Shown piece after piece: positions 1 through 56,442 of a DNA stretch of 56,442 nucleotides. How positions within the stretch are numbered: the first letter of the stretch is position 1; every line of letters begins with the position of its first letter. Below the pieces are notes generated by a model. The model worked only from the letters and a program-made list of their open reading frames with translations. It had not been told where the DNA came from and did no database searches. Source of the DNA: Candidatus Kuenenia stuttgartensis (GTDB lineage: Bacteria > Planctomycetota > Planctomycetia > Planctomycetales > Planctomycetaceae); contig CAMAWN010000013.1 of assembly GCA_945861865.1 (NCBI GenBank), positions 1-56,442 of the forward strand, written 5' to 3'. The position numbers and the translations under genes were made by a program.

Positions 1-660
1 ACCCGACCGACGAAGCCGTACACCGATATGACGTTCGGCATGGGGCACGACGGCTATCCGGCGATCTGCATGACTCAGCACGCGGCGAAAACCTACTGTG
101 CGTGGCTCAGCGAGAAGACCGGCCAGTACTACCGACTGCCGACCGAAGCCGAATGGGAATACGCCAGCCGAGCGGGAGCCAAGTCCGCCTACTTCTTCGG
201 CGACGATCCGGCGAAGCTCGACGAGTACGCCTGGCACTTCGGCAACAGCGACGAAAAGTATCATCCGATTGGCAAGAAGAAGCCGAATCCGTGGGGCCTG
301 TTCGACATCCACGGCAACGTGTCGGAGCTGTGCCTCGATCAGTACGACGAGCACCGCTACGCGAACATCAAGAAGCAAGGCATGGGAGCCAGCCCGCTGC
401 TCGCGGTCACGAAGCTGTACCCAACGGTTGCCCGCGGCGGCTCGTGGGACGATGACGCGGAACAACTGCGGAGCGCGGCCCGCATCTCCTCGACGCCCGA
501 TTGGAAGCAACAAGACCCGCAGATTCCGAAAAGCATTTGGTACTTCACCGACGCACTACAAGTTGGCTTCCGCATCGTCCGCCCGCTGCGAGTCCCCAAC
601 GAAGCCGAACGCAAGCAGTTGAACCTCGATGCGGAGAAGGAATTCAAGTTGCGCGACTAG
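1..660 (+). CDS. Formylglycine-generating-enzyme (SUMF1/FGE)-family protein, 3' part
   Basis: The reading frame is open to the first base of the window, so only the last 219 residues of a longer protein are visible; the ATG at 28 is internal. The FGE-sulfatase (C-type-lectin-like) fold is clear from [15 protein letters not shown] (about nt 133-177), [15 protein letters not shown] (about nt 283-327), ARGGSWDDD and a closing VGFRIVRP. True FGE converts the sulfatase Cys to formylglycine. In planctomycetes most such domains sit in secreted or kinase-linked proteins of unknown substrate, so an FGE activity is not proven here. The stop TAG shares two bases with a palindromic repeat (659-723). Family confidence is high; specific function is unknown. 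Confidence 0.88.
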
Positions 661-723
661 CACGACGCGCAAGCGAGTGGTCCCAATTGCCGAGCGATCA
701 ACCACTCGCTTGCGCGTCGCGCT
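659..723. repeat. Palindromic dispersed repeat, copy 1 (REP-like)
   Basis: Two 22-bp inverted arms (659-680 and 702-723) around a 21-nt spacer; the core of the left arm is CACGACGCGCAAGCGAGTGG. The arms match apart from one base. The element starts inside the stop codon of the preceding gene. The same arms occur at 2369-2424, and one arm lies inside a coding region at 54070-54091. Confidence 0.85.
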
Positions 724-750
724 GATTGGACTCCCCGCGATTGACGCCCT

Positions 751-1098
751 ATGACCGCCAGCCAAAAGAGTCTTGTGATTGCGGTGTTGATGATCACGGT
801 CGGCATTGGCTGGCTGCTGACGGCGAAAGGAATCGCGCCGCAAATCAATTGGGTCTGGACGCTCGGCATGGCGGTCTGCGGCGTGTTGATGTTCGCGTTG
901 ATGGGGTTCGACAAGCTCAGTTTCGTGCTGGGAGCGTTTTTTCTCGTCTGCAGTCTGATGTCGTTGCTGCGTCAGCAAGGATTGCTGTCGGTCGAGACCG
1001 AAGCCCCCATGTTGGTCATCGTTGCCGGAGTCTTGATGTTGGTCGCCCGGTCCAAGAGAGTTCCGGTGCCGAACTGGTTCGTACCTCCCAAATCCTGA
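751..1098 (+). CDS. Small hydrophobic membrane protein, unknown function
   Basis: A 115-residue protein made almost entirely of hydrophobic stretches. About four membrane segments can be seen (roughly residues 7-24, 32-50, 56-75 and 84-100), with a short basic C-terminus containing KRVPVPNWF. I do not recognise the family. It lies between a palindromic repeat and a secreted dehydrogenase gene 44 nt downstream on the same strand, so co-transcription is possible. The composition is typical of a real inner-membrane protein rather than a shadow reading frame. Confidence 0.6.
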   Translation: MTASQKSLVIAVLMITVGIGWLLTAKGIAPQINWVWTLGMAVCGVLMFALMGFDKLSFVLGAFFLVCSLMSLLRQQGLLSVETEAPMLVIVAGVLMLVARSKRVPVPNWFVPPKS

Positions 1099-1142
1099 AA
1101 CGAAACCTTCAACCCTCAAGTTCATTCATCATTGGAGTTGCC

Positions 1143-2336
1143 ATGTCTTTTCGCTGTTTGCGTTCGATCTGCCTGAGTCTCGGAGTTGTGTTTCTGATTG
1201 CGTCGGCAGTTCGAGCCGCCGATCCGCCGCAGCCGAAGCCGGATACGCCGCTGGACATCAAGGCGGTGCGTGCCTTCCCGGAACTCAAGTTCAATCGGCC
1301 GGTGTTGCTGACGAACGCGGGAGACGGCTCGAATCGCCTCTTCGTTGCGCAACAACCGGGCAAGATTTTCGTCTTCCCGAACAAGCCGGATGTCGAGGAG
1401 GCCGACCTCTTCATGGATTGGGAGAAAAAGACGACCTACAAAAACGAGGAGTTTGAAGAGGGGGTGCTCGGTATCGCGTTCCATCCGAAGTTCAAATCGA
1501 ACGGCGAGTTCTTCATGTACTACACCGAGGTGCCACACATCTCGGTGATCTCGCGGTTCAAGGTCTCGAAGGATGATCCGAACAAAGCCGACCCGGCTTC
1601 CGAAGAACAAATCCTCCGCATCCCGCAGCCGTACTGGAATCACAATGGCGGCACGATCTGCTTCGGCCCGGACGGCTATCTCTACATCGGACTCGGCGAC
1701 GGCGGCGCTGGCAACGATCCCCACAAGAACGGACAGAACCCGAAGACAGTGCTCGGAAAGATTCTGCGGATCGACGTCGATCACAAAGACGAAGGCAAGA
1801 AGTATGCGGTCCCGAAGGACAACCCGTGGGTCGGTCAGGCCGGAGCCGCGACCGAAGCCTTCGCGATGGGCATCCGCAACACCTGGCGCATGAGTTTCGA
1901 TCGCAAGACCGGCACGCTCTGGCAAGCCGACGTCGGACAAGACTTCTGGGAAGAGATCAACATCATCACCAAGGGCGGGAACTACGGCTGGAACCTCCGC
2001 GAAGGATTGCACAAGTTCAAAGACGGCTCCGATGCGAAGCCGGAACTGATCGAACCGATCTGGGAATATCACCACACGATCGGCAAGTCGATCACCGGCG
2101 GAGTCGTCTATCGCGGCAAGAAGGTGCCGGAGTTGGACGGCTGCTATCTCTACGGCGATTTCGTCAGCGGCAAGCTGTGGGCCCTGAAGTACGACGAGAA
2201 GGCCAAGAAAGTCGCCGCGAATTATCTCCTGCAAGGGGACAACTTGCCGGTGATGACCTACGGCGAAGATGAAGCGGGCGAAGTCTATTTCACCACGCCA
2301 TTCGGCCAGATCTTCACCTTCGCAAAGGCGAAGTGA
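1143..2336 (+). CDS. Secreted PQQ-dependent sugar dehydrogenase-like protein (GSDH family)
   Basis: 397 residues. A signal peptide (SLGVVFLIASAVRA, cleavage near residue 25) supports the ATG at 1143. The rest is a six-bladed propeller of the soluble glucose/aldose sugar dehydrogenase family (PF07995). Typical family stretches are AFHPKF, HNGGTICFGPDG with the conserved His, LYIGLGDGGAGNDP, MGIRNTWRMSFD, ADVGQDFWEEIN and NYGWNLREG. The family oxidises sugars with PQQ in the periplasm, but many planctomycete members have no proven substrate. A convergent aspS follows, with a palindromic repeat between them that may help separate the two transcripts. Confidence 0.88.
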   Translation: MSFRCLRSICLSLGVVFLIASAVRAADPPQPKPDTPLDIKAVRAFPELKFNRPVLLTNAGDGSNRLFVAQQPGKIFVFPNKPDVEEADLFMDWEKKTTYKNEEFEEGVLGIAFHPKFKSNGEFFMYYTEVPHISVISRFKVSKDDPNKADPASEEQILRIPQPYWNHNGGTICFGPDGYLYIGLGDGGAGNDPHKNGQNPKTVLGKILRIDVDHKDEGKKYAVPKDNPWVGQAGAATEAFAMGIRNTWRMSFDRKTGTLWQADVGQDFWEEINIITKGGNYGWNLREGLHKFKDGSDAKPELIEPIWEYHHTIGKSITGGVVYRGKKVPELDGCYLYGDFVSGKLWALKYDEKAKKVAANYLLQGDNLPVMTYGEDEAGEVYFTTPFGQIFTFAKAK

Positions 2337-2368
2337 ACTCGGACTGAGTTTGAGGGGATCAAGAAATT

Positions 2369-2424
2369 AGCACGACGCGCAAGCGAGTGGTGGCAGTGTG
2401 GACCACTCGCTTGCGCGTCGTGCT
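2369..2424. repeat. Palindromic dispersed repeat, copy 2 (REP-like)
   Basis: Perfect inverted arms of 22 bp (2369-2390 and 2403-2424) separated by 12 nt. It lies between two convergent genes (GSDH-like and aspS) and can form a long GC-rich hairpin on both strands. There is no adjacent T-run, so it is not a classic intrinsic terminator. Confidence 0.85.
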
Positions 2425-2458
2425 GGTGTAACATCGAGAAGTTTTGCGGGCCGGTTCC

Positions 2459-4225
2459 TTACGGCTTCGATACGTCGGTCTTGATGTGCAGGTCGCGGAG
2501 TTGCTTGGTATCGACGTCTGACGGCGCACCGGTCATTTGATCGGCAGCCTTCTGAGTTTTTGGGAACGCGATGACTTCGCGGATGTTGTCGTTGCCGAGG
2601 AACATCATCACCCAGCGGTCCAGCCCCAACGCGATTCCAGCGTGCGGCGGTGCTCCGTGGGCGAGCGCATCAAGCAGGAACCCGAACCGATCTTGAGCAA
2701 CTTCAGGAGTGACGCCGATGAAGTCGAAGACCTGTTGCTGCACATCGGGATTGTGAATGCGGACGCTGCCGCTGGCCGCTTCGTAACCGTTGCAGACAAG
2801 GTCATACGATTGAGCACGCACGCGGCCGGGATCGGTCTTGAGGTACGGCAGATCGTCTTTGACCGGGTCGCAGAACGGATGATGCTCGGCGTCCCACTTT
2901 TGTTCGTCTTCGTTCCAACCGAAGAGTGGGAATTCGAGAATCCACGCGACCTTCATGGCCGTCGGCTCGTAAAGGTTCAACTCTTTTCCCAGCCGGATGC
3001 GCAGCGCGGCGAGCGCGGCAGACGTGACCTTGTTGCTGTCGGCAACGCACAGAATCAAGTCGCCGTTCTCGGCTCCGAACTTGGCGATGATCGCTTGCAG
3101 TTGCTCGTCGGTGAAGAACTTCGTGATCGACGATTCTAGTTTGCCGTCCTTCATCTTGAAGAAAGCCAGCCCTTTCGCGCCGTAGATTTTGACGAACTCG
3201 GTCAGTTCGTCGATCCCCTTGCGGCTGTACCTGTCGGCCGCACCTTTCGCACACAGACCACGAACTCGACCGCCGCTGCCGATCGTGTCTTTGAAGACTC
3301 CGAAGGTTGAATCCTTCACGATCTCACCGAGGTCTTGCAGTTCCATGCCGAACCGCAGGTCCGGCTTATCGTTGCCGAAACGTTCCAGCGATTCGCGGTG
3401 AGTCAGCCGAGTCAGTGGCAGCGGCAGTTCCTCGCCGCGAATCTCTTTGAAGAGGTGGGCCATCAAACCGTCGATCGTGCGCAGGATGTCTTCCTGTTCG
3501 ACGAACGCCATCTCGACGTCAATCTGCGTGAACTCCGGCTGCCGGTCGGCGCGCAGGTCTTCGTCGCGGAAGCAGCGAGCGATCTGCATGTAGCGGTCGA
3601 AACCGGCCATCATCAGCAACTGCTTGTAAAGCTGCGGCGACTGCGGCAGCGCATAAAACTGCCCCGGATGCACGCGGCTGGGGACGAGGTAATCGCGAGC
3701 ACCTTCGGGCGTGCTCTTGCCGAGCATCGGCGTTTCGATTTCGAGAAAGTTTTGTTGGTCGAAGTAGTCACGCACCGCCTTCGTCAACTTGTGTCGCAGG
3801 ATCATCGCCTTCTGAAGCTGCGGCCGTCGCAGGTCGATGTAGCGGTACTTCAGCCGCAGCTCTTCGTTCGGCAGCGTCGAGGAACCCGGTTCGAACGGCG
3901 GGACTTTCGACTTGTTGAAGAGTTCGATCGACTTCGTTTCGACTTCGATCTGACCGGTCGCGTGCTTCGGATTCTCCAGTCCCTCGCCGCGCGGCGAGAC
4001 CTTGCCAGTCGCCCCGATGACGAACTCGGATCGCAACGTCTGAGCGATCTCAAACGCCGCCGCTTGATCCGGTTCGATGACAATTTGCGTGATGCCGTAG
4101 CGATCCCGCAGGTCGATGAAGATCAAACCGCCGTGATCCCGCCGCGAATCGACCCAGCCACTGACCGTGACTTCTTTGCCGACATCGCCCATCCGAAGCT
4201 CGCCACACGTATGAGTCCGCAGCAC
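2459..4225 (-). CDS. aspS: Aspartate--tRNA ligase
   Basis: Class II aminoacyl-tRNA synthetase charging tRNA with aspartate. Seen in order: an OB-fold anticodon domain beginning [10 protein letters not shown]; the motif 1 region [34 protein letters not shown] and motif 2 [20 protein letters not shown]; the GAD insertion; motif 3 [16 protein letters not shown] place the start at the GTG at 4225, preceded by AAGGA seven nucleotides upstream and matching the family's usual N-terminus. This gives 588 residues. A GTG at 4279 would add 18 residues with no ribosome binding site. Convergent with the GSDH-like gene. Confidence 0.95.
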
Positions 4226-4327
4226 GATCCACTGTCCTTCCGCAAAAGTCTGGCAGGCCGTGCCCGCCCGAATTGTCACGCGATTTTCGCAGGAAAAATC
4301 GCGGCGGAGAGTAGTGGCTCGCGGCCT

Positions 4328-4736
4328 TCAGTCGCAACGGCGGAACGTGTGATCCAGCAACTCGCCGAGTCCGTGATGTTCCACTGTTGCAGAACCTTGT
4401 GGCTGCCGCAGGCCAGCACGAACTTGTCGACCACGGAGCATTTTGAGGAACTTCCCGATCTGCGGTCGGAGGGGAACTCAAACGGCCATCGCTGCGAAGA
4501 TCGTGGAGGGCGGTGGCGACGATCTGCTGCCACGGAAGGGGAATCCAAGTCCGAGGCAACCAGCGGTGACGGACTTCTTCGCCGATCATCTGGAAGAGGA
4601 TTTCGCACGCGTGAAAGTCCGCCGCTTGGAGACCGCGGAAACTCATCACGGCCGAGTGGAGAAGCGGTCGTACTTCCCAGTCAACGTGCTGACGATTGGA
4701 AAGGCCGCTCACTTTGGAAGGGCGCGGCCTGGTCAA
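4328..4736 (-). pseudogene. Possible frameshifted ORF remnant in the aspS-thioesterase gap
   Basis: This 500-bp stretch holds no intact gene. On the minus strand one frame reads plausibly as protein (for example LQAADFHACEILFQMIGEEV and WLPRTWIPLPWQQIVATAL). It then loses its codon pattern, and a different frame continues with KFLKMLRGRQVRAGLRQPQG to a stop at 4328. A single frameshift near 4490 would join them. I recognise no family. It could be a decayed gene, a sequence error, or chance open frame in GC-rich DNA. Confidence 0.2.
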
Positions 4737-5185
4737 TCTTCGCGCCGTGTCGGCAATAATCCTGCTTCTTGGTCTTCGGGAACGATGACGAACGCCTCAA
4801 TGAGTTCTCGTGGACACCGTTTGGGAAGCCGTTTCGGCCAACTGATGAACACCCAGGTGGTCGCCGCTTTCGAAAGCAAGAGGTTGTCTCGCTCGCGAAC
4901 GACTTGGTACTTGCGCACGGTGGTGAATTTGCCAAAACCGTTGACCCAAGTCACGACTTTGACTTCTTCGCCAACAAACGCGGGTTGCAGGTATTCAATC
5001 TGATGAGACCGCACGACAAAGACCGCTCCAGTGGCGAGATAGCGCTCCTTCGGCCAACCTTGCGCCGCCGAGTGCTCGACCGCTGCGTCTTGCAGCCACC
5101 GCAAATACTCGATGTTGCTGACGTGCCCTTGATCGTCGATCTCGTGTGGCTGAACGGTGTGACGCAATTCAAAAATGACCGGCAT
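4733..5185 (-). CDS. Acyl-CoA thioesterase, 4HBT hot-dog family
   Basis: 150 residues, the usual size of single hot-dog thioesterases (YbgC/FadM-like). The N-terminus reads LRHTVQPHEIDDQGHVSNIEYLRW, which contains the D-x-x-G-H-V-x-N-x-x-Y-L active-site signature; the Asp/Glu-Asp-Asp region is the usual catalytic site. The start at 5185 has AGGAGCGAG about ten bases upstream. Hydrolyses acyl-CoA thioesters in the cytoplasm; chain length cannot be told. Divergent from rpsB, with 276 bp between them. Confidence 0.85.
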   Translation of the reverse strand: MPVIFELRHTVQPHEIDDQGHVSNIEYLRWLQDAAVEHSAAQGWPKERYLATGAVFVVRSHQIEYLQPAFVGEEVKVVTWVNGFGKFTTVRKYQVVRERDNLLLSKAATTWVFISWPKRLPKRCPRELIEAFVIVPEDQEAGLLPTRRED

Positions 5186-5461
5186 GAATGATCTCGCTCC
5201 TGAACATTGACCCAGCGCTTGGCAAGATAGGCGTGGCACTGCCAGGCCGACAACGATTGAGGACCGTTTGACGGTCTCCCTGGCCACCGGTATCCTCTCG
5301 CCCCTTCCGCCCGGCTTAAGGTGAGTTAGGTGCGGAGGATTTACCATTTTTTCAAGCTTTCGAACGCCTTCCTCGCGAAGGTGTGCCTCACGCAACTGCG
5401 AACTTCGGCATAATCGACCGCCGAAGACCTCGCCGCGAGAGGTGGAAAGGAGCGACTCAGC

Positions 5462-6208
5462 GTGTCGAACATTGTTGTCAAAGACATTTTGGAAGCCGGC
5501 GTTCACTTCGGTCACAAGACCAGCAAGTGGAACCCGAAAATGCGGCCGTACATCTACGGCAAGCGAAATCAGATCCACATCATCGACATCAAGGAGACCG
5601 TTCGCGGTCTCCTGCGAGCCAAGAAGTACCTCGAAAAGGTCTCTTCGCAAGGCAGTTTGGTTCTGTTCGTCGGCACAAAACGACAGGCTCAGAGCCCGGT
5701 CATCGAAGCGGCGAATGCCTGCGGCATGCCGTTTGTTTCCGAGCGTTGGTTGGGCGGTACGTTCACAAACTTCCGTACGATTCGCAGCCGGCTCAAGCGG
5801 CTGGAGGAACTGGAAGGACTCGTCGCAAGCGGCGAGATCAACACCTATTCGAAGAAGATGCAATCCACGCTCGGCCGCGAGCGCGAGAAAATCTTCCGCA
5901 ACCTGAACGGCATTCGCACGCTCAACCGCATGCCTGAAGCGGTCATCGTCATCGACCCGACGAAGGAGCACAATTGCGTCGACGAATGTCGGATCATGGG
6001 GATCAAAGTCGTGGCACTGATCGACACCGACAGCAATCCGGACAAAGTCGATCTGCCGATCCCCGGCAACGACGACAGCATCCGCTCGATCCGCTTGATG
6101 CTCACGCATCTCGCCGAAGCCGTGCTGGCCGGCAAGGGTCCGGAGGCCATTCAGGACAAGGACGCCGTCGTGGCGGATGAGCATAAGGCCGTGCCGTCGT
6201 TGGCCTGA
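5462..6208 (+). CDS. rpsB: 30S ribosomal protein S2
   Basis: 248 residues beginning at a GTG (5462) with AAAGGAG ten bases upstream. Clear S2 signatures: [22 protein letters not shown] at the N-terminus (here split by no gap), FVGTKRQAQ, and [14 protein letters not shown]; the late [13 protein letters not shown] segment is also typical. It is the first gene of the standard rpsB-tsf-pyrH run. The 276-bp leader upstream contains a small hairpin (GACCG-TTTGA-CGGTC, 5262-5276), which may or may not be regulatory. Confidence 0.97.
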
Positions 6209-6285
6209 GTTGGCTCGTTCCGGTCGCTTTGAAAAAATCGCATGCGAGCCGGAGGGCGTCAGCCCGATGGCACTGACTTTGTTCC

Positions 6286-6313
6286 ATCAGCCGGAACGCG
6301 CTGGCGTCCGGTT
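6286..6313. repeat. Half-site of the CCGGAACGCGCT palindromic repeat
   Basis: 28 bp nearly identical to each arm of the inverted repeat at 52263-52333 (core CAGCCGGAACGCGCT). It lies in the rpsB-tsf spacer as a single arm. Just before it, 6244-6265 reads GCGAGCCGGAGGGCGTCAGC, another short repeat-like phrase. Confidence 0.7.
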
Positions 6314-6328
6314 ACTTTGATCCCTCAC

Positions 6329-6355
6329 AAACCGGTCGCTAGCGCGATCCGGTTT
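6329..6355 (+). promoter_or_regulatory. Hairpin between rpsB and tsf
   Basis: AAACCGG (6329-6335) pairs with CCGGTTT (6349-6355) and TCGC pairs with GCGA inside, giving an 11-bp stem with one bulged base and a 4-nt loop. A T-rich stretch (ATTTTATTTT, about 6365-6374) follows 9 nt later. It could act as a partial terminator or processing site in the rpsB-tsf transcript. This is inference from shape only. Confidence 0.4.
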
Positions 6356-6385
6356 GCTCGCTCAATTTTATTTTGGAGAAGACTC

Positions 6386-7222
6386 ATGGCCGAAATTACT
6401 GCTGCCGCCGTCAAGGCGCTGCGCGAACTGACCAATCTGCCGCTGATGGACTGTAAGCAGGCGCTCACCGAAGCCGACGGCGATCAAGCCAAGGCCGTTG
6501 AAGTTTTGAAGACGAAGTTCAAGAAGGTGATGCTCAAGCGCGCCGACAACGCGACATCGGAAGGCAAGATTTTCATCTTGTCCAAGCCGGACGGCTCGGA
6601 AGCCGCGATGATCGAACTGCAATGCGAATCGGCCCCGGTGGCCGGTGCAGAGTCGTTCCTCGCACTGGCTCGGCAGTGTGCTGAGCAGTTGCTCAATGGA
6701 CCCGGTGCTGACTCACCGGAAGCTCTGTTGGCTCAGCCCGCTCCGGAGGCTCCGGGCAAGACGTTGAATCAGTTGTACGAAGACGTGGTCAACTCGATTC
6801 GCGAGAAGATCGTGCTGTCGCGAATCGCTCGCGTGAAAGGCCCTGTCGGCGGCTACGTCCACCACGACGGCAAGCAGGGCGTGCTGTTCCAAGCGGAAGG
6901 TGCGAACCTGACCGCTCCGGTGCTGCGCGATGTCGCCATGCACATCACCGCGCTCAAGCCGGTCTGCACATTGCCGGAACAACTGCCCGTGGACTTGGTC
7001 AATGCCGAGCGTGACCGCTTGCGATCCGAAGCCAAAAAGACCGGCAAGCCCGACAGCATCATCGAGAAGATGATCGAAGGCCAGTTGAACACATTTTACA
7101 ACGAGCAAGGGGTACTGGTCTGCCAGCCCTTCGCCAAGGACGACTCCAAGCGGGTCAGCCAAGCCCTCGCCGAATCCGGCCTGAAAGCCACCGGTTTCAT
7201 CCGCTGGGTGCTCGGCCGCTAA
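6386..7222 (+). CDS. tsf: Translation elongation factor Ts
   Basis: 278 residues. It exchanges GDP for GTP on EF-Tu. The N-terminus [20 protein letters not shown] followed by [12 protein letters not shown] is the EF-Ts UBA-like domain and signature, with LPLMD where many bacteria have GAGMMD. The EF-Tu-binding core follows, including [10 protein letters not shown] and [11 protein letters not shown]. The start at 6386 has TGGAGA upstream. Downstream of rpsB with a 177-bp repeat-containing spacer, and followed by pyrH. Confidence 0.96.
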
Positions 7223-7347
7223 TCGTTCGTCGGTCGGACTTGACGAGGATTGAACGAGGGGCGACACCGCCCCTCGATTCGTTTCGTACGGGGATTGCAA
7301 TTTGCAATTTCCCATCGCACGGCAATTTGCAATCTCAGAGGTGCCCC

Positions 7348-8091
7348 ATGTCCGATCGTCCCAAGCGTATCCTGCTGAAGATCAGCGGCCAGAGTTTCTG
7401 CCGCCCGGGCGAAACCGGCATTCACATGGAAGAAATCACGAGCATCTGCGACCAGATCAAACGGGTCGTCGACCAAAGCGGCGTGCAGCTCGCGATCGTC
7501 TGCGGTGGCGGGAACATCCTCCGAGGTAAAGAGTTTGCCGCCGTGAGCGCCTCGATCAAAACGCCGACCGCGCACTACATGGGCATGCTGGCCACCGTCA
7601 TTAATGGACTCGCACTGCAAGACGCGCTGGAAAACGCCGGCGTGCAGACGCGACTGCAAACGGCGATTCAGATGGAAAAAGTCGCCGAGCCGTTCATTCG
7701 CCGACGCTGCATCCGCCATCTCGAAAAGGGTCGAGTCGTCATCCTGGCCGCCGGGACCGGCAGCCCCTTCGTGACGACCGACACCGCCGCTGCGCTACGT
7801 GCTCGCGAGATCGAAGCCAACGTGCTGCTCAAAGCGACCAAGGTGGACGGCATCTACTCCGAAGACCCAGAGAAGAACCCGCATGCCGTCCGGTATTCGG
7901 AGATTTCCTATCAGGACTTCCTGCGGCAGAATTTGAAAGTGATGGACGCACAAGCAATCCACCACTGCATGGAACACAACATTCCAATCGTTGTGTTCAA
8001 CTACAAGAAGCTCGGCAACATCGAGCGCGCCGCCGCCGGCGAGCGTGTCGGTACGCGCGTGCTACCCGCCGCGGAGATCGCCAAAGCCTGA
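7348..8091 (+). CDS. pyrH: Uridylate kinase (UMP kinase)
   Basis: 247 residues of the amino-acid-kinase fold. It phosphorylates UMP to UDP in pyrimidine nucleotide synthesis. Visible: [11 protein letters not shown] (nucleotide loop), [48 protein letters not shown], and [11 protein letters not shown]. The start ATG 7348 has AGAGGTG upstream, and extending upstream would only add non-conserved residues. The spacer before it carries TTGCAATTTGCAATTT-like short repeats (7295-7333). Third gene of the conserved rpsB-tsf-pyrH run. Confidence 0.96.
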
Positions 8092-8140
8092 TCGGGTGAC
8101 TCGTTTGGCGAACCGTCACCTTGTCACCGCGTCATACCCC

Positions 8141-8431
8141 ATGCCAATTCCGCAACACCAAATCCTGATGGGCGTCGGCATCGCCTCGATCTGTCTGACC
8201 GGCTTGGCGAGATCCCGTTGGCTGTTGACCAAAACGCTCAAGGGTCAGGCCTTGGTCAATCGCTACGGTGAGACGACCGCACGAAACGTGATCTGGTTGC
8301 TCTGCCTGCTGGGCACGGCTTTCGGTTTATTGCTGGCGAGTGGCGTCGTGCGGCCGATCGCGTGGTCGATTTGCCATTCCAAGCTGACTCGATGCACAGA
8401 CGACGTCGTTGAAGCGTTCGAGTCAGGCTGA
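8141..8431 (+). CDS. Small two-helix membrane protein, unknown
   Basis: 96 residues with a hydrophobic stretch near residues 8-24 and a strong one near residues 47-72 (NVIWLLCLLGTAFGLLLASG). The end carries a Cys-containing tail. I do not recognise the family. The spacer upstream contains GTCACC-type heptamer repeats (8112-8135). The stop codon falls inside a short phrase (CAGGCTGAAAAGCCTGG, 8425-8441) that resembles a dispersed repeat, so the last residues may derive from it. Confidence 0.5.
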   Translation: MPIPQHQILMGVGIASICLTGLARSRWLLTKTLKGQALVNRYGETTARNVIWLLCLLGTAFGLLLASGVVRPIAWSICHSKLTRCTDDVVEAFESG

Positions 8432-8441
8432 AAAGCCTGGC

Positions 8442-9383
8442 CTACTTCTTGGCCAGACGCACGAAGGCAACCCGCGTCGCCACTGGTTGAAAGCCGAGCG
8501 ACTCGTACAGAGAAACCGCTGGGACATTGCGAACGTCTGCGACGATCAATAATCGTTCGACCTTCGCGTCACGAGCGGCGTCCAGCGCGTCGAGCAGCAT
8601 CGCTCGTCCGATGCCACAACCGCGAGCGGATTCCAACACGCCAAGATACAACACTTCCCAGGCCTGTTGATCGGGACGCTCCGTCATTAACAGAATTCCG
8701 ACGTCAACTCCCGCGCGGCGATACATCCGCCACATGTCCGGTTGAATCGAGCCGGCCGCTTCGTGATTCTTCAACGACTGCTGGCCATCGCGGACGCCAT
8801 TCAACTCCGGGCAGTCGAGCGATCCGCGATACGTCGACTCTAAAACATTGACGAAGGCAACCCGATTGCGCGACCGGCGATACGGCTGGTAACTCAACGG
8901 CGACGCCTTCGCTCTTTTCGCCCACGACGAACTTCCGATCAACGGCCGCTCGAAGAACCGTAGCTCCGTCATCCGCGAGAAGCCGTTGCGTTGCATCGCC
9001 GCGTGCTCGCGCGATGGATTCAGCTCCAACAACGCTTGCCCAATCCAGGCACCCTCCGCATCGAGTTGTCGAGCCGCCTCGGCGAGCAATTCATCTTCGA
9101 TGACTTCGCCCGTTGGACCGCTCATCCGCTTGAGCAGCGGACGATCCACAACCGGCGGCCAAACCATGCCAACATCGTCGTCGCGGAGAATCGTCAGTTG
9201 GACTCCGACCAGTTGATCGTCGATCTCCGCCAGCAGCAGATCCTGAGGATCGAATTCCTCGTCCTCGATCTCTTGGTGAATTTCCACGATTCGCTGAGTT
9301 CGCGCGGTGGCAGGCCACTCAGAGAGCAGCAACTCCAACGCGGGCGGAAGACGCTCACCAGTCGCCGGCACGATGCGAAGCAT
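8442..9383 (-). CDS. Tandem GNAT-family N-acetyltransferase
   Basis: 313 residues with two GNAT-like halves. The first half (about residues 1-150) contains DLLLAEIDDQLVGVQL. The second is the complete one, with LGVLESARGCGIGRAMLLDA, the acetyl-CoA pyrophosphate loop (R/Q-x-x-G-x-G/A), then VPAVSLYESLGFQPVATR. Double-GNAT proteins include mycothiol synthase, but the substrate here is unknown. I chose ATG 9383, which matches the domain start; a GTG at 9434 would run into the neighbouring zinc-ribbon gene. Last gene of an apparent sigma-factor operon. Confidence 0.78.
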   Translation of the reverse strand: MLRIVPATGERLPPALELLLSEWPATARTQRIVEIHQEIEDEEFDPQDLLLAEIDDQLVGVQLTILRDDDVGMVWPPVVDRPLLKRMSGPTGEVIEDELLAEAARQLDAEGAWIGQALLELNPSREHAAMQRNGFSRMTELRFFERPLIGSSSWAKRAKASPLSYQPYRRSRNRVAFVNVLESTYRGSLDCPELNGVRDGQQSLKNHEAAGSIQPDMWRMYRRAGVDVGILLMTERPDQQAWEVLYLGVLESARGCGIGRAMLLDALDAARDAKVERLLIVADVRNVPAVSLYESLGFQPVATRVAFVRLAKK

Positions 9384-9393
9384 GGCGCGCTCG

Positions 9394-9621
9394 CTAGTTG
9401 TGCCGACAACATCCCGGACCACAACTCTGGACACTCGGCGGCGGACAGGACGACCCGAGCACCGGCAACGACTTTGAACCGCTGGACCGCACGGACGGGG
9501 CGCTCAGCAACTTGCGAATGTCCGACGTACCGCAGGTCGGACATGCCGGAGTTTCGTCGGCTCGCACCAATTCCTCAAACGTGTGATCGCAGGAGGGACA
9601 TTCAAACTCGAACATTGGCAT
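9394..9621 (-). CDS. FmdB-type zinc-ribbon protein
   Basis: 75 residues. It starts MPMFEFECPSC, the family's usual beginning, and the ribbon cysteines are C8, C11, C27 and C30 (CPSC and CPTC). A Cys-rich tail contains CGPGCC. The start ATG 9621 has CAGGAG about 11 bases upstream. FmdB-type ribbons are probably nucleic-acid- or protein-binding regulators; the name comes from the fmd locus of a methylotroph (amide metabolism), not from formylmethanofuran. Lies 38 nt after the anti-sigma gene and 10 nt before the GNAT gene. Confidence 0.85.
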   Translation of the reverse strand: MPMFEFECPSCDHTFEELVRADETPACPTCGTSDIRKLLSAPSVRSSGSKSLPVLGSSCPPPSVQSCGPGCCRHN

Positions 9622-9659
9622 GGTGGCGGACACTCCTGCGTGAGACGAACTGGTCACGG

Positions 9660-10130
9660 TCAAGGAGCGGGATTATAGGGGCGGTCGGGGCGGACTTCAT
9701 CTTTCCGAAGGCGCGGCGGTGTCTTCTCACGAAGATTGTCTGGCGAATTCACCCTCGTGCCGTCAGAGACGCTGCCCGTTCGCGGCTGTAATGCGATTAG
9801 AAACGAACTCTCCTGGCTGAAAACAAAGACCAGCACACAAGCCGAAGTCACCGCCAGTGCGGCGAACCAACCGTTGAACTCGCCGCGCGGTGAATCGGTC
9901 GCTCGTTCTCGAAGCCGATTGGCCAACACGGGCCAGACGCTGTCGGACTTTGGATGAATCTCCTGGATTCGGCTGCGTTGCAATACCGCGAAACCGTTTC
10001 GCAGTTGCTCCCAGAATGTCTGGCACTTCGCACAAGCCTGAAGATGGCTCTGCAACTCTTGGCTCTCCACTGGGGAAAGGTCTTCGCCCACAGCCAAAGC
10101 CATCTGACGCTGAGCAGTCTTGCAATTCAT
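9660..10130 (-). CDS. Zinc-finger anti-sigma factor
   Basis: 156 residues. The N-terminal zf-HC2 domain has C3 and H29-x3-C33-x2-C36 (SHLQACAKCQ). One membrane helix spans about residues 88-108 (GWFAALAVTSACVLVFVF). A basic, proline-rich tail of about 45 residues would be outside the membrane. The start codon overlaps the sigma-factor stop by ATGA, so the two are translationally coupled. It probably sequesters the sigma factor until an envelope signal arrives. Confidence 0.85.
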   Translation of the reverse strand: MNCKTAQRQMALAVGEDLSPVESQELQSHLQACAKCQTFWEQLRNGFAVLQRSRIQEIHPKSDSVWPVLANRLRERATDSPRGEFNGWFAALAVTSACVLVFVFSQESSFLIALQPRTGSVSDGTRVNSPDNLREKTPPRLRKDEVRPDRPYNPAP

Positions 10131-10780
10131 TTTTCGCTCTCCGCACTTTCTGACGGGGTGAAGTTCTCAGGCAGCACAGTTCCATGCCGCTTGCCCCAGT
10201 AATACTGAAACCGATGACGGGCCTCCGCCAGTCGCCAACGAATCGTCGCCTCTTTGCGATGCAGGACCGCTGCGATTTCCGAGGTGGAAAAATTCTCCAG
10301 ATCGCGCAGCGTCAGCACCGTGCGGTAATTCTCCGGGATCATCTGCAAAACTTTCTGGACCTCCTGTTGCAAGTCCAGCGTCTTGCGGGGATCGGCCACA
10401 GGGGGATCGGGAACTTTCTCCTTCCACCGATCCGTGAACAGCGACCAGCGGCCACGGCGTTTTTTTCGGCGAAGATAATCCAGCGTCAGGTTCACTCCGA
10501 TCCGGAACAGCCACGGACCAAATCGTCGGGATGAGTCGAACTGTTCCAGCCGGTCGTAAACCTTCAGGAAGGTCTCCTGAGCCAGATCCTCCGCCGTCTC
10601 CATGTTGTTGACGAACCGGTAAATGACACGAGTCAACCGCTGCTCGTACCGCAACACGAGTTCGCCGTAGGCCGCTTGGTCGCCGCGGCGCGCAGCCTCC
10701 ACCAGTCGAGCGTCACTTGAACCGCTCGACTCATGCAAGCTTTCGTCGATCTGCGACTGTGGCTCCAAGATGGTCATCAT
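10127..10780 (-). CDS. ECF-type RNA polymerase sigma factor
   Basis: 217 residues. Region 2 is seen as YRFVNNMETAEDLAQETFLK with VYDRLEQFD after it, and the region 2.4 end as RFGPWLFRIGVNLTLDYLRR. Region 4 is LTLRDLENFSTSEIAAVLHR with KEATIRWRLAEAR. Either of two adjacent ATGs (10780 or 10777) could be used. It directs RNA polymerase to a regulon that cannot be named from here. Coupled to its anti-sigma factor and followed by a zinc-ribbon and a GNAT gene in the same direction. Confidence 0.92.
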   Translation of the reverse strand: MMTILEPQSQIDESLHESSGSSDARLVEAARRGDQAAYGELVLRYEQRLTRVIYRFVNNMETAEDLAQETFLKVYDRLEQFDSSRRFGPWLFRIGVNLTLDYLRRKKRRGRWSLFTDRWKEKVPDPPVADPRKTLDLQQEVQKVLQMIPENYRTVLTLRDLENFSTSEIAAVLHRKEATIRWRLAEARHRFQYYWGKRHGTVLPENFTPSESAESEK

Positions 10781-10996
10781 CTGGCGAATCCCCGGAAGTG
10801 ACGCCTTTTACGGCCAACGAGCTCGCCGCGTTGGAGAGTTTTCACCGCGAGGCGGCACTTCTCGCCTCGCCGCTGCCAACCGGAGCATTGTTGCGAGTCG
10901 CCACCCTCCCTGCACTGGTTTCGCAACCACGACGCAGCCACTACAAAATCGCGCGTGATTGGAGCATTTTCCTCGCGACCCCCGGAGACTTTCAGA

Positions 10997-11380
10997 ATGA
11001 GTTCGCACCTGAGTTTGTACGAGCGACTCGGCGGCGTGTACGCGATTGCGGCCGTCGTCGACGATTTCATCGACCGGATCATGCAGGACTCGCGGTTGAA
11101 CGCGAATCCAAAAGTGGATGAAGCTCATCACCGCGTCTCGAAAGCCGGCTTCAAGTACCTCGTCACCGAGCAAGTCTGCTGGGCGGCCGGAGGCCCGCAG
11201 CAATATACCGGCCGCTCGATGCACGACTCGCACGTCCACCTTGAGATCACCGAATTCGAGTGGCAATCATTCCTCGACGACCTGCGGCAAACCTTCGACA
11301 AGTTCGAGGTCCCCGCCGCCGAACGCGCCGAACTGCTGGCTATTGTCGAGAGCACCAAGTCCGACATTGTCCTGAAGTAG
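10997..11380 (+). CDS. Group I truncated haemoglobin
   Basis: 127 residues, the family's usual length. It starts SSHLSLYERLGGVYAIAAVV, the standard opening. The helix pattern includes FIDRI with the B-helix aromatic, then GRSMHDSHVHLEI, whose His is the expected proximal (F8) haem ligand. ATG 10997 has GGAG about 12 bases upstream. Such proteins bind O2 or detoxify NO; the physiological role here is unknown. It is isolated between an ECF operon on the other strand and the convergent fwdC. Confidence 0.88.
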   Translation: MSSHLSLYERLGGVYAIAAVVDDFIDRIMQDSRLNANPKVDEAHHRVSKAGFKYLVTEQVCWAAGGPQQYTGRSMHDSHVHLEITEFEWQSFLDDLRQTFDKFEVPAAERAELLAIVESTKSDIVLK

Positions 11381-11492
11381 GTCAGCCTACAAGCCTGGGG
11401 CAAATCTGCTCAAAACACCGTACCGAAGTGCATACTGCGTTGTTGCTGAGTGCCAGATCGCACCTGCCGCACATCGGCAATGCACCGCTCGG

Positions 11493-12305
11493 TCAAACTC
11501 GCGGTTGCCAGACCAGAATCTCACCCTTGCCGGGGACGGACGAGTCGCCGGAGTAACGATGATACGTACCGGTCTGTTCGTCCATCGGCAATGAGAGACC
11601 GAGTGGCGCGACATGTTTGGCGATCAGACGCAGGAAGGTCGGCGAGTAGGTGCAGGCGAAGGGGAACGTCGGCAGGAGCTTGATTGGCTTCAGCGAGATG
11701 ATCGTGCCGCGGATCATCCAGGCACCCGTGCGGATTTCGGCTCCGTTCATCAGGAGGATGGTGCCGCCCTTCATTTGCAGGCCGCAGAAGTCTCGCACTT
11801 GGCCTTTGACGGCGATGATGCCGCGCTTCATTCTCATGCCGACTTCCAGGCCGGCGGTGCCGCCGATCAGGATTGTGCCGTTGTTCATTCCGGAGAGACT
11901 GCCTCGATAGGCCGCTCCGACTTGGCCGCCGGCATTGCCGTGGACATGGATCAGGCCACCGGTCATCTCGCCGCCGATCCAATCGGAGGCGTTGCCAGTG
12001 ACTTCGATGGAGCCGCCTTTCATGGCGGCTCCGAGGTGCATTCCGACGTTGCCGCAGACCTTGATCCGGCCGCGAGTCATGGCTCGGCCAATGTATTTGA
12101 CCTTGGCGAGGTCGCCGTGGATTTCGAGTTCGTCGCTCGGCTCACCATCGACGGTGAAGAAGTCGTCCACTCGCAGTTGTCGCTTGCCGAGGAACACCGG
12201 CAGAGCGCGAATGGCGTCGAGGTTCAACCCGGAGAATTGATCGGGAGTGAGCATCTCGGCTTCGAGCGGAACCGTCGGTTGGTCTTTGAGCGTGAGCTTG
12301 ATCAT
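11493..12305 (-). CDS. fwdC: Formylmethanofuran dehydrogenase subunit C
   Basis: 270 residues. After an N-terminal lead (LTLKDQPTVPLEAEMLTPDQ) comes a right-handed beta-helix with glycine-rich turns repeating G-x-x-x-G-x-x-M-x-x-G-x-I-x-V-x-G, for example KGGSIEVTGNASDWIGGEM and GGLIHVHGNAGGQVG. This matches the FwdC/FhcC family, related to the glutamate synthase C-terminal domain. It is the structural partner of FwdA and, in bacterial Fhc, of the formyltransferase. The start ATG 12305 overlaps the fwdA stop (ATGA). Last gene of the operon and convergent with the haemoglobin gene. Confidence 0.92.
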   Translation of the reverse strand: MIKLTLKDQPTVPLEAEMLTPDQFSGLNLDAIRALPVFLGKRQLRVDDFFTVDGEPSDELEIHGDLAKVKYIGRAMTRGRIKVCGNVGMHLGAAMKGGSIEVTGNASDWIGGEMTGGLIHVHGNAGGQVGAAYRGSLSGMNNGTILIGGTAGLEVGMRMKRGIIAVKGQVRDFCGLQMKGGTILLMNGAEIRTGAWMIRGTIISLKPIKLLPTFPFACTYSPTFLRLIAKHVAPLGLSLPMDEQTGTYHRYSGDSSVPGKGEILVWQPRV

Positions 12306-13942
12306 GTTGTCTTCTGATACGAGCACTCGGCGATTTGCATTCCGTGAACGCGCTCGGCGTCGACGGGATAGTTCTCGAAGGACATCGTGTATTGCTGTTG
12401 GAATACCGGTTTCAGGTAGTCTTCGATGCCGGCGTCGTAGCTCGGCTGACAGACGAATTCGTGGCCGTCTTTGACCGAGCGAATCTCGCCCTCTTCGACC
12501 GCGACCTCGCCACCTTTCAGGACGTAGCGCGGGTAGCGAAACATCAGCTCGCCATCGGGATTCTGGTTGTAGATCGCGATGTCCGCGTCCGCTCCGACGC
12601 CGAGATGTCCCTTCTGTTTCATGCCAAGTGCTCGCGCGGGACCGGCGGATGTGATGATCGCGATTTCGTAGAGCGTGTATTCGCGGTCGAGATCGGCGAG
12701 GTAAATGCGGCTCAGCGCGGCTTCCGGCAGAGCGCGGACTCGTTCGCGGCGAATGTCGGCGTGCATCAGCAGGTGGATGATTTCGGGGTAGCGCCAGAAG
12801 CACGCGCCGTTCGGGTGGTCGGTCGTCAGGAAGATGCGCCACGGGTCGTTGATGAGCAGCAGCAATTCCAAACCGACAGCCCACTGCACAGCGTTGACCA
12901 GGTTGCTGCCTTTGTAGGTGTAGGGCACGATGCCGCAGCCGGTTTCGTTTTCGACGTCGAGATTGCCCCATTTGCGGCCGGTGAGCTGATACAGCAAGTG
13001 TTGCCACGGTCCGTCGGCGGTGATCGTCACGGCGTTGCCGAACAAGACCGCGCCGGCGTCGCACGTCAGATTCGGATGCGTGTTGAAATACTCGGCGAGC
13101 TGCACCGATTCCGACCGCATCGTGTGCCAGTCGTCGCCGCCGTAGGCGTGGAATTGCAGGTGCGCCATATGGGCTCGATTGCCTTCGAGCAGCTTCATCG
13201 TTTCCAACGTGGTGGAGACGTTGCCGGGGACTCCGAGATTGTTGCAGTGCAGGTGCATGGGGTGCGGCAGACCCAGCTCATCGCAAATCTTTGCGAGGTT
13301 GGCGATGATCATCCCCGGATTGACTTTGTTGTATCCGTCGATGGGCGAGTGAATCTGCTTGGCGTCCTTGCCGAACTTCCACGCGGCGACGCCGCCGGGA
13401 TTCACCGCCTTGATGCCGTAGGTCTTCGCGGCCGAAATCAGCCACGCGACGATGTGCTTGGCTTTTTCGTACTCGCCAACTTCCAGCAGGTCCATCACCA
13501 GTTCGTTGTTGCCCATCAACAGGCAGCAGGCTTTATCGACGATGGGCGTGTCACGCAGTTCTTCGTGCGTGTGCTTCGCGGAGAGCACCGGGACCGCCGC
13601 TTCGACGACCGTCGTGTAGCCCATGCCCGCGTACAAATAACCGGTTGCGAACGTCGTCGGCGTCTGTCCGCCGATCCCCATGCGGGTCTCTTTCGTGTGC
13701 AGGAACTTCGCGGCGACTCGCTGATTCTCCGGCGTCAGCGCACGAGCAAAATTGAGCGCGGCTCCTGCGACGTGCGTGTGAATATCCACGCCGCCGGGAA
13801 ACACGATCATCCCATTCGCGTCGATCGTCCGGCCACCTTCCACATTGGCGACGACCTTGCCGTCCGCAATGCAGATGTCCCGCACTTCACCATTGATGCC
13901 GTTGGCCGGGTCATAGACCTTTCCGCCAGTGATCCGCAGCAT
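12302..13942 (-). CDS. fwdA: Formylmethanofuran dehydrogenase subunit A (amidohydrolase)
   Basis: 546 residues of the dihydroorotase/urease-like metal amidohydrolase family. This subunit makes or cleaves the formyl-carrier bond using formate. Metal-site elements seen: PGGVDIHTHVAG (two His ligands), IKAVNPGG (the lysine region), HPMHLHCNNLG, and LTTDHPNGACFWRYP with the catalytic Asp. The start ATG 13942 has AGGAGAGGA upstream. Lies 42 nt after fwdB and overlaps fwdC. It works in a complex with FwdB/FwdD in archaea, and with FhcC/FhcD in methylotrophic bacteria. Confidence 0.95.
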   Translation of the reverse strand: MLRITGGKVYDPANGINGEVRDICIADGKVVANVEGGRTIDANGMIVFPGGVDIHTHVAGAALNFARALTPENQRVAAKFLHTKETRMGIGGQTPTTFATGYLYAGMGYTTVVEAAVPVLSAKHTHEELRDTPIVDKACCLLMGNNELVMDLLEVGEYEKAKHIVAWLISAAKTYGIKAVNPGGVAAWKFGKDAKQIHSPIDGYNKVNPGMIIANLAKICDELGLPHPMHLHCNNLGVPGNVSTTLETMKLLEGNRAHMAHLQFHAYGGDDWHTMRSESVQLAEYFNTHPNLTCDAGAVLFGNAVTITADGPWQHLLYQLTGRKWGNLDVENETGCGIVPYTYKGSNLVNAVQWAVGLELLLLINDPWRIFLTTDHPNGACFWRYPEIIHLLMHADIRRERVRALPEAALSRIYLADLDREYTLYEIAIITSAGPARALGMKQKGHLGVGADADIAIYNQNPDGELMFRYPRYVLKGGEVAVEEGEIRSVKDGHEFVCQPSYDAGIEDYLKPVFQQQYTMSFENYPVDAERVHGMQIAECSYQKTT

Positions 13943-13984
13943 GTCCTCTCCTGATGTGACTCGGCGGTCACTCGCTTGTTCTCG

Positions 13985-15319
13985 CTACATCACACCCGAA
14001 GCCATCGTCGCTGGCTTCGGCAACCACGCGGATTTCTTGTCGACGGCGGCGATGATCCGTCGCACGACTTCTTCGTCGCTGGGATACGGCGACTTGAGCA
14101 CCGGGCGCAGCGGCAGCGGAACCTCATCCATGCGATACGCCGTGCCGGGCGAGCTGATGCCGGTCACGGACGTCGTGATGTGGACGCGAGCCAGTTTGCT
14201 GGTGTGCGTGACTTTCGGGTCGAGCACGATCGTCGGCACGCGAGCCAGCGTGTCGATCCCCGGTTGAGGCATCGTCGCACCGGGGTCGGCTCCCAGCACG
14301 AAGGCCGCGTCAATGTCGCCACGCACCAGCAGGTCCACGGTTGAAAATTCGCCGGGATTGAATCGCGGGAAGCCTCGGCACAGGTTGACTCCGAACGGAT
14401 AGCCGGTCGTCCAGCGCAGGACCATGTCCGCGCCGGCGACGTTGCCGTGTCCGCGCATGGGCATCGCCACGAACTTTGTGAACGCATTCATCTCGGCCGC
14501 CAGCGTCAGCACGGCCGCCGAGTTCATGTGCTTGCCCCGAGTCATCGACAGACCCATCCCAAAGAAGATCACGCCGAACTTGCAGCGCTTCATGCGATCG
14601 ACCAAGTCCTGTAACTGTTCCAGCTTCAGCCCGGTTTCTTCCACGAGTGCGGTATCTACGCGGTTGCCCTTCACGAGCGCACGCAACGCGGTCACGACTT
14701 CAAAATCCTTGCCGGGTCGCACCTGCAAGAAGATGTCCGCCGCTTTGACGCTCATCGTTTCGCGAATATCGACCAGCACCATCGTCCGGCCTTTGCGGCC
14801 TTCGGGAAGGAATTTCCCTTTCTGCATGATGGTGTATTTTGTGAAGTGCCGCGGATGACACTCGGCCGGGTTGCCTCCCCAATAGAGGATGAAGTCCGCT
14901 CGATTTTTCACTTCGCCGAGCGTACACGAGACCTTGCCACCCAACTGGGCGGCGATTTCGGTAGGCCCGTGTCACAAGGAGGTGTGACTGTCGATCACCG
15001 CTCCAATCTTTTCGGCGAGCGACACCGCCTCTCGCTGAGCCTCGCAGGTCACGTTGCTGAGGCCGTAGACCAGCGGCATGTTCGCTCGATGCAGGTACTC
15101 GGCCGCCGCCTCGACCGCGTCATCGACCGACGCTTCTTTGCCGTCAATCAAAGCGTCGGGATACAGCTTTTCGGCCGTGTGGTTCACGAACCACGAAGCG
15201 CCCAGGCTGCACGCGGCCTTGGTCTTGATGATCTTGACACCGTCGTCGTGCAATTCGATGTCGTCACACACACAACCGCAAAAAGTGCAGGTCGCGTTCT
15301 GTGTGATGGTCACGGTCAT
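13985..15319 (-). CDS. fwdB: Formylmethanofuran dehydrogenase subunit B, predicted selenoprotein (UGA at residue 116)
   Basis: One frame of 445 codons interrupted only by TGA at 14974-14972. Residues 1-115 hold the [4Fe-4S] motif C11-x2-C14-x3-C18-D-D and C37. Then comes DSHTSL-[UGA]-HGPTEIAAQLGGKVSC, and the frame continues with FILYWGGNPAE, FFGMGLSMTRG and MPMRGHGNVAG to a TAG stop. In archaeal FwdB this position (about 118) is the Cys or selenocysteine that binds Mo/W, in [C/U]-H-G-P. A SECIS-like hairpin follows (14936-14953). I therefore read one selenoprotein of 444 residues. The alternatives are a Cys-to-stop mutation or a sequence error. No sel genes are in view. The start ATG 15319 has TTGAGG upstream. 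Confidence 0.85.
14936..14974 (-). promoter_or_regulatory. Putative bacterial SECIS element with Sec UGA codon
   Basis: The Sec codon is TGA at 14974-14972 on the minus strand. After 18 nt, GCCGCCC (14953-14947) pairs with GGGUGGC (14942-14936), seven pairs including one G-U, closing a 4-nt loop AGUU. The loop begins 25 nt after the UGA and has G at its second position followed by U. From memory, bacterial SECIS rules ask for a small apical loop with an early G about 16-37 nt past the UGA, and this fits. The first ten bases after UGA also resemble those of E. coli fdhF, because both encode U-H-G-P. SelB binding is untested. Confidence 0.7.
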
Positions 15320-15356
15320 AGTGGCCTCAATTCATGCAATTCATTCAGAAGCTTGA

Positions 15357-15373
15357 CCGCCCGGACCGGGCGG
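15357..15373 (-). promoter_or_regulatory. Perfect short hairpin between the small ORF and fwdB
   Basis: CCGCCCG and CGGGCGG pair perfectly (7 bp, all G-C) around a 3-nt loop, 12 nt after the UGA stop of the 50-codon ORF and about 37 nt before the fwdB start. There is no T-run after it. It may shape the mRNA between the two genes. Its position after a UGA also resembles a SECIS, but the tail that would be read has no recognisable content. Confidence 0.4.
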
Positions 15374-15385
15374 AACGAAAAACGT

Positions 15386-15538
15386 TCAACCCAGTTCCCG
15401 GCCAGGGAAGCTCCCGCAAATGCGGCGAGGCATGTACCGGCCGTTCTCAATCATCTCCCACGCAATCGGCTCTTCGACTGGCGTCTGCTGCAGCCGCTGG
15501 CCCACCGGAGCGGACGCTTGTGCTTCATCGTGATTCAT
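15386..15538 (-). CDS. Small 50-residue protein inside the fwd operon, unknown
   Basis: Translated from ATG 15538 with AGAGG about nine bases upstream, the product begins MNHDEAQASAPVGQRLQQTP, continues EEPIAWEMIENGRYMPRRIC and ends GSFPGRELG. The acidic first half, the aromatic middle and the basic R-R-I-C-G-S-F-P-G-R end look like a real protein. It lies between fwdD and fwdB on the same strand, 77 nt after fwdD and 66 nt before fwdB. I know no family for it. It could be an accessory or assembly factor of the dehydrogenase. It contains one Cys (residue 40). Confidence 0.5.
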   Translation of the reverse strand: MNHDEAQASAPVGQRLQQTPVEEPIAWEMIENGRYMPRRICGSFPGRELG

Positions 15539-15556
15539 TGGTGATTCCTCTCATTC

Positions 15557-15612
15557 GTGGCCGACGCAGCTTGCGTCGGCAAACTCTCTCGGACGCTGGC
15601 AGCGTCCGCCAC
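15557..15612. repeat. Imperfect palindromic repeat (GTGGCCGACGC type)
   Basis: GTGGCCGACGCAGCTTGC on the left pairs imperfectly with GCTGGCAGCGTCCGCCAC on the right. A similar element lies at 39967-40013. It fills the spacer between fwdD and the small ORF, just after the fwdD stop. Confidence 0.6.
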
Positions 15613-15615
15613 GAT

Positions 15616-15957
15616 TCATCCCACGATTGGTTCGACTTCGACTTCCCAACCTTTGGAGGTCGGCATCCCCGTACCGTCGGTGGTTTGTCCCATCAATCGG
15701 CAGGTCGGCGGCCCGTATGGAACGAAAATGATTCCTGGCGGAACTTTTCCTTCCTGGCAAAGAAACACGGCCTCGCCCGTTTCCGAAATGACGCGGACGT
15801 TCGAGCCCGTCAGGATCCCCGCCTCTTTCATATCGTCCACATTCATGTGGATGGTGTTGACGATGGCCTGATATTCCGCACCATCCTTGCCAACATTGAT
15901 CTGCTGCCCCTGTTTGGTCGTGCGACCGGCATTCATGCTGTAACGCTTTCCTGGCAT
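15616..15957 (-). CDS. fwdD: Formylmethanofuran dehydrogenase subunit D (molybdopterin-dinucleotide-binding)
   Basis: 113 residues, the usual size of the stand-alone molybdopterin-dinucleotide-binding beta-barrel (PF01568) that completes the FwdB active site in archaea. Visible: NAGRTTKQGQQINVGKDG (family start G-R-T-x-x-Q-G), TIHMNVDDMKEAGIL, GSNVRVIS, and PPGIIFVPYGPPTCRLMG. The start ATG 15957 has GAGAGGG upstream. Bacterial Fhc complexes use FhcD for a formyltransferase, a different protein. This gene is of the archaeal FwdD type, which argues that the complex binds a Mo or W cofactor. Confidence 0.88.
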   Translation of the reverse strand: MPGKRYSMNAGRTTKQGQQINVGKDGAEYQAIVNTIHMNVDDMKEAGILTGSNVRVISETGEAVFLCQEGKVPPGIIFVPYGPPTCRLMGQTTDGTGMPTSKGWEVEVEPIVG

Positions 15958-16022
15958 CGGACCCTCTCGAAAACGGCACCAAACTTGCGAACGGGGCGAG
16001 TCTATCGCCCCCGGCGGAACCG

Positions 16023-16867
16023 TCACAAGTCGGCAACTCTCCGCAGTCGATGCGTCTTGCGTCGGATAGGTGCGGAGCAGAAACCGTCTCCACCACAAAC
16101 TGCGTCGGCCGTTTTCACGGGCGTGGGAGCAGGCGGCTTCGTGAGGATCAGTTTCCCTCCCGCCAAAATTAGCACGGACGCCAGCAGAACATGAATGACC
16201 GGCACCGAGAAGCGACGGCTGCCGAGATACGAACCCAACCCACCGCCGACAACCACGGCTACGATCATCGGCCACAAAAACGGCGGCAGCGTGATCCCTT
16301 TTCGCATGGCTCCGAGCAAACCGGAAGCCGAGTTCACCAGGATGTAAACGACCGACACCGCCGCCGCTTGTTTCGTCGACGACCAACGTAGCAGGATCAT
16401 CAGTGGCGTCAAAAAGATGCCGCCACCCGTGGCGGTCAGTCCTGCGAGAAACCCCAACACTCCGCCCGTCACCATCGCGATCGGTTTCGCCGGTGCGTGA
16501 GTTTCGGCCGCCGGCTTCAACGAAATCAGCAACCGCGCCGCTGACGCCAACAGCACAAGCCCGATCAGGATGTTGAGCACTCTTGTCGGCAACGTCAGTG
16601 TTCCGCCGTAGTACGCGGCTGGAATCGACGCCAGAGCGAACGGCCAGAACAGCGACCACCGGAAATATCCGGCTCGCCAGAACTGCACCGAGCCAATCGT
16701 CGCCACGACGATGTTCAGCACGAGCGCCGTCGGCCGGATCATCGGCGAAGCCACGCTCGCCAACGCCATCACCGCGATATACCCCGATGCTCCCGCATGG
16801 CCGACCGATGAATACAAAAACGCGACGACCAGCACGGCGGCACACAATGCGATGTCAGCGGTCTGCA

Positions 16868-16868
<1 letters not shown>
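16023..16868 (-). CDS. TauE/SafE (TSUP)-family membrane permease
   Basis: 281 residues with about eight hydrophobic segments. The first half has [20 protein letters not shown] and the second a matching [20 protein letters not shown], the twin glycine-rich motifs of this family. TSUP members move sulfite, sulfoacetate, thiosulfate and other anions. The substrate here cannot be told. Its ATG (16868-16866) overlaps the stop of the upstream pseudopilin gene by one base, so translation is coupled. fwdD follows 65 nt downstream. A link to supply of an oxyanion or sulfur for the Mo/W enzyme is only a guess. Confidence 0.82.
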
Positions 16869-17908
<1,040 letters not shown>

Positions 17909-17941
17909 TTCCTCACACCATCCTCTCGCGAAATATCTCAG

Positions 17942-17963
17942 CCTCGACAAGGCGCTGTCGAGG
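17942..17963. promoter_or_regulatory. Inverted repeat, putative operator 1
   Basis: CCTCGACA and TGTCGAGG form a perfect 8-bp inverted repeat separated by 6 bp. It lies between the divergent pseudopilin and regulator genes. Its centre is 20 bp from the centre of the second repeat, about two helical turns, so both would face the same side of the DNA. A dimeric HTH protein could bind here. Confidence 0.5.
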
Positions 17964-17981
17964 CCGTATGACACGATACGG
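17964..17981. promoter_or_regulatory. Inverted repeat, putative operator 2
   Basis: CCGTAT and ATACGG form a perfect 6-bp inverted repeat, also separated by 6 bp. It directly abuts operator 1 and ends 18 bp before the regulator start codon at 18000, so binding could block expression of the regulator itself. Confidence 0.5.
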
Positions 17982-17999
17982 TCAACAAGAGACACGATC

Positions 18000-19067
18000 A
18001 TGTCAAGTTCGCGACGGTCTTTCAATCGAGTCCTCGAACGCCGAGCCGCGCGCGGCTGGAGCCAAGCCGATCTGGCCGAACGGGCGGGGATCTCGCGCAC
18101 GGCGGTCAGCGCGATCGAGGCTGAGCGTCTCGTGCCGTCGGTCGCGGCGGCGCTTGGCTTGGCAAAGGCGATGGGGTGTTCGGTCGAAGAACTCTTCGGC
18201 ACGGGACACTCGCGATCGTCGAAAGCCGCGTCACCGACATGGGCGTGGGAACCGACTCAACCACTCAGCCGTTACTGGCTGGCGAACGTGGACGGTCAGC
18301 GACGGTTTTATCCCGTCGAAGCAACGCCGCTGGGCGAGATTCCTCACGACGGTGTCCACTCGTCTGGAAGACGCGCGGCCAACGAGCGACTTGCGGACAG
18401 CACGCTGGTCATGGCGAGCTGCGATCCGGCCGTCGGTTTGCTCGCCCGCATCTACGAGCAGGTCACCGGCTATCGGTTGCTCGCGTTTCCGCGTTCCAGC
18501 CGGCAGGCGTTGCAACTGCTTCAGCAGGGCTTGGCACATGTGGCCGGCGTGCATCTGAGTGCTACAGATTCCGACACCGGCAATGCGACATCCGTTCGAG
18601 AAATCCTCGGCACACCGGCCTTCTTACTGCGAGTCGCCGCATGGGAAGATGGTGTCGCGGTCGGGACGGGAGTCACTGCTTCCACTCTGCGCGGCCTCTT
18701 GCGAGACCACCCCACTTGGATTGGTCGTGAGCCGGGTTCGGGCGCTCGGCAATGTCTGGATGAACTGCTCGATCATCGTCCCGCACCGCGACGACTCGCT
18801 CGCGATCATCGTGGCGTCGCCGAGGCGATCCGCTGTGGCTGGGCCGACGCGGGAGTTTGCCTGAAGCTGGTCGCCGACGAAGCCGGACTTCGATTCCTAC
18901 CGGTTCGCACCGAAGGTTTCGACCTGTGCTTCACCAACAAGCACGAGCACGACCCGCGCGTGCAAGCGCTGGTGCGAGTCGTCCAATCCAGCGAGTACCG
19001 CGACTTGCTCGGCGAGCTACCGGGTTATGACGTCTCTCAGACTGGGACACTCCAGCCCGTGAGTTGA
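18000..19067 (+). CDS. HTH regulator with molybdate-binding-like (COG1910/PF12727) domain
   Basis: 355 residues. Residues about 8-62 are an XRE-type helix-turn-helix (RGWSQADLAERAGISRTAVS with AIEAERLVPS). Residues about 135-350 are a periplasmic-binding-protein-like domain seen in SCDPAVGLLARIYEQVTGYR, REPGSGARQCLDELL, VAEAIRCGWADAGVCLK and the closing GYDVSQTG. This domain is also fused to molybdopterin-biosynthesis proteins in archaea and is thought to sense molybdate, tungstate or a related ligand. The gene is divergent from the pseudopilin-permease-fwd run, so metal-responsive control of the Mo/W enzyme is a reasonable but unproven inference. Confidence 0.82.
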   Translation: MSSSRRSFNRVLERRAARGWSQADLAERAGISRTAVSAIEAERLVPSVAAALGLAKAMGCSVEELFGTGHSRSSKAASPTWAWEPTQPLSRYWLANVDGQRRFYPVEATPLGEIPHDGVHSSGRRAANERLADSTLVMASCDPAVGLLARIYEQVTGYRLLAFPRSSRQALQLLQQGLAHVAGVHLSATDSDTGNATSVREILGTPAFLLRVAAWEDGVAVGTGVTASTLRGLLRDHPTWIGREPGSGARQCLDELLDHRPAPRRLARDHRGVAEAIRCGWADAGVCLKLVADEAGLRFLPVRTEGFDLCFTNKHEHDPRVQALVRVVQSSEYRDLLGELPGYDVSQTGTLQPVS

Positions 19068-19096
19068 ACTGCCGTTCGAGGCTTCTCGTAGTGGCC

Positions 19097-20023
19097 TCAC
19101 CGCATCTCCAAAACATTCGCCACCGCAAGATGCCGAGCGGCTTCGTCGGAGTTGCCGGATTGTCGCAGCGCCTCGCCGAGTTGCGTGTGCGCGATCGCCG
19201 AGTCAGGTTGCAGCGAGACTGCGTTGCGGAACGACGAGACCGCCTCGCTCCATTTTTCCAGGGCCGCGCTCGACTGACCCAGGCCGATCCAACCATCGAA
19301 CGAACTGGCTTGGAACGATAGTCCGCGCTGAGATGCCAACACCGCCGCCGCATGATCGCCGGTGTCACGCAGCGCGTCGGCCAGTCGGAACTGGATTTCG
19401 GAGACTCGCGGGCGAAGCACCGCCGCGCGGCGCAGATGCGGGATCGCGTCCACCGAGCGTCCCTGTTCCATGAACAGTTCGCCGAGATTCAACAGCGACT
19501 CGGCACTGTCCGGTTCGATCGACAAGGCCAACTCGTACTGCTCGGCGGCTCGGTCAAGCTCGCGCCGCTCGCGAAAGACGTTTCCCAAATTCAGCCGCGC
19601 TTGCCACGACTGCGGTGCCTCGAGCAACGCGGCTTGCAGACAGGTTTCGGCTGCGTCCAAGTCTTCTTGCTGAAGCCGAATGATCCCCAGATACGTTTGC
19701 GACTCGGCACAATGCGGATCGGCGGCGACGGCTCGCTCGAAGCAGTCCGTCGCCTGGCTCATGTCTCCGAGTGCATGCCACGCGCTGCCGAGGTTCGTCA
19801 GATACTTCGCCGAGCATTCTTCGATCTGCACTGCTCGATGAAAGTGTTGGACGGCGTCGTTGAAGTTGGAATTCTGAAACTCAATCACACCCAGCAAATG
19901 CCACGCTTCCGCCTGCTGCGGATCGGACTTCACTACGTCCGCCAATCGCCGCTGAGCCTCGACGAATTGGCCGCTCTGAAAATGTTTCAACGCTGTCGAA
20001 AACGAATTGGCCGGGGCCACCAT
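19097..20023 (-). CDS. Tetratricopeptide-repeat protein
   Basis: 308 residues, all helical repeats of about 34 residues; at least eight TPR units can be counted, for example AEAWHLLGVIEFQNSNFNDA, AKYLTNLGSAWHALGDMSQA and AESLLNLGELFMEQGRSVDA. There is no signal peptide, membrane segment or catalytic domain. It is a scaffold for protein contacts, partner unknown. A strong intrinsic terminator lies just upstream (20060-20098), separating it from the desaturase transcript, so it should have its own promoter in 20024-20059. Confidence 0.85.
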   Translation of the reverse strand: MVAPANSFSTALKHFQSGQFVEAQRRLADVVKSDPQQAEAWHLLGVIEFQNSNFNDAVQHFHRAVQIEECSAKYLTNLGSAWHALGDMSQATDCFERAVAADPHCAESQTYLGIIRLQQEDLDAAETCLQAALLEAPQSWQARLNLGNVFRERRELDRAAEQYELALSIEPDSAESLLNLGELFMEQGRSVDAIPHLRRAAVLRPRVSEIQFRLADALRDTGDHAAAVLASQRGLSFQASSFDGWIGLGQSSAALEKWSEAVSSFRNAVSLQPDSAIAHTQLGEALRQSGNSDEAARHLAVANVLEMR

Positions 20024-20059
20024 CTCTGCAAGCTCCTCAAGATGCTACGAGTGACAACG

Positions 20060-20098
20060 AAAACGCCGCTGACCACTCAGGGCTGTCAGCGGCGTTTT
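20060..20098 (-). terminator. Intrinsic terminator after the desaturase gene (usable in both directions)
   Basis: AAAACGCCGCTGAC (20060-20073) and GTCAGCGGCGTTTT (20085-20098) form a perfect 14-bp stem around an 11-nt loop. Each strand ends in four T residues. It sits 23 bp after the desaturase stop and 36 bp before the TPR gene start; both genes are on the minus strand. Confidence 0.85.
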
Positions 20099-20120
20099 GT
20101 AAGTTACGAATCGTCCGGCG

Positions 20121-21158
20121 TCACGCGGCTTGATCGGCCTGCGGCAGACGGTCTTGGACTTGCTTGGCCAAACCCAGCACTTTGAGAAGTCGGATCACCA
20201 TGTAGGTGATGTCGATCTCCCACGGCTTGTGACCGTGGCGAGCGAGGCGCTGGTGAGCGTGATGGTTGTTGTGCCAGCCTTCGCCGTAGCTGACCAAGGC
20301 GACCCACCACAGATTGCGCGAGCGATCCGTCGTCTCGTAATTGCGATAGCCCCAGACGTGCGTCGCCGAGTTCACGAACCAGGTGCTGTGATATCCCAGC
20401 ACCATTCGCAGGCACAGCCCCATCAGCAAGCAAGACCAGCCGAGTCCGAAGAAGTGCTCACCGCCAAAGTACAGCACCGCACCAAACAGGATTGGAAACA
20501 CCGGGAAGAAATTGTGGAAGAACCGCTGGACCGGATCCTTGTACATGTCGGGAGCCCAGCGCTTGAGTAACGCTTCCAACTCACCCGGACCTTCCTTCGG
20601 CTTGAACCACAGCATGTGGGACCACCAGAAGCCATCGTTCGGCGAGTGTGGATCACCTTCTTGGTCCGAGAGAACGTGGTGCTTGCGATGCGTTGCCACC
20701 CAGAACAACGGACTCCCTTCGGCTGCGATCATGCCACACATCGTAAAGAAGTACTTCAGCGGAGTCGGTACGACCATGCTGCCGTGAGTCAACAAGCGGT
20801 GATAGCAGAGCGTCACTCCCAGACATGCCGTCACGAAGTGCATGACGACGAGGATCGCCAAGCCAACCCAACTGAGATGCCAGAACGCCGCGACCGCGCC
20901 GACGTTCATCAACAGCATCCAGCCAATGTTGCCCCAGTTGACTCCGTGAGGGAACCGCTGCCGGAAACTGCTGACCACCGGATGCGAAATCTCCGGCCGA
21001 ACACGATTGGCTTTAGCGCTCGGGTCCGTCGCGCGATCGTGAATCGGCAACCAGCCGGTGGGGTGTGTTGCCGCCGAACTTCGCAACGAGGTCACTTCTT
21101 CCGAACTGACCGGTGCGGACGGGGCTGAGATTTCCGAAAGGGCAGAGTCGTGGTTCAC
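20121..21158 (-). CDS. Membrane fatty-acid (acyl-CoA delta-9 type) desaturase
   Basis: 345 residues with four membrane segments and the three histidine boxes of the di-iron desaturases: H120RLLTH, H157RKHH, and HNNHHAH near residue 295. Around the third box is VSYGEGWHNNHHAHQ, typical of stearoyl-CoA-type enzymes. It puts a double bond in saturated acyl chains and so adjusts membrane fluidity. The start is a GTG at 21158 with CGGAGA upstream. The first 60 residues are Ser/Ala-rich and look disordered. A strong terminator follows the gene. Confidence 0.92.
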   Translation of the reverse strand: MNHDSALSEISAPSAPVSSEEVTSLRSSAATHPTGWLPIHDRATDPSAKANRVRPEISHPVVSSFRQRFPHGVNWGNIGWMLLMNVGAVAAFWHLSWVGLAILVVMHFVTACLGVTLCYHRLLTHGSMVVPTPLKYFFTMCGMIAAEGSPLFWVATHRKHHVLSDQEGDPHSPNDGFWWSHMLWFKPKEGPGELEALLKRWAPDMYKDPVQRFFHNFFPVFPILFGAVLYFGGEHFFGLGWSCLLMGLCLRMVLGYHSTWFVNSATHVWGYRNYETTDRSRNLWWVALVSYGEGWHNNHHAHQRLARHGHKPWEIDITYMVIRLLKVLGLAKQVQDRLPQADQAA

Positions 21159-21309
21159 AGCAGCATCTCCGATGCAGGAAAGATTTCGGCGGCAACCGAG
21201 CCCCGAAACGGTGCGGGATTATAGGGCTGCATCGGAAATTCGTGGGTCAGGGACGGGTCAAACTTCTGTCATACTTCTGTCACGGCTCGCCAATCATGAC
21301 TTCGAACCC

Positions 21310-21588
21310 TCAGCGGACCTGCGACACGTAATTCGCAAACTCGCGAAAGGCCGCCGGATATTCCACGACTTCGGGAAGGTCGGGGGACGTCTTCGAAGCG
21401 GACGCTTGCAACCACGTCAGGAATTCCGGGCTGAGCGGTTCGACTTCCGGCAGCACGGCGGGGACGATCTCAGCCAGTGCCGAAGAGAATTCCTCAGGGA
21501 CCAGGAATGCCAGCTCGCAGCGCAGCCGCTTGAAAGTCTGTGAGTTCTCCGCATTGAGCCAGTTCGCGCACAAAGCCAACTCCGTCAT
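21310..21588 (-). CDS. Hypothetical 92-residue protein overlapping the purA-coupled ORF
   Basis: Starting at ATG 21588 the product reads [20 protein letters not shown], later [20 protein letters not shown] and FLTWLQASASKTS, ending FREFANYVSQVR. The last two-thirds have a convincing composition and lie beyond the end of the overlapping frame. The first third is read in a frame shared with the 21494-21715 ORF, and only one is likely to be under selection there. Either this is a separate gene or both are pieces of one frameshifted gene. I recognise no family. Confidence 0.4.
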   Translation of the reverse strand: MTELALCANWLNAENSQTFKRLRCELAFLVPEEFSSALAEIVPAVLPEVEPLSPEFLTWLQASASKTSPDLPEVVEYPAAFREFANYVSQVR

Positions 21589-21715
21589 CCACGGAACCGC
21601 CACCGGCCAACCACTGCCGACGGTGCTGATCGAGTTGCTCGGCCGAGAACAGTTCTCCGTCGGTGGCGAGTTTCTGAATCTTGTCGATGTGCATGCCACG
21701 ACCCCGGCTGGTCAT
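21494..21715 (-). CDS. Short protein like the N-terminal lead of planctomycete Ser/Thr kinases
   Basis: 73 residues. The stretch [19 protein letters not shown], then [20 protein letters not shown], follows the pattern 'level-lead-residues, L-x-x-Q-L, then ARELV-x-x-G-x-LT-x-FQ' that precedes the catalytic domain in many planctomycete protein kinases. Here the frame stops at once and no kinase domain follows. Its ATG overlaps the purA stop by ATGA, so it should be translated by coupling. It may be a free domain, or the front of a gene broken by a frameshift into the overlapping frame. Confidence 0.45.
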
Positions 21716-22995
21716 CCCAGGATCGTCTGCTCGCGATCCGGGCCAACCGAGATGATTTCGACCCGTGAGTGCAGCAACTCGGCAATCGTGTCCACATACC
21801 GCCGTGCGTTGGCCGGGAGATCAGCGACTCTGCGGATGTGCGAGATTTCGCACTTCCAACCGGGCAACGTGCGATAGACCGGTTGAACTTGAGCGAGCCG
21901 TTCAACATGACTGGGGAAGTCCGTCGTGCGTTCGCCGTCGATCTCGTAAGCCTCGCAAATCTTCAACTCGTCCAGGCCGCTGAGCACATCCAGCAGCATC
22001 ACCGCCAGACAATCAATGCCACTGATGCGTGCTCCGTACCCGGCGGCGACCGAGTCGAACCAGCCGCAACGGCGCGGGCGGCCGGTGACCGTGCCGTACT
22101 CATGGCCGACGTCGCGAATGTGCTGACCGATTTCGTTATTCAACTCCGTAGGGAATGGCCCGCCGCCGACGCGCGTCGTGTACGCCTTCACGATGCCGAT
22201 CAGCCGCGAGATCGTCCGCTCCGGAACACCGCTGCCGCTGTGAATTCCACAACCCGAACTGCTCGATGAAGTCACATACGGAAACGTGCCGTGATCGAGA
22301 TCAAGCAGGCTGCCCTGAGCGCCCTCGAACAACAGCCGCTTCTTGTCGGCAATCGCATGATGCAGGAACGCCGTCGTGTCGCAGATGTACGGTTTGAGCC
22401 GCTCGGTGTAGGTGAGGTATTCGGCGAAGATGGCGTCGGCATCGAACGGTTTGAATTCCGGATCGAGCGCGGCGAGCATCTGATTTTTGAACGCCACGAT
22501 TTCATGCAGCCGACTGCGGAGCAGATCCGGGTACAGCAGATCGCCAATCCGGATCGCGTGCGTGCGGCCGGCCTTCTCGCGATAGCAGGTGCCGATGCCA
22601 CGCATCGTCGTGCCGATCTTCTCGGCCTGCCGCGAGTTTTCCAGCACCGCCTCTTCGGCTAAGTGATACGGGAAGATGACGTGGGCTCGGTCGCTGACTT
22701 TGAATCGCTCCGGAGCCACCGGCCCGCGCCGCGAGACGATCCCGTCCAGTTCGGCGAGAAACGCCTTCGGGTTGATCACGACGCCGGTCGCCACGACGGA
22801 CGTGATGCCGTCTCGCAAAATGCCGGCCGGCAGCAGCGAGAGCTTGTATGTCTGCCCGTCGAACTTCACCGTGTGCCCGGCGTTATTGCCGCCTTGATAA
22901 CGGACGACGATGTCATGCTCTGACGTCAGCAGATCGACGATCTTTCCTTTGGCCTCGTCACCCCACTGCAAACCCACGACTGCTGTTGCCGACAC
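21712..22995 (-). CDS. purA: Adenylosuccinate synthetase
   Basis: 427 residues. It joins IMP and aspartate using GTP, the first committed step to AMP. Visible: [20 protein letters not shown] at the nucleotide loop (most family members have GDEGKGK, so one Gly is Ala here), [47 protein letters not shown] and [13 protein letters not shown]. The start is GTG 22995 with GAGGAA seven bases upstream. A short ORF is coupled to its stop. Confidence 0.96.
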
Positions 22996-23122
22996 GATGA
23001 TTCCTCAATCGAAATGAAAAATGGCTGCGCACAAACGCGGGGAGTGTAATGGCTCAAGGGACGGGAGACAGGGAACAGGGCTTCGAACTCAAGAGTGGCT
23101 CATTCCTGAGTCTCCGAAATCT

Positions 23123-23142
23123 GTAGCCCAAGCCCTTGTGGC
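23123..23142. repeat. 20-bp dispersed repeat GTAGCCCAAGCCCTTGTGGC, copy 1
   Basis: Identical to 43486-43505, and the bases just before are similar in both copies (CCGAAATCT versus CCGAATCCG). Both copies are in non-coding DNA. Confidence 0.75.
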
Positions 23143-23165
23143 GAATGGCACTTTCGGAATCCGAC

Positions 23166-23240
23166 CTCGGTTCGTAGGCATTCCAACTCGGTTCGCGGAA
23201 AAACGGACTCGGTTCGTGGCAATCCGAGTCGGGATTGTGG
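23166..23240. repeat. Tandem repeat with 21-bp period
   Basis: CTCGGTTCG occurs at 23166, 23187 and 23208, exactly 21 bp apart each time. The flanking bases are also partly conserved (GTGGCA or GTAGGCA after it). A fourth, degraded unit begins near 23229. Confidence 0.7.
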
Positions 23241-23398
23241 GCCGGCAGTTCGCTGGATGTAGTGAGTACTTGGGAGATTCGGAAGCGACTCCATTCTGCG
23301 AAGCTGGGGCAGCCGACATTTCGCTCCGCTGTGCTTTTCGCTCCGCTTCGTTTAGAAGATTCTGGCCCATTCCTTGTCTCTCATGGCCGGAGGTCAGC

Positions 23399-24844
23399 AT
23401 GGTGGCTCGCAGCGTTCGTCGCGTGTTGGTGGCTGGATTGTTGATGGCGGTGGCGGCTCCGCTGTTGGCGGCGGAGAAGTTCAATGTGCTGTTTGTGGTG
23501 TCGGACGATTTGTGTCCGCGGCTGGGTTGTTACGGCGATCCGTTGGTGAAGTCGCCGAACATTGATCGGCTGGCGGCGCGGGGCATGCGGTTCGAGCGGG
23601 CGTACTGTCAGTTTCCGCTGTGCAATCCATCGCGAGCGTCGTTCCTCACCGGGCTGCGGCCGGACTCGACCGGCGTGTACGAGAACTCGACGCAGTTCCG
23701 CAAGAACGTGCCGGACCATGTCACGCTGGGGCAGACGTTTCAGAAAGGCGGCTACTTCGTGGCTCGCGTCGGCAAGCTGTATCACTACGGCGTGCCGGCT
23801 CAGATCGGAACGGACGGGCTGGACGATCCGCCGTCGTGGCAAGAACGAGTGAACCCGCGCGGCCGCGACAAAGACGACGAAGACAAAATCTTCACGCTCA
23901 ACCCCAAGGCCGAAGGTGGAGCGCGGTTCGGCGGGACGCTCAGTTGGCTGGCGGCTGACGGCGAAGACGCCGAACAAACCGACGCCAAGTCCGCCGCCGC
24001 CACGATCAAGCTGATCGAACAGCATCGCGACAAGCCGTTCTTCATTGCCTGCGGATTCTTCCGACCGCATACGCCGTACGTCGCGCCGAAGAAATGGTTC
24101 GAGATGTACCCGCTCGACAAGATCAAACTGCCGGTGTTGGCTCCCAACTACAAAGAGGGAGTGCCGGAGCCGGCGTTCCTGTCGTCGAAGAAGGAGCAGG
24201 AAAACATCTCCGACGATCTCCGCAGGCAGGCGATCCAGGCGTATCACGCCTCGACCAGTTTCATGGACGCACAAGTCGGTCAGTTGCTCGACGGGCTGGA
24301 TCGGCTGAAGCTGGCGGACAAAACGATCGTCGTATTCTTCAGCGATCACGGCTACCACCTTTACGAGCACGGCCTGTGGCAGAAGATGTCGCTGTTCGAG
24401 AACTCCGCACGCGTGCCGCTGCTGATCTCCGTCCCCGGCAGCCAGCACGCGGGACAAGCCTGCCGCCGCACCGTCGAACTGATCGACCTGCATCCGACGC
24501 TCGCCGACTTGTGCGGCCTGCCCGCGCCAAGCAATCTCGATGGCAAGAGTCTCAAGCCGTTGCTCGACAATCCACAGGCCACATGGGGCAAGCCCGCGCT
24601 GACACAGGTGACTCGCGGCACGCCGACGCAGACGAACGCTCCGACCACCAAGCCGGGCATCGTCGGTCGATCAATGCGCACTGAGCGCTATCGCTTCACC
24701 GAATGGAATAACGGCGACAAAGGGACCGAGCTGTACGATCATGACAGCGACCCCGGCGAGTTGAAGAACCTCGCCAACGATGCAGCGCACTCAGCGACAG
24801 TCGCAACGATGCGCAAAGAACTACGATCACGGTACAAGCTCTAG
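23399..24844 (+). CDS. Secreted sulfatase (iduronate-2-sulfatase-like, formylglycine type)
   Basis: 481 residues. Signal peptide residues 1-24 (RVLVAGLLMAVAAPLLA). Catalytic features of type I sulfatases: metal-binding D36-D37 in FVVSDDL, and C75-N-P-S-R79, whose Cys is converted to formylglycine by FGE. Also YHYGVP, FFRPHTPY, VVFFSDHGYHLYEHGLW, and a tail TELYDHDSDPGELKNLA. It removes sulfate esters, probably from algal or animal polysaccharides, outside the cytoplasm. The start ATG 23399 has CCGGAGG upstream. First of a same-strand run with the cytochrome/DUF1549, DUF1501 and PVC-heme genes. Confidence 0.92.
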   Translation: MVARSVRRVLVAGLLMAVAAPLLAAEKFNVLFVVSDDLCPRLGCYGDPLVKSPNIDRLAARGMRFERAYCQFPLCNPSRASFLTGLRPDSTGVYENSTQFRKNVPDHVTLGQTFQKGGYFVARVGKLYHYGVPAQIGTDGLDDPPSWQERVNPRGRDKDDEDKIFTLNPKAEGGARFGGTLSWLAADGEDAEQTDAKSAAATIKLIEQHRDKPFFIACGFFRPHTPYVAPKKWFEMYPLDKIKLPVLAPNYKEGVPEPAFLSSKKEQENISDDLRRQAIQAYHASTSFMDAQVGQLLDGLDRLKLADKTIVVFFSDHGYHLYEHGLWQKMSLFENSARVPLLISVPGSQHAGQACRRTVELIDLHPTLADLCGLPAPSNLDGKSLKPLLDNPQATWGKPALTQVTRGTPTQTNAPTTKPGIVGRSMRTERYRFTEWNNGDKGTELYDHDSDPGELKNLANDAAHSATVATMRKELRSRYKL

Positions 24845-24875
24845 GATTGATGGCCTCGTCGCGGAGACCGAAAGC

Positions 24876-27566
24876 ATGCAGGTCGTCCTGACATTGGGGA
24901 TTACGTTGGCGGTCGCCTCGGCGGCTCTCGCCAAGGAATCCGCTGTCGATTACTCACGAGACATCAAGCCGATTCTCAAAGAGCGTTGTTTCGCCTGCCA
25001 CGGAGCCTTGAAGCAGAAGGCCGGACTGCGGCTCGACACCGCCGCGATGATGCGTCGCGGAGGTGACGGTGGTCCGGCAGTCGTCGCCGGAAAAGTCGCG
25101 GACAGTCTGTTGGTCGGGCGGATCACCTCCAAAGACGACGCGCTGCGGATGCCGGCCGAAGGAAAGCCGCTGACGGCAGAGCAGATCGCTCTGATCAAAA
25201 CCTGGATCGAGCAAGGAGCCACGTCGCCTCAGAACGAACAGCCGGAGCAAGATCCGCGCGAACACTGGGCGTTCAAGAAGCCGGTGCGACCGGTGATGCC
25301 GGAAATCTCAAATCTGAAATCTCAAATCTCAAATGGAGTCGACGCGTTTGTGCTGTCGAAGCTCGACGAGCGCGGTCTCGCGCCGCGGCCGCCAGCCGAG
25401 AAGCACGTTTTGTTGCGGCGAGTTTATCTCGACCTGATCGGTCTGCCGCCGACTCGTGAGGAATTGCAGGCGTTCCTCGCCGACGAATCGCCGTCCGCCT
25501 ACGAAGAGGTCGTCGATCGGTTGCTGCGCGATCCGCGGCATGGTGAGCGATGGGCTCGGCATTGGATGGACATCTGGCGGTACAGTGATTGGTACGGACG
25601 CCGGCATGTGCCCGATGTCTGGAACAGTGCTCCGCAGATTTGGCGATGGCGGGATTGGATTGTGCGGTCGCTCAACGCCGATCACGGCTACGACCGGATG
25701 ATTCGCGAGATGCTCGCCGCCGACGAAGTCTGCCCCGAAGACGATGAAGCGGTCGTCGCGACTGGCTATCTGATTCGCAACTGGTACGCACTCAATCCGA
25801 ACGACTCGATGCGCAGCACCGTCGAGCACACTGGCAAGGCGTTTCTCGGACTGACGTTCAACTGTGCTCACTGCCACGATCACAAGTACGACCCGATTTC
25901 GCAGGACGACTATTTTCGCCTGCGAGCGTTCTTCGAGCCGATCAGCATTCGCCAAGATCGCGTGCCGGGCGAAGCGGATCCGGGTCCGTTCGAGGAATAC
26001 AGCTACGGCAAGTTGCGGAAGATTCAGCGGCTCGGAGCGGTTCGCATCTTCGACAAGACACCCGACGCCCCGACGTGGTTCTACACCGGCGGCGACGAAC
26101 GCAACCGCGTGAAGGAACGCGGCTCAATGCCACCCGGAGTGCCTGTGTTTCTTCGGTTTGACAAGCACGACAGGCTGGAAGCCTATCCCACGATCACTCC
26201 GGTCGAACTGCCGCCGCGCGCGTGGTATCCGGGCTTGCGTCCCGCGATTCAGGCGACCGCTGTTGCTGACGCTCGTGCGACGATCAGCAGCGCGGAGGCT
26301 GAAATCGTCGCGGCGACGCAAGCCACCGACGCTCGTTCCACACGCCTCGCCGCCGCTGCGGCGCGGTTGATCGCAGCACGTGCGGAGTTGACCAGCGTTG
26401 AAGCTCGCATCGCCGCCGATCGCGCGAAGCATGGCGAGACTCCCGGCGCGGATGTTCCTGCGCTCGCTCGTGTGGCAAGTCGATCGGAACGGGACACCGC
26501 ACTGCGAAAAACAGAAGCGGATGTGCTCGCGAACGAGCGTGCGCTGGCCATCGCCGAAGCGAAGCCCGCAACAGACGCTAACCGCGCGAAAGAAATTGAC
26601 GCGGCGAACAAGCTGTTGACGACTGCTCGCCCGGCGTTCGACAAGGCGCGAGCGGCGACAACAGACACCAACTCCGAAACGTATTCGCCGTTCAGTCTGT
26701 CGTACCCCAAGACCAGCACCGGCCGCCGCAAGGCTCTGGCCGATTGGATCGCCTCACGCAACAACCCACTGACCGCGCGCGTGGCCGTCAATCACATCTG
26801 GTCGCATCACTTTCACGCACCGCTCGTGAGCAGCGTGTACGACTTTGGCCGCAACGGCGCACGGCCCACGCATCCTGAACTGCTCGATTGGCTGGCGGTC
26901 GAATTCATGGAATCCGGCTGGAGCATGCAGCACATGCACCGACTGATCGTGACGAGCACTGCGTATCGGAGGAAGAGTGGCGAGCAAGACGCCGTCTCTC
27001 CCAACTTGCCACTCCCAATCGATCCCGAAAACAAACTCCTCTGGCGAATGAATCCTGGCCGCATGGAAGCCGAGGTCGTTCGCGACAGCTTGCTCAATGT
27101 GGCTGGCAAACTCGACCCAAAGATCGGCGGCCAAGAATTGGAAAACAGCGAGGCTCTGACGACTTTCCGCCGCAGCCTGTACTACAGCGTCTTCCCCGAA
27201 CAAGGGGGCAAGAGCGTGATGGGCGAGTTGTTCGACGCACCCGATGCGCTCGAGTGCTACCGCCGCTCGCGCAGCATCATCCCGCAACAGGCACTCGCGC
27301 TGACCAACAGTGATCTCGTGCATCAACTGAGTGATTTGATCGCACAGAGTCAACGCGAGAAACCGCCCGACGAGTTTGTGGTCGCGTGCTTTGAGCGTAT
27401 CTTGTCCCGTGTGCCGACTCCGCGAGAGTTACAAATTTGTTTGGAGGCTCTCAAAAGTCAGAGCGAGCTTTTGGCAAAGACCAACGCGGCCGATGCCGAG
27501 CTGCGAGCGAAATCCAGCTTGGTCCGTGCGTTACTCAACCACAACGACTTCGTGACGATCAGGTAG
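24876..27566 (+). CDS. Planctomycete c-heme / DUF1549 / DUF1553 protein
   Basis: 896 residues, start ATG 24876 with GCGGAGA upstream and a short signal peptide. In order: a PSCyt1 domain with heme site C38FACH; a PSD1/DUF1549 domain with LRRVYLDLIGLPPTREELQA, HWMDIWRYSDW and a second heme-like site C330AHCH; an Ala-rich coiled-coil insert of about 150 residues (ISSAEAEIVAATQATDARS and on); DUF1553 with NPLTARVAVNHIW and TSTAYRRKS. The role is unknown, probably periplasmic redox or polysaccharide use with the linked DUF1501 protein. Residues about 143-153 (ISNLKSQISNG) derive from an inserted repeat. Confidence 0.93.
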   Translation: MQVVLTLGITLAVASAALAKESAVDYSRDIKPILKERCFACHGALKQKAGLRLDTAAMMRRGGDGGPAVVAGKVADSLLVGRITSKDDALRMPAEGKPLTAEQIALIKTWIEQGATSPQNEQPEQDPREHWAFKKPVRPVMPEISNLKSQISNGVDAFVLSKLDERGLAPRPPAEKHVLLRRVYLDLIGLPPTREELQAFLADESPSAYEEVVDRLLRDPRHGERWARHWMDIWRYSDWYGRRHVPDVWNSAPQIWRWRDWIVRSLNADHGYDRMIREMLAADEVCPEDDEAVVATGYLIRNWYALNPNDSMRSTVEHTGKAFLGLTFNCAHCHDHKYDPISQDDYFRLRAFFEPISIRQDRVPGEADPGPFEEYSYGKLRKIQRLGAVRIFDKTPDAPTWFYTGGDERNRVKERGSMPPGVPVFLRFDKHDRLEAYPTITPVELPPRAWYPGLRPAIQATAVADARATISSAEAEIVAATQATDARSTRLAAAAARLIAARAELTSVEARIAADRAKHGETPGADVPALARVASRSERDTALRKTEADVLANERALAIAEAKPATDANRAKEIDAANKLLTTARPAFDKARAATTDTNSETYSPFSLSYPKTSTGRRKALADWIASRNNPLTARVAVNHIWSHHFHAPLVSSVYDFGRNGARPTHPELLDWLAVEFMESGWSMQHMHRLIVTSTAYRRKSGEQDAVSPNLPLPIDPENKLLWRMNPGRMEAEVVRDSLLNVAGKLDPKIGGQELENSEALTTFRRSLYYSVFPEQGGKSVMGELFDAPDALECYRRSRSIIPQQALALTNSDLVHQLSDLIAQSQREKPPDEFVVACFERILSRVPTPRELQICLEALKSQSELLAKTNAADAELRAKSSLVRALLNHNDFVTIR
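25303..25334. repeat. AAATCTCAAATCT-type repeat inside the DUF1549 gene
   Basis: AAATCTCA, AATCTGAAATCTC and AAATCTCAAAT follow one another, an A/T-rich, low-complexity stretch in GC-rich DNA. It is read in frame as ISNLKSQISNG between the PSCyt1 and DUF1549 domains. Its base composition differs sharply from the flanking codons. Confidence 0.75.
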
Positions 27567-27570
27567 CGAG

Positions 27571-29073
27571 ATGAAATCAACTCGATCCGAATCACCATGC
27601 GATTGCCATTCGCCGTCTCGCCGAGCGTTCCTCAGCGACATGGGCATGGGTTTCACCGGCCTGGCTCTCGGAGCGATGCTGGCCGAAGATGGAATCGCGA
27701 AGGCCGCCGATCCGTCACCCACTCATCTGGTCACCCCGTCACCACTGCACCACGCCGCGCGAGCCAAGTCCGTCATCTGGGTCTTCCTCTCCGGCGGCTA
27801 CAGCCACGTCGAGACGTTCGATCCGAAGCCGGCACTCAATCAGTACGCGGGGATGACGTTCGACAAGACGCCGTTCGAGAATCCGCTCAATTCGCCGCTG
27901 CACAACAAGCGGTTCCGTTCGGTACTGGCGGAAGAGATCAACATTCGCGACGTGTACCCGACGATCTATCCGATGCAGGTCGGCTGGCGAAAGCACGGCG
28001 ACAGCGGCATCGAGATGACTGACTGGTGGCCGCATCTCGCGAAGCAGGTCGATGAGCTGTGCTTCGTCCGCAACATGTGGACGACGGACAACGATCACGC
28101 CGCCGAGAATCAGATCCACACGGGCCGGCATCGGCTTGACGAACAACAACCGAGCCTCGGAGCGTGGGCGCACTACGGACTCGGCACGCTCAACGAGAAC
28201 CTGCCGAAGTTCGCCGTGCTCGGCGGGCCGACTCGATCGGACACGCGACTGTCGATCGACTCGCTGTATCTGGGGCCGCAATATGCCGGAGTGCCGCTCG
28301 CGCTGGACCCGAAAAATCCGCTGCCGTTCGGTCAACGCAAGGCCGGGCAATCGCTTGAAGAACAGCGGCAAGAGTACGACCTGATCAACAAACTCAACGC
28401 GCTCACCGCGGTCGAATACCCGGAGGATCAAGAACTGCAAGCGCGCATCCGCGCGTACGAACTGGCGTTCCGGATGCAGGCCGCCGTTCCCGAAGCGATT
28501 GATTTCTCGCAAGAGACCGAAGCGACGACGAAGCTTTACGGCATCGACGCTGACGCGACGAAACTCGCCGGCCAGCGGCTGTTGGCGGCTCGACGGCTGG
28601 TCGAGCGGGGCGTGCGATTCGTGCAAGTCTTCCCGTCGCCGTACGGAAGCTGGGATTCCCACCAGAAGCTGAAAGACAATCACACGCGGCTGTGTGCCAC
28701 GATTGATCTGCCGGTCGCAGGTTTGATTCAAGACCTCAAGCAACGCGGGTTGCTCGATGAAACGCTGGTCGTGTTCTGCACCGAGTTCGGACGCACTCCA
28801 GGCTTGGAACTGCGAGGCGGCGGCAAAGACGGCCGCGATCATCATCCCAACGGCTTCACGATCTGGATGGCAGGCGCGGGCTTAAAGCACGGCTACGTTC
28901 ATGGTGCGACGGACGAACTCGGCTATCACGCACTCGGCGAAGGTCATTACGTCACCGACCTGCACGCAACCGTGCTGCATTTGCTCGGCCTCGACAACCG
29001 CCGGCTGCACATCCCCGGCCGCAAGCGATTGGAAATCGACGACGGCCGAGTGATCGACGATGTCCTCGCGTAA
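27571..29073 (+). CDS. DUF1501 protein (exported, sulfatase-fold family)
   Basis: 500 residues. The N-terminus CHSPSRRAFLSDMGMGFTGL is a twin-arginine-type signal. Then IWVFLSGGYSHVETFDPKP, the usual DUF1501 opening, NDHAAENQIHTGRHR, and near the end VVFCTEFGRTPGLE with GRDHHPNGFTIWMAGAGLKH. These are the metal-site-like motifs of the family, distantly related to alkaline phosphatase and sulfatase folds. Function unproven. It starts 4 nt after the DUF1549/DUF1553 gene, the standard planctomycete pair. A GTCACC-repeat phrase (about 27714-27745) encodes the SPTHLVTPSPLH linker near the N-terminus. Confidence 0.93.
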   Translation: MKSTRSESPCDCHSPSRRAFLSDMGMGFTGLALGAMLAEDGIAKAADPSPTHLVTPSPLHHAARAKSVIWVFLSGGYSHVETFDPKPALNQYAGMTFDKTPFENPLNSPLHNKRFRSVLAEEINIRDVYPTIYPMQVGWRKHGDSGIEMTDWWPHLAKQVDELCFVRNMWTTDNDHAAENQIHTGRHRLDEQQPSLGAWAHYGLGTLNENLPKFAVLGGPTRSDTRLSIDSLYLGPQYAGVPLALDPKNPLPFGQRKAGQSLEEQRQEYDLINKLNALTAVEYPEDQELQARIRAYELAFRMQAAVPEAIDFSQETEATTKLYGIDADATKLAGQRLLAARRLVERGVRFVQVFPSPYGSWDSHQKLKDNHTRLCATIDLPVAGLIQDLKQRGLLDETLVVFCTEFGRTPGLELRGGGKDGRDHHPNGFTIWMAGAGLKHGYVHGATDELGYHALGEGHYVTDLHATVLHLLGLDNRRLHIPGRKRLEIDDGRVIDDVLA

Positions 29074-29123
29074 CTAACCCGAAGCGATGCCCTCCGATGA
29101 ATCCGATGAATGAGAGCCGCTAA

Positions 29124-32100
29124 ATGAAACAAGCCTCTTGGCCGTTGAGCGTGTTGTTCTGTGTGCTGATTGCCGGCGCGTGGCTCGTGGCCGGAGACGC
29201 TCAGAAAGACAAAGACGGCACCGACAAGGATTACTCGGCCGAGCTGCCGAGGATTGCTTCCAAATCGCCAGAGGAGTCACTCAAGGCGATCAAGCTCAAG
29301 GCGGGATTTCACGCCGAGATCGTCGCGGCTGAGCCGCTCATTCGGTCGCCGATGGCGATGGACTTCGACGAGTTCGGCCGCGCGTTCGTTGTTGAGCTTC
29401 CCGAATACAATCAGTACGCCAGTCCAAAGCCGCACGGGCGCGGTGACGTCAAAATGCTGGAGGATCTCGACGGTGACGGACGGTTCGACAAGGCGACGGT
29501 CTACGTCGGTGATCTCGATTACCCGACGGCGGTGGCGTGCTGGGACGGAGGCATCTTGGTCGGCGTTGCGCCGGACATTCTCTTCTGCAAAGACACCGAC
29601 GGTGACGGCAAGGCGGATGTGCGACGAAAACTCTTCACCGGCTTCGGCCAGGACAAGTCGGGCGAGGGGATGCTCAATTCGTTTCGCTGGCGAATCGACA
29701 ACCGGTTTCACATTCCATGCGGGTTGGATGGCGGCGAGGTGGTGCCGGTGGAGTGTTCTGCCAATGCTGGCCCTCACCCCAGCTCTCTCCCGAAGGGAGA
29801 GGGAGCCGGGCAAGCGGACGCCAAGTCCAAGCCGATCAACGTGCGTGGGCAGCATCTGCTGCTCGAACCTCGAGGGATGACAATCACCGCGACCAGCGGC
29901 GGCGGGCAGCATGGCATGAGTCTCGACGACTGGAACCAACGAGCATTCGTCTGCGGCAACAGCGAGCCGGTGCATCTCGTCATGTACGACGGCCGGTATC
30001 TCGCGCGAAATCCGTACCTGCAAGCTCCGGCGGCGGCGATCAACATCGCTCCGGACGGCAAGTTCACGAAGCTGATGCGGACCAGCGCGGTCGAGCCGTG
30101 GCGCGTGCTGCGAACTCGGCTGCGAAAGTCGGGAGCCATTCCCGGTTCGGACGAAGGGGGCACCCCGTCGGGATTCTTCACCGGAGCGACCGGCATCACG
30201 GTCTATCGCGGCGATGCCTGGCCGGCTGAGTTTCGCGGACAGCTCTTCGTCGGTGAGGTCGCGAACAATCTCGTGTACCGCGCTCGCCTCGAACCCAGCG
30301 GTGTCGGCCTGACGGCGCATCGAGCGGATCTCAACGCCGAGTTCCTCGCCTCGACGGACAACTGGTTCCGCCCGGTGCAATTTGCGAATGCTCCCGACGG
30401 CACGCTGTACGTCATCGACATGTACCGCGAGCTGATCGAAGGAGCCGCATTCCTCGCCCCGGCGATCCTCAAGCACATGGATACGAGCGCCGGTTCAGAC
30501 AAAGGCCGCATCTTTCGGATCGCTCCCGATGGGTTTCGTTTCAAGCCCGCGCCACGACTTGGTGACTTACCGACGACGGAGCTCGTCAAATTCTTCGAGC
30601 ACCCGAACGGCTGGCACCGCGACACGGCATCTCGGCTGATCTATCAACGCCAGGACCGAGCCGCCGTCGCGCCGCTGCGAGAACTCGTGGAAAACTCGAA
30701 GTCGCCTCTGGCTCGCGTGATGGCGCTGTACTCGTTGCACGGATTGGCGGCGCTGGAACCAGAGCCAGTGATTGCCGCACTCGGTCACTCAGAGCCGAAG
30801 GTTCGCGAGCACGCGCTCCGGCTGTCCGAACAATTCTGGGATCGAGTCGACGTTCGCGAGGCTGTGCTGCCTATGGCCACGGACCCCGACTTGCGAGTCC
30901 GATATCAAGCCGCGTTTTCGCTCGCCCCATTTCGTGGCGATCCGGTTACGGACGCACTGGTCACGCTCGCAGTGAATGATGGTGCCGACCCGTGGATGCA
31001 ACTGGCAATCCTCAGTTCGTACCCACAACTGGAACGTGGTCATGACTTCGCGGGTCAATTGCTTCATAAACCCGAAGCTCGCAAGTTGCCGTATGTTCGC
31101 GCGATGACGAAAGAGATCTCCGGTCAATCCGGTGCCGCGAACAATCATCATTTCGCGGCAAGCCTCATGAATACCGTCAGCAATTTGGCCAAACGGCCAG
31201 AAGATTTGCCTTTGGCAGAAGAGTTGCTGAAAGCGTTCCTCGCCAAGTCGCCGCGAGCAAAAGAACTCGGCGAGTCGGTGCTCAAAGATCAAACGATTTT
31301 CACAGATCGGGATTTACTTCAAGGCGCGACGCGTGACTTGCTGGCGCGGCTCATTCGCGAGGCAATGACGACCGCTCGCGACGAAGCAAAGACGCCACAC
31401 GACCGAGCGTCGGCAGTGCGGGCGCTCGCAATGTCTGGCCTCGCGAATGTGAAAGACCTCTTCGCCGAGTTGTTGCAATCGCGGCAGCCGCAGCCGGTGC
31501 AGGCGGCGGTTATGGAAACGCTCGCGCGGTTTGATGCGGCGGAAGTGCCGAGCTTGATCGTCGTCGCCTGGCCGTCGCAGACGCCACAGTTGCGAGCGAC
31601 TTCGATCGAAACGCTGTTGTCCCGTCCTAAATGGATCGTCTCGTTTTTGGATGCGGTCGAGCAAAAACAAATTGCCCGATCCGACATCGATCCGGCTCGG
31701 ATCGCGCTGCTGCAAAAGCACAACGATGCCACAATTCGCGACCGAGCCACAAAGCTCTTCGCCGGCGCGACGCTCACTCGGCGGCAAGAAGTGGTCGACG
31801 CCTACCAGAAGTCACTCGAACTGAAAGGTGACGTCGATCGCGGACGAACGCACTTCCGCAAGAACTGTGCGGCGTGTCACAAGTTGGAGAACTTCGGTGA
31901 ATCGATCGGAGCGGACCTCAACGCGATTCGTGATCGCGGCACCGCAGCGGTACTGCTCAACATTCTCGACCCGAACCGCGAGGTGAAGCCGCAGTTTTTG
32001 AGCTACGTCGTCGTGCTCGACAGTGGACGCACGCTGACCGGAATGATCGCCGCTGAAACGGCGAACAGCCTGACGCTTCGCAAAGCGGACAACACGACCG

Positions 32101-32231
32101 AGACCGTGCTGCGAATCAACATCGACGAACTCAAAAGCACTGGCCTGTCATTCATGCCCGAAGGACTGGAGAAGCAGCTCGACCAAGCTGCGATGGCGGA
32201 TCTGCTGGCGTATTTGAATGCAATCAAGTGA
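29124..32231 (+). CDS. PVC-type propeller/HEAT/c-heme protein
   Basis: 1035 residues with a signal peptide (VLFCVLIAGAWLVAG). In order: a membrane-bound-dehydrogenase-like propeller (FHAEIVAAEPLIRSPMAMDF, YVIDMYRELIEG), HEAT-like helical repeats (about 500-850), and a C-terminal heme domain with C915AACH. The family is abundant in planctomycetes and probably oxidises sugars or similar compounds in the periplasm. It lies 50 nt after the DUF1501 gene. Residues about 216-227 (GPHPSSLPKGEG) come from an inserted intergenic-type repeat (29771-29804). Confidence 0.92.
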   Translation: MKQASWPLSVLFCVLIAGAWLVAGDAQKDKDGTDKDYSAELPRIASKSPEESLKAIKLKAGFHAEIVAAEPLIRSPMAMDFDEFGRAFVVELPEYNQYASPKPHGRGDVKMLEDLDGDGRFDKATVYVGDLDYPTAVACWDGGILVGVAPDILFCKDTDGDGKADVRRKLFTGFGQDKSGEGMLNSFRWRIDNRFHIPCGLDGGEVVPVECSANAGPHPSSLPKGEGAGQADAKSKPINVRGQHLLLEPRGMTITATSGGGQHGMSLDDWNQRAFVCGNSEPVHLVMYDGRYLARNPYLQAPAAAINIAPDGKFTKLMRTSAVEPWRVLRTRLRKSGAIPGSDEGGTPSGFFTGATGITVYRGDAWPAEFRGQLFVGEVANNLVYRARLEPSGVGLTAHRADLNAEFLASTDNWFRPVQFANAPDGTLYVIDMYRELIEGAAFLAPAILKHMDTSAGSDKGRIFRIAPDGFRFKPAPRLGDLPTTELVKFFEHPNGWHRDTASRLIYQRQDRAAVAPLRELVENSKSPLARVMALYSLHGLAALEPEPVIAALGHSEPKVREHALRLSEQFWDRVDVREAVLPMATDPDLRVRYQAAFSLAPFRGDPVTDALVTLAVNDGADPWMQLAILSSYPQLERGHDFAGQLLHKPEARKLPYVRAMTKEISGQSGAANNHHFAASLMNTVSNLAKRPEDLPLAEELLKAFLAKSPRAKELGESVLKDQTIFTDRDLLQGATRDLLARLIREAMTTARDEAKTPHDRASAVRALAMSGLANVKDLFAELLQSRQPQPVQAAVMETLARFDAAEVPSLIVVAWPSQTPQLRATSIETLLSRPKWIVSFLDAVEQKQIARSDIDPARIALLQKHNDATIRDRATKLFAGATLTRRQEVVDAYQKSLELKGDVDRGRTHFRKNCAACHKLENFGESIGADLNAIRDRGTAAVLLNILDPNREVKPQFLSYVVVLDSGRTLTGMIAAETANSLTLRKADNTTETVLRINIDELKSTGLSFMPEGLEKQLDQAAMADLLAYLNAIK
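29771..29804. repeat. CCCTCACCCC...GGGAGAGGG repeat inside the PVC-heme gene
   Basis: CCCTCACCCCAGCTCTCTCC then CGAAGGGAGAGGGA. The part CTCTCCC-GAA-GGGAGAG is a perfect 7-bp hairpin. This sequence type is a well-known dispersed bacterial intergenic repeat. Here it is translated in frame inside a propeller domain. Confidence 0.75.
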
Positions 32232-32249
32232 GTGCCCTTGTCTGACTTC

Positions 32250-32321
32250 GTAGGGTGGGTCGAGTCATCGAGACCCACCAAATCATTTGCTGGTGGGCCT
32301 CGATGACTCGACCCACCCTAC
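32250..32321. repeat. Long near-perfect palindromic repeat
   Basis: Arms of 31 bp (32250-32280 and 32291-32321) with one mismatch and a 10-nt loop; the left arm starts GTAGGGTGGGTCGAGTCATC. It lies between the PVC-heme gene and the FMN-oxidase gene and could form a very stable hairpin in the mRNA. No T-run follows. Confidence 0.85.
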
Positions 32322-32336
32322 TGATGAGTTCTCACC

Positions 32337-33548
32337 ATGAATCGTCGCTTCTTTTCGCAACTTTTGGCGCTGGGTGCCGGATCGCTCGGACTGTGGCAGG
32401 CTCGCGCGAGAGCGGATGACGAACTTGCTCAAGCGGCGACTGGCGCGGCGCAGAATGTCGGCGTCCCAGTGAATCCGCGTCGGTTGGAGCCGGTGAACGT
32501 CGCAGACTTTCAAGAGCTTGCGAAGGCCGCGCTGCCGCCGGCAACTTACGATTACATCACGAGTGGATCGACCGACGAAGTCACACTGCGAGACAACGTT
32601 GCTGCGTTTCAACGACTGCGGTTGCTGCCGCCGTTGCTGACCGGCGTGGCTGAAGTCGATACCGCGACGACGGTGCTCAAGCAGCCGATCGCATTGCCGA
32701 TCTTGCTGGCCCCGGTCGCGGGACAGAGTTTGTATCACCCACAGGGAGCGCTCGCGTCGGCTCGCGCGGCGGCAACAGCCAGGACGATCATGGGGGTCAG
32801 CAGCAGTGTCGGCCACAGCGTCGAAGAGATCGCGGCGGCCAGTTCCGGGCCGAAGTGGTTTCAGCTTTACATGCCGAAGGACCGCGCAGTCGCTCGGCGA
32901 TTGGTTGAGCGTGCCGAGCGATCCGGGTTCAAAGCGATCGTGCTGACCGTCGATCTTGGCGAGCGCAAAGATGCCGACAAACGCAATCGCTTTACGCTGC
33001 CGGAGCCGACGTTGCGAAAGCATCTGCGTGACATCGGCTTCGACCTCTCGGAGCGGATGACCTACGAGCAGTTGTTGGCGTTCAACGATCAAGCTTGGGA
33101 TTTGACGCTGTCGTGGAATGCCTTCGACTGGCTGCGTTCGATCACGAAGTTGCCGCTGCTGGTCAAAGGAGTGCTCCGCGCGGACGACGCGAAGAAGGCA
33201 GTCGCGATTGGGCTGGATGGGATCGTCGTTTCGAATCACGGAGGCCGGCGGCTCGACGGCGTTCCGGCGAGCATCGATCAGTTGCCGCAGATCGTCGCGG
33301 CGGTCAACGGTAAAGCGGAGGTGCTGCTCGACAGCGGCATCCGTCGTGGCACCGACGTCCTCAAGGCTCTCGCTCTGGGAGCCAAAGCGGTGCTGATCGG
33401 CCGCCCCTACGCCTGGGCGTTGGCCGCCGACGGCGAAGCGGGGGTCTCGAAAATTCTGGAACTGCTGCGCGAAGAACTGGTCAGCGCGATGCTGGCAAGC
33501 GGTTGCCCGAATGTCGCCAGCATCGACCGCTCGCTGCTGGTGTCGTGA
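32337..33548 (+). CDS. Exported FMN-dependent alpha-hydroxy-acid oxidase/dehydrogenase
   Basis: 403 residues. The start reads MNRRFFSQLLALGAGSLGLW, a twin-arginine-like signal ending near ARA-DD. The rest is the (S)-2-hydroxy-acid oxidase barrel (glycolate/lactate oxidase, lactate dehydrogenase type): YDYITSGSTDEVTLRDN, PILLAPVAGQSLYHPQGA, LVKGVLRADDAKKA, SNHGGRRLDG with the catalytic His (near residue 302), and DSGIRRGTDVLKALALGA. It should oxidise a 2-hydroxy acid to a 2-keto acid. Most relatives are cytoplasmic, so export with folded FMN via Tat is the odd point. Confidence 0.9.
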   Translation: MNRRFFSQLLALGAGSLGLWQARARADDELAQAATGAAQNVGVPVNPRRLEPVNVADFQELAKAALPPATYDYITSGSTDEVTLRDNVAAFQRLRLLPPLLTGVAEVDTATTVLKQPIALPILLAPVAGQSLYHPQGALASARAAATARTIMGVSSSVGHSVEEIAAASSGPKWFQLYMPKDRAVARRLVERAERSGFKAIVLTVDLGERKDADKRNRFTLPEPTLRKHLRDIGFDLSERMTYEQLLAFNDQAWDLTLSWNAFDWLRSITKLPLLVKGVLRADDAKKAVAIGLDGIVVSNHGGRRLDGVPASIDQLPQIVAAVNGKAEVLLDSGIRRGTDVLKALALGAKAVLIGRPYAWALAADGEAGVSKILELLREELVSAMLASGCPNVASIDRSLLVS

Positions 33549-33634
33549 GGCGGCGCATCCAAACTCATCCGAAGCGCCAGCGAGGGCGAGCGCTCCAGAA
33601 CGCTCTCGATGGGAAGTCGTGTACCGACCCTCGA

Positions 33635-36487
33635 TCACGGAGCTTCGGGCAATTCGGCTGGTGTAACGGTTCGCGCTTGGCGCGGGATCGCAGTGGCGGA
33701 TGCTGGTGTGCGCGGTTCGGTTTCCGAACGAGATTCGCCAAGAACAGTCAGCGGCGCGACGCGCGACAACCAACGAGCGAATTCGCTGACCGATGAGGTT
33801 GTGACGGTTGGCATCGGACCTGCCGATCCGGCGCGAGGCAGTGGAGCGAGCGTCGCGGACGTGAGCAACTCGACCAGCATCGTTGTGGAGGTCAGCAGAA
33901 TCGCCGGACTGCCGGGCATCGGTCCTGCCGCACTTTCGACGGCGGCGGCAGCGATGACTGGCAGTGGCGAATCGCGGCGAGCGATCGTCGGCCCGATCCG
34001 GCTCTCCGGAGTGCGTGCGGACGATTCGGTGGATTCGATGCGACTGGGGCTCCGCATCGTCGTCAGGTCGGGGCGAGCGGTGTTCGTGGCGAGCAACGTC
34101 GTCGGCAACAAGCTGGGTTGCGGTCCCGGACTTTCAACGCGCGGCGGAGCGCTGGCCGCATTCGAGTTGATCGTTTCCAGCGTTGCACTCGTCGCTAGCA
34201 GAACGACCTCTTCGGACAATGGAATGGCTTGGGGGGTCGCCGGTGACTTCGCGGGAAGCTGTTTCGTCGAAACATTTTCAGCGGGCGAACTGACCGATGA
34301 TCCTGTGACGGTCGAAACCGTTCGATGTGGCGGCAACAACGAACGAGCGGCGACAGAAGCGATTGGCTGACCAATCGGAGCCGCTTCGGTTCGTGGCACG
34401 TTGAGCGTTTGGGTCACCAACGGCGATTCGGTCGCGGTGATCACGGTCAAACCGGACAACGCCTCCGGTTCAGTGAGACTGCTGGGCGCGGCGATTCGGT
34501 TTGTCGAGCCACTGCGTACAAGCGAGGTCAAGCGTGTCCCGTCGGCACCTGACGAAAGGGCGATGGACGTCGGTGCGAGTTGGGTAACTCGCGCGGCGGG
34601 AGCACGCAGCGCGGCCTGATTCGCAGCGGCGGATGGCACGGCGGTTCGTTCGGTCGCCGACGGGACGAACATTTGTTGCGCGGTGCTGATCGACGCGGCG
34701 GCGTTCGGCTTCTCAAGCTCCGACGCGACGACTGCGACTGATGCCGCTTCGGGCGGTCGCACCGTGGGTCGCGTCAACTCCGAAGGGAGCGGTTGTCGGG
34801 CAAGCACCGCGAGTCGTGTCAACTGGCTTTGAGGCGGTTCGATGTCGGAGAGGCGAGCAACTTCCACTGGTTGCCGCACGACCACTCGATCGTTGGGCCA
34901 GCGAGCTGCGGGCCGCAACGCGACTGTGTTGGATGGCGGCGCGACCGGTTGCGGAGCACTGCGCTGGAGCGTGTCGAGGCGGTCGAACTGTGGCAGTTCG
35001 GCGGCGCTGGACGGAGCGATTTCGAGAAACGTCACGACGTCCAACGAGTCGAGGTCGATTGTTCGCAATGTGTCGGTCACAGGTCGCTGATTCCAAATTG
35101 TCGTTCGGAGCGCGAACAACACCCCGGCGGCAATCACGACGACCGCGACCACTGATCGGCGGCGGCTCGGCCGAGCCGGTTCCAGTTTCAACGGCACAAC
35201 TGTTGGCGGCACGGTCTCGCTGCTGAGCTTCGCCGATGCAGCCAGCGGATTCACGGGCATTGCGGCTGGCGGCGTTTCCGCCGGCGCGGTGATCGTCCAA
35301 CTGGCGAGCGGATTTTTCGGAGGTTCACTGCGCTTCGGCGCGGCGGTTGCCGGGCGGGTTACGGGCGCAACGACGACGACTGCGGCGGCGCGTGCTCGGC
35401 GCGACCACCGCCAGACGAGCAGAAACAACACGAGCCCGGCGAACGGAACGCCCCATTTCGCTCGGCCAAATGGTTCGAGATGCGCGGTGCTGATCGTCAG
35501 TCGCGTGACGACGAACTCTCCGCGCGAAAGGAAAAGCTGCTTCGCGCCGCCACGCTTGCTGACGAACGCGAGCGAGCGGCCATCGCGCGTGAACGCGGCA
35601 TCGAGGTCGTCGGTCTCCGATGCAATACCGTCGCGCAGTCGCTCAGCCGCGCCGACATGTCCGTCGAGAAGTGGTGCTCGAAAGAGCGCAAACGGAGCCG
35701 GCTCGCCGGATCGACCGCCGCGATTTGAGGCGAAGAGCAACCAGCTTCCATCTGGCGAGACCGCTGGGCTGCGCTCGTGAAACTCGATCGAGTTGATCGA
35801 CTCAACCGGCTGCGGCAGTGGCCAAGCCGCATCGAGCGATTCGCGCCGCGTCACGAACAGATCGGCTTTTTCTCCTGGCGCGACGCGGACGAAGAACATC
35901 GTCAGCCCGTCCGGCGCGAGGGCCGGATCAAACTCGGCCGCGTCGGTGTTGATCGTCACTCCGGCATTGCGCGGTTTCGACCAGCGGTGGCCGTCGTTCG
36001 TGGATTCGTAGAGGTCGAAGCCGCCGTGACCTCCTGAACGGTTCGAGGCGAGCGCCGCCGTTCGTCCGTCGGCGGACATTGTCAGGCGGCGGTCGTCATC
36101 AACGCTGTTGAGTTCGCGAACCGGCTCCGGTTTCAACCAACGATCCTCGCCGAGCGTCGAGCGAACAATATCCGCTCGCTGACCGGGCCGCGTGCGAGAG
36201 AAGTACAACGTCTGGCCGTCGTCGGCGAAGCATGGGCCGGAGAGTTCGGTTTCGTCGGCCAGCGATCCCTTGCCGGAGAATTCGGCAAGCAATTCGGCTG
36301 TGCGAAACGCGAGTCGCCCGCGTGGTGTGGTTGTCGATGAGTCATCGGCAGTCTCGATCACGACGTCGTGCAGCAGCGGTCTCGGCAGCGACCAAGCGAG
36401 TCCGGCGAACGCCACCAAAACGACCAGCCATCGGCCTCGGCGGGACCGGTTCGGTTTGACGGGCGTGTCGGACGGTGGCGTCTGCAT
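33635..36487 (-). CDS. Membrane-anchored PD40 propeller protein with long low-complexity tail
   Basis: 950 residues. A membrane segment near residues 20-35, then PD40/TolB-like propeller blades (about 80-320) with GPCFADDGQTLYFSRTRPGQ, LTMSADGRTAALASNRSGGH, PALAPDGLTMFFV and AVSPDGSWLLFASNRGG. Two more membrane segments follow (about 345-361 and 444-460). The last 480 or so residues are Ser/Thr/Ala/Pro-rich and look disordered. The propeller would lie outside the cytoplasm. No enzyme domain is seen. Start ATG 36487 has no clear ribosome binding site. Divergent from the YdcF-like gene. Confidence 0.75.
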   Translation of the reverse strand: MQTPPSDTPVKPNRSRRGRWLVVLVAFAGLAWSLPRPLLHDVVIETADDSSTTTPRGRLAFRTAELLAEFSGKGSLADETELSGPCFADDGQTLYFSRTRPGQRADIVRSTLGEDRWLKPEPVRELNSVDDDRRLTMSADGRTAALASNRSGGHGGFDLYESTNDGHRWSKPRNAGVTINTDAAEFDPALAPDGLTMFFVRVAPGEKADLFVTRRESLDAAWPLPQPVESINSIEFHERSPAVSPDGSWLLFASNRGGRSGEPAPFALFRAPLLDGHVGAAERLRDGIASETDDLDAAFTRDGRSLAFVSKRGGAKQLFLSRGEFVVTRLTISTAHLEPFGRAKWGVPFAGLVLFLLVWRWSRRARAAAVVVVAPVTRPATAAPKRSEPPKNPLASWTITAPAETPPAAMPVNPLAASAKLSSETVPPTVVPLKLEPARPSRRRSVVAVVVIAAGVLFALRTTIWNQRPVTDTLRTIDLDSLDVVTFLEIAPSSAAELPQFDRLDTLQRSAPQPVAPPSNTVALRPAARWPNDRVVVRQPVEVARLSDIEPPQSQLTRLAVLARQPLPSELTRPTVRPPEAASVAVVASELEKPNAAASISTAQQMFVPSATERTAVPSAAANQAALRAPAARVTQLAPTSIALSSGADGTRLTSLVRSGSTNRIAAPSSLTEPEALSGLTVITATESPLVTQTLNVPRTEAAPIGQPIASVAARSLLPPHRTVSTVTGSSVSSPAENVSTKQLPAKSPATPQAIPLSEEVVLLATSATLETINSNAASAPPRVESPGPQPSLLPTTLLATNTARPDLTTMRSPSRIESTESSARTPESRIGPTIARRDSPLPVIAAAAVESAAGPMPGSPAILLTSTTMLVELLTSATLAPLPRAGSAGPMPTVTTSSVSEFARWLSRVAPLTVLGESRSETEPRTPASATAIPRQARTVTPAELPEAP

Positions 36488-36548
36488 GGGGACATTGAAG
36501 ACACTGCGGCGACGATCGGCAAGTGGGTTTCGGAACAAAGGACTCGCG

Positions 36549-37586
36549 ATGAGGTTACGGATGCTGATGAGCGTGTGCGGTCGCTCGTGGTTGTCGGGGG
36601 CGAACTTGATCGTCGCGTTGACGTCGTTCACGTCGGCCCTGTCCGCTCTGCGCTGGCAGCGTGCGGCCGAACCGTGTGTTTGGATCAGCAATCCGCTCGG
36701 AAACGGCGAATGGGCAGCGGTCGTTTGGAATTCACTGCTGACGGTTGGGCTGGGGGGTGCGGCCGCCGCCGTGTTGATCCGAGAGCCGCCAGCTCGACTG
36801 ACTCGTGGAGTTCGTTTCGGATTGATCGCTTTGGCACTGCGATCCGTGTTCGATGCGGTCGTGTTCTTTCGCGTGGTCGCGCGCGAGGAGATCACGTCGT
36901 CGTTGCTGATTCCGTTGAGTCTGGGTGTGCTCGCCGTTTTGCTGGCCGATGTTTGGCTGCTGCGTCGAGCGACTCCGAGTGCTCGTGAGCGAAATTGGAT
37001 CACGGTTTTTTTGACGATCACCGGGATGGGGGTCGGCCAAGTGCTGATGATCGCGTTGCATGTGCTGACGTTCGGCTCGACCGATTACCGGCGCGATGCC
37101 GACGTGGCGGTCGTCTTGGGAGCGCAAGTTCGCTCCGACGGCTCGCTGTCGCTGGCGTTGTCCGATCGGCTCAACACAGCGGCGGAACTGTTTCGCGAAG
37201 GCCGAGTCCGGTTCGTGCTGGTGAGCGGTGCAACCGGTGTCGAAGGGATCAACGAAGCCACGGCGATGCGCGGCTACTTGATCGAAGCGGGCTTGCCGGC
37301 CGACCGTCTGCTGGTCGATCCCGCTGGGGTCAATACCTTGGCGACCGCCCGGAACGCTCGGCGACTGATGGCCGAGCATCGGCTGAAGTCGGCACTGATT
37401 GTCAGCCACTATTTTCATCTGGCTCGCTGCAAGCTGCTGTTCGAGGAGCAGGGTGTCGCAGCGGTCACGGTCCCCGCACGCATGAGCCGGCGGCTGATGC
37501 TGGAGGAATACTACTTCGCTCGCGAATGCATGGGCTATCTGTGGTACGCGTTGACTCGACCGTTGCGGCCAGTCAGGACCGAATGA
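36549..37586 (+). CDS. YdcF/SanA-family (DUF218) membrane protein
   Basis: 345 residues. The first half has four membrane segments, unusually many for this family. The second half (about residues 180-330) is the DUF218 domain: DADVAVVLGAQVRSDGSLS, LSDRLNTAAELFREGRVRFV, LVSGATGVEGINEATAM, NTLATARNARRLM and LIVSHYFHLARCKLLF. DUF218 proteins (ElyC, SanA, YdcF) act in envelope or undecaprenyl-lipid metabolism. The start ATG 36549 has AAAGGA seven bases upstream. Its end overlaps the convergent next gene by 14 nt. Confidence 0.85.
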   Translation: MRLRMLMSVCGRSWLSGANLIVALTSFTSALSALRWQRAAEPCVWISNPLGNGEWAAVVWNSLLTVGLGGAAAAVLIREPPARLTRGVRFGLIALALRSVFDAVVFFRVVAREEITSSLLIPLSLGVLAVLLADVWLLRRATPSARERNWITVFLTITGMGVGQVLMIALHVLTFGSTDYRRDADVAVVLGAQVRSDGSLSLALSDRLNTAAELFREGRVRFVLVSGATGVEGINEATAMRGYLIEAGLPADRLLVDPAGVNTLATARNARRLMAEHRLKSALIVSHYFHLARCKLLFEEQGVAAVTVPARMSRRLMLEEYYFARECMGYLWYALTRPLRPVRTE

Positions 37587-38418
37587 ACTCTGGCAAGCCA
37601 AGTGCTTGCTTGACTTCGTCGAAGCTGAGCAGTTCGTCGGTGAGCGAATCGAGTCGGCCGTCGCGGAAAAGAGTTTTCGCGAGCTGACGCACGACCGAGC
37701 CGGTAGCCAGCAGTGTGGCGACGGGATCGACCATGATTTTGAAGCCGAGTTGTTGCAGTTCGTCCGCGCTGAGGATCGGGGTAACTCCGCCGAGCAGCAT
37801 GTTGGCGAGTTGCGGATACGGCACCTCGCGGGCGATGCGGGTGAGTTCGTCGCGGCTGCGTGGAGCTTCAACGAAGCAGACGTCGGCTCCGAGTTCGCCG
37901 TAGCGGCATGCTCGTTCGATCGCGGCATCGAGTCCTTCGACGGCTCGCGCGTCGGTGCGAGCGAAGATCACGAAGTCGGGATCGCGGCGTGCGTCAAGCG
38001 CGACTCGCAATTTCTTGAGCATCTCATCGGCGGGGATGACTTGTTTGCCGGAAAAGTGCCCGCAGCGTTTCGGGCTGACTTGGTCTTCGAGCAGGATGCC
38101 GGCCGCTCCGGCTTGCTCGAAGTCGCGGACGGTGCGGGCGACGTTGTGCAGATCGCCGTGGCCGGTGTCTCCGTCGGCAACGAGCGGAATGTTGATCCGC
38201 GCGGCCATGCGGCGCACGGCCTCGGTCATTTCGGAAAGCGTGACCAAGCCGACATCCGGCCAACCGAAGGCGCTCGCCGAGACGCCGAAGCCGCCGAGAA
38301 ACAACATCTCGCAGCCGGCCTGTTCCAGTAGCCTCGCGGTGAAGACATCGTGCGGCGCGAGCGTCTTGATGATGCTCGGTCGGGCGAGCAGTTCGCGCAG
38401 TCGGCGTGCGGTGGTCAT
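37573..38418 (-). CDS. Isocitrate lyase/PEP mutase-superfamily carboxyvinyl-carboxylate lyase
   Basis: 281 residues of the PEP mutase/2-methylisocitrate lyase barrel family. Seen: GGFGVSASAFGWPDVGLVTL, LVADGDTGHGDLHNVARTV (Mg-binding Asp), GILLEDQVSPKRCGHFSGKQ with the K-R-C-G-H active-site motif, and FARTDARAVEGLDAAIERA. The Cys motif marks lyases (isocitrate, methylisocitrate or oxaloacetate type) rather than phosphonomutase. The exact substrate is not determined. ATG 38418 fits the family start. Divergent from a PQQ-like gene. Confidence 0.87.
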   Translation of the reverse strand: MTTARRLRELLARPSIIKTLAPHDVFTARLLEQAGCEMLFLGGFGVSASAFGWPDVGLVTLSEMTEAVRRMAARINIPLVADGDTGHGDLHNVARTVRDFEQAGAAGILLEDQVSPKRCGHFSGKQVIPADEMLKKLRVALDARRDPDFVIFARTDARAVEGLDAAIERACRYGELGADVCFVEAPRSRDELTRIAREVPYPQLANMLLGGVTPILSADELQQLGFKIMVDPVATLLATGSVVRQLAKTLFRDGRLDSLTDELLSFDEVKQALGLPEFIRS

Positions 38419-38543
38419 GGGAGTTCTCTCGGTTCGGCAAACGGCATTCGGCCGGATCAATCGCCACGAGCTTGCTCTTCGCAGTGACGTTGTCTCATCA
38501 TGCCGTCCGCAAACTGGATTTCCAATCGACGCGGAGCTCTTCC

Positions 38544-39965
38544 ATGAAACTGCTGAACCTGTTCGGAGTCTGTCTGTTGATGATCGCTGTTGCTCAAGCG
38601 GATGCCGCCGAAGTCTGGTCGCGATTCCGAGGTGAAGGCGGATCGGGGCGGGCTGCGGCTGGATCGAAGTTGCCGACGGAGATTGCGCCGGACAAGCACG
38701 TCGTTTGGAAGATCGACTTGGCTCCGGGTCATTCGTCGCCGGTGGTGTTCGGCGATCGAATTTATGTGACGGCCGAGAAGGACAAGCAGCTCGTGACGAT
38801 CGCGCTCGATCGCACGACCGGAAAGACGATTTGGGAGAAGGTCGCTCCGCACGAGAAGTTCGAGTCGGTGCATGGCATCGGTAGTCACGCTCAGTGCAGC
38901 CCGACCACCGACGGCGAACGAGTGGTCGTGCTGTTCGGAAGTTGCGGTCTGTTCTGCTACGACCGAGATGGGAAACAGCAATGGCACGTTCCGATGGGGC
39001 CGTTCAAGAACGAGTTCGGAGCCGGCAGTTCTCCGCAGATCATCAACGACAGAGTCATCGTCTGTCAGGACCATGACACCGATTCATTTCTCGCGGCGTA
39101 CGACAAGCGGACGGGGTCGGTCCTTTGGAAGACGGATCGGGCGGAGTTTCCTCGCAATTACTGCACGCCTTTGGTTTGGACGGTGAACGGAAAGAAGCAA
39201 ATTATCATCGCGGCGACGTTGCGTGTGGTGGGTTACGACTTCGAGACCGGCAAGGAACTGTGGACCGTGCGCGGCATCTCGCGGATGGTGTCGATCAGTC
39301 CGCTGCTGACGGAATCGGGGACGCTGATCGCAGGTGGCTGGGCGGCGGGGGGCGAAGAGTCGGAGCGGATCTCGGTCGAGCCGTTCGCAATCATCAAGAA
39401 GGAGGTCGACAAGAACAACAACGGCACGTTCGAGAACGACGAACTCCCGAAGGGTGACATCAAGCAACGCTTCCCGCAGGTCGATCGCAACAAAGACGGT
39501 TCGATCACCGAAGCTGAATACGAGTACTTCCGTTCGCTGTTCGAGCAAGGGCAGAACTCGATCGTCGCGATCAAGCCGGGGGCGAACGGCGAGGCGACCG
39601 ATTCGCACCTGCTCTGGAAGCAACGCAAGCTGGTCCCGTTCTGTTCGTCACCCGTCTCCTTCGGAGATTTCGTGTTCACGATCAAGGACGGCGGCATCTT
39701 TGCCTGCCTCGACGCAAAGACCGGCAAGCACGTCAAACAAGGCCGTGCCTCCGGAACCGACGAGTATTACAGCTCACCGGTCGCTGGAGACGGCAAGGTG
39801 TTTTTGATTGACGAAGAAGGAAGGCTGACGGTGCTCAGCGCCGACCGCGAATGTCGCACGCTGCACACGGCGGATTTCGGGGAGAAGGCGTTCGCGACAC
39901 CGGCGCTCATCGACAACCGCATTTACCTGCGGACCAACGGGCATCTGTATTGCTTCGGTGAGTGA
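38544..39965 (+). CDS. Secreted PQQ-like propeller protein with inserted EF-hand pair
   Basis: 473 residues with a signal peptide (LFGVCLLMIAVAQADA). PQQ/YVTN-like propeller blades: VVWKIDLAPGHSSPVVFGDR, LDRTTGKTIWEK, YDKRTGSVLWKT, FETGKELWTVRG. Between blades lie two EF-hand loops, DKNNNGTFENDE (about residue 289) and DRNKDGSITEAE (about 313), likely binding calcium. The protein has no catalytic domain I recognise; such proteins may assist complex assembly or bind a surface ligand. ATG 38544 has CGGAG upstream. A GTGGCCGACGCG-type palindrome follows the stop. Confidence 0.87.
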   Translation: MKLLNLFGVCLLMIAVAQADAAEVWSRFRGEGGSGRAAAGSKLPTEIAPDKHVVWKIDLAPGHSSPVVFGDRIYVTAEKDKQLVTIALDRTTGKTIWEKVAPHEKFESVHGIGSHAQCSPTTDGERVVVLFGSCGLFCYDRDGKQQWHVPMGPFKNEFGAGSSPQIINDRVIVCQDHDTDSFLAAYDKRTGSVLWKTDRAEFPRNYCTPLVWTVNGKKQIIIAATLRVVGYDFETGKELWTVRGISRMVSISPLLTESGTLIAGGWAAGGEESERISVEPFAIIKKEVDKNNNGTFENDELPKGDIKQRFPQVDRNKDGSITEAEYEYFRSLFEQGQNSIVAIKPGANGEATDSHLLWKQRKLVPFCSSPVSFGDFVFTIKDGGIFACLDAKTGKHVKQGRASGTDEYYSSPVAGDGKVFLIDEEGRLTVLSADRECRTLHTADFGEKAFATPALIDNRIYLRTNGHLYCFGE

Positions 39966-39966
39966 C

Positions 39967-40013
39967 GTGGCCGACGCGTCTCGCGTCGGTCGGATGCGAG
40001 ACGCATCCGCCAC
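39967..40013. repeat. Imperfect palindromic repeat (GTGGCCGACGC type), second copy
   Basis: GTGGCCGACGCGTCTCGCGT pairs imperfectly with ATGCGAGACGCATCCGCCAC. Related to 15557-15612. It starts one base after the stop of the PQQ-like gene. Confidence 0.6.
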
Positions 40014-40130
40014 ATCGCGGCGAAAAATCGCGTGAAACCTCGCGTTCCCACGTTCCGAGGTCACAGCTAGACTGCCAGCCTTGTGCGAATTCATGAACTT
40101 TTTGACATCGCGGGTCCGAAGGAGTTTCCG

Positions 40131-41156
40131 ATGCGTGTTTTCACTTCCAAGTGGCCTTGGTTGACGGTCGCGGTACTGTCGGCAGGCGTGATCGTCGCGG
40201 GCGGCAACCTCACACAGGCGTGGCAGAATCAGAATTCTCGACCGCGTGCCAGTTCGACTCTGAAACTCGATGACGTGGACCCGGAGGAGAAAGTCGATCG
40301 CTCGATCGCAGGTCAAATCACGTTGCCAACCTGCTCCATCAAGTTGCGCTACAGCGTCATCTTGGCAAGTGACCGGCCCGGGCTGATCATGCACGTCGAA
40401 CCGAACGAAGGTGATGAAGTTCGCAAGGATCAGGAACTCGTCTTTCTAAAGGACGATGCGCTCGCAGCACTCTACAACGTCGCCAAGTTGAAATCGGAAA
40501 ACGACGTCAACAAGCGGTTCGCGGAAAAGTCTGCTGCCGTTGCCGAAGCCGAACTGAAACGAATGCTGGAGGCCAACCGTAAACTCCGTGATACGATTAT
40601 CGCGACGGAAGTCGATCGTGCGCGGCTCAATTTTGAAAAAGGCATCTTGCAAGGTGAGCAAGCGGAACACGAACAGCATGTCGCCAAGCGAGAGATGGAA
40701 AAAGCCGCTGCGGAACTGAAGACCTGCCGCATCGAAGCACCTTGGGATGGCAAAGTTCGCAAAGTGCTCAAGCACAAAGGTGAGGCGGTGACTCAAGGCA
40801 CGCCAATTCTGGAACTTGTGAGCACTCATATCGTGAAAGTCGAGGGATACCTGCCGGTCGAAGACCTGTGGAGTGTGAAGGTCGGTGATCCGGTCGAAGT
40901 CCGGTTGGATATTCCAGATCGGGATTTGGAAATCGAAAAGGAAGTCTTCTTCGGCAAGATCACATTCAAGGACTGGTCGGTCAGCCCGGTCACGCACGGT
41001 TGTCGCATGACCGCCGAGGTTCAGAATCCCGATGAGAAACTGATCGAAGGTTTGTACGCCAAGATGACGATCAAGCACGGCCGACGTGCCGCCGGCACTG
41101 CGAAGAAGTCCTCGTCCGCTGCGTCCGACATCAAGCAGACCGGTGGATCAAAATGA
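40131..41156 (+). CDS. HlyD-family periplasmic adaptor (membrane fusion protein)
   Basis: 341 residues: an N-terminal signal or anchor helix (WLTVAVLSAGVIVAGG), a biotinyl-lipoyl-like strand region with RPGLIMHVEPNEGDEVRKDQ, a long coiled coil (about 120-210, FAEKSAAVAEAELKRMLEAN and on), the second half-motif APWDGKVRKVLKHKGEAVTQ, and a beta-barrel end. Such adaptors link an inner-membrane transporter to the outer membrane. ATG 40131 has GAAGGAG upstream. The PqqD-M50-HlyD gene follows 64 nt downstream, and they are likely partners. No transporter ATPase is nearby. Confidence 0.87.
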   Translation: MRVFTSKWPWLTVAVLSAGVIVAGGNLTQAWQNQNSRPRASSTLKLDDVDPEEKVDRSIAGQITLPTCSIKLRYSVILASDRPGLIMHVEPNEGDEVRKDQELVFLKDDALAALYNVAKLKSENDVNKRFAEKSAAVAEAELKRMLEANRKLRDTIIATEVDRARLNFEKGILQGEQAEHEQHVAKREMEKAAAELKTCRIEAPWDGKVRKVLKHKGEAVTQGTPILELVSTHIVKVEGYLPVEDLWSVKVGDPVEVRLDIPDRDLEIEKEVFFGKITFKDWSVSPVTHGCRMTAEVQNPDEKLIEGLYAKMTIKHGRRAAGTAKKSSSAASDIKQTGGSK

Positions 41157-41220
41157 CGAACGGACGTCAGTCGTCGTCCCTCGTTCCCAGCCGTTCCAAC
41201 TTCCTCGAAGCTGACCGCTC

Positions 41221-43455
41221 ATGTCGATCGCCGGTAATCCTGCTCAATCGTCGCTGACTCCGTCCAATCGACGGCCGATTCCCTTGCAGGTTCGCCCCGA
41301 CTTGCGGATCGAGCGCATCGAGTACCAGGGCGTCGCCTACTGGGTCGTCAAAGAACCGGTCGGATTGAAGTACTACCGGTTGCAGACCGAGCAGCACGAA
41401 GTCCTGTTCCTGCTCGACGGCAAACGCAGCCTGGAAGAAGTCCGCGACGAGCTGCTCCGCATTCTGCCCACTGTGCGTCTGCAACTGAGCGACATCCAGC
41501 ACCTGATCACCGACCTGCACGAGAAGGGTCTCGTTCACAGCAACCGCATGGGCCAAGGGGCCGCGCTGCTCAAGCAGAAGAAGGACAACTTCCGCAAAAA
41601 GGTGTGGCAGACGCTCCGCAGCCTGCTGTACCTGCGGCTGCCTGGCTGGGATCCGGAACGCACGCTGACGTTTCTCGACCCGCTGTTCGGCTGGCTGTTC
41701 AAGCCGTGGGGGCTGATCGTCATGACGCTGTTCTGCGTCGCCTCGTGGGTGATGCTGGGGACGCGCTTCAACGACTTCACCGACCAGATTCCTGAATTCC
41801 AGCAATTCTTCGGCTGGCCGAACATGATGTATCTGTGGATCACGCTGGCCGGCTGCAAGATTTGTCACGAGTTCGGTCACGGGCTGAGCTGCAAAGTCTA
41901 CGGCGGCGAATGTCACGAAATGGGGGTGATGCTGCTGTGCTTCAGCCCCTGCTTGTACTGCGATGTCTCCGACAGTTGGACGCTGAAGAACAAGTGGAAG
42001 CGGATCATGATCGGCGCGGCCGGCATGTACATCGAAGCGATCATCTCCGGCTTCGCCATCTTCTTTTGGGCCTACACCGAAACCGGCCTGATGCACCACT
42101 TGTGCTTGAACATCTTCTTCGTGACCTCGATCACGACGGTGATCTTCAACGCGAATCCGTTGATGCGATTCGACGGTTATTACATGCTGGCCGACTTTCT
42201 GGAGATTCCGAATCTCCGTCCCAAAGCCGACAAGCAGATGCGCGAGAGTTTTGGGTGGTATTGCCTGGGCATTGAGGCGAAACCGGACCCGTTCATGCCG
42301 GAGACCGGCAAGTTTTGGTTCATCGTCTTTGCGGTCACGGCCAACATCTATCGAATTTTCGTGATGGCGGCGATTCTGACGTTTTTCTATACCGTGCTGA
42401 AGCCGTATGACTTGCAGAGCCTCGGGATCACGATGGCGGTGTTCTCGTTCGCCGGCATCATTTATTCGATGTTTCACAACGTTTATCAAATGGTCACTGC
42501 TCCAAGGATCGAACCCATGAGCCGCCCCAAAATCATCGCCACCTGCACGGTGCTCGTGACTGTCCTCGGCGTGGGACTGTTCGTGCCGATTCCCTGGCAC
42601 GTCGAGGCGATGTTCATCGTCGAACCGCACGACGTGCAGCACGTCTATTCGACCACGCCTGGCTTCCTGCGCGAGCAATACGTCGCCGAAGGACAGCGAG
42701 TCGAAGAGGGCGATCCGCTCGTCGATCTGGAGAATCCCGAAAAAGACGACAAGCAGCGAGAGATGGTCGTGCAATACAAAGTGGTCATGGCCGAAATTCG
42801 CGTGCATCGAGCCACCGGCGCGATCGCCGAGGAAGAGATCGCCAAAGAGAAGTTGAGGACCGTCAAAGAGCAACTTGCCGAGTACGAGCATCAGCTCGCG
42901 CAGTTGAAGATCGACGCTCCCTGCACCGGTGTCGTTATCGCTCCGCCGTCCGCACCGGAACCCAAGGCCGACGAGAGCCGTCTGCAGCTCGCTGCCTGGC
43001 ACGGCACGCCCTTGCAGTCCAGAAACCGCGACAGTTTTCTGGAAGAACGCACACACGTTTGCAGCATCGCGCCGGACAACAAGTTCCAAGCCACGCTACT
43101 GGTCGATCAAAAGGACCGCAACGACATCGAGATCGGAAGGGGAGTCGAATTGAAGTTGGACAGCTTGCCGGCCAAGACCTACGTCGGAAAGGTCGAAAAG
43201 ATTTCCGACCGCAACTTGGAGTTCGTTCCACAACTGTTGTCCAACAAACTCGGCGGCGAAGTTCCGACCACGACCGACGAACAAGGCCGCGAACGGCTTG
43301 TCAGCGCCGCGTACCAAACGACGGTCTTGCTCGAAGAGGACATTCCGCTGCTCCGTTCCGGCATGCGCGGCCGCGCACGTTTCTCCGTCGGCCATCGTTC
43401 GACGTGGGAGTGGATTTGGCGATACATCAAAACGACGTTCCACTTCCGCCTGTGA
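41221..43455 (+). CDS. PqqD / M50-like zinc-protease / HlyD fusion membrane protein
   Basis: 744 residues. About 30-105: PqqD-like domain (YYRLQTEQHEVLFLLDGKRS, LEEVRDELLR). About 140-480: a site-2-protease-like membrane core with H216EFGH (zinc site) and the second motif NANPLMRFDGYYMLADFLEI. About 480-744: HlyD-like adaptor with PGFLREQYVAEGQRVEEGDP, a coiled coil and a barrel. Similar fusions are seen next to peptide-export and planctomycete efflux systems. It may process and export a small peptide or RiPP-like product together with the adjacent HlyD protein. That role is inferred; no precursor peptide gene was found. Confidence 0.82.
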   Translation: MSIAGNPAQSSLTPSNRRPIPLQVRPDLRIERIEYQGVAYWVVKEPVGLKYYRLQTEQHEVLFLLDGKRSLEEVRDELLRILPTVRLQLSDIQHLITDLHEKGLVHSNRMGQGAALLKQKKDNFRKKVWQTLRSLLYLRLPGWDPERTLTFLDPLFGWLFKPWGLIVMTLFCVASWVMLGTRFNDFTDQIPEFQQFFGWPNMMYLWITLAGCKICHEFGHGLSCKVYGGECHEMGVMLLCFSPCLYCDVSDSWTLKNKWKRIMIGAAGMYIEAIISGFAIFFWAYTETGLMHHLCLNIFFVTSITTVIFNANPLMRFDGYYMLADFLEIPNLRPKADKQMRESFGWYCLGIEAKPDPFMPETGKFWFIVFAVTANIYRIFVMAAILTFFYTVLKPYDLQSLGITMAVFSFAGIIYSMFHNVYQMVTAPRIEPMSRPKIIATCTVLVTVLGVGLFVPIPWHVEAMFIVEPHDVQHVYSTTPGFLREQYVAEGQRVEEGDPLVDLENPEKDDKQREMVVQYKVVMAEIRVHRATGAIAEEEIAKEKLRTVKEQLAEYEHQLAQLKIDAPCTGVVIAPPSAPEPKADESRLQLAAWHGTPLQSRNRDSFLEERTHVCSIAPDNKFQATLLVDQKDRNDIEIGRGVELKLDSLPAKTYVGKVEKISDRNLEFVPQLLSNKLGGEVPTTTDEQGRERLVSAAYQTTVLLEEDIPLLRSGMRGRARFSVGHRSTWEWIWRYIKTTFHFRL

Positions 43456-43485
43456 TTACGCGGGTGCCTGACTGTGCCGAATCCG

Positions 43486-43505
43486 GTAGCCCAAGCCCTT
43501 GTGGC
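43486..43505. repeat. 20-bp dispersed repeat, copy 2
   Basis: Same 20 bases as 23123-23142. It is intergenic, between the convergent PqqD-M50-HlyD and FG-GAP genes. Confidence 0.75.
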
Positions 43506-43561
43506 CTGGATGATTCACGCCAACGCCGCAATCGACCGACCTACGAGGGGTCGGACTACCG

Positions 43562-45415
43562 TCAATCCGACTGTCGCACCCGATGCGTTTGATCGATCTT
43601 TAGATCCGTCAGTTCTTGCGTCGAACCATCTGGCCAGCGGATGTGGATTGCGTCGATCTGTTCGGCCTTGCCGAGACCGAACGTCACCGGCAATTCGACC
43701 TGCGAGAGATAGCTTCGCGTCGGCATGACTTGGCGGCGTTGAGTCACGTCTCCGCAGCGGAGTTCGACGACCGCTCCAATCGCATCGCGGTTGGATTTGC
43801 CGTTGCCGGTCAATTGAAGCCTGGCCCAATGGTGGCCCGATTTCTGATCGTTGCGGAGCAACCGCGGTGCTTGCCCGCTGTTGGCGATCAGCAAGTCGAG
43901 GTCGCCGTCGCCGTCGATGTCGGCATACGCCGCGCCGCGACCGACGCTGGGCTTCATAAAATCGCTGCCGCACTTGGCCAACGGGACCAACTCGAACTCA
44001 GTCCCGTGTTGGGGGCCGCAATTCCAAAACAGGTGCGGCGACTGCTCGTAATGCTGGCTCTCCTGAACCTTGTTGATTTCGATTTCCAGATGTCCGTTCG
44101 CGCTGAACAAATCTTGGCGGCTGTCGAGATCGAGGTCCGCGAAGAGCACTCCGAACTTCAGTTCCAGTCGCGAGCCTGGCCCCAGCCCGTTCGAGACCGC
44201 CTCGTCGCGAAATTGCAGATCGTTCGACTTGGTCACATACAGCGCGGTCATCTCGTTTGAGAAATTTCCGATCGCGATGCCCAGCGCGGAGCTATTGCGA
44301 AACCAGGCCGTGTCGATTCCCATCGCTCCGCGCGCGTTGCCGTCCAGGTCGAACGCCACTCCGGACAGCGCCCCGATCTCTTCAAACTTGCCGCCGAGGT
44401 TGTGCAGCAGAAAATTCTGCACCGTGTCATTGGCGATCACGACGTCCAATCGGCCATCGGCATCCAGGTCGGCGAAGGTGATGCCCAACGACTTGGCCGT
44501 CGGTTCTTTTGAGGCGGCATTCAGAACTTGGATGCCGGTCTCTTTGGAAACGTCGGAGAATTTTCCGTCGCCGTCGTTGCGATAGAGATACGGGAAGACG
44601 CCGTGAAACGGCTGGGGCCGTCCATAGCCTCGGCCACCGCCGATGAGCGTGAACTTCTGCGAGAGATCGCTCTCCTTGGACCATTCGATGTAGTTGGCGA
44701 CGAACAAGTCGAGATCGCCGTCGTTGTCGTAGTCGAACCAACCGGCACCAGTGCTCCACTGCGAATCGCCGCCGCCGACCCCGGCGTCGCCAGTCACGTC
44801 GACGAACTTGCCACCGTCGTTGCAGAACAGCCGGTTCTGGCCGACCGCTGTGAAAAACAAATCCGTGTCGCCGTCGTTGTCGTAGTCTCCGCAAGCGACT
44901 CCCATGCCGTAAAAAGTCACGTCGAGTCCGACCTCTTTGGTCACGTCCGAAAATCGGCACTGCCCGTCGTTGCGATACACCGCCTGTGTCGGTCGCGGTC
45001 GATTCTTGGCGATGTCGCGCGGATCCCACGGCCAACGGCACGAGTTGACGAAGACGATATCCTGATCGCCATCGCCGTCGTAATCGCAGAACGCGCAGCC
45101 GCTGCCCATCGTTTCCGGCAGTAGCTTGTCGCCGAAGGCTCCGTTCTCGTGGACGAACTTGATGCCGGATTCGACCGTGATGTCGGTGAAGCGAATCTCC
45201 GGAGTTTCCATCTTCACGCGAGCGGGCGGAGGGGGCGGAGGGAGCGGAGGTGGAACGACGACCGCAACCGGTTTTCGCAAATACAAATACGCGGCTGCAC
45301 CACCAACCGCTCCCAGAAAAACCAACACGATCAACGACCAATTGAGTGCCGTGGAGATGATCTTGTCGTCTCGTTCGAGCGTGTTGGGATCGATGTCGTG
45401 ATTGTCTTGAGTCAT
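43562..45415 (-). CDS. Membrane-anchored FG-GAP/ASPIC (CRTAC1-like) propeller protein
   Basis: 617 residues. A membrane anchor (ALNWSLIVLVFLGAVGGAA, about 22-42) is followed by a poly-proline linker. FG-GAP/VCBS repeats come next with six calcium-type loops, for example DYDGDGDQD, DYDNDGDTD, DLDADGRLD and DIDGDGDLD. An ASPIC/UnbV domain closes the protein (SNRDAIGAVVELRCGDVTQR with IHIRWPDGS). It is probably an adhesion or surface-binding protein. I chose ATG 45415 because GAGGAA lies eight bases upstream; the ATG at 45436 has none. Transcribed after argF in the same direction, 68 nt away. Confidence 0.88.
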   Translation of the reverse strand: MTQDNHDIDPNTLERDDKIISTALNWSLIVLVFLGAVGGAAAYLYLRKPVAVVVPPPLPPPPPPARVKMETPEIRFTDITVESGIKFVHENGAFGDKLLPETMGSGCAFCDYDGDGDQDIVFVNSCRWPWDPRDIAKNRPRPTQAVYRNDGQCRFSDVTKEVGLDVTFYGMGVACGDYDNDGDTDLFFTAVGQNRLFCNDGGKFVDVTGDAGVGGGDSQWSTGAGWFDYDNDGDLDLFVANYIEWSKESDLSQKFTLIGGGRGYGRPQPFHGVFPYLYRNDGDGKFSDVSKETGIQVLNAASKEPTAKSLGITFADLDADGRLDVVIANDTVQNFLLHNLGGKFEEIGALSGVAFDLDGNARGAMGIDTAWFRNSSALGIAIGNFSNEMTALYVTKSNDLQFRDEAVSNGLGPGSRLELKFGVLFADLDLDSRQDLFSANGHLEIEINKVQESQHYEQSPHLFWNCGPQHGTEFELVPLAKCGSDFMKPSVGRGAAYADIDGDGDLDLLIANSGQAPRLLRNDQKSGHHWARLQLTGNGKSNRDAIGAVVELRCGDVTQRRQVMPTRSYLSQVELPVTFGLGKAEQIDAIHIRWPDGSTQELTDLKIDQTHRVRQSD

Positions 45416-45483
45416 GGACCGTTCCTCGGAAGACATCGGCGGAGGTAGTATTTGGCGTTTGGTTCAAGCCGCAAGCCGAGGCT

Positions 45484-46395
45484 TCAACCGAGCAGCCAGA
45501 CCAACAAGCCTTTGGCGAGGTGCATACGATTCTCGGCCTGTTGGAAGACGATGCTGTGAGGGCCGTCGATAACCTCGTCGGTGACTTCTTTGCCTCGCCG
45601 AGCCGGCAGGTCGTGCATGAACAAACAGCCCTTGGGGGCTTTCGCCATCAACCGTGCGTTCACTTGATATGGGAAGAAAATACGGCTGCGTTTGTCGGCC
45701 TCGGATTCTTGGCCCATGCTGGCCCACACGTCGGTGTAGACGACATCGGCGTTCGCCATTGCCACGTTCAAGTCCACGGTTTGCTCGATGTCCGCCGACG
45801 GATATTCCAAGCGGATCGCCTGCAGTAGGCTTTCTTCCAGTTCAAAATCACGCGGAGCGCAGACGGTCATCGACATTCCCAGCATCGACGTGATCATCAC
45901 CAGTGACGCGGCCACGTTGTTGCCGTCGCCGACAAAGACCAGCCGCTTGCCCTTCACGTCGCCCCACTTCTCTTGCAACGTGAGGATGTCCGTCAGGGCT
46001 TGGCACGGATGATCGTCGTCCGACAGCCCGTTGATGACCGGGCAGCGTGAATGCGACGCAAAATCCTCGATCAGTTTCTGCGAGAACGTGCGCAACACGA
46101 CCGCATCGGAATAACCGCTGATGACGCGGGCGACATCGGCCAACGATTCCCGGCCGCTGAGTCCCGCATCCTGACCGCTCAAAAAATTACCGGTTCCGCC
46201 GAGCTGCGCCATTGCGGCGTCGAAGCTGACGCGCGTCCGCAACGACGGCTTCTCGAAGACTTGCGTCAGGTAGCAACCTTGCAGCAGAGCCGGTCGCTCG
46301 CCGCGCTTCCAACCGGCTTTCAGTTCGTGCGACTTCGCCAGGATCGCGTGGACATCGTCCACGGACAGATTCAACAGGGATGTGAGATGTTTCAT
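45484..46395 (-). CDS. argF: Ornithine carbamoyltransferase
   Basis: 303 residues. It joins carbamoyl phosphate and ornithine to give citrulline. Carbamoyl-phosphate site KPSLRTRVSFDAAMAQLGG, then DDHPCQALTDILTLQEKWG, whose H-P-C-Q is typical of the ornithine enzyme rather than the aspartate one. The ornithine-side loop is MHDLPARRGKEV, where many members have HCLPA. ATG 46395 fits the usual start. Last of argB-argD-argF, 42 nt after argD. Confidence 0.94.
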   Translation of the reverse strand: MKHLTSLLNLSVDDVHAILAKSHELKAGWKRGERPALLQGCYLTQVFEKPSLRTRVSFDAAMAQLGGTGNFLSGQDAGLSGRESLADVARVISGYSDAVVLRTFSQKLIEDFASHSRCPVINGLSDDDHPCQALTDILTLQEKWGDVKGKRLVFVGDGNNVAASLVMITSMLGMSMTVCAPRDFELEESLLQAIRLEYPSADIEQTVDLNVAMANADVVYTDVWASMGQESEADKRSRIFFPYQVNARLMAKAPKGCLFMHDLPARRGKEVTDEVIDGPHSIVFQQAENRMHLAKGLLVWLLG

Positions 46396-46437
46396 GGTCA
46401 GTTCTTCGCAGACCGGTTTTGCCAACCGTCCGACAGA

Positions 46438-47643
46438 TTACGCTTCGTTGGCCATCTCGCGCAACACGTCCGCGAGCACGTCGCAGCCTTCGTCGACTTG
46501 TTCGGGCGTGACGTTCAGCGGCGGCAGCAGTCGGACAACGGTGTCGTGAGTGGCATTGATCAGCAGGCCCCGTTCCATGCACTTGGCGACAGCCGGCGTG
46601 GAGGGAATACTCAGTTCGAGGCCGATCATCATTCCGCGAATCCGCAGTTGTGAGATGATCGGCAGTTCGGCCTTGAGCTTCTCCAGGTGCGAACGGAAGC
46701 GGGCGGACATCGCTTGGCAGTTCGCCAGCAAGCCGTCCTCTTCAATGGTTTGAATCGTGGCGATGCCCGCCGCCATCGCCAGCGGATTACCGCCGAACGT
46801 GCTGGCGTGCATGCCGGGACGCAGATCGGGAGCAAGCTCGTTCTTGCAGAGGATCGCTCCGGCCGCGACTCCGCCCGCCAGTCCCTTGGCCAGCGAAATG
46901 ATGTCGGGCTGAACGCCGAATTGTTGGTAGCCGTACCAAGTGCCGGTGCGGCCCATACAGGTTTGCACTTCATCGAAGATCAGCAAGCAGCCGTTCTCAT
47001 CGGCCAGCCGTCGCAGTCCTTGCAGATAGCCTTCGATGGGCAGGTTGATGCCCCCTTCGCCTTGCACCGGCTCAATCAAAATCGCACACGTTTCGCGATC
47101 CAGCAGTTTTGCGACCGCGTCGAGATCGTTGTGCGGCGCGTATCGAAATCCCGCCAGCAGCGGGCCGAGGCCTTCGTGGTACTTCGGCTGAGCCGTCGCC
47201 GTGACCGTGGCAAACGTGCGGCCGTGAAAACTATTCTCGAAGCTGATGACTTTGTATCGCCCGTCGCGCGCGTGCAACCGAGCCAGCTTGATCGCCGCCT
47301 CATTCGCCTCCGCGCCGCTGTTGCAGAAGAACGCTTTGCCGAAGCCGCGTGTCGAGAGCATCTCGGCGAAGTTCCCTTGAGCCTCGGTGTACCAGGTGTT
47401 CGGAATGTGAATCAGCTTCGTGACCTGTTCCTGAATCGCGCGAACGACTCGTGGCGGACAGTAGCCGAGAATGTTGCAGCCCCAGCCGGGAAACAGGTCG
47501 AGGTAGCGTTTCCCCTCGGCGTCCCAAACGTACGAGCCTTCGCCGCGCACCAGACTGATCGGATAGCGGCGATAGTTCGGGATCACGAACTTCTCGAACT
47601 GTTCGATGGTCTGAGCACTGCTTCGAGTCGCTGCGGCGTCCAC
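46438..47643 (-). CDS. argD: Acetylornithine aminotransferase
   Basis: 401 residues of the class III PLP aminotransferases. Seen: [83 protein letters not shown], and [18 protein letters not shown] with the PLP Lys. It makes N-acetylornithine from the semialdehyde. The start is GTG 47643 with GAAGGAG seven bases upstream; longer starts enter the argB-argD spacer. The closely related ornithine transaminases are a weaker alternative, ruled down by the neighbours. Confidence 0.94.
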
Positions 47644-47750
47644 GGGAAACTCCTTCGGGTTCAAAATTCCTCCGCAGATTCTCGCAGAGGGAAAACAAAA
47701 CACTCACCAACAGAAAAACCAATGGCGGATGGCGAGCACTTCCACCCAAG

Positions 47751-48623
47751 CTACAACACGATCTCCGTGCCCACGCCCGTGTCGGAGTAAATCTCCAACA
47801 GCACGGAGTGCGGCATGCGTCCATCGACGACGTGGACTTTGCCGACACCGGATTGCAGCGCTTCCAACGCCGCTTCGACCTTGGGCACCATTCCGGCGTC
47901 GATGATGCCGTCGCGGATCAGTTCGCGACAACGCGCCGCCGTCAGGTGTGATTGCAACGTCGCCGGATTGTGCCGATCCAAAAAGATGCCCGGCACGTCG
48001 CTGACGAAGACCAATTTCTCGGACTTCAAAATCCGCGCGATCGCCGCTGCGGCCGTGTCGGCATTGACGTTGAGCATCTGCCCGGAGGCGTCGACCGCGA
48101 CCGACGGAACCACCGGAATGATTCCCGCCGAGCAGACGTCTTCGAGAAACCCGCGATCGATGTCGATCACCTCGCCGACAAAGCCGAGATCGACCGGGCC
48201 TTCGCGGCTCGGCAATTCGAGCTTCTTGCCGATCAGGCAATTCTGAGTCCGATAGCTCAGGCCGATCGCGCTCCCGCCTTGCTGACGAATCTCGTTGACG
48301 AGTCCGCCGCAGATGTCTCCCGCCAGCACCTGAGCCACAATGTCCAACGTTGCAGCGTCGGTGTATCGTCGTCCCTGCACTTTACGCGGCACGATGCCCG
48401 CCGCCGCCATCGCCTTGTCGATGTCTTTGCCGCCACCATGCACCAAGATCGGCCGCAGACCGACCGATTGCAGGAAGATCACATCCGTCAGGAAGCTGCG
48501 CACGGCCTCGTGTTCGTCGAGCGCGCTGCCTCCCAATTTGATGACGACGTGCTTGCCCCGGAACCGGCGAATCCAAGCCAGTGCCTCGATGAGCACATTC
48601 GCTTTTCGGATCGCTTCGTCCAC
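47751..48623 (-). CDS. argB: Acetylglutamate kinase
   Basis: 290 residues of the amino-acid-kinase fold. It phosphorylates N-acetylglutamate, an early and often arginine-inhibited step. Seen: [50 protein letters not shown] and SDVPGIFLD. The N-terminal helix before the kinase core ([20 protein letters not shown]) resembles that of arginine-sensitive enzymes, which suggests feedback control. GTG 48623 has AGAGG upstream and is my preferred start; a TTG at 48638 is also possible. argD follows 107 nt downstream. Confidence 0.94.
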
Positions 48624-48706
48624 GGAAAACCTCTGCAATTAGCTCGGGGAAAGCGAGCGATTGTATGAGCCCCCCAACGAGTGTCAATCAGCCGCGCCGA
48701 CATCGT

Positions 48707-49384
48707 TTAGGGCCACAGCGACAGCACTGAGTCCACGTCGGCGAAGTCCGCAAAGAGGTGATCCGGTTCGGACTGCCTGAGTTCCTCCATCGAATACATG
48801 CCAGTGCCGACGGCAATGACGCGCGCCCCGATGGCTCGACCACAGCGGACATCGGCCGGCGTGTCGCCAATCACCCACAACTTCTCGCGATTGATTGTCT
48901 GCGGGGCGTGATGCTCGGCTGCGGCCGTGAGTGCCTGACGAGCGACGTCGTCGCGGTCGGCGTGATCGTCTCCGAACCCGCCGAATGCAAAATGCTCGGC
49001 CAAGCCGTAGTGTCGCAGCTTTTGCCAGGCTGCTTCGCGATAATTGCCGGTGAGCAATCCTAGCCGCACATCGTCTCGACCACTCAGCCGCACAAGCAAC
49101 TCGCGCACTCCGGGATAGACGCCTCCTTGTCGGCTGGCCAATTCGTCCGGCAGCACTCGCAGATACGCCTCCTGCAATCGAGCGAGCGTTGAGTCGGAAT
49201 CCTCCAACCCGTGAAACCGAATCAGATCGCGGCCAATCCCACGATCAGTTCGTCCTGCCGTCGGAATGCCGTCCGTCGGAGCCGTGATGCCGAAGGCAAG
49301 TTTCAACGCGAACTCAATGCCCCCCTGCCCCGCGCCTCCGGAGTGCAACAGTGTTCCGTCGATGTCGAAAAGAATGACGTGCAT
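48707..49384 (-). CDS. HAD-family phosphatase (phosphoglycolate-phosphatase-like)
   Basis: 225 residues. The HAD motif I is ILFDIDGTLLHSGGAG (nucleophile D-x-D), then GLLTGNYREAAWQKLRHYGL (motif II/III), and LWVIGDTPADVRCGRAIGAR (motif IV). A helical cap lies between. It removes phosphate from a small metabolite, not identified. ATG 49384, 23 nt after the agmatinase gene and 83 nt before argB, all on the same strand. Confidence 0.87.
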   Translation of the reverse strand: MHVILFDIDGTLLHSGGAGQGGIEFALKLAFGITAPTDGIPTAGRTDRGIGRDLIRFHGLEDSDSTLARLQEAYLRVLPDELASRQGGVYPGVRELLVRLSGRDDVRLGLLTGNYREAAWQKLRHYGLAEHFAFGGFGDDHADRDDVARQALTAAAEHHAPQTINREKLWVIGDTPADVRCGRAIGARVIAVGTGMYSMEELRQSEPDHLFADFADVDSVLSLWP

Positions 49385-49407
49385 GGGATTCTGGTCCGTC
49401 TCCGAAA

Positions 49408-50337
49408 TTAGTGAGCCATCAAAGAGAGTAGCTCAAACACCAAGTTCGCAGCCAAGATGGCGGTGATGTTCTGCGAGTCGAACGGCGGAGCGACTTCCAC
49501 CAAATCGGCTCCGACAAGTTTCAGATCGGTGAGGCCACGCAGCAACTGCAACATTTGATGACTGGTGAAGCCACCGACTTCGGGAGTGCCGGTACCGGGG
49601 GCGAAGGCCGGATCGACGGCGTCGATGTCGAGCGTGACATACAGCGGACGCGGACCAACTCGTTGCTGGATTTCAGCGAGAACATTCCGAATGCCAAGGT
49701 CGGTAGCTTCGTCAAACGCGATGAGCCGAGCACCGAGTTGCCGAGCATCGGCATAGTCCTGTGGGCCGGCCGTTGGGCCTCGAATGCCGATCTGTAAATA
49801 CGCGGCAGTATCAATCAAGCCCTCTTCGAGAGCTCGTCGAAACGGAGTTCCGTGGCTGTATTTGAACGACGGATATTCCTCGTCCCATGTATCGGGATGC
49901 GCGTCGAAGTGAACGACGGCGAGCGGTCCGTGGCGTTTGTGATGTGCTCGCAGCAGCGGCAGGCTGATCGAATGATCGCCGCCCAAACTGATGAGCCGCG
50001 AGCCCGATTCCAAAATTGTCGCGGCAGTTTGTTCGATCGCTCGATGCGTGGCGACGATGTCCACCGGGATGACATCGACGTCACCGTAATCGACGACGTT
50101 GAGCACCTCAAACGGTGCGACTTGCTGCGCGTTGTTGTAACCCCAGAGCAGCAGTGATTGCTCGCGAATGGAGCGTGGCCCAAAGCGTGCTCCACTGCGA
50201 TACGACGTCGAGCTGTCATATGGCACGCCGAGAATCGCGACGTCCACGCCCGACAACTCGCGCGTGTGCAGTCGTCGGCCGAAGGTGCAAATCCCTTGGT
50301 ACGGTTGAGCGGAAAACGGTGAACCGGTCGTAGCCAT
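49408..50337 (-). CDS. speB: Agmatinase (ureohydrolase family)
   Basis: 309 residues of the arginase/agmatinase fold. Manganese ligands: SLGGDHSISLPLL, VVHFDAHPDTWDE and LDIDAVDPAFAPGTGTPEVG. The family start GVPYDSSTSYRSGARFGPRSI fits. It lies 5 nt after arginine decarboxylase, so agmatine to putrescine and urea is the expected reaction; arginase or guanidinobutyrase are weaker alternatives. ATG 50337 has GGAGTG upstream. Confidence 0.88.
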   Translation of the reverse strand: MATTGSPFSAQPYQGICTFGRRLHTRELSGVDVAILGVPYDSSTSYRSGARFGPRSIREQSLLLWGYNNAQQVAPFEVLNVVDYGDVDVIPVDIVATHRAIEQTAATILESGSRLISLGGDHSISLPLLRAHHKRHGPLAVVHFDAHPDTWDEEYPSFKYSHGTPFRRALEEGLIDTAAYLQIGIRGPTAGPQDYADARQLGARLIAFDEATDLGIRNVLAEIQQRVGPRPLYVTLDIDAVDPAFAPGTGTPEVGGFTSHQMLQLLRGLTDLKLVGADLVEVAPPFDSQNITAILAANLVFELLSLMAH

Positions 50338-50342
50338 GACGA

Positions 50343-52241
50343 TCACTCCAAATACGTCGAACCGTTCACGGCCAGTTCGTACTGCTTGACTGCCTCGTCG
50401 GCGCGGGCTTGATCGATTCGGCCAGCAGCGGCTTGAGCAGCGATCTGGCGTTGGAAGTTACCCAGGCATTGCTGTTTGTCGTACTTCGCAAAGCTGAGCA
50501 TGTCGGCCACTCGGCTGCCCACGATAATTTTCGTGATGTGATAACGACCATCCGTGTCGATCACGATTTGGGCCTCGGTCGGATGTCCGAAGAGGTTGTG
50601 GTGACTCCCCATCACCTCTTGGTACGCACCGGTTAAAAACAGCGCGACGAAGTACGGCTGGTCGTCGAATTTGTGCAACTCCAAAACTTGTTTGACGTCC
50701 TTCAAGTCCACGAATCGGTCGATGCAGCCGTCGGAGTCGCAGGTCACATCGACCAGTGTCGCGAAATCCGTCGGTCGTTCGTTGAGCCGATGAATCGGCA
50801 TGATCGGGAACAGTTGGTTGATTGCCCACGAGTCGGGAGCCGACCGAAAGACCGAGAAGTTGCAGAGATATTTCGTCGCGAGAATGCGTTTGAGTTCGTC
50901 GAACTCCGGCTCATCGGTCTCGGCCTGATGAGCGAGTTGCGAGGCTTTCGCGCAGATTTCCCAGAACAGCACCTCACCCTTGGCGCGATCTTCGAGACTG
51001 ACAAGTCCGAGATTGAACTGCGTGTGGAGTTCGTCTTTTTGATCGAGCGCGTCGTGGTAATACTCGCGATAGTTTTTGATGCTGACGCCGTCGAGCAGAG
51101 ACTTGAGTTCGTAGATGACCTGTGGATCGTCGTCATCGACGGCGACGGTCGGGATGTCCTCGGCAAAAGTCTCGATCTCGTCTCGAATCTCCGCGACGAA
51201 CAGCGTGTGATACGCGGTCATCACTCGGCCGCTTTCGGTGACCAAATGCGGATGCGGCACCTGCTCATCGTCGCAGACGGTCTTGATCGTGTAGACGACA
51301 TTGTTGGCGAACTCTTCGACCGAGTAATTCACCGAGCCGTCGAACGTCGTCTTCGAGCCGTCGTAATCGACTCCCAACCCACCGCCGATGTCGAGGTATT
51401 CGACCGCCACTCGCATCTGCCGAATCTTGGCGTACACGCGAGCCGCCTCCTTCATCGCGTTCTTCACTCGTTTGACGTCGGTGATCTGAGAGCCGATGTG
51501 AAAGTGCAGCAGCTTCAGCGAGTCAATCTTGCCGGCCGCTTGCAGGAGGTGGACGCACTCTAAAATCTCCGATGTCGTCAGCCCGAACTTTGCCGACTCA
51601 CCCCCCGACGAGGCCCACTTGCCGGAGCCTTTCGAGTACAGCTTGGCTCGTAGTCCGATCCACGGCAGCTCACCGGTTTCGTCGGCGACCTTCAACGCCA
51701 TTTTTAACTCATTCAGCTTCTCAACAACGATGACCACGCGCTTGCCAGCTTGAACGCCGAGTGACGCCAGCCGCAAAAAGGTCTCGTCTTTGAACCCGTT
51801 ACAGACCATCAAACTGTCGGCTGGCTGTTCGAGCGACAGCGCGGCGTACAACTCCGCCTTCGAACCGCACTCGACGCCGACGCTCTGCGTCCGACCCTCG
51901 CGGAGGAATTCTTCGACGACCTCGCGTCGCGGATTCACCTTCATCGGGAAGACAGGGAAGTGCCCGCCAGTAAACTCGAACTGTTTCGCGGCTGACTCGT
52001 AAGCCAAGCACAACCGCTGAAGCTGAGCCGCCAGAATTTGTGGAAACCTCAGCACAAACGGCGGCGCGAGTTTTCGTCTGTCGATCAATTCGCGCACAAG
52101 TTCGTAGACGTCGGCCACGCGAGCATCCCCGTTGGCCGGATGAACGGCAAGATGCCCGTCTCGATTGATCGAGAAATAACCGGCCCCCCAATTTTCGATG
52201 CCGTAAATCCGCAGGACGTCGTCCAACGTGGCTGAATTCAT
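50343..52241 (-). CDS. speA: Biosynthetic arginine decarboxylase (PLP, SpeA type)
   Basis: 632 residues, the usual length. It decarboxylates arginine to agmatine. Seen: GHFPVFPMKVNPRREVVEE with the PLP Lys, LMVCNGFKDETFLRLA, KLLHFHIGSQITDVKRVKNA, EYLDIGGGLGVDYDGS, and VDVTCDSDGCIDRF with the catalytic Cys. The start ATG 52241 has AAGGA seven bases upstream; the earlier ATG at 52256 has none. Followed by speB after 5 nt, an arginine-to-putrescine unit beside the arginine biosynthesis genes. Confidence 0.95.
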   Translation of the reverse strand: MNSATLDDVLRIYGIENWGAGYFSINRDGHLAVHPANGDARVADVYELVRELIDRRKLAPPFVLRFPQILAAQLQRLCLAYESAAKQFEFTGGHFPVFPMKVNPRREVVEEFLREGRTQSVGVECGSKAELYAALSLEQPADSLMVCNGFKDETFLRLASLGVQAGKRVVIVVEKLNELKMALKVADETGELPWIGLRAKLYSKGSGKWASSGGESAKFGLTTSEILECVHLLQAAGKIDSLKLLHFHIGSQITDVKRVKNAMKEAARVYAKIRQMRVAVEYLDIGGGLGVDYDGSKTTFDGSVNYSVEEFANNVVYTIKTVCDDEQVPHPHLVTESGRVMTAYHTLFVAEIRDEIETFAEDIPTVAVDDDDPQVIYELKSLLDGVSIKNYREYYHDALDQKDELHTQFNLGLVSLEDRAKGEVLFWEICAKASQLAHQAETDEPEFDELKRILATKYLCNFSVFRSAPDSWAINQLFPIMPIHRLNERPTDFATLVDVTCDSDGCIDRFVDLKDVKQVLELHKFDDQPYFVALFLTGAYQEVMGSHHNLFGHPTEAQIVIDTDGRYHITKIIVGSRVADMLSFAKYDKQQCLGNFQRQIAAQAAAGRIDQARADEAVKQYELAVNGSTYLE

Positions 52242-52262
52242 GCCGCGATCCTTCATGTGGTC

Positions 52263-52333
52263 ATCAGCCGGAACGCGCTAGTGTCCGGTTTGCAAATTTG
52301 TCGGGAACCGGACGTCAGCGCGTTCCGGCTGAT
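52263..52333. repeat. CCGGAACGCGCT palindromic repeat, full copy
   Basis: Two 28-bp arms (52263-52290 and 52306-52333) in inverted orientation with three mismatches and a 15-nt loop. The same arm occurs once at 6286-6313. It lies between speA and the end of the PVC-heme gene. Confidence 0.8.
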
Positions 52334-52391
52334 CCGTGCTCCAAACTCAAGCTCAGTGGCATTGGCCGCGCCGCTCACGTTAGCCCAACGC

Positions 52392-55300
52392 TCAATCCTT
52401 CGCGAGGTAGGCAAACAGGTCGCGCAGTTCTTGGGGCTTCAGTTGGCGATACAGATCGTCTGGCATCAGCGACACCGGCGACTCGCGGAGTTCTTCGATG
52501 TCCGCAATGGCGAGCGTGGTTCGTTCGTTCTTGGCATTGGCAATCGTCAGCCCAGCGTCAGTTCGTTCGACGATCAACCCATTGAGCACTCGGCCGTCTC
52601 GCATCTGGACGATGTGACTGAGAAACTCCTTGCGGATGACGACGTTGGGATCGACCAAGCTGATCAGTAGATAATCGCGATCCTTGCGATTGGCCGTCGT
52701 GAGATCGGGGCCGAGCTTTGTTCCCTCGCCAAAAATCTGATGACACGCGGCGCAGTGCTTCTTGTAGATCGTCTTGCCGGCGTCAATGTTGCCTCCGGCC
52801 GCGCGGAGATCGTTGTTGAGTCGCCGTACTTCAGCCAGCTTCTCCTGGCGAGTCGCTGCACCGAACTTGCCCCAATGCTTCGTGACCAGCGTGTCGAGGT
52901 CCGTGTCCTCGAATAGTGCGACGCGGCGGACTTGGTCGGGCGCGATGTCTGTCGGCTTGAGTCCACCGCGATCCACCAACTTCAGCAACGCTGATGCCGA
53001 TGGCTTCCGACTCAGCAATAGGTCGATAGTCTGAGTCTTCAGCTTCTCCGGAAACTCCTGAAACTCCGCCAGCAATCGCGATGTGATCTCCTTACTGCCG
53101 AGCCGTGACACCGTCGCGAATGCGGCCAACCGAACTGACTCCGGCTCGCTCGACATGACAATCAATCGTAAGAACGGCTCGACGGAATCCGGTTCAACCG
53201 CGTCGGCGAGCAACCCCAAAAGTGCGACACGACGGCTCGTATTCGTTTGTGAATTCAGAATCTCCCTCAGTGTTCGCGAGTAGGCGGCTGGCTCTCTCAG
53301 CGCCAACGCGAATGCGAGCAACGAGTCGTCGTCCGGCTTCACGCTCCATCGAGCCAAAACGTGCGCAGCCAGTCCGGACGACAACGCCGCAGGGTCCATC
53401 GGCGACAATCGCGGAGCTGCCCGCCAACCGGCAAAAAGAGCTTCGTACAAGTGGTCCCGATCATTGTCGTTCGGAGCGGTTTGGATCAGTCTTAGGCAGG
53501 ATTCGTGATCAGCGGGAGTTCCCCTGGCGGCGTAACGCCGCATCAGACGCGGCAACAACGTCTCGTGACCGAGCTTCGATTTCCACAATGATGGCCGGAT
53601 GAATCGCTTCATGACTTCATCTCGGCCGCTGATGCTGTGCCGTTCGACGGCCCACCACCACAGCAGCGGCACGAACGGATCAGCGTTGTCGATGTCCCGA
53701 TTGATGTTTGCGTTGATGATCGGCAGCGCCTGATGCGCCGGCAGTCGCGCGGCGGTGCAAGCGAGTTGCTGACGCACATGGACCGACGGATCTTGCTCGG
53801 CGAAGTCGTCCAACCGATGAGCCATCTCGGTCGAGACCGCCTTCTTCGGATCGCCGATCAATCGTACCGTCCACATCCGGACGGCGGCATGTGGACTGTC
53901 GAGCAACTTGAAAGCGATTGCCTCGTCAAAGCCGTCACAAACATTGAGAGTCCAAAACGCTTCGAGCGCTGTGGCTTCGTCGGTGTCGTTCAGCGCGGCC
54001 TGTCGCAGTCGTTCAACACTCGTCCGAAGCATCCGCGAGGGGTCGTTCTTTGGTTTGCCCGCCGGAGGACCACTCGCTTGCGCGTCGTGCTGGTCTGCGG
54101 CGCGGCGAGCCAATTCTTGTCGCGCGTGCCGTATGTGCCACTGACTGCGATGCGAATGCAGCTTCAACAACTCGTCGTTCGACAACTTCGCGAAGTCGAT
54201 CGGCGCGGCGAGCTTTGCTCCCTTCGCGGCAATCCGGTAGATGCGACCGTTCGAGCGATCCCAATCGGCATCGGGATCGGGATGCGCCGTCCGCGAGTCG
54301 TGCCAATCGGAAACGTAGATCGCCCCGTCCGGTCCCATCGTCACGTCGGTCGGAGCAAACCACGAATCGTTCGCGACCAGCAACTCGCCGCCGTGAGCGG
54401 TCTGAAACGTCGAGCCACGCGATTCGATGTCATGCCAATAGGCGCCGTGGCCGAGCAAATCACCCGCGATGTATTTTCCTCGGAACGACTCAGGAAACGA
54501 GTCCCCTTGATAGACGATGCCGCCGACCGTCACATGCCCGCCGCGAAAGTTCTTGTGCGGCGCGTGATCGAAGAAGCCGTAAGAGTGCGGGTTGTGCAAC
54601 GCTCCGTGTTTGGCGAACGCCTTCACGAGATAGCCACCTTGCACGCCGTGCAGCAGCACATGCCCGCCGTAGTTCGTGCTGTAGAGCAGGTTGCCAACGC
54701 GATCGAAGTCCAAGCCCCACGAGTTGCCGCCTCCTTCGCAGAAGAGTTCAAACTCGCGCGTCGGCGGGTGATACCGCCACACGCCTTGTTGGAACTCGAT
54801 GCCACGCACGTTCGCGGTCACGGTGCTCCCTTGGCAGCCGTAGAGCCAACCGTCCGGCCCAAACGTCAGCGAGTTCGCAACACTGTGAGCGTCGTCCATG
54901 CCGAAGCCGCTGAGCAGCACTTCAGGATCGCCATCTGGCACGTCATCGCGATTGCGGTCGGGATAAAACAACAAGTACGGCACGTTGAGCACAAACACGC
55001 CACCGTGTCCGAACGCGATTCCAGTTGTGAGGTTCAAGCCGTCAACGAAACTCTTCCCGCGATCCATGCGTCCGTCACCGTCGGCGTCTTCGAGGATCGT
55101 GATTCGATCCGCCCCGCGCGGCCCCTTCGGAGGCGGCTCTGGCACTCGGTCGTATTTCGTCCGCGAGAACCGATCGACTTGTACTCGCTTCAACCCCGCC
55201 GGGTTCGGGTACTGCAAATACTGAATGACCCACAGGCGGCCTCGGTCGTCGAACTCAATCGCGACCGGCTGCCGCACGAGTGGCTCGCTGGCGACGACAC

Positions 55301-55436
55301 TGACCTCGAAGCCGTCGGCGACGTTCATCCGCTTGATGGCTTCCTCCGGCGAGAAGCCCTGGCCGAATGACGTTGTCGCGAGATGCGTCAGCAGGCCGAT
55401 GGTAATGACGCAAATTCTGTGAGCCGTTCGGGGCAT
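52392..55436 (-). CDS. PVC-type propeller/HEAT/c-heme protein, second paralogue
   Basis: 1014 residues with a signal peptide (ICVITIGLLTHLATTSFG). In order: a dehydrogenase-like propeller (GFEVSVVASEPLVRQPVAIE, NPAGLKRVQVDRFSR, YVSDWHDSRTAHPDPDADWD), HEAT-like repeats (about 520-830), and a heme domain with C895AACH followed by LMPDDLYRQLKPQELRDLFA. Periplasmic oxidation of a sugar-like substrate is plausible. ATG 55436 has TTGGAGG upstream; a longer frame upstream reads only through repeats. Residues about 449-456 (QHDAQASG) come from an inserted palindrome arm (54070-54091). Confidence 0.92.
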   Translation of the reverse strand: MPRTAHRICVITIGLLTHLATTSFGQGFSPEEAIKRMNVADGFEVSVVASEPLVRQPVAIEFDDRGRLWVIQYLQYPNPAGLKRVQVDRFSRTKYDRVPEPPPKGPRGADRITILEDADGDGRMDRGKSFVDGLNLTTGIAFGHGGVFVLNVPYLLFYPDRNRDDVPDGDPEVLLSGFGMDDAHSVANSLTFGPDGWLYGCQGSTVTANVRGIEFQQGVWRYHPPTREFELFCEGGGNSWGLDFDRVGNLLYSTNYGGHVLLHGVQGGYLVKAFAKHGALHNPHSYGFFDHAPHKNFRGGHVTVGGIVYQGDSFPESFRGKYIAGDLLGHGAYWHDIESRGSTFQTAHGGELLVANDSWFAPTDVTMGPDGAIYVSDWHDSRTAHPDPDADWDRSNGRIYRIAAKGAKLAAPIDFAKLSNDELLKLHSHRSQWHIRHARQELARRAADQHDAQASGPPAGKPKNDPSRMLRTSVERLRQAALNDTDEATALEAFWTLNVCDGFDEAIAFKLLDSPHAAVRMWTVRLIGDPKKAVSTEMAHRLDDFAEQDPSVHVRQQLACTAARLPAHQALPIINANINRDIDNADPFVPLLWWWAVERHSISGRDEVMKRFIRPSLWKSKLGHETLLPRLMRRYAARGTPADHESCLRLIQTAPNDNDRDHLYEALFAGWRAAPRLSPMDPAALSSGLAAHVLARWSVKPDDDSLLAFALALREPAAYSRTLREILNSQTNTSRRVALLGLLADAVEPDSVEPFLRLIVMSSEPESVRLAAFATVSRLGSKEITSRLLAEFQEFPEKLKTQTIDLLLSRKPSASALLKLVDRGGLKPTDIAPDQVRRVALFEDTDLDTLVTKHWGKFGAATRQEKLAEVRRLNNDLRAAGGNIDAGKTIYKKHCAACHQIFGEGTKLGPDLTTANRKDRDYLLISLVDPNVVIRKEFLSHIVQMRDGRVLNGLIVERTDAGLTIANAKNERTTLAIADIEELRESPVSLMPDDLYRQLKPQELRDLFAYLAKD
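54070..54091. repeat. Palindromic repeat arm inside the PVC-heme coding region
   Basis: 22 bp identical to the right arm of the palindrome at 2403-2424. It is read in frame on the minus strand, encoding QHDAQASG, within a linker between the propeller and HEAT regions. Only one arm is present. Confidence 0.85.
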
Positions 55437-55468
55437 TGGAGCCTCCAAATCGAAAGGCGCGTGCCAAA

Positions 55469-55564
55469 TGGAGGATGGGTACTCTTGCCCGTCCTGCGGT
55501 TCACGAAAAAAGGACGGGCAAGAGTGCCCGTCCTCCAAATTGCCTGGCAGGTTGAAAACCTGCC
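55469..55564. repeat. Composite palindromic repeats upstream of the PVC-heme gene
   Basis: First a 27-bp inverted pair (55469-55495 and 55511-55537, two mismatches; core ACTCTTGCCCGTCCT) with a 15-nt loop. Then GGCAGGTTGAAAACCTGCC (55546-55564), a short palindrome. Together they fill most of the gap between the two secreted-protein genes on the minus strand. Confidence 0.8.
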
Positions 55565-55569
55565 CCACG

Positions 55570-56442
55570 TTACGGGAGCGCGATCGTTCGCAGCTCAAAC
55601 GCATTGGTGACGATCACGGCGTGAGTGCTGTTCAACTTGTCGAGCTGTACGACCCCTTCGAGTTCCTTGATTGTCTCGTAAGTTTGGCCGGCCGTGTCGT
55701 TCACCTTCGACGTGATGCCGGGATTCTTGGTGATGCCATCGGTCGTGATCTTCATCACTCCGCGAGCGCTGTTGGACATCAACAGAAAATCCTTGCCGTC
55801 CTTCGTGTAGACGATCATGTCGAGCGGCTGGTTGCGGTTGCCGAGTTCGGCGACCGTCGTGCCGCGAGTCTTCTCGCCCGGCTTCAAGCTATTGACCGGG
55901 AACTTCACGAGCGGCGTGCAGGTGAAGCCGGCCAGCAGGCTCGCTTCGCCGTCAATGTTGATCGGCAGAAACGTGCGGACAACGGCGTTGTCTTCCAGCT
56001 TGCCGTGAGCACCGTGATAGATTTCAACGCTCGTGCCGGCGTTCGCATCCGTGAACGGGAACGGAATCTCGCGCACGTTGGAGGGCGATCCGCCCGCCAC
56101 GCCGGAGACGTAAACTTTTCCTTCGGCATACGCGAGGTCGGTGATGGATTGGGCACGCAGGTTGGCCGGTCCGCGCTTCGTCGCGACTTCTTTGTCTTCC
56201 GGAGCGTTCGGCAACTCGACCTTCTGGAACGCCACCTTCGCCAAGCTGACTTGGCTGAGCTTGCCATCGGCCGCAACCTTCACGACCGCCGCACTGCCCG
56301 CCTTCGAGACCGACAAGAAGACATTGCCCGTCAGCGGATTCACGGCCAGATCGTTGATCGTGATCTTGTCGGCATTCACACCGAGCGTCTCGGCGATTTT
56401 CGCATTCAGGCCAGAGACGTTGAGCTGCACCTTGCTTGGATT
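55570..56442 (-). CDS. Secreted propeller-like hypothetical protein, 3' part
   Basis: The frame is open to the right edge, so the true N-terminus is missing; 290 residues are visible. Blade-like phrases repeat: LAVNPLTGNVFLSVSKAG, ITDLAYAEGKVYVSGVAGG, DMIVYTKDGKDFLLMSNSAR and STHAVIVTNAFELRTIALP. It also carries a GAHGKLED turn and a CTPLVKFPV strand. It resembles seven-bladed propeller proteins common in planctomycetes, but I cannot name a family or function. Stops at 55570, just before the repeat block. Confidence 0.7.
   Translation of the reverse strand, partial: NPSKVQLNVSGLNAKIAETLGVNADKITINDLAVNPLTGNVFLSVSKAGSAAVVKVAADGKLSQVSLAKVAFQKVELPNAPEDKEVATKRGPANLRAQSITDLAYAEGKVYVSGVAGGSPSNVREIPFPFTDANAGTSVEIYHGAHGKLEDNAVVRTFLPINIDGEASLLAGFTCTPLVKFPVNSLKPGEKTRGTTVAELGNRNQPLDMIVYTKDGKDFLLMSNSARGVMKITTDGITKNPGITSKVNDTAGQTYETIKELEGVVQLDKLNSTHAVIVTNAFELRTIALP

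Follow-up and report, generated by a model that had tools for sequence, protein, structure and literature searches.

Does the UGA codon inside fwdB break the gene, or is it read as selenocysteine (Sec)? The question is raised by an operon on the reverse strand of the DNA analysed here (the window: a stretch of 56,442 nucleotides from a draft planctomycete genome), in which genes for a formylmethanofuran dehydrogenase lie in the order fwdD – small ORF – fwdB – fwdA – fwdC. Three of the genes were assigned by family profiles: fwdA (12302–13942, −; 546 aa) and fwdC (11493–12305, −; 270 aa, overlapping the fwdA stop) score 695.1 bits with TIGR03121 (cut-off 392.75) and 260.9 bits with TIGR03122 (cut-off 130.65), and fwdD (15616–15957, −; 113 aa) exceeds the cut-off of PF01568 with 36.8 bits, while its 76.8 bits with NF042908 are below the cut-off of 175. 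We hold with high confidence, although no experiment has addressed Sec insertion, that the operon determines a catalytic (Mo/W)-type enzyme and that UGA encodes Sec in two of its proteins.

The UGA codon at the ligand position of FwdB

The first-pass annotation of this DNA joined two open stretches into one full-length FwdB, and reading through the UGA does give a single frame of 444 residues (13985–15319, −) that comfortably exceeds the family profile of this catalytic subunit (TIGR03129; 499.8 bits against 327.8). Its sole internal stop is the TGA at 14972–14974 (−), and translation puts it where the annotation had, at residue 116 and just before HGP, in the context SHTSL-U-HGPTE. Residue 116, the position of the Mo/W ligand, aligns with the cysteine of CHGP in four solved chains (8rja_B, 5t5i_B, 9sw6_J and 7bkb_H) and with a residue given as X, which we infer to be Sec, in chain 9sfi_Q. 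C11, C14, C18 and C37 are retained, satisfying the N-terminal 4Fe–4S cysteine motif of FwdB, which is also visible in the aligned structural chains. The window's draft genome contains only one FwdB match, the Sec form.

Relatives came from a contig scan (527 found, the best 80 kept) and from a genome search that supplied 30 further loci; the two sources overlap, so the 110 loci (L009–L118) represent 93 distinct sequences. Both sets consist of nearest relatives and are therefore not a random draw. In all 110, codon 116 of the best match is TGA. Most of the 80 kept loci are labelled planctomycete, and five are labelled Acidobacteria. Of 197 related genomes, 36 have a match of at least 73% identity that carries the TGA, the codon itself being verified in 31. 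By comparison, 55 non-Sec homologues (below 70% identity) have a cysteine codon at this position in 48 cases (24 TGC and 24 TGT), glycine in six and tyrosine in one, and all 55 retain the four cluster cysteines. The check suggested in the first-pass annotation, that cysteine should appear in the UGA column of an alignment, is thus fulfilled both by structures and by homologues, and FwdB meets the usual selenoprotein criterion of a conserved UGA with Cys in homologues. One group of loci (L171–L182 and L185–L187, a third clade) holds more distant planctomycete FwdB paralogues, whose ligand residue is Cys, Gly or Tyr and which keep the four cluster cysteines. Another paralogue, with threonine as the potential ligand (TETSL-T-HGTME), lies between the small ORF and the Sec-type fwdB in L044 (6619–7872) and L050 (6547–7824).

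Two readings would rob the UGA of its meaning. The draft genome is in 351 contigs and about 90% complete, and one might suppose that fwdB is a pseudogene or that the TGA arose through an error in the reads or their assembly; but all 110 best-matching loci, drawn from many separate assemblies, have the same TGA, which for practical purposes excludes a read error, and the gene is evidently under purifying selection, with no internal stop other than UGA 116 in any of the 93 distinct genes and dN/dS values of 0.02–0.16 between the window's fwdB and eight relatives, before as well as after the UGA. The additional inactivating changes in relatives that would have refuted the original proposal are not seen, its remark that the surrounding codons show no decay is upheld, and we allow the pseudogene or error reading virtually no chance. 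Nor do we give more than slight credence to a non-catalytic scaffold of the FhcB type, in which the identity of the ligand residue would be irrelevant. Ftr/FhcD and Fae genes are present in the genome, and some planctomycete paralogues do carry Gly, Thr or Tyr at the ligand site; against this, the window's FwdB retains the ligand position and the four FeS-cluster cysteines, whose loss would be the mark of a scaffold, and its full-length matches are to catalytic FwdB, whereas the match to 6s6y_B (361 aa), which we take to be a methylotroph FhcB, is weak and partial (55.5 bits, over 57–152). FhcB is said to lack Mo/W-bisPGD (PMC10100899, in the part of that article available). Both readings were ruled out on these grounds.

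The fwdB hairpin and the machinery for selenocysteine

Was there also a signal to direct Sec insertion? A hairpin with the loop AGUU had been noted 18 nt past the UGA, and it is present at 14936–14953 (−), at offsets +21 to +38 from the T of the UGA, with a 7-bp stem. The loop is AGUU in all 93 distinct sequences and all seven stem pairs are present in 82 of them, while none of the 55 non-Sec homologues forms the hairpin. Constraint on the RNA is evident in the codons that make it up: all 93 sequences use CAG for the Gln at +27 and TTG for the Leu at +30, though leucine has six codons; of 185 seven-codon stretches in fwdB, the one from +21 shows the least synonymous entropy; and purines occupy the third position of two alanine codons in the stem in 0% and 1% of sequences, compared with a median of 42% over 27 conserved alanine columns. 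A two-sided change (C–G to U–A) was seen in one locus, L046. Folding energies add little. The hairpin region is mildly below synonymous shuffles (mean z −0.90, against 0.25 in non-Sec homologues), but another segment of fwdB gives a similar value (−0.80), so the signal is weak and not specific; in the window alone, a 61-nt fold gives z −2.78 and a shifted fold −0.73. The criterion of a bacterial SECIS hairpin is met, in the absence of SelB binding data.

The machinery needed to use such a signal, another check proposed at the outset, is all found in the window's draft genome: tRNA-Sec (72.7 bits, with ARAGORN in agreement), selB (336.9 bits), selA (523.7) and selD (302.3) each exceed their cut-offs. 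Among the best 80 of the 527 relatives, L011 and L018 carry selB, selA and tRNA-Sec no farther than about 8 kb upstream of fwdB (L183, also scanned for Sec genes, is the same region as L011), selD is likewise within about 8 kb upstream in L018, and in L023 selD is about 3 kb downstream. A selA match over the cut-off was found in 36 of 37 Sec-FwdB genomes but in only 69 of 160 others, and a tRNA-Sec match of at least 59 bits in 34 of 37 compared with 60 of 160, neither comparison being corrected for relatedness. At least one of the two is present in each of the 37. Counting against the Sec reading, no tRNA-Sec of at least 59 bits was found in three of the 37 genomes, and selA over the cut-off is absent from one. 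The 59-bit threshold is our own choice, made because weaker matches look like other tRNAs; a 55-bit match in G010 stops at the final base of its contig. In L001, a 546-aa ORF (16–1656, +) runs antisense across the tRNA-Sec gene (1499–1593, −) at the 3′ end of the ORF; judged without a family search, it resembles a tyrosine recombinase.

With the machinery present, the TGA recurrent and the gene under constraint, the Sec-FwdB reading is well supported, although experimental proof of Sec insertion is lacking. We envisage that SelB and Sec-tRNA-Sec would read UGA 116 as directed by the AGUU hairpin, and that Sec 116 would become the Mo/W ligand of the enzyme; the bound Mo/W-bisPGD and the formate/CO2 activity are themselves inferred. 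Catalysis would probably run from the formyl carrier to CO2, in H4MPT-linked C1 oxidation, a direction inferred from the presence of two Ftr and two Fae genes.

A small ORF between fwdD and fwdB

A second ORF with a UGA and a hairpin, directly upstream of fwdB, had been overlooked. It occupies 15341–15538 (−) and has 65 codons plus a stop, with TGA (15386–15388, −) as codon 51, giving a predicted Sec 51 in GRELG-U-TF, and the hairpin CCGCCC-GGUCC-GGGCGG at 15357–15373 (−). A fwdD gene was located in 89 of the 93 loci, and there the fwdD–fwdB gap that contains the small ORF measures at least 198 nt, with a median of 344 nt. Six Cys-FwdB operons served for comparison. One of them yielded no fwdD; in the other five the gap to the first aligned fwdB residue is 42, 48, 42, 59 or 163 nt. 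None of the six matches the small ORF, and, with one gap of 163 nt, it cannot be said that all such operons are without space for it. A motif search located the small ORF in 92 of the 93 distinct loci, the remaining locus (L084) being cut off with only 193 nt upstream. The motif search looked for TGA, so its occurrence in 92/92 follows from the design; no TGA was demanded in the profile searches, and every strong match that they gave (E under 1e-17; 37 of 197 and 10 of 392 genomes) has exactly one TGA.

Ten positions are invariant in a 40-row alignment of the small protein (W27, R34, P37, R39, G42, S43, G46, G50, U51 and F53). The 24 codons before the UGA have a median dN/dS of 0.15 (378 usable pairs out of 600 sampled), compared with 1.87 (387 pairs) and 1.72 (190 pairs) for the other frames of the same stretch under a looser dS filter. 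After the UGA, the mismatch by codon position over the next four codons is 0.36, 0.26 and 0.55, and the codon at +2 is TTC or TTT, for phenylalanine, in 92/92. The criterion of a conserved UGA with coding on both sides is therefore met, but by only four codons on the downstream side. A Shine–Dalgarno-like triplet lies ahead of 63 of 89 predicted starts. Cys homologues are the usual support for a selenoprotein, not a defining need; no Cys form was found among the strong matches in the 197 and 392 genomes, and because none has been seen the family, if it is one of selenoproteins, is beyond the reach of methods that rely on Cys/TGA pairs. Searches of Pfam, NCBIfam, PHROGs and the PDB gave no significant match to the small protein, and its predicted structure is poor (mean pLDDT 59.0, pTM 0.25), with one short β-hairpin.

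In both surveys, the small ORF occurs in exactly the genomes that have Sec-FwdB. Its strong matches in 37 of the 197 relatives comprise the 36 Sec-FwdB genomes and G109, in which fwdB is cut by a contig end; of 392 genomes across the phylum, the same 10 carry both the small ORF and the DNA pattern for U-HGP (five of the 10 are also among the 197). In G337 each of the two genes lies at the end of a contig of its own. Six weak profile matches (a second one in G160, and single ones in G181, G080, G100, G133 and G170; E 0.0008–0.008) were set aside, the motif being absent from G160 and G181, the two inspected.

A hairpin register was found in 92/92 small ORFs, with a five-base loop in 91, mainly GGUCC (35), GGUUC (33) or AGUUC (10). 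Only two distances from the UGA occur, 12 nt (48 cases) and 15 nt (43). All 91 retain the four inner pairs, and two-sided changes are seen: the third pair is U–A in 54, C–G in 31 and U–G in 6, and the sixth is C–G in 39, U–A in 29, U–G in 3 and unpaired in 20. A FastTree phylogeny of fwdB from which codons 0 to +20 had been left out calls for a minimum of 14 changes at the third pair and 23 at the sixth, and when partners were dealt anew no more than 80 of 91 were paired at the third position. The criterion of a covarying hairpin past the UGA is thus met, with the reservation that the register taken for each sequence was the one giving the longest stem around a loop of GGT, AGT, CGT or GGG, a choice that favours pairing and raises the counts of pairs. 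Neither the fixed spacing in steps of 3 nt nor the tail that follows the hairpin reveals much about the protein past that point, and the folding energy of the region in the window alone is unremarkable (z −1.14 and −1.83). Bacterial SECIS elements, that of E. coli fdhF among them, are hairpins that follow the UGA and whose short loop contains a U and an invariant G. Both hairpins in the window share these features and a spacing of 12–18 nt; their loops are AGUU in fwdB and GGU(C/U)C in the small ORF, and there are no SelB binding data for either. Rfam gave no match at either hairpin in a search of 11000–17500; a narK-like match at 17076–17180, weak (21.5 bits against 43.2) and away from both, was of no help.

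What the small ORF may do, and how the operon compares with known systems

How might the small ORF be used? We think it very likely that the fwdD–fwdB gap holds a new family of tiny proteins, found only in Sec form and only with Sec-FwdB, that acts either as a partner or maturation factor or as a selenium-sensing leader peptide. The same Sec machinery would read its UGA, with the GGU(C/U)C hairpin of the small ORF as the signal. The most likely role, with chances somewhat better than even, is a trans-acting one, in which the Sec-bearing small protein would be a partner of Sec-FwdB or a factor for its maturation, the function itself being a guess. A trans-acting partner is favoured because other ORFs separate the small ORF from fwdB in L022 and L025, and because the threonine-type FwdB paralogue intervenes in L044 and L050. 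In L016 and L057 the gaps are about 370 nt. These last two gaps seem to hold another short ORF, beginning MIHYHSAYY.

The main alternative, which we consider possible though distinctly less probable, is a leader acting in cis, whose peptide would have no task in trans: its UGA and hairpin would report the supply of Sec-tRNA, readthrough or termination would tune expression of fwdB, fwdA and fwdC, and the approximately 25 conserved residues before the UGA would sit in the ribosome tunnel. Sec-FwdB itself would be unaffected. Such a leader would suit the restriction of the small ORF to Sec-FwdB loci without any Cys form, its place just upstream of fwdB in most loci (a median of 107 nt from its UGA to the fwdB start), a conserved core that ends at the UGA and codon +2, and the want of a confident fold. 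It sits less well with the intervening ORFs and paralogue just mentioned, and the invariant phenylalanine two codons past the UGA suits a finished protein at least equally. It is improbable, in our estimation, that the UGA is simply an ordinary stop and the hairpin some other RNA element of the operon, such as a regulator or a processing site. A conserved hairpin close after a stop can indeed serve other ends, and stop-to-start spacing is not distinctive for the readthrough frame (28 of 92, compared with 18 and 17 in the other frames); but codon periodicity and the invariant TTY continue past the UGA, strong profile matches never have UAA or UAG in its place, the two spacings to the hairpin differ by just 3 nt, the loop and geometry resemble those of the neighbouring fwdB hairpin, and the small ORF is strictly tied to Sec-using operons.

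Sec-FwdB is of a known kind, and its recognition in the first-pass annotation, although right, was not new, because a Sec-type fmdB was reported in 2016 in the planctomycete isolate P2, in an operon ordered fmdD-fmdB-fmdA-fmdC (PMC4807772; this and the other articles compared here were accessible in part only). The closest match reported was a Lake Washington fosmid, and Gly forms were recorded in three other planctomycetes (PMC4807772). P2 and the window belong to the same phylum and are alike in the UGA-encoded Sec of subunit B, in operon order and in having genes for Sec insertion; they differ in that no gene is named between fmdD and fmdB of P2, in the parts of the article available, and in that P2 has Sec and Cys forms (PMC4807772), whereas the window's draft genome has only the Sec form. 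The Sec FwdB of methanogens (Methanopyrus kandleri) is of the same family, with the same U-HGP ligand position (PMC4807772, PMC13188914); a 2026 review lists Sec-FwdB in both bacteria and archaea in its Table 1, although its text, as far as available, speaks of methanogens (PMC13188914). Unlike that of methanogens, the bacterial hairpin is within the gene, right after the UGA, and in a tree of 86 FwdB sequences (26 Sec, 55 non-Sec and five archaeal) the bacterial Sec forms group in a single clade (100/100) that excludes the five archaeal rows, with the caveats that the bootstrap had not settled and that several branches are long. What is added for the bacterial Sec-FwdB already on record is its conservation over 93 distinct loci, with a defined hairpin.

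For the small ORF we found no report. Small bacterial selenoproteins of unknown function are a familiar kind in the 2026 review table, but we did not recognise the motif GRxLG-U-xF among the small families there, in the portion available (PMC13188914). The new selenoprotein families in the accessible part of PMC12013277 all have Cys homologues, whereas none was found for the small ORF. It was not found by literature searches, nor by word searches of the available text of PMC12013277 and PMC5029168, supplements being outside their scope; it may be listed in the S9 table of selenoprotein candidates of PMC4807772, which was likewise outside the scope of the search. The small ORF is a testable candidate for two questions: does a Sec-containing Mo/W enzyme need a dedicated helper, and is a UGA in a leader peptide a means by which bacteria sense selenium? 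If the proposal is true, it would provide either a second selenoprotein linked to the first or a leader peptide gating a selenoenzyme operon.

Finally, we draw attention to three neighbours of the fwd operon. Immediately upstream of fwdD is a gene for a hydrophobic protein (16023–16919, −) whose sequence, without a family search, we take to be reminiscent of TauE/SafE permeases. Near this Mo/W operon, 18000–19064 (+) encodes a protein with HTH and PBP-like domains (PF01381, PF12727), possibly a regulator responsive to molybdate or tungstate, though this role is a guess. Downstream of the operon, an ECF sigma factor and a zf-HC2 anti-sigma factor are encoded as a pair at 9663–10780 (−).
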